Below, in pieces: positions 1 through 9,751 of a stretch of 9,751 nucleotides of DNA. Position numbers and translations under genes: made by a program. The stretch comes from Gemmatimonadota bacterium. GTDB lineage: Bacteria > Latescibacterota > UBA2968 > UBA8231. The notes beneath the pieces are model-generated. The model did no database searches. It was not told where the DNA came from and saw only the letters and a program-made list of their open reading frames with translations. Location of the stretch: assembly GCA_002712305.1 (NCBI GenBank), contig PATE01000050.1:32180-41930 (forward strand). Reading direction: 5' to 3'. Position 1 is the first letter of the stretch. The number at the start of each line of letters is the position of its first letter.

Positions 1-755
1 AGATGATTCCCGCTCTCGTCATACTTGGCCTCACCCGTCATGTAGTGAATGGCGATCGCGCGGCGCGGGCGGGGCGATTGATTGAAAGGAGACCCGTGCC
101 AGGTCAGTGAATGATGGAAGGAGACCTCCCCCTTCTTCACCGGCCATGGACGCGCCGCCACGGGCGCGTTATCAGGGGCATCGAAGGAAGCGAGACGATC
201 GAACTCTTCCAGCTTTTGCAGATTGCCATTTGTGCGCAGGAACTCGATCTGATTGCCCCACTTGTGGCTACCGGGGACCATCCACATGCAGCCGTTGTCC
301 TCATCTGCGTCATCCATCGGGATCCAGGCAGAGACGGGTGTCATGGGTTTGATGATGGGCCACAGAGGAGCATCCTGGTGCCAGGTCGTGGCGCCACCGG
401 TCTCTGCGGGTTTGTACTGGATCTGATCGTGCCAGACCTGCAGGTCTCGATGACCGGTCAACTGGCTGATGGCGCGCACGATGAAGGGATGATAGATCAA
501 CTGTTCGAAGGCCGGTGCCGATTCCCAGATGTTGACGATCTGCCAGACGGGTGTGTCGCTGGGCCCATCGCTTCCACTGCGTAGATCCCGGAAGGAAACC
601 GGCCTCGGATCGTTGTCACCAATCCCATCGGGCCCGATCTCCAGCACCCGCTCCAGATCTGCTCGCAGTTCGACAACCTCGTCATTGTCGAGCAAAACAC
701 CCCCATTGAGAAACCCATCGCGTTCAAAGGACGCGACCTGTTCATCCGTCAGCAA
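1..755 (-). CDS. Phytanoyl-CoA dioxygenase (PhyH) family protein, 3' end beyond window
   Basis: Non-heme Fe(II)/2-oxoglutarate oxygenase of the PhyH type; 251 codons are visible with no stop, so the C-terminus lies outside the left edge. The metal triad is readable: H126 and D128 in TTWHQDAPLW and the distal H220 in LTWHGSPFNQS. R231/R232 follow in the usual place for binding the 2-oxoglutarate carboxylate. The segment DEDNGCMWMVPGSH (151-164) is the typical PhyH core before the second half of the barrel. The start is a TTG at 755: an in-frame TGA lies only 12 nt upstream (770-768), no other start codon lies between, and a GGAG sits 7 nt before the TTG. It lies 31 nt downstream of the M61-like gene on the same strand, so the two are probably co-transcribed. 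The substrate cannot be told; such enzymes are often amplified in Latescibacteria- and Poribacteria-like genomes and need not act on phytanoyl-CoA. Confidence 0.9.
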   Translation of the reverse strand, partial: MLTDEQVASFERDGFLNGGVLLDNDEVVELRADLERVLEIGPDGIGDNDPRPVSFRDLRSGSDGPSDTPVWQIVNIWESAPAFEQLIYHPFIVRAISQLTGHRDLQVWHDQIQYKPAETGGATTWHQDAPLWPIIKPMTPVSAWIPMDDADEDNGCMWMVPGSHKWGNQIEFLRTNGNLQKLEEFDRLASFDAPDNAPVAARPWPVKKGEVSFHHSLTWHGSPFNQSPRPRRAIAIHYMTGEAKYDESGNH

Positions 756-762
756 AACTCTT

Positions 763-766
763 CTCC
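763..766 (-). promoter_or_regulatory. Ribosome binding site deciding the TTG start of the PhyH gene
   Basis: GGAG within TGGAGAAG lies 7 nt before the TTG at 755-753. It is the only Shine-Dalgarno-like motif between the in-frame stop at 770-768 and the coding region, and so supports a non-ATG start. Confidence 0.55.
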
Positions 767-786
767 ATCATTGGTGGTCGGAGGCC

Positions 787-1482
787 TCAGACACCCGGCC
801 TCCGCGGTGCAACGATCTGTTCAAGACGATCGACTCGGCCCTCTACGGGGACGGTATGCAAATACTGATGTCCCCCGGCATAGGCCAATGTGTAGGTGAC
901 ATACTGTTGCGCATCGAGGGTGAGTAACTCGATCTGACCCGTCTGCTTTGAAGCCTTGACAGCGGCCTGGAGTCGTTCCCTGGTGAAGACTCGGTCATCG
1001 ATGCCGACGATCTTCAATCCTTCGAGATAGAGGAGGACCGTATTCCAGTTGATGATGCCGAGTGTTCGGTAACCGAAGGCGTCAACGCCACGAGAGTTGG
1101 TCGACGGCTGGTTGGTGATATAGGTCAGTTCGACGGTCGTCGGCCCCTCGGCGGCCTCTTGGCGCGGCACGAGGAAACGAAACATATCGGTGCCGTCCCG
1201 CTCCCACGCCAGGACCTGGCCCTGTGCATCTCGGGGAACAAAGCCGGCGACATTCTCGATGGGGCCTTTCGGGGCATGAATCCCCGGGATCCATTTCGGA
1301 TAGAGAAACACCAGCGTATCCGCATCGACATCGACCTCGATCCGGCTACGCAGCAGTTTGCGCGGCAGTTCAGTGGCGTCTACGTGTACAGTCAAGACCT
1401 GCTTCGCCTCGACGGAGGCAACCAGAAGCAGCCCCAGGGCCAGGACGTACCCGATGGTGGTGAAGCGATCTTTTGCTCTCAT
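787..1482 (-). CDS. Secreted M61-peptidase-like protein lacking the catalytic domain (N-terminal domain joined to C-terminal tail)
   Basis: 231 aa. Residues 1-26 form a signal peptide (basic MRAKDR, hydrophobic 9-22, probable cleavage after VEA). Residues about 28-155 match the M61 glycyl-aminopeptidase N-terminal domain: YPKWIPGIH (61-69), IENVAGF, and the strand LGIINWNTVLLY (141-152). Residues about 156-227 match the far C-terminus of M61 proteins, the end of the PDZ-like domain plus tail: LKIVGIDDRVFTRERLQAA, then YAGGHQYLHTVPVEG and VDRLEQIVAPR. The roughly 350-400 residues normally between them, including the zinc-binding HEXXH helix, are absent. The join near residue 155/156 (about position 1017/1018) keeps frame. 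The product should be exported but cannot be a peptidase. It may be a decayed gene, a binding remnant or an assembly collapse. Homology is judged from memory of family motifs, not from a search. Confidence 0.7.
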   Translation of the reverse strand: MRAKDRFTTIGYVLALGLLLVASVEAKQVLTVHVDATELPRKLLRSRIEVDVDADTLVFLYPKWIPGIHAPKGPIENVAGFVPRDAQGQVLAWERDGTDMFRFLVPRQEAAEGPTTVELTYITNQPSTNSRGVDAFGYRTLGIINWNTVLLYLEGLKIVGIDDRVFTRERLQAAVKASKQTGQIELLTLDAQQYVTYTLAYAGGHQYLHTVPVEGRVDRLEQIVAPRRPGV

Positions 1483-1490
1483 GGCCGAGA

Positions 1491-1519
1491 ATTGTACGCC
1501 CCTCGCGGACTCGGCTCAA
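1491..1519 (-). promoter_or_regulatory. Sigma-70-like promoter for the M61-like gene, probably leaderless
   Basis: TTGAGC (1519-1514), a 17-nt spacer and TACAAT (1496-1491) read on the minus strand. Only 8 nt (TCTCGGCC) separate the -10 box from the ATG at 1482, so transcription should begin at or next to the start codon. There is no Shine-Dalgarno motif in those 8 nt, which fits a leaderless mRNA. Confidence 0.45.
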
Positions 1520-1527
1520 TCAGCATG

Positions 1528-1557
1528 TTGGCGGAAGACTCGATCCATTCCTAATGT
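1528..1557 (+). promoter_or_regulatory. Possible divergent promoter for the GH20b-domain gene
   Basis: TTGGCG (1528-1533), an 18-nt spacer and TAATGT (1552-1557). This would place transcription initiation near 1564-1566, at the preferred ATG (1566), again without a leader or ribosome binding site. The match to consensus is modest. Confidence 0.22.
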
Positions 1558-1565
1558 TGGCGCCC

Positions 1566-3515
1566 ATGACAACTACCGACTGGACTCGACATCTGCTGCC
1601 CCTGCCGCAGAAGACAACCCTCGGCGCATCTCGGACAGTCTCTCCCGCTGCCCTTCGAATTCGGCAGCGCGGTCGGGATGAAATCCTCCGGGTCGGGACC
1701 CAGCTTCTGCGGGATGCCGTAGGTGTCGAGTGTGACGAGCAGCCACAGCTCACCATCGAGCTTGGCACCTATGAGAAACTGGCCGGCCACCAGCCGGTGC
1801 AGGATTTGAGTTCACTGCCCAATTCCGATCAGGCGTATCAGATCGTCACCGTCTCTCCCGAGTTGATTGTGATCTGCGGACAGACCTCCGTGGGTTGTCT
1901 CTACGGAGCCATGACGATGGCCCAACTCATAGAGGGAGGCAGGAAGAACCGTCGACTGAGCATCCCCGACGTGGCGATTACCGATTGGCCGGATATTGAG
2001 CAGCGAGGGCTGTGGAACTACCCCGTCTCCGGATGGATTCCATGGATGTCGTCGATGAAGCTGAACTTCGGCAAGATGGCCGAGATGACGCTGGCGCCGG
2101 TCCAACGAGGCCGCCGCAATACGGCGACCATCGATTCGACCGTGATGAAACGAGTACGTCATCTCGGTTTCAGTTACGTGCCCTACATCGTGCACCTCAA
2201 TTTCCTTCACGAGGTTGGTCTGTTCCGCGCCCATCCAGAACTGGCAGGCAAGGGAGATCGGGCCCTGGCGGGTCGCTATTTTGCCCACAAACAGGGCAAT
2301 CAGCATCGGGCACCTTGTGCGTCGCAGCCGAAGCTGGCCGTCGTCCTTGGTCAGTGGATGGAATCGATCGCCCAGCAGGGCGCCGACGAAATCAGCTGCT
2401 GGCTGTCGGAACGTCCGTGTCAGTGTGAGTGCGAGCGGTGCACGCCCATTGGGCAGTTCGTGCTCGAGACACGGGCCTTCGTCTCTGCCTGGGAGAAGGT
2501 GCGACGGAGTCACCCCGACCTCTGCATTCGGATCTTCTCCTCCACGACCACGCCGGAGCAGGATGATCAGATCCTCGCTGAATTGCCACCGGAGGTTCGC
2601 TTCGAGCGTGCCTGCGCCAGCGGCATGGAGCGGGTCCGTCACCAGCCCCGCGATCTGTTCGCCAATCCCCTGCTCGACAAAGCTGCTCGCGAAGGTCGGT
2701 GGATCGCCAGTTACGACGTTCCCATAGGCGCCTACGGAGATGTGGACACGCCGGAGGTGAAAGTCCCGCAGTATTCGGCACAGCGAATTCAGAACTACGT
2801 TAATCAACTGCACGCTCGAGGATACGCTGGGGCCTATGGCATGTTGGCCTGGGGCAATCAGGCGAAAGAGATCTGCGGATTCGCCATCTCTGCTCTGGCC
2901 GAATATGGATGGAACGGGAATGGGCGCAGTGTGGAGGACTTTGCCACGGCCTGGGCCGTCCGTGAGGGGATCAAGAAGCCCGAGGCCGTCGGCCGATGGG
3001 CGGCGCGGCTGGGCGACGTAGAATACGACGTCTACGACAGCGGATTCCCCATCGACTATACGTGGGGTACTCTTGCCCAGAGTGTCGAGGATGGGGAGCC
3101 TCCCCGATTCAGCGAAGGCATCTTCCGACATTTCCACCGGACAAGAGACTTCTCAGCGCGCTTGTCCAAGTGCCAGCAGGCCCGGGATCAGTTACAGCCC
3201 AAGCTTCACGAACCGCTGATCCTGGCCACGGATGTTATCTCCAGCTATGTGCGGCTCGCCGCCGCGATCTGGCATGTAGCTCACGATCACGCTCACGGTG
3301 ATGTGGGCACGGTCGCCGTGCAGAAGCGGTTGGCTCGCCATGTGGACGAACTCGTGAAGGCGGGTGCCGCCAACGTAGAATCCATTCGCACCTGGCGCGC
3401 TCAACTGGGCGACGAACCTTGGGGGCACAGAGTGCACGATGCGATCGGCGCCACCGAAACCACTGTGGCCCGCATCGTTGACCATATCCGCCAACAGCAC
3501 AGCGACCTCACCTGA
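1566..3515 (+). CDS. Glycoside hydrolase-like protein with GH20b N-terminal domain
   Basis: About 649 aa, no signal peptide, presumably cytoplasmic. Residues about 10-130 look like the GH20b/alpha-glucuronidase-type N-terminal alpha/beta domain: LLPLPQ start, YQIVTVSPELIVICGQTSVGCLYGAMT, then IPDVAITDWPDIEQRG (134-149), the usual hand-over into a TIM barrel. The barrel region carries KLNFGKMAEM, GRYFAHKQGNQHR and ISCWLSERP. A cluster CQCECERC (285-292) recalls the Cys-rich segment of DUF4838/alpha-glucuronidase-like proteins and could bind a metal or form disulfides. I cannot assign catalytic residues or a substrate. The start is uncertain: ATG 1566 (MTTTDW) and ATG 1554 are both in frame and neither has a ribosome binding site; the open frame to 1473 runs into the divergent gene and is unlikely. 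The dehydratase gene follows 43 nt downstream on the same strand, suggesting shared glycan or uronate catabolism. Confidence 0.75.
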   Translation: MTTTDWTRHLLPLPQKTTLGASRTVSPAALRIRQRGRDEILRVGTQLLRDAVGVECDEQPQLTIELGTYEKLAGHQPVQDLSSLPNSDQAYQIVTVSPELIVICGQTSVGCLYGAMTMAQLIEGGRKNRRLSIPDVAITDWPDIEQRGLWNYPVSGWIPWMSSMKLNFGKMAEMTLAPVQRGRRNTATIDSTVMKRVRHLGFSYVPYIVHLNFLHEVGLFRAHPELAGKGDRALAGRYFAHKQGNQHRAPCASQPKLAVVLGQWMESIAQQGADEISCWLSERPCQCECERCTPIGQFVLETRAFVSAWEKVRRSHPDLCIRIFSSTTTPEQDDQILAELPPEVRFERACASGMERVRHQPRDLFANPLLDKAAREGRWIASYDVPIGAYGDVDTPEVKVPQYSAQRIQNYVNQLHARGYAGAYGMLAWGNQAKEICGFAISALAEYGWNGNGRSVEDFATAWAVREGIKKPEAVGRWAARLGDVEYDVYDSGFPIDYTWGTLAQSVEDGEPPRFSEGIFRHFHRTRDFSARLSKCQQARDQLQPKLHEPLILATDVISSYVRLAAAIWHVAHDHAHGDVGTVAVQKRLARHVDELVKAGAANVESIRTWRAQLGDEPWGHRVHDAIGATETTVARIVDHIRQQHSDLT

Positions 3516-3546
3516 TCATTCCTATCGATCCTATCCCTTCTCCCGC

Positions 3547-3550
3547 GGAG
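3547..3550 (+). promoter_or_regulatory. Ribosome binding site deciding the dehydratase start
   Basis: GGAG in CGCGGAGATC lies 8 nt before the ATG at 3559. It selects that start over the longer open frame beginning at 3439, which would overlap the upstream hydrolase gene by 77 nt. Confidence 0.7.
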
Positions 3551-3558
3551 ATCACGCC

Positions 3559-4557
3559 ATGCACGTAGGCACGCAGCAGTGGACGACGACGGACGAGGAT
3601 CTCGAATTCCTCGCTCGCCACGGCGTTACGGCCAAGAACGAGAACTTCATCACCTTTGATCGCGAAATCGGTTGGGATGTGAAGGAGTTGATCGAAAAGA
3701 AGGAGAAATGCGCCAAGTTCGGCATCGAGATGGAGATGGTAGCCATCCCCATCTCCTCACTGAACTGCCATGGCGGCGAGGTGCCCAACTACATGCTGGG
3801 CAATCGCGAGGAAGGTGACAAAGAGATCGAACTGGTGTGCAACATGATTCGCCAGGCGGCCGAGGCAGGGATCCCGGCGATCAAGTATTACCTGTGCGAG
3901 ATGGAGAATCAGCGAACACCCAGTGACCCACCTGGCCGGGGCAACTCGAGTTACAGCACGTGGGACATCGAAAAGGCAGACGACTCACAGCGCTACGATG
4001 AACCCGTCACCGCCGAGATGAACTGGGAGCGCATCACGTATTATCTCGAGCGTGTCGTCCCCGTCGCAGAAGAATGCAAGGTGCGCATGGCCTGTCACCC
4101 CTGTGATCCGTGGTTGCCGCCCGGTTTCCGTGGCGTCGATCGTGTCATGGGTGGGCCGGACGGCTTTCGAAAGTTCATCACCATCTGTGAGAGCGACTAT
4201 CACGGCCTGAATCTGTGTCTGGGCTGCATGGCGGAGGCGACGCCTGATTCGTCAAATGATGTGCCAGCCATCATCCGTGAGTTCGGGTCGCAGAACAAGA
4301 TTTTCCTCTGCCACTTCCGTAACATCATCGGCGGCCCGAATAAGTTCCAGGAAGTCTGGCCTGATGAGGGCGTGATGAGCATGTATCAGAACATGCAGGC
4401 CTTGAATGAGGTCGGATACCCGCACATGGTGGTCCCCGACCATGGTCCGGGCCACAGCGAACCGGGCGCCCATCGCCAGGCCTGGGCTTATCAGTGGGGG
4501 TACATCAAGGCGATGATTCAGGCCGTGCAGGAGAACGCACGTCAGGCGGCCGCGTAA
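3559..4557 (+). CDS. Mannonate dehydratase (UxuA)-like sugar-acid dehydratase
   Basis: 332 aa, cytoplasmic TIM-barrel enzyme. UxuA removes water from D-mannonate to give 2-keto-3-deoxygluconate in hexuronate catabolism. The four residues matching the UxuA metal ligands can be placed: H180 in MACHPCDPW, C220 in NLCLGCMAE, H252 in FLCHFRNIIGG and D294 in VVPDHGPG. RN after H252 and the C-terminal helix WGYIKAMIQAV also match. The protein is shorter than E. coli UxuA (394 aa) and lacks the typical UxuA N-terminus, so it belongs to a divergent branch; the true substrate could be another aldonate, or the enzyme could act as an isomerase. Extra cysteines (70, 94, 113, 173, 179, 182, 210, 223, 251) are numerous for a cytosolic enzyme. 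It lies 43 nt after the GH20b-domain gene, probably in one operon, and faces the DUF3047 gene. No terminator hairpin is visible at its 3' end. Confidence 0.8.
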   Translation: MHVGTQQWTTTDEDLEFLARHGVTAKNENFITFDREIGWDVKELIEKKEKCAKFGIEMEMVAIPISSLNCHGGEVPNYMLGNREEGDKEIELVCNMIRQAAEAGIPAIKYYLCEMENQRTPSDPPGRGNSSYSTWDIEKADDSQRYDEPVTAEMNWERITYYLERVVPVAEECKVRMACHPCDPWLPPGFRGVDRVMGGPDGFRKFITICESDYHGLNLCLGCMAEATPDSSNDVPAIIREFGSQNKIFLCHFRNIIGGPNKFQEVWPDEGVMSMYQNMQALNEVGYPHMVVPDHGPGHSEPGAHRQAWAYQWGYIKAMIQAVQENARQAAA

Positions 4558-5175
4558 GGCAGGAGGTTCGTAGCCGAAGGCGTCCACGAAGTCGGTGTGT
4601 ACGTTGCGAGATTCAGTGACCCAGCGCCCTGCATCGAGATCACCAGAGCGCAGCACGACCATCCGGCCCCGCTTCAGCGCCCACGTGCTGGGAACCATCG
4701 TGCCCACGGGCAGCTTGTTGTCCCAGATGTAAACGAGGGTGCGGACGGCCAGTGGGTTCCAACGGCTGTTGCTGAAAACCAGATAGAGGCGGGCGGCGTA
4801 ATCGTCGCCCGCCTTCTTTGTGGCATCCGCCCCTGTCAGGGCCGCCGATACCTGCCATCGCCAGCTCAGCAGAGGCCAGTCTGCGATGTCGACGGTGTCG
4901 TCCGCCAGATCCGACAGCTTCACGCCGAAGGCCCGGAAGTCGATGACGCTGTCGGCCCGCAGGCATCGATTCCCATCGGGTTGCGTGAACAGGGTCAGGG
5001 GCTGCAACCCCATGCGGGGCAGAGGGTCAGCGCGCCATGGGGTCAGATCGCCTTCGAAGTCGCTTGCCAGCAAGGACGGTGCGACCTGCGGTGGTGATGT
5101 CGTCTCGTCGGCCCATGCGGTAACACACATGAAAACCGTAAGAACCACGACCTGCGCTTGTTTACTCCTCTTCAC
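4252..5175 (-). CDS. Secreted DUF3047 family protein, C-terminus truncated and running antisense into the dehydratase gene
   Basis: The open frame from GTG 5175 gives 307 aa. Residues 1-22 are a signal peptide (VKRSK, hydrophobic AQVVVLTVFMCVTAWA, cleavage before DE). The DUF3047 core follows: DFEGDLTPW (39-47), CLRADS, LLSWRWQV (102-109), KAGDDYAARLYLVF (121-134), LVYIWDN and WVTESRNVHTDF up to FGYEPPA (206). Family members normally go on with a strand containing an asp-rich MTDSDNTG-like motif and a YGDI ending. Here residue 207 is already the complement of the dehydratase stop codon, and the last about 100 codons (306 nt) are antisense to that gene and show no domain. The GTG start overlaps the end of the CBM9-FGE gene by 14 nt, suggesting translational coupling; an upstream ATG at 5277 would overlap far more and lose the signal peptide. 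The function of DUF3047 is unknown; a periplasmic or secreted role is inferred. Confidence 0.65.
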   Translation of the reverse strand: MKRSKQAQVVVLTVFMCVTAWADETTSPPQVAPSLLASDFEGDLTPWRADPLPRMGLQPLTLFTQPDGNRCLRADSVIDFRAFGVKLSDLADDTVDIADWPLLSWRWQVSAALTGADATKKAGDDYAARLYLVFSNSRWNPLAVRTLVYIWDNKLPVGTMVPSTWALKRGRMVVLRSGDLDAGRWVTESRNVHTDFVDAFGYEPPALRGRLTCVLLHGLNHRLDVPPLISPGLAMGARFAVARTMVGDHHVRVSDLIQGLHVLIHAHHALIRPDFLELIRAADDVTEVAEENLVLRPELTDDGWHII

Positions 5176-6745
5176 GCACACAGCGAAACCCGAGACTGAA
5201 AAACCAGCGACCCGGACCGTCGGCATCGCGATAGGCACTCGGTAGATTTGCTTCCTGTTTGCTGAAGCCACCCCCACGAACAGAATACAGCTCGCGGACC
5301 AGGGCCTGCTGCTGATGCAGATCCAGGGTGTCTGTGGCGCTGTTGACGAACTCCAGCATCGGTCCCCCCCCCGGGTAGGAGTGATACTCGTCGCGACACC
5401 ACTCCTTCACATTGCCCGCCAGATCAAGGATCCCCTCTGGCGTGGCACCGAGTGGGAACGACCCGACGCGGGTGGTTCCCCCGTACTGGTAGTCGTAGTT
5501 CGCCCGTTCCGGCGTGGGTGGCTCCTCACCCCATGGATACGTGCGTCCCGCCAGACCTCGCGCCGCCCTCTCCCATTGGGCCTCGGTGGGGAGCAGTCGG
5601 TCATACCACAGGGCATACTGCGACGCCGCCGTGTGGGTCACGTAGACGACGGGATGCATCTCGCGACCCGGAACGACCTCATAGCCGCCTCCCACGGCGC
5701 GGATTCCGCACTCATCGGGGTTGGCCATGTACTCCACGTAGTGTTCATCCAGACCGGTGTCATTCAGGAACTTGACGAATTGAGAGACCGTCACGGGATA
5801 CCGATCGATCCAGTAGCCATCGAGGTGAACCTCGTGAGCGGGACTGGCGGCGGCGTCTGAGGGATCGGGACCCATCGTAACGTCACAGGCCTCGATCCAG
5901 ACCATGTCGTCCACATGGCGCGGCGTCGGCGTCGGACGCGGGCGAATCGTGGGTGCAGCGAGCATCTCCACCTGATCGTCTTCCTCGGCGGTGGTGTGCT
6001 CACTGAAAAAGACGCGCCCCCAGGTCTCGGGGATATGGAGATCGCCACAGTTCGTCGAATTCCAGATCCAGTCCTCGCAGCGCGAACCAGGCTTGCGGCG
6101 CGCCTCTCCGTCGAGCGTGGGATACTGAACGCGGGAGAAATTCACCCGTATCATCTGGCCGGATATGGGGGGAATGTGATCTCGCGGGATGTGCCCGGTG
6201 ATGGCACTCCATGGCCACTTGATCTCGACCGCCCACCCTTCGTCCGTGTCGCTGGAATCATTCAGCGTCCCCTGCACGAGCACGGCCGTTTCGAGACCGT
6301 CGATGTCATACGCCGTCACCAGACACGACCTGCGGTGATACTCCTTGGGATGAAACATGTCCCACACCGTGTTCAGGGCGTTCACCTCGAGTTCGTAGTA
6401 GTTCTGACCGCGTCCATCCACGTCGAGGAACACTTCGAAATCGTTGTCGTGGTAGATGACGGTGTCTCGTTCGGTGATCGTCGCCCAGACGTTGTCCTCG
6501 TGCAGACGCGCCGCGAAGTAGAGGGCTTCGTCGTCCCACAGCATGGCCGCCTTGGTCAGCTTCCACGGCGCAGGTGCATTCGGGGCCTGGTGATCTTCGA
6601 AGGCCTCCGTCCACGTTGCCGCCTGCCACACCGGCTTTTCCAGGTCGCCATCGACGTGAATGGTCTCACTGGCCCGATAACACACATAGGAGCGGGGAAC
6701 GAACAGTCCGTCCGGATGGCGAACCGTCATGGGCAGTTGCGTCAA
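5162..6745 (-). CDS. CBM9-like carbohydrate-binding domain fused to FGE-sulfatase (SUMF1) domain
   Basis: 527 aa, no signal peptide seen. Residues about 20-250 are a CBM9-like beta-sandwich: IHVDGDLEKPVWQAA, a strand at AAMLWDDEALYFAARL, DNDFEVFLDVDG, YYELEVNALNTVWDM and WAVEIKWPW. A Pro-rich linker (RPRPTPTPR, 268-276) leads to a formylglycine-generating-enzyme fold at 280-527: MVWIEACDVTMGPD, HEVHLDGYWIDRYPVTVSQF, LLPTEAQWERAARG (384-397), YPWGEE, GILDLAGNVKEWC and VRGGGF ... LGFRCV. The SVRGGGFSKQEANLPSAYRD segment holds no cysteine where true FGE has its Cys pair, so sulfatase activation is unlikely; a binding or other oxidoreductase role is possible. The TTG start at 6745 overlaps the TGA of the upstream gene (TTGA) and has GGAGG 7 nt before it. 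A run of nine G in the coding strand (5372-5364) encodes GGG at 459-461. Confidence 0.85.
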   Translation of the reverse strand: MTQLPMTVRHPDGLFVPRSYVCYRASETIHVDGDLEKPVWQAATWTEAFEDHQAPNAPAPWKLTKAAMLWDDEALYFAARLHEDNVWATITERDTVIYHDNDFEVFLDVDGRGQNYYELEVNALNTVWDMFHPKEYHRRSCLVTAYDIDGLETAVLVQGTLNDSSDTDEGWAVEIKWPWSAITGHIPRDHIPPISGQMIRVNFSRVQYPTLDGEARRKPGSRCEDWIWNSTNCGDLHIPETWGRVFFSEHTTAEEDDQVEMLAAPTIRPRPTPTPRHVDDMVWIEACDVTMGPDPSDAAASPAHEVHLDGYWIDRYPVTVSQFVKFLNDTGLDEHYVEYMANPDECGIRAVGGGYEVVPGREMHPVVYVTHTAASQYALWYDRLLPTEAQWERAARGLAGRTYPWGEEPPTPERANYDYQYGGTTRVGSFPLGATPEGILDLAGNVKEWCRDEYHSYPGGGPMLEFVNSATDTLDLHQQQALVRELYSVRGGGFSKQEANLPSAYRDADGPGRWFFSLGFRCVREEE

Positions 6746-7344
6746 GCTTCAGCCTCCGGCAGGTCGAGCTTCCCTTCCTCGGCGAGTTTGGCAATGTGGT
6801 TGGCGATCCGCCCCTGCACTTCGGCGATCGTCGCTGCGTCCGCCTGTAAGTGGCCGATCTCTTCCTCGATGAATCCCCTTACCCTCTGCGACATGTTGCC
6901 GAGGAAATTCGCCCGCACAGACTCGGGGGCGCCCTTCAACCCGCCGACGAGATCCTTCTGATCGATTTGGCGCAAAACAGCCTGAATGGAGCGATCCGAC
7001 AGGCGCGCAGCATCGGCAAACTGGAAGGTCGTGTCGGTGGTGCTGGCGGGATTCCGAGCCACCTCGGCGACCAGTTCCTCGTCAGCCTGGGTCGACTGCG
7101 GCGCGGACTGCGGAGGAGCAGGATTACCCGACGGACGCAATCGCGGCTCAATTAAGACACTCAACTTGTGTTCGACGATTCGTGGATTGTCGCCCGACTG
7201 CAGGCTCATGAAACCCTCGGTCACCATACGCTTGTGCAGAGATTCCGGGGCGTCAGCCACTTCCAATCTGTTCGTCAGAGCTTGCATCAGTCCGAAGATG
7301 AGGGCCAGACCCGCAATGACACCGATGAGTGTCGCAATGTCCAT
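6742..7344 (-). CDS. Small MotA-remnant/FliG C-terminal domain fusion protein
   Basis: 200 aa in three parts. Residues 1-19 (MDIATLIGVIAGLALIFG...) match the MotA TM1 start. Residues about 20-70 match the MotA cytoplasmic tail after TM4: LTNRLEVADAPESLHKRMVTEGFMSLQSGDNPRIVEHKL. A Pro/Gln linker (71-87) leads to a FliG C-terminal torque domain at about 105-198: LSDRSIQAVLRQIDQKDL, LKGAPESVRANFLGNMSQR, then EVQGRIANHIAKLAEEGKL. Aligned by eye to E. coli FliG, K264, R281, D288 and D289 correspond to K137, R154, E161 and E162; R297 becomes A170. MotA TM2-4, the conserved prolines and the loop carrying R90/E98 are missing, so it cannot be a proton-conducting stator. It is probably a single-pass membrane-anchored protein with FliG_C in the cytoplasm. 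ATG 7344 has AGGAG 9 nt upstream. No MotB is visible; the next gene overlaps by 4 nt (TTGA). Confidence 0.75.
   Translation of the reverse strand: MDIATLIGVIAGLALIFGLMQALTNRLEVADAPESLHKRMVTEGFMSLQSGDNPRIVEHKLSVLIEPRLRPSGNPAPPQSAPQSTQADEELVAEVARNPASTTDTTFQFADAARLSDRSIQAVLRQIDQKDLVGGLKGAPESVRANFLGNMSQRVRGFIEEEIGHLQADAATIAEVQGRIANHIAKLAEEGKLDLPEAEA
6753..6757 (-). promoter_or_regulatory. Ribosome binding site deciding the TTG start of the CBM9-FGE gene
   Basis: A perfect GGAGG lies inside the end of the upstream reading frame, 7 nt before the TTG at 6745-6743. The next in-frame ATG (6730) would be 22 nt away, so the TTG is preferred. The TTGA overlap suggests coupled translation. Confidence 0.7.
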
Positions 7345-7353
7345 GTCTTGCCT

Positions 7354-7358
7354 CTCCT
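7354..7358 (-). promoter_or_regulatory. Ribosome binding site of the MotA/FliG fusion gene
   Basis: AGGAG within ATAGGAGAGG lies 9 nt before the ATG at 7344, inside the 23-nt gap after the SDR gene. It argues that the short fusion frame is translated from its annotated start. Confidence 0.6.
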
Positions 7359-7367
7359 ATGCTTGGG

Positions 7368-8192
7368 TCAGGTGAGCCATGCCCCACCTGATACATTCAC
7401 AGCCAGTCCTGACAGATATGCTGCTTCGTCCGAGGCGAGAAAAGTGGCGGTTCGGGCCACGTCGTCGGGCTGGGCGATTCGCCCGAGGGGCACCATCGCA
7501 GCGTGCTCTGCGATCAACCCCTGCCGATGGGTCTCCATATCGACCCCCTCTGGCCGTAGCCCCTCAGCCATGCCCGCGAGGCGTTCGGTTTCTGTGAGCC
7601 CGGGGCAGATGGCATTGGCCGTGATCTGGTACTCGCCGAGTTCCTTGGCCAGCACTTGCGTCAATCCGATAATGGCGAACTTGGACGCACAGTAGGCCCC
7701 AAATCGAGGGATGCCCTGACGGCCGGCGGAAGAGGAGATATTGATGATCCGCCCACCACCTCCTCGCGCGATCATGTGTCTTGCCACGGCCTGAGCGCAG
7801 AGGAAGGTCCCCTTGCCGTTGACCTCCTGAACACGCTGCCATTCAGACTCGGGCAGATCGACAAGGGGCACCCGATCGGGGCCGGCCGGTGCACCGGCGT
7901 TGTTGACGAGAATATCGATGCGACCGAACCGCTCGAGACTGTCGTCGACCATCTGCTGCACCTGCTCGCGCTCGCGGATATCGACCTGCAGGGCCAACGC
8001 CGCAGGACCGGCCTCTTCGATCTGCGCAGCCACAACCGGCAGGCCGCCCCACGCGCCAGGGCCATCGAGTGTGACATCGGTGACGACGACCTGTGCACCT
8101 TCCTGCGCCAGTCTGAGGGCGATGGCCCGGCCGATGCCGTGTTCACCGCCGGCACCGGTGACGATCGCCGTCTTCCCCCGAAGGTCGTACAT
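7368..8192 (-). CDS. Short-chain dehydrogenase/reductase (SDR)
   Basis: 274 aa, classical SDR with a Rossmann fold, cytoplasmic, NAD(P)-dependent oxidation or reduction of an alcohol/carbonyl. Visible motifs: the nucleotide loop TGAGGEHGIG (12-21), two residues longer than the standard TGxxxGIG; D39 at the end of the second strand, which favours NAD(H); NNAG (97-100); N125 in EVNGKGTF; the catalytic serine region NISSSAG (151-157, probably S154); and Y167-x3-K171 in AYCASKF. ICPGLTETE (195-203) and the C-terminal DEAAYLSGLAVNVSGGAW are typical of the family. The length is normal and nothing appears missing. The ATG abuts the upstream hydrolase stop (TAG|ATG) and the MotA/FliG gene starts 23 nt after its stop, so it sits inside the minus-strand operon. 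The substrate is not identifiable; a sugar or sugar-acid dehydrogenase would fit the surroundings. Confidence 0.93.
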   Translation of the reverse strand: MYDLRGKTAIVTGAGGEHGIGRAIALRLAQEGAQVVVTDVTLDGPGAWGGLPVVAAQIEEAGPAALALQVDIREREQVQQMVDDSLERFGRIDILVNNAGAPAGPDRVPLVDLPESEWQRVQEVNGKGTFLCAQAVARHMIARGGGGRIINISSSAGRQGIPRFGAYCASKFAIIGLTQVLAKELGEYQITANAICPGLTETERLAGMAEGLRPEGVDMETHRQGLIAEHAAMVPLGRIAQPDDVARTATFLASDEAAYLSGLAVNVSGGAWLT

Positions 8193-9751
8193 CTATTTAG
8201 CCATCCTGCGACGCAGTTCACCCTGCGCCTCGCGAAACAGACCGATCAACCGGCCGCGAACCGCTTCGTCCTTGAACACACCCATCTTCTGCGCCCACGT
8301 GATGCCACCCTCCATGTGGGTCATCATGTATTCGCCGTCGGTCTCCTCAAAGGCACAACGTTTGTCGACGTCGATGTATACGGGGGACGAGTGAGCCATC
8401 ACCGGCCCGGCGTCTGTGGCGTAGGGACCCCAGCATCGCGCCGCGACCCAGCACGATTTCTCCGTCTTCAGCTTCGTCGACAGCCGCAGAGTTCGATCCC
8501 CTTCGTCGGTCGTTTCGCGCACATGCCGGACGCCATTGACGATCAGTTCCACCGCCGTGAGGGGCCAGACGCTGTTGGCCTCTACTTCGATCTCCAACGT
8601 ACCTCCATTGCCGGGCAGCGAAATTTCCTCACCCATCTGCGCCCCCTCCACGCGCAGATCGATCATGGCGCCGGTGCTGGCGAAGGTGTTGCCCGCCTTC
8701 ACGGCGCGGCACCAGTTTTCGTAGGTGAATTCCTCGCCGTCAGGCAGCTTGGCGTAGGTCCGCGACCCGCCCAAGATCCGTCCGTTGGACATCTTGTCCG
8801 TGCCGCCGACGATGGGAAGTTTCTGACCCACATTGAGCCAGCGGTAGTACCCCTTCTCTCCCTGGCCGATCTGTTCACCCTGCCACACCCAGCACATCTC
8901 CGCCGCGTCTGCATGCCCCATCACGATGTTGGCAGCATTCTCGAAGTCGGGCACGGGCATGTGGGGCATGATCACCAGACCGCCCTGCGCCTTGCACGCC
9001 TCGGCCCAATCTGCCATCAGTGTCTGCACCTCACCGCCGACCCAGTCCTCCTGGGGACCACCGGTACACATGGGCGCAACCAATTCGCTGAGACCCAGCA
9101 GGGAGATGTGCCCGAGCACGTGCTGCCGGTTCTCCTGGCTGACCCAGACGAGGTGATCGTCGCTCGAGGTCGGCGCCAGGCCACCGGTGAACTCCTCCCA
9201 ACTGGTAAACAATCTGCCCCACTTGCTGGCCAGCAGATTTACCACGTTCAGATCCTCCCCCGCTGCCTCAAGGTGACTCGACTGCGAAGACAGAAAATGC
9301 ACGTGCGTATCACCGGAGTAGTATCCCTTCGCCTTCATGTCGAAGGCTCGTTTCGCCTTCACCGTCAGGTGGCGCTGCCCCGGCTTGATCTCAACCAGTT
9401 CTCGCACAGGATCGTATTCGAAACCGCGCGCCACTTCGACATAGTTGGCCCCTCTCGGGAGCTCGATCTGGCACGTGCCATCGATATACGCATAAGGCAC
9501 GCCGTTGGTCTTGCAGTCTCCACCCATGTCTTCAAACCAGGCGACATTCACATCCTGCTGGTGACCGTGGGGCGCCAGATAGTTTCCCTGCTTTGAACGG
9601 AAGTGAACGCGGCAGCCGACAGGTTTCCCCGTATCCTCGTCTTCAACGCGCACGTGCACCCACTCGGTGCCGTGGTGACCGACGACCTCGATACGAACCG
9701 GCCCATCCTCCGCCTTGCCTTTGGCCAGCACATCGCCCCAGCGGAACGCCG
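8193..9751 (-). CDS. CehA/McbA family metallohydrolase (PHP fold), 5' end beyond window
   Basis: At least 519 codons. A GTG at 9731 could serve as start, but the frame stays open to the window edge (reading ...AFRWGD before it), so the real N-terminus probably lies outside. Numbered from that GTG, residues about 20-130 form a beta-rich N-terminal region ending in PRGANYVEVARGFEYDPV and EIKPGQ, as in carboxypeptidase-regulatory-like folds. The PHP metal site starts at YYSGDTHVHF (137-146; H143, H145). Other likely ligands are H204 or H208, H257 in GLVIMPHMP and D312 in VGGTDK. GGSRTYAKLP and AVKAGNTFASTGAMIDL match the CehA core; the usual GSDxH has K in place of H. A beta-rich domain follows (about 350-465), then a helical tail ending RRRMAK. 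CehA-type enzymes hydrolyse esters or phosphoesters; the substrate here is unknown. It is the first visible gene of the minus operon. Confidence 0.85.
   Translation of the reverse strand, partial: AFRWGDVLAKGKAEDGPVRIEVVGHHGTEWVHVRVEDEDTGKPVGCRVHFRSKQGNYLAPHGHQQDVNVAWFEDMGGDCKTNGVPYAYIDGTCQIELPRGANYVEVARGFEYDPVRELVEIKPGQRHLTVKAKRAFDMKAKGYYSGDTHVHFLSSQSSHLEAAGEDLNVVNLLASKWGRLFTSWEEFTGGLAPTSSDDHLVWVSQENRQHVLGHISLLGLSELVAPMCTGGPQEDWVGGEVQTLMADWAEACKAQGGLVIMPHMPVPDFENAANIVMGHADAAEMCWVWQGEQIGQGEKGYYRWLNVGQKLPIVGGTDKMSNGRILGGSRTYAKLPDGEEFTYENWCRAVKAGNTFASTGAMIDLRVEGAQMGEEISLPGNGGTLEIEVEANSVWPLTAVELIVNGVRHVRETTDEGDRTLRLSTKLKTEKSCWVAARCWGPYATDAGPVMAHSSPVYIDVDKRCAFEETDGEYMMTHMEGGITWAQKMGVFKDEAVRGRLIGLFREAQGELRRRMAK

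What the first reader, a model, noticed from the sequence alone, without database searches (positions are those of the whole stretch)
6742..7344. MotA stator remnant fused to a FliG torque domain in one 200-aa membrane protein
Residues 1-70 read as the first transmembrane segment plus the post-TM4 tail of MotA, and 105-198 read as FliG_C with the charged torque-helix positions kept (K137, R154, E161, E162, by eye against E. coli FliG K264, R281, D288, D289). MotA and FliG normally sit on opposite sides of the stator-rotor interface. In this protein the MotA loop that contacts FliG is gone and the FliG partner is tethered in cis. It could be a decoy, a brake or clutch, a motor-derived scaffold in a non-motile cell, or the deleted form of a longer natural MotA-FliG fusion. 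No MotB or other flagellar gene is visible. I know of no described stator/rotor fusion of this form.
Basis: partly seen in the sequence, partly recalled or inferred. Interest (0 to 1): 0.75.

Follow-up and report, generated by a model that had tools for sequence, protein, structure and literature searches.

The report
Shortened natural MotA–FliG stator–rotor fusion
The 200-residue protein is an internally shortened copy of a natural protein that joins a piece of the flagellar motor's stator (MotA) to the part of its rotor (FliG) that the stator pushes, and related bacteria carry longer and even membrane-free versions that look like motor regulators nobody seems to have described.

Summary
Confirmed: on the minus strand, 6742-7344 encodes 200 aa = MotA-derived membrane segment and post-TM4 tail + 32-aa linker + FliG_C (Pfam E 7e-19). 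The window form is not the original design: same-genus genome G001 has, in the same operon, a 377-aa full-length MotA-FliG_C fusion; the window copy lacks 519 nt in frame. A second fusion (417 aa) stands in another family, a frame-broken one in a third genus; two more loci have lost the MotA middle and are broken. Full-length fusions keep the FliG-contacting loop (RREGILALE) but lose the conserved TM3 proline. The clade also carries soluble chimeras in reverse order (FliG_C, then MotA cytoplasmic parts), one intact in this genome and under purifying selection. All nine chimera-bearing genomes have FliM; none of 35 FliM-less ones has a chimera. Engineered MotA-FliG_C of the same order docks FliG_C on the stator (PDB 8ucs), so stator capping (clutch or decoy) is the favoured mechanism, inferred only. 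Caution: the same contig shows other clean internal deletions against G001, so the short form may be erosion or assembly error.

The parts
6742..7344 (-). 200-aa MotA(remnant)-FliG_C fusion gene
   Evidence: ORF, Pfam/NCBIfam/PDB sequence matches; ortholog of 377-aa fusion in G001
7300..7344 (-). residues 1-15: start of MotA TM1
   Evidence: alignment to G001 fusion and canonical MotA
7297..7309 (-). junction of the internal in-frame deletion (519 nt missing relative to G001)
   Evidence: diagonal shift 3148 to 3667 in blastn/tblastx of window against G001:C97
7270..7299 (-). residues 16-25: end of MotA TM4, completing one hydrophobic span (residues 1-25)
   Evidence: alignment and hydropathy
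7135..7269 (-). residues 26-70: MotA post-TM4 cytoplasmic tail (LHKRMVTEGFMSLQSGDNPRIVEHKLSV)
   Evidence: NCBIfam MotA profile 188-251; own HMM E 2e-19
7033..7128 (-). residues 73-104: 32-residue Pro/Ala/Gln-rich linker
   Evidence: 36 residues in G001, 83 in G035
6760..7038 (-). residues 103-195: FliG_C with torque-helix residues K137, R154, E161, E162
   Evidence: Pfam PF01706; alignment to E. coli FliG
7351..7357 (-). ribosome-binding-like GGAGAGG
   Evidence: sequence read directly
5162..6745 (-). downstream gene, CBM9 + sulfatase-modifying-factor (FGE) domain, overlaps the fusion stop by 4 nt; neighbour conserved in G001 and G012
7368..8192 (-). upstream gene, short-chain dehydrogenase; same neighbour in G001
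8193..9749 (-). CehA/McbA family metallohydrolase, runs off the contig end
   Evidence: NCBIfam NF038032 E 4e-48

Best explanation
Shown by sequence: the gene is an internally shortened descendant of a natural MotA-FliG_C fusion. The full-length form is a MotA whose FliG-contacting cytoplasmic loop and tail are intact, whose TM3 proline and TM4 threonine motif are lost, followed by a flexible linker and a FliG_C. The window copy keeps one hydrophobic span, the MotA tail, the linker and FliG_C, so FliG_C should sit on the cytoplasmic face of the membrane. Inferred: the full-length fusion works as a stator cap or clutch. Its tethered FliG_C docks between neighbouring MotA cytoplasmic domains, either in its own ring or in mixed rings with ordinary MotA, and keeps the rotor's FliG from engaging. 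The operon that carries it would thereby lower motility when carbohydrate-processing genes are on, as EpsE does from the eps operon in Bacillus. The window copy can at most do the simpler half, a membrane-held FliG_C that competes for stators; it may already be failing. My separate estimates: origin about 0.9; clutch or decoy function of the family about 0.4; function of this short copy about 0.25.
For: Full-length ortholog with the same operon neighbours. Same order in another family (G035, 417 aa) and, in broken frames, in G013. Loop RREGILALE and tail kept while the TM3 proline is gone in G001 and G035 (in G013 that position reads as an ambiguous base) and the TM4 LTT motif is changed; MotA R90/E98 contact FliG and P173 belongs to the stator core (PMC7564593 abstract; PMC10117855; PMC4030992). 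An engineered C. sporogenes MotA(1-262)-linker-FliG(239-333) has this order, and its FliG_C was seen docked between adjacent MotA cytoplasmic domains (PMC11302681; PDB 8ucs). Chimeras only in FliM-positive genomes, 9 of 29 against 0 of 35. Soluble chimera in this genome under constraint, dN/dS 0.12.
Against: No experiment. The window gene evolves faster than most neighbours (dN/dS 0.23-0.26 against 0.02-0.10 for four of five neighbours; synonymous sites nearly saturated). Torque-helix position R297 is not kept, and the contact loop is gone in the window copy. Two related loci (G012, G007) are broken. Genes of the operon have no visible link to motility. The co-occurrence with FliM is confounded by shared ancestry.
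Confidence: 0.45

Rival explanations
1. Decaying remnant: the fusion is losing its function in this lineage, the MotA middle has been lost, and the 200-aa protein does nothing useful.
For: Three loci have lost the MotA middle at different breakpoints: window (in frame), G012:C13 (after TM2, frameshift, internal TGA), G007:C63 (after TM2, frameshifts). dN/dS 3 to 10 times that of most operon neighbours. Other genes on the same contig are also internally shortened.
Against: Frame, start, ribosome-binding-like site, stop overlap and the torque-helix charges are all intact; dN/dS is still well under 1.
Confidence: 0.3
2. Assembly or single-sample artefact: the organism has an intact full-length fusion and the 519-nt gap was made in assembly.
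For: The same contig shows further clean internal gaps against G001: M61 peptidase (231 against 649 aa, 1206 nt), a DHDPS-like TIM barrel (163 against 306 aa), a 1297-aa gene cut to 136 aa, all with G000 the shorter one. Two other contig pairs (C91, C8) show at most one such case.
Against: No missing piece of the fusion, the M61 gene or the TIM barrel is found elsewhere in the assembly; three gaps that keep the frame are unexpected for artefacts; no N in the window.
Confidence: 0.2
3. Motor parts reused as an oligomerising or membrane-anchoring scaffold unrelated to the motor, for example to hold the carbohydrate enzymes of the operon together.
For: Operon context is catabolic; FliG_C in this phylum also stands in proteins with sigma-factor, FecR-like, propeller-SpoIIE and FGE domains.
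Against: Chimeras are absent from every FliM-less genome, while the N-terminal domain of the soluble ones persists there without FliG_C or MotA parts; MotA loop contact residues are kept in the full-length fusions.
Confidence: 0.15

Closest known systems
Engineered C. sporogenes MotA(1-262)-FliG(239-333) fusion (PMC11302681; PDB 8ucs)
   Same: Order MotA, flexible linker, FliG_C in one chain; native fusions in G001 (36-residue linker) and G035 (83)
   Different: Man-made for structure determination with an active MotA and MotB; natural ones lose channel residues, and the window copy lacks the docking loop
FliG (flagellar rotor switch protein)
   Same: C-terminal domain homologous, four torque-helix charges kept
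   Different: No FliG_N or FliG_M; chimera FliG_C domains fall outside the canonical FliG group (support 99/98)
MotA/PomA stator subunit
   Same: G001 fusion matches MotA over its whole length (E 5e-37)
   Different: Bit score far below the MotA equivalog cut-off (127 against 340); TM3 proline lost; window copy keeps one span only
EpsE clutch of B. subtilis (PMC3000366) and YcgR brake (PMC10140304)
   Same: Proposed mode: a non-motor operon or signal makes a protein that disengages stator and rotor
   Different: Unrelated folds; nothing has been tested here

Membership tests
FliG | FliG_C domain above Pfam cut-off | tested here: met
   68.5 bits against 23.3
FliG | FliG_N and FliG_M domains (assembly on FliF, contact to FliM) | tested here: not met
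   only FliG_C found; TIGR00207 54.9 against cut-off 226.7
FliG | torque-helix charges K264, R281, D288, D289, R297 | tested here: inconclusive
   four of five kept, R297 is D169
MotA stator | four transmembrane helices | tested here: not met
   one hydrophobic span, residues 1-25
MotA stator | FliG-contacting loop with R90/E98 | tested here: not met
   deleted in the window copy; kept in full-length G001 and G035 fusions
MotA stator | TM3 proline (P173) and TM4 threonine | tested here: not met
   deleted in the window; changed in full-length fusions
MotA-FliG_C fusion (natural, defined here) | MotA part followed by linker and FliG_C in one open frame | tested here: met
   full length in G001 and G035
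Motor clutch or brake | binds stator or rotor and lowers motility | not testable with these tools
   needs bench work

The most novel reading that the evidence does not exclude
One bacterial phylum has evolved a class of stator-rotor chimeras, both membrane-bound (MotA-FliG_C) and soluble (FliG_C followed by TM-less MotA cytoplasmic domains), that serve as dedicated clutches of the flagellar motor, each carrying both faces of the torque interface in one chain.
Probability: 0.35. Interest if true: 0.85.

Novelty: new variant of a known kind. Interest (0 to 1): 0.62.

Why it matters
The torque interface between MotA and FliG is the heart of the flagellar motor. Structural biologists had to build a MotA-FliG_C fusion to see it; here evolution has made the same fusion, apparently with a dead channel, and also soluble versions that keep only the two contact surfaces. 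If they regulate the motor they are a self-contained class of clutch and a ready-made set of natural variants of the interface. The short window copy itself is of lesser value, as it may be erosion or an assembly gap.

Tried and rejected
AlphaFold2 on the window protein with 12 rows: mean pLDDT 45, not used. Viral contigs: no relative. The genome-contig scan gave only what look like ordinary MotA and FliG of other phyla, and 30 of those genomes hold MotA and FliG as separate genes, so no fusion was found outside the phylum. Search for the missing fusion middle or the missing M61/TIM-barrel pieces elsewhere in the genome: none. Phylogeny of FliG_C: too few columns to resolve the chimeras among themselves; window, G001 and G012 group with weak support 93/69. 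'No motor in this cell' rejected. Literature searches for a natural MotA-FliG fusion found only the engineered one; the library is open-access only.

Full report
What is there. The feature lies on the minus strand, 6742-7344, and encodes 200 aa. FliG_C is certain (Pfam E 7.4e-19, residues 103-195; PDB FliG structures). The MotA part is weaker but independent: NCBIfam MotA E 2.2e-7 over residues 3-70, aligned to MotA 188-251, i.e. TM4 and the tail.

The window copy is a shortened form. The only other genome of the genus held, G001, has the same operon: CehA/McbA-like hydrolase, short-chain dehydrogenase, fusion, CBM9-FGE protein, DUF3047, with a mannonate-dehydratase-like gene and a PhyH gene further on. 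Its fusion has 377 aa: a complete MotA (NCBIfam E 5e-37 over 1-243) and FliG_C (E 8e-19). Aligned to it, the window gene lacks 519 nt in frame, from after residue 12-15 of TM1 to the middle of TM4. What is left is one hydrophobic span, the tail, a 32-residue linker and FliG_C. MotA's ends are both cytoplasmic (own knowledge), so a span made of half of TM1 and half of TM4 cannot keep both ends inside; with the acidic N terminus and the basic flank after the span, N-out/C-in is likely, which puts FliG_C in the cytoplasm (inference).

A family, not a freak. G035, from another family, has a 417-aa fusion in the same order. G013 has the same order spread over several frames with ambiguous bases. 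G012:C13, next to the ortholog (72%) of the CBM9-FGE gene, has TM1-TM2 joined to FliG_C with a frameshift and an internal TGA. G007:C63, in a setting like that of G013, has lost the MotA middle with frameshifts. Full-length fusions keep the RREGILALE loop and the tail but change the TM3 proline and the TM4 threonine motif. MotA R90/E98 are the FliG contacts; P173 and T209 sit at the stator core near the ion path (PMC10117855; PMC4030992). So the fusion looks like a stator ring without drive but with its FliG-binding face (inference).

Reverse-order soluble chimeras. The same clade has proteins with an N-terminal helical domain (motif LKxQAKxL), one or two FliG_C, and one or two copies of the MotA loop joined directly to the MotA tail. 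Of nine tested for hydropathy, eight show no transmembrane segment and one (G005:C60) a single one near its C terminus. NCBIfam confirms the MotA part in two of them (E 1e-16 and 2e-18). One is intact in this genome (G000:C8, 416 aa), is 73% identical to its G001 counterpart and has dN/dS 0.12. Canonical FliG has 0.03-0.06; the membrane fusion has 0.23-0.26 (synonymous sites nearly saturated, so these are rough). In a FliG_C tree every canonical FliG lies on one side of a 99/98 branch, with a FliM-FliG and a few other fused proteins, and all MotA chimeras on the other.

Link to the motor. FliM is present in 29 of 64 genomes of the phylum. MotA/FliG chimeras, intact or broken, occur in nine of those (G000, G001, G005, G007, G009, G012, G013, G019, G035) and in none of the 35 without FliM. 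Chance with independent genomes is 4e-4, but the genomes are related. Within genus g7, all three flagellate genomes have them and the eight others do not; in g5, three with and one without. The N-terminal domain alone persists in several FliM-less genomes. In 30 genomes of other lineages MotA and FliG are separate.

Mechanism. The authors of PMC11302681 fused FliG_C to the end of MotA by a flexible linker and saw up to three FliG_C docked between adjacent MotA cytoplasmic domains (PDB 8ucs). The natural fusions have this very order. The simplest reading is a self-capped stator, or a subunit that caps mixed rings, i.e. a clutch made from the operon that carries it, comparable in logic to EpsE (PMC3000366). 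This is inference. The window copy has lost the docking loop and could only act as a membrane-held FliG_C.

Caution on the short form. The same contig shows other clean internal gaps against G001: an M61 peptidase gene in this very window (787-1482, 231 against 649 aa), a DHDPS-like TIM barrel cut to 163 of 306 aa and a 1297-aa gene cut to 136. All go the same way, and the missing pieces searched for are nowhere else in the assembly. Two other contig pairs show at most one such case. So the deletion is one of several in a local stretch, by erosion or by assembly, and should not be read as a purposeful design.

Absent MotA/MotB. No canonical motA or motB was found in G000, but its fliM match begins at position 430 of contig C48, and in G001 motA and motB lie just upstream of a fliM; the pair may be in a gap of this 91% complete assembly.

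Verdict. The interest lies in the full-length and soluble chimeras, for which I found no description in the open-access library searched.

Noticed in passing
window 787-1482 (-): M61 peptidase gene is 231 aa against 649 aa in G001: 1206 nt, including the catalytic part, missing in frame near window 1024.
   Followed up: yes
L150:2574-4463 (G061:C244): ECF-type sigma factor fused to three FliG_C domains in one 630-aa frame.
   Followed up: partly
L161:2423-5194 (G001:C15): FliM + FliN-type domains + complete FliG in one 924-aa frame: a whole C-ring set in one chain.
   Followed up: partly
L153:3521-5602 (G035:C58): FGE-sulfatase domain fused to a complete FliG (694 aa); an FGE protein is also the neighbour of the window fusion.
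   Followed up: no
L138:4047-8165 (G011:C122): Two-component-type propeller protein with a FliG_C inserted between propeller repeats and a SpoIIE phosphatase at the end.
   Followed up: no
L008:838-2433 (G000:C102) and L148:2745-4517 (G001:C71): FliG_C followed by a transmembrane segment and a FecR-like part; about nine relatives of 530-590 aa in the phylum.
   Followed up: partly
L014:1495-1914 and 1931-2449 (G000:C69): Tandem short MotA-like membrane proteins (139 and 172 aa) that lack the large cytoplasmic loop, the complement of the soluble chimeras.
   Followed up: no
L142:584-1060 (G012:C13): Broken MotA-FliG_C fusion next to the CBM9-FGE ortholog; a MotA middle like that of the fusions lies on another contig with runs of N (L172:3758-4456).
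   Followed up: partly
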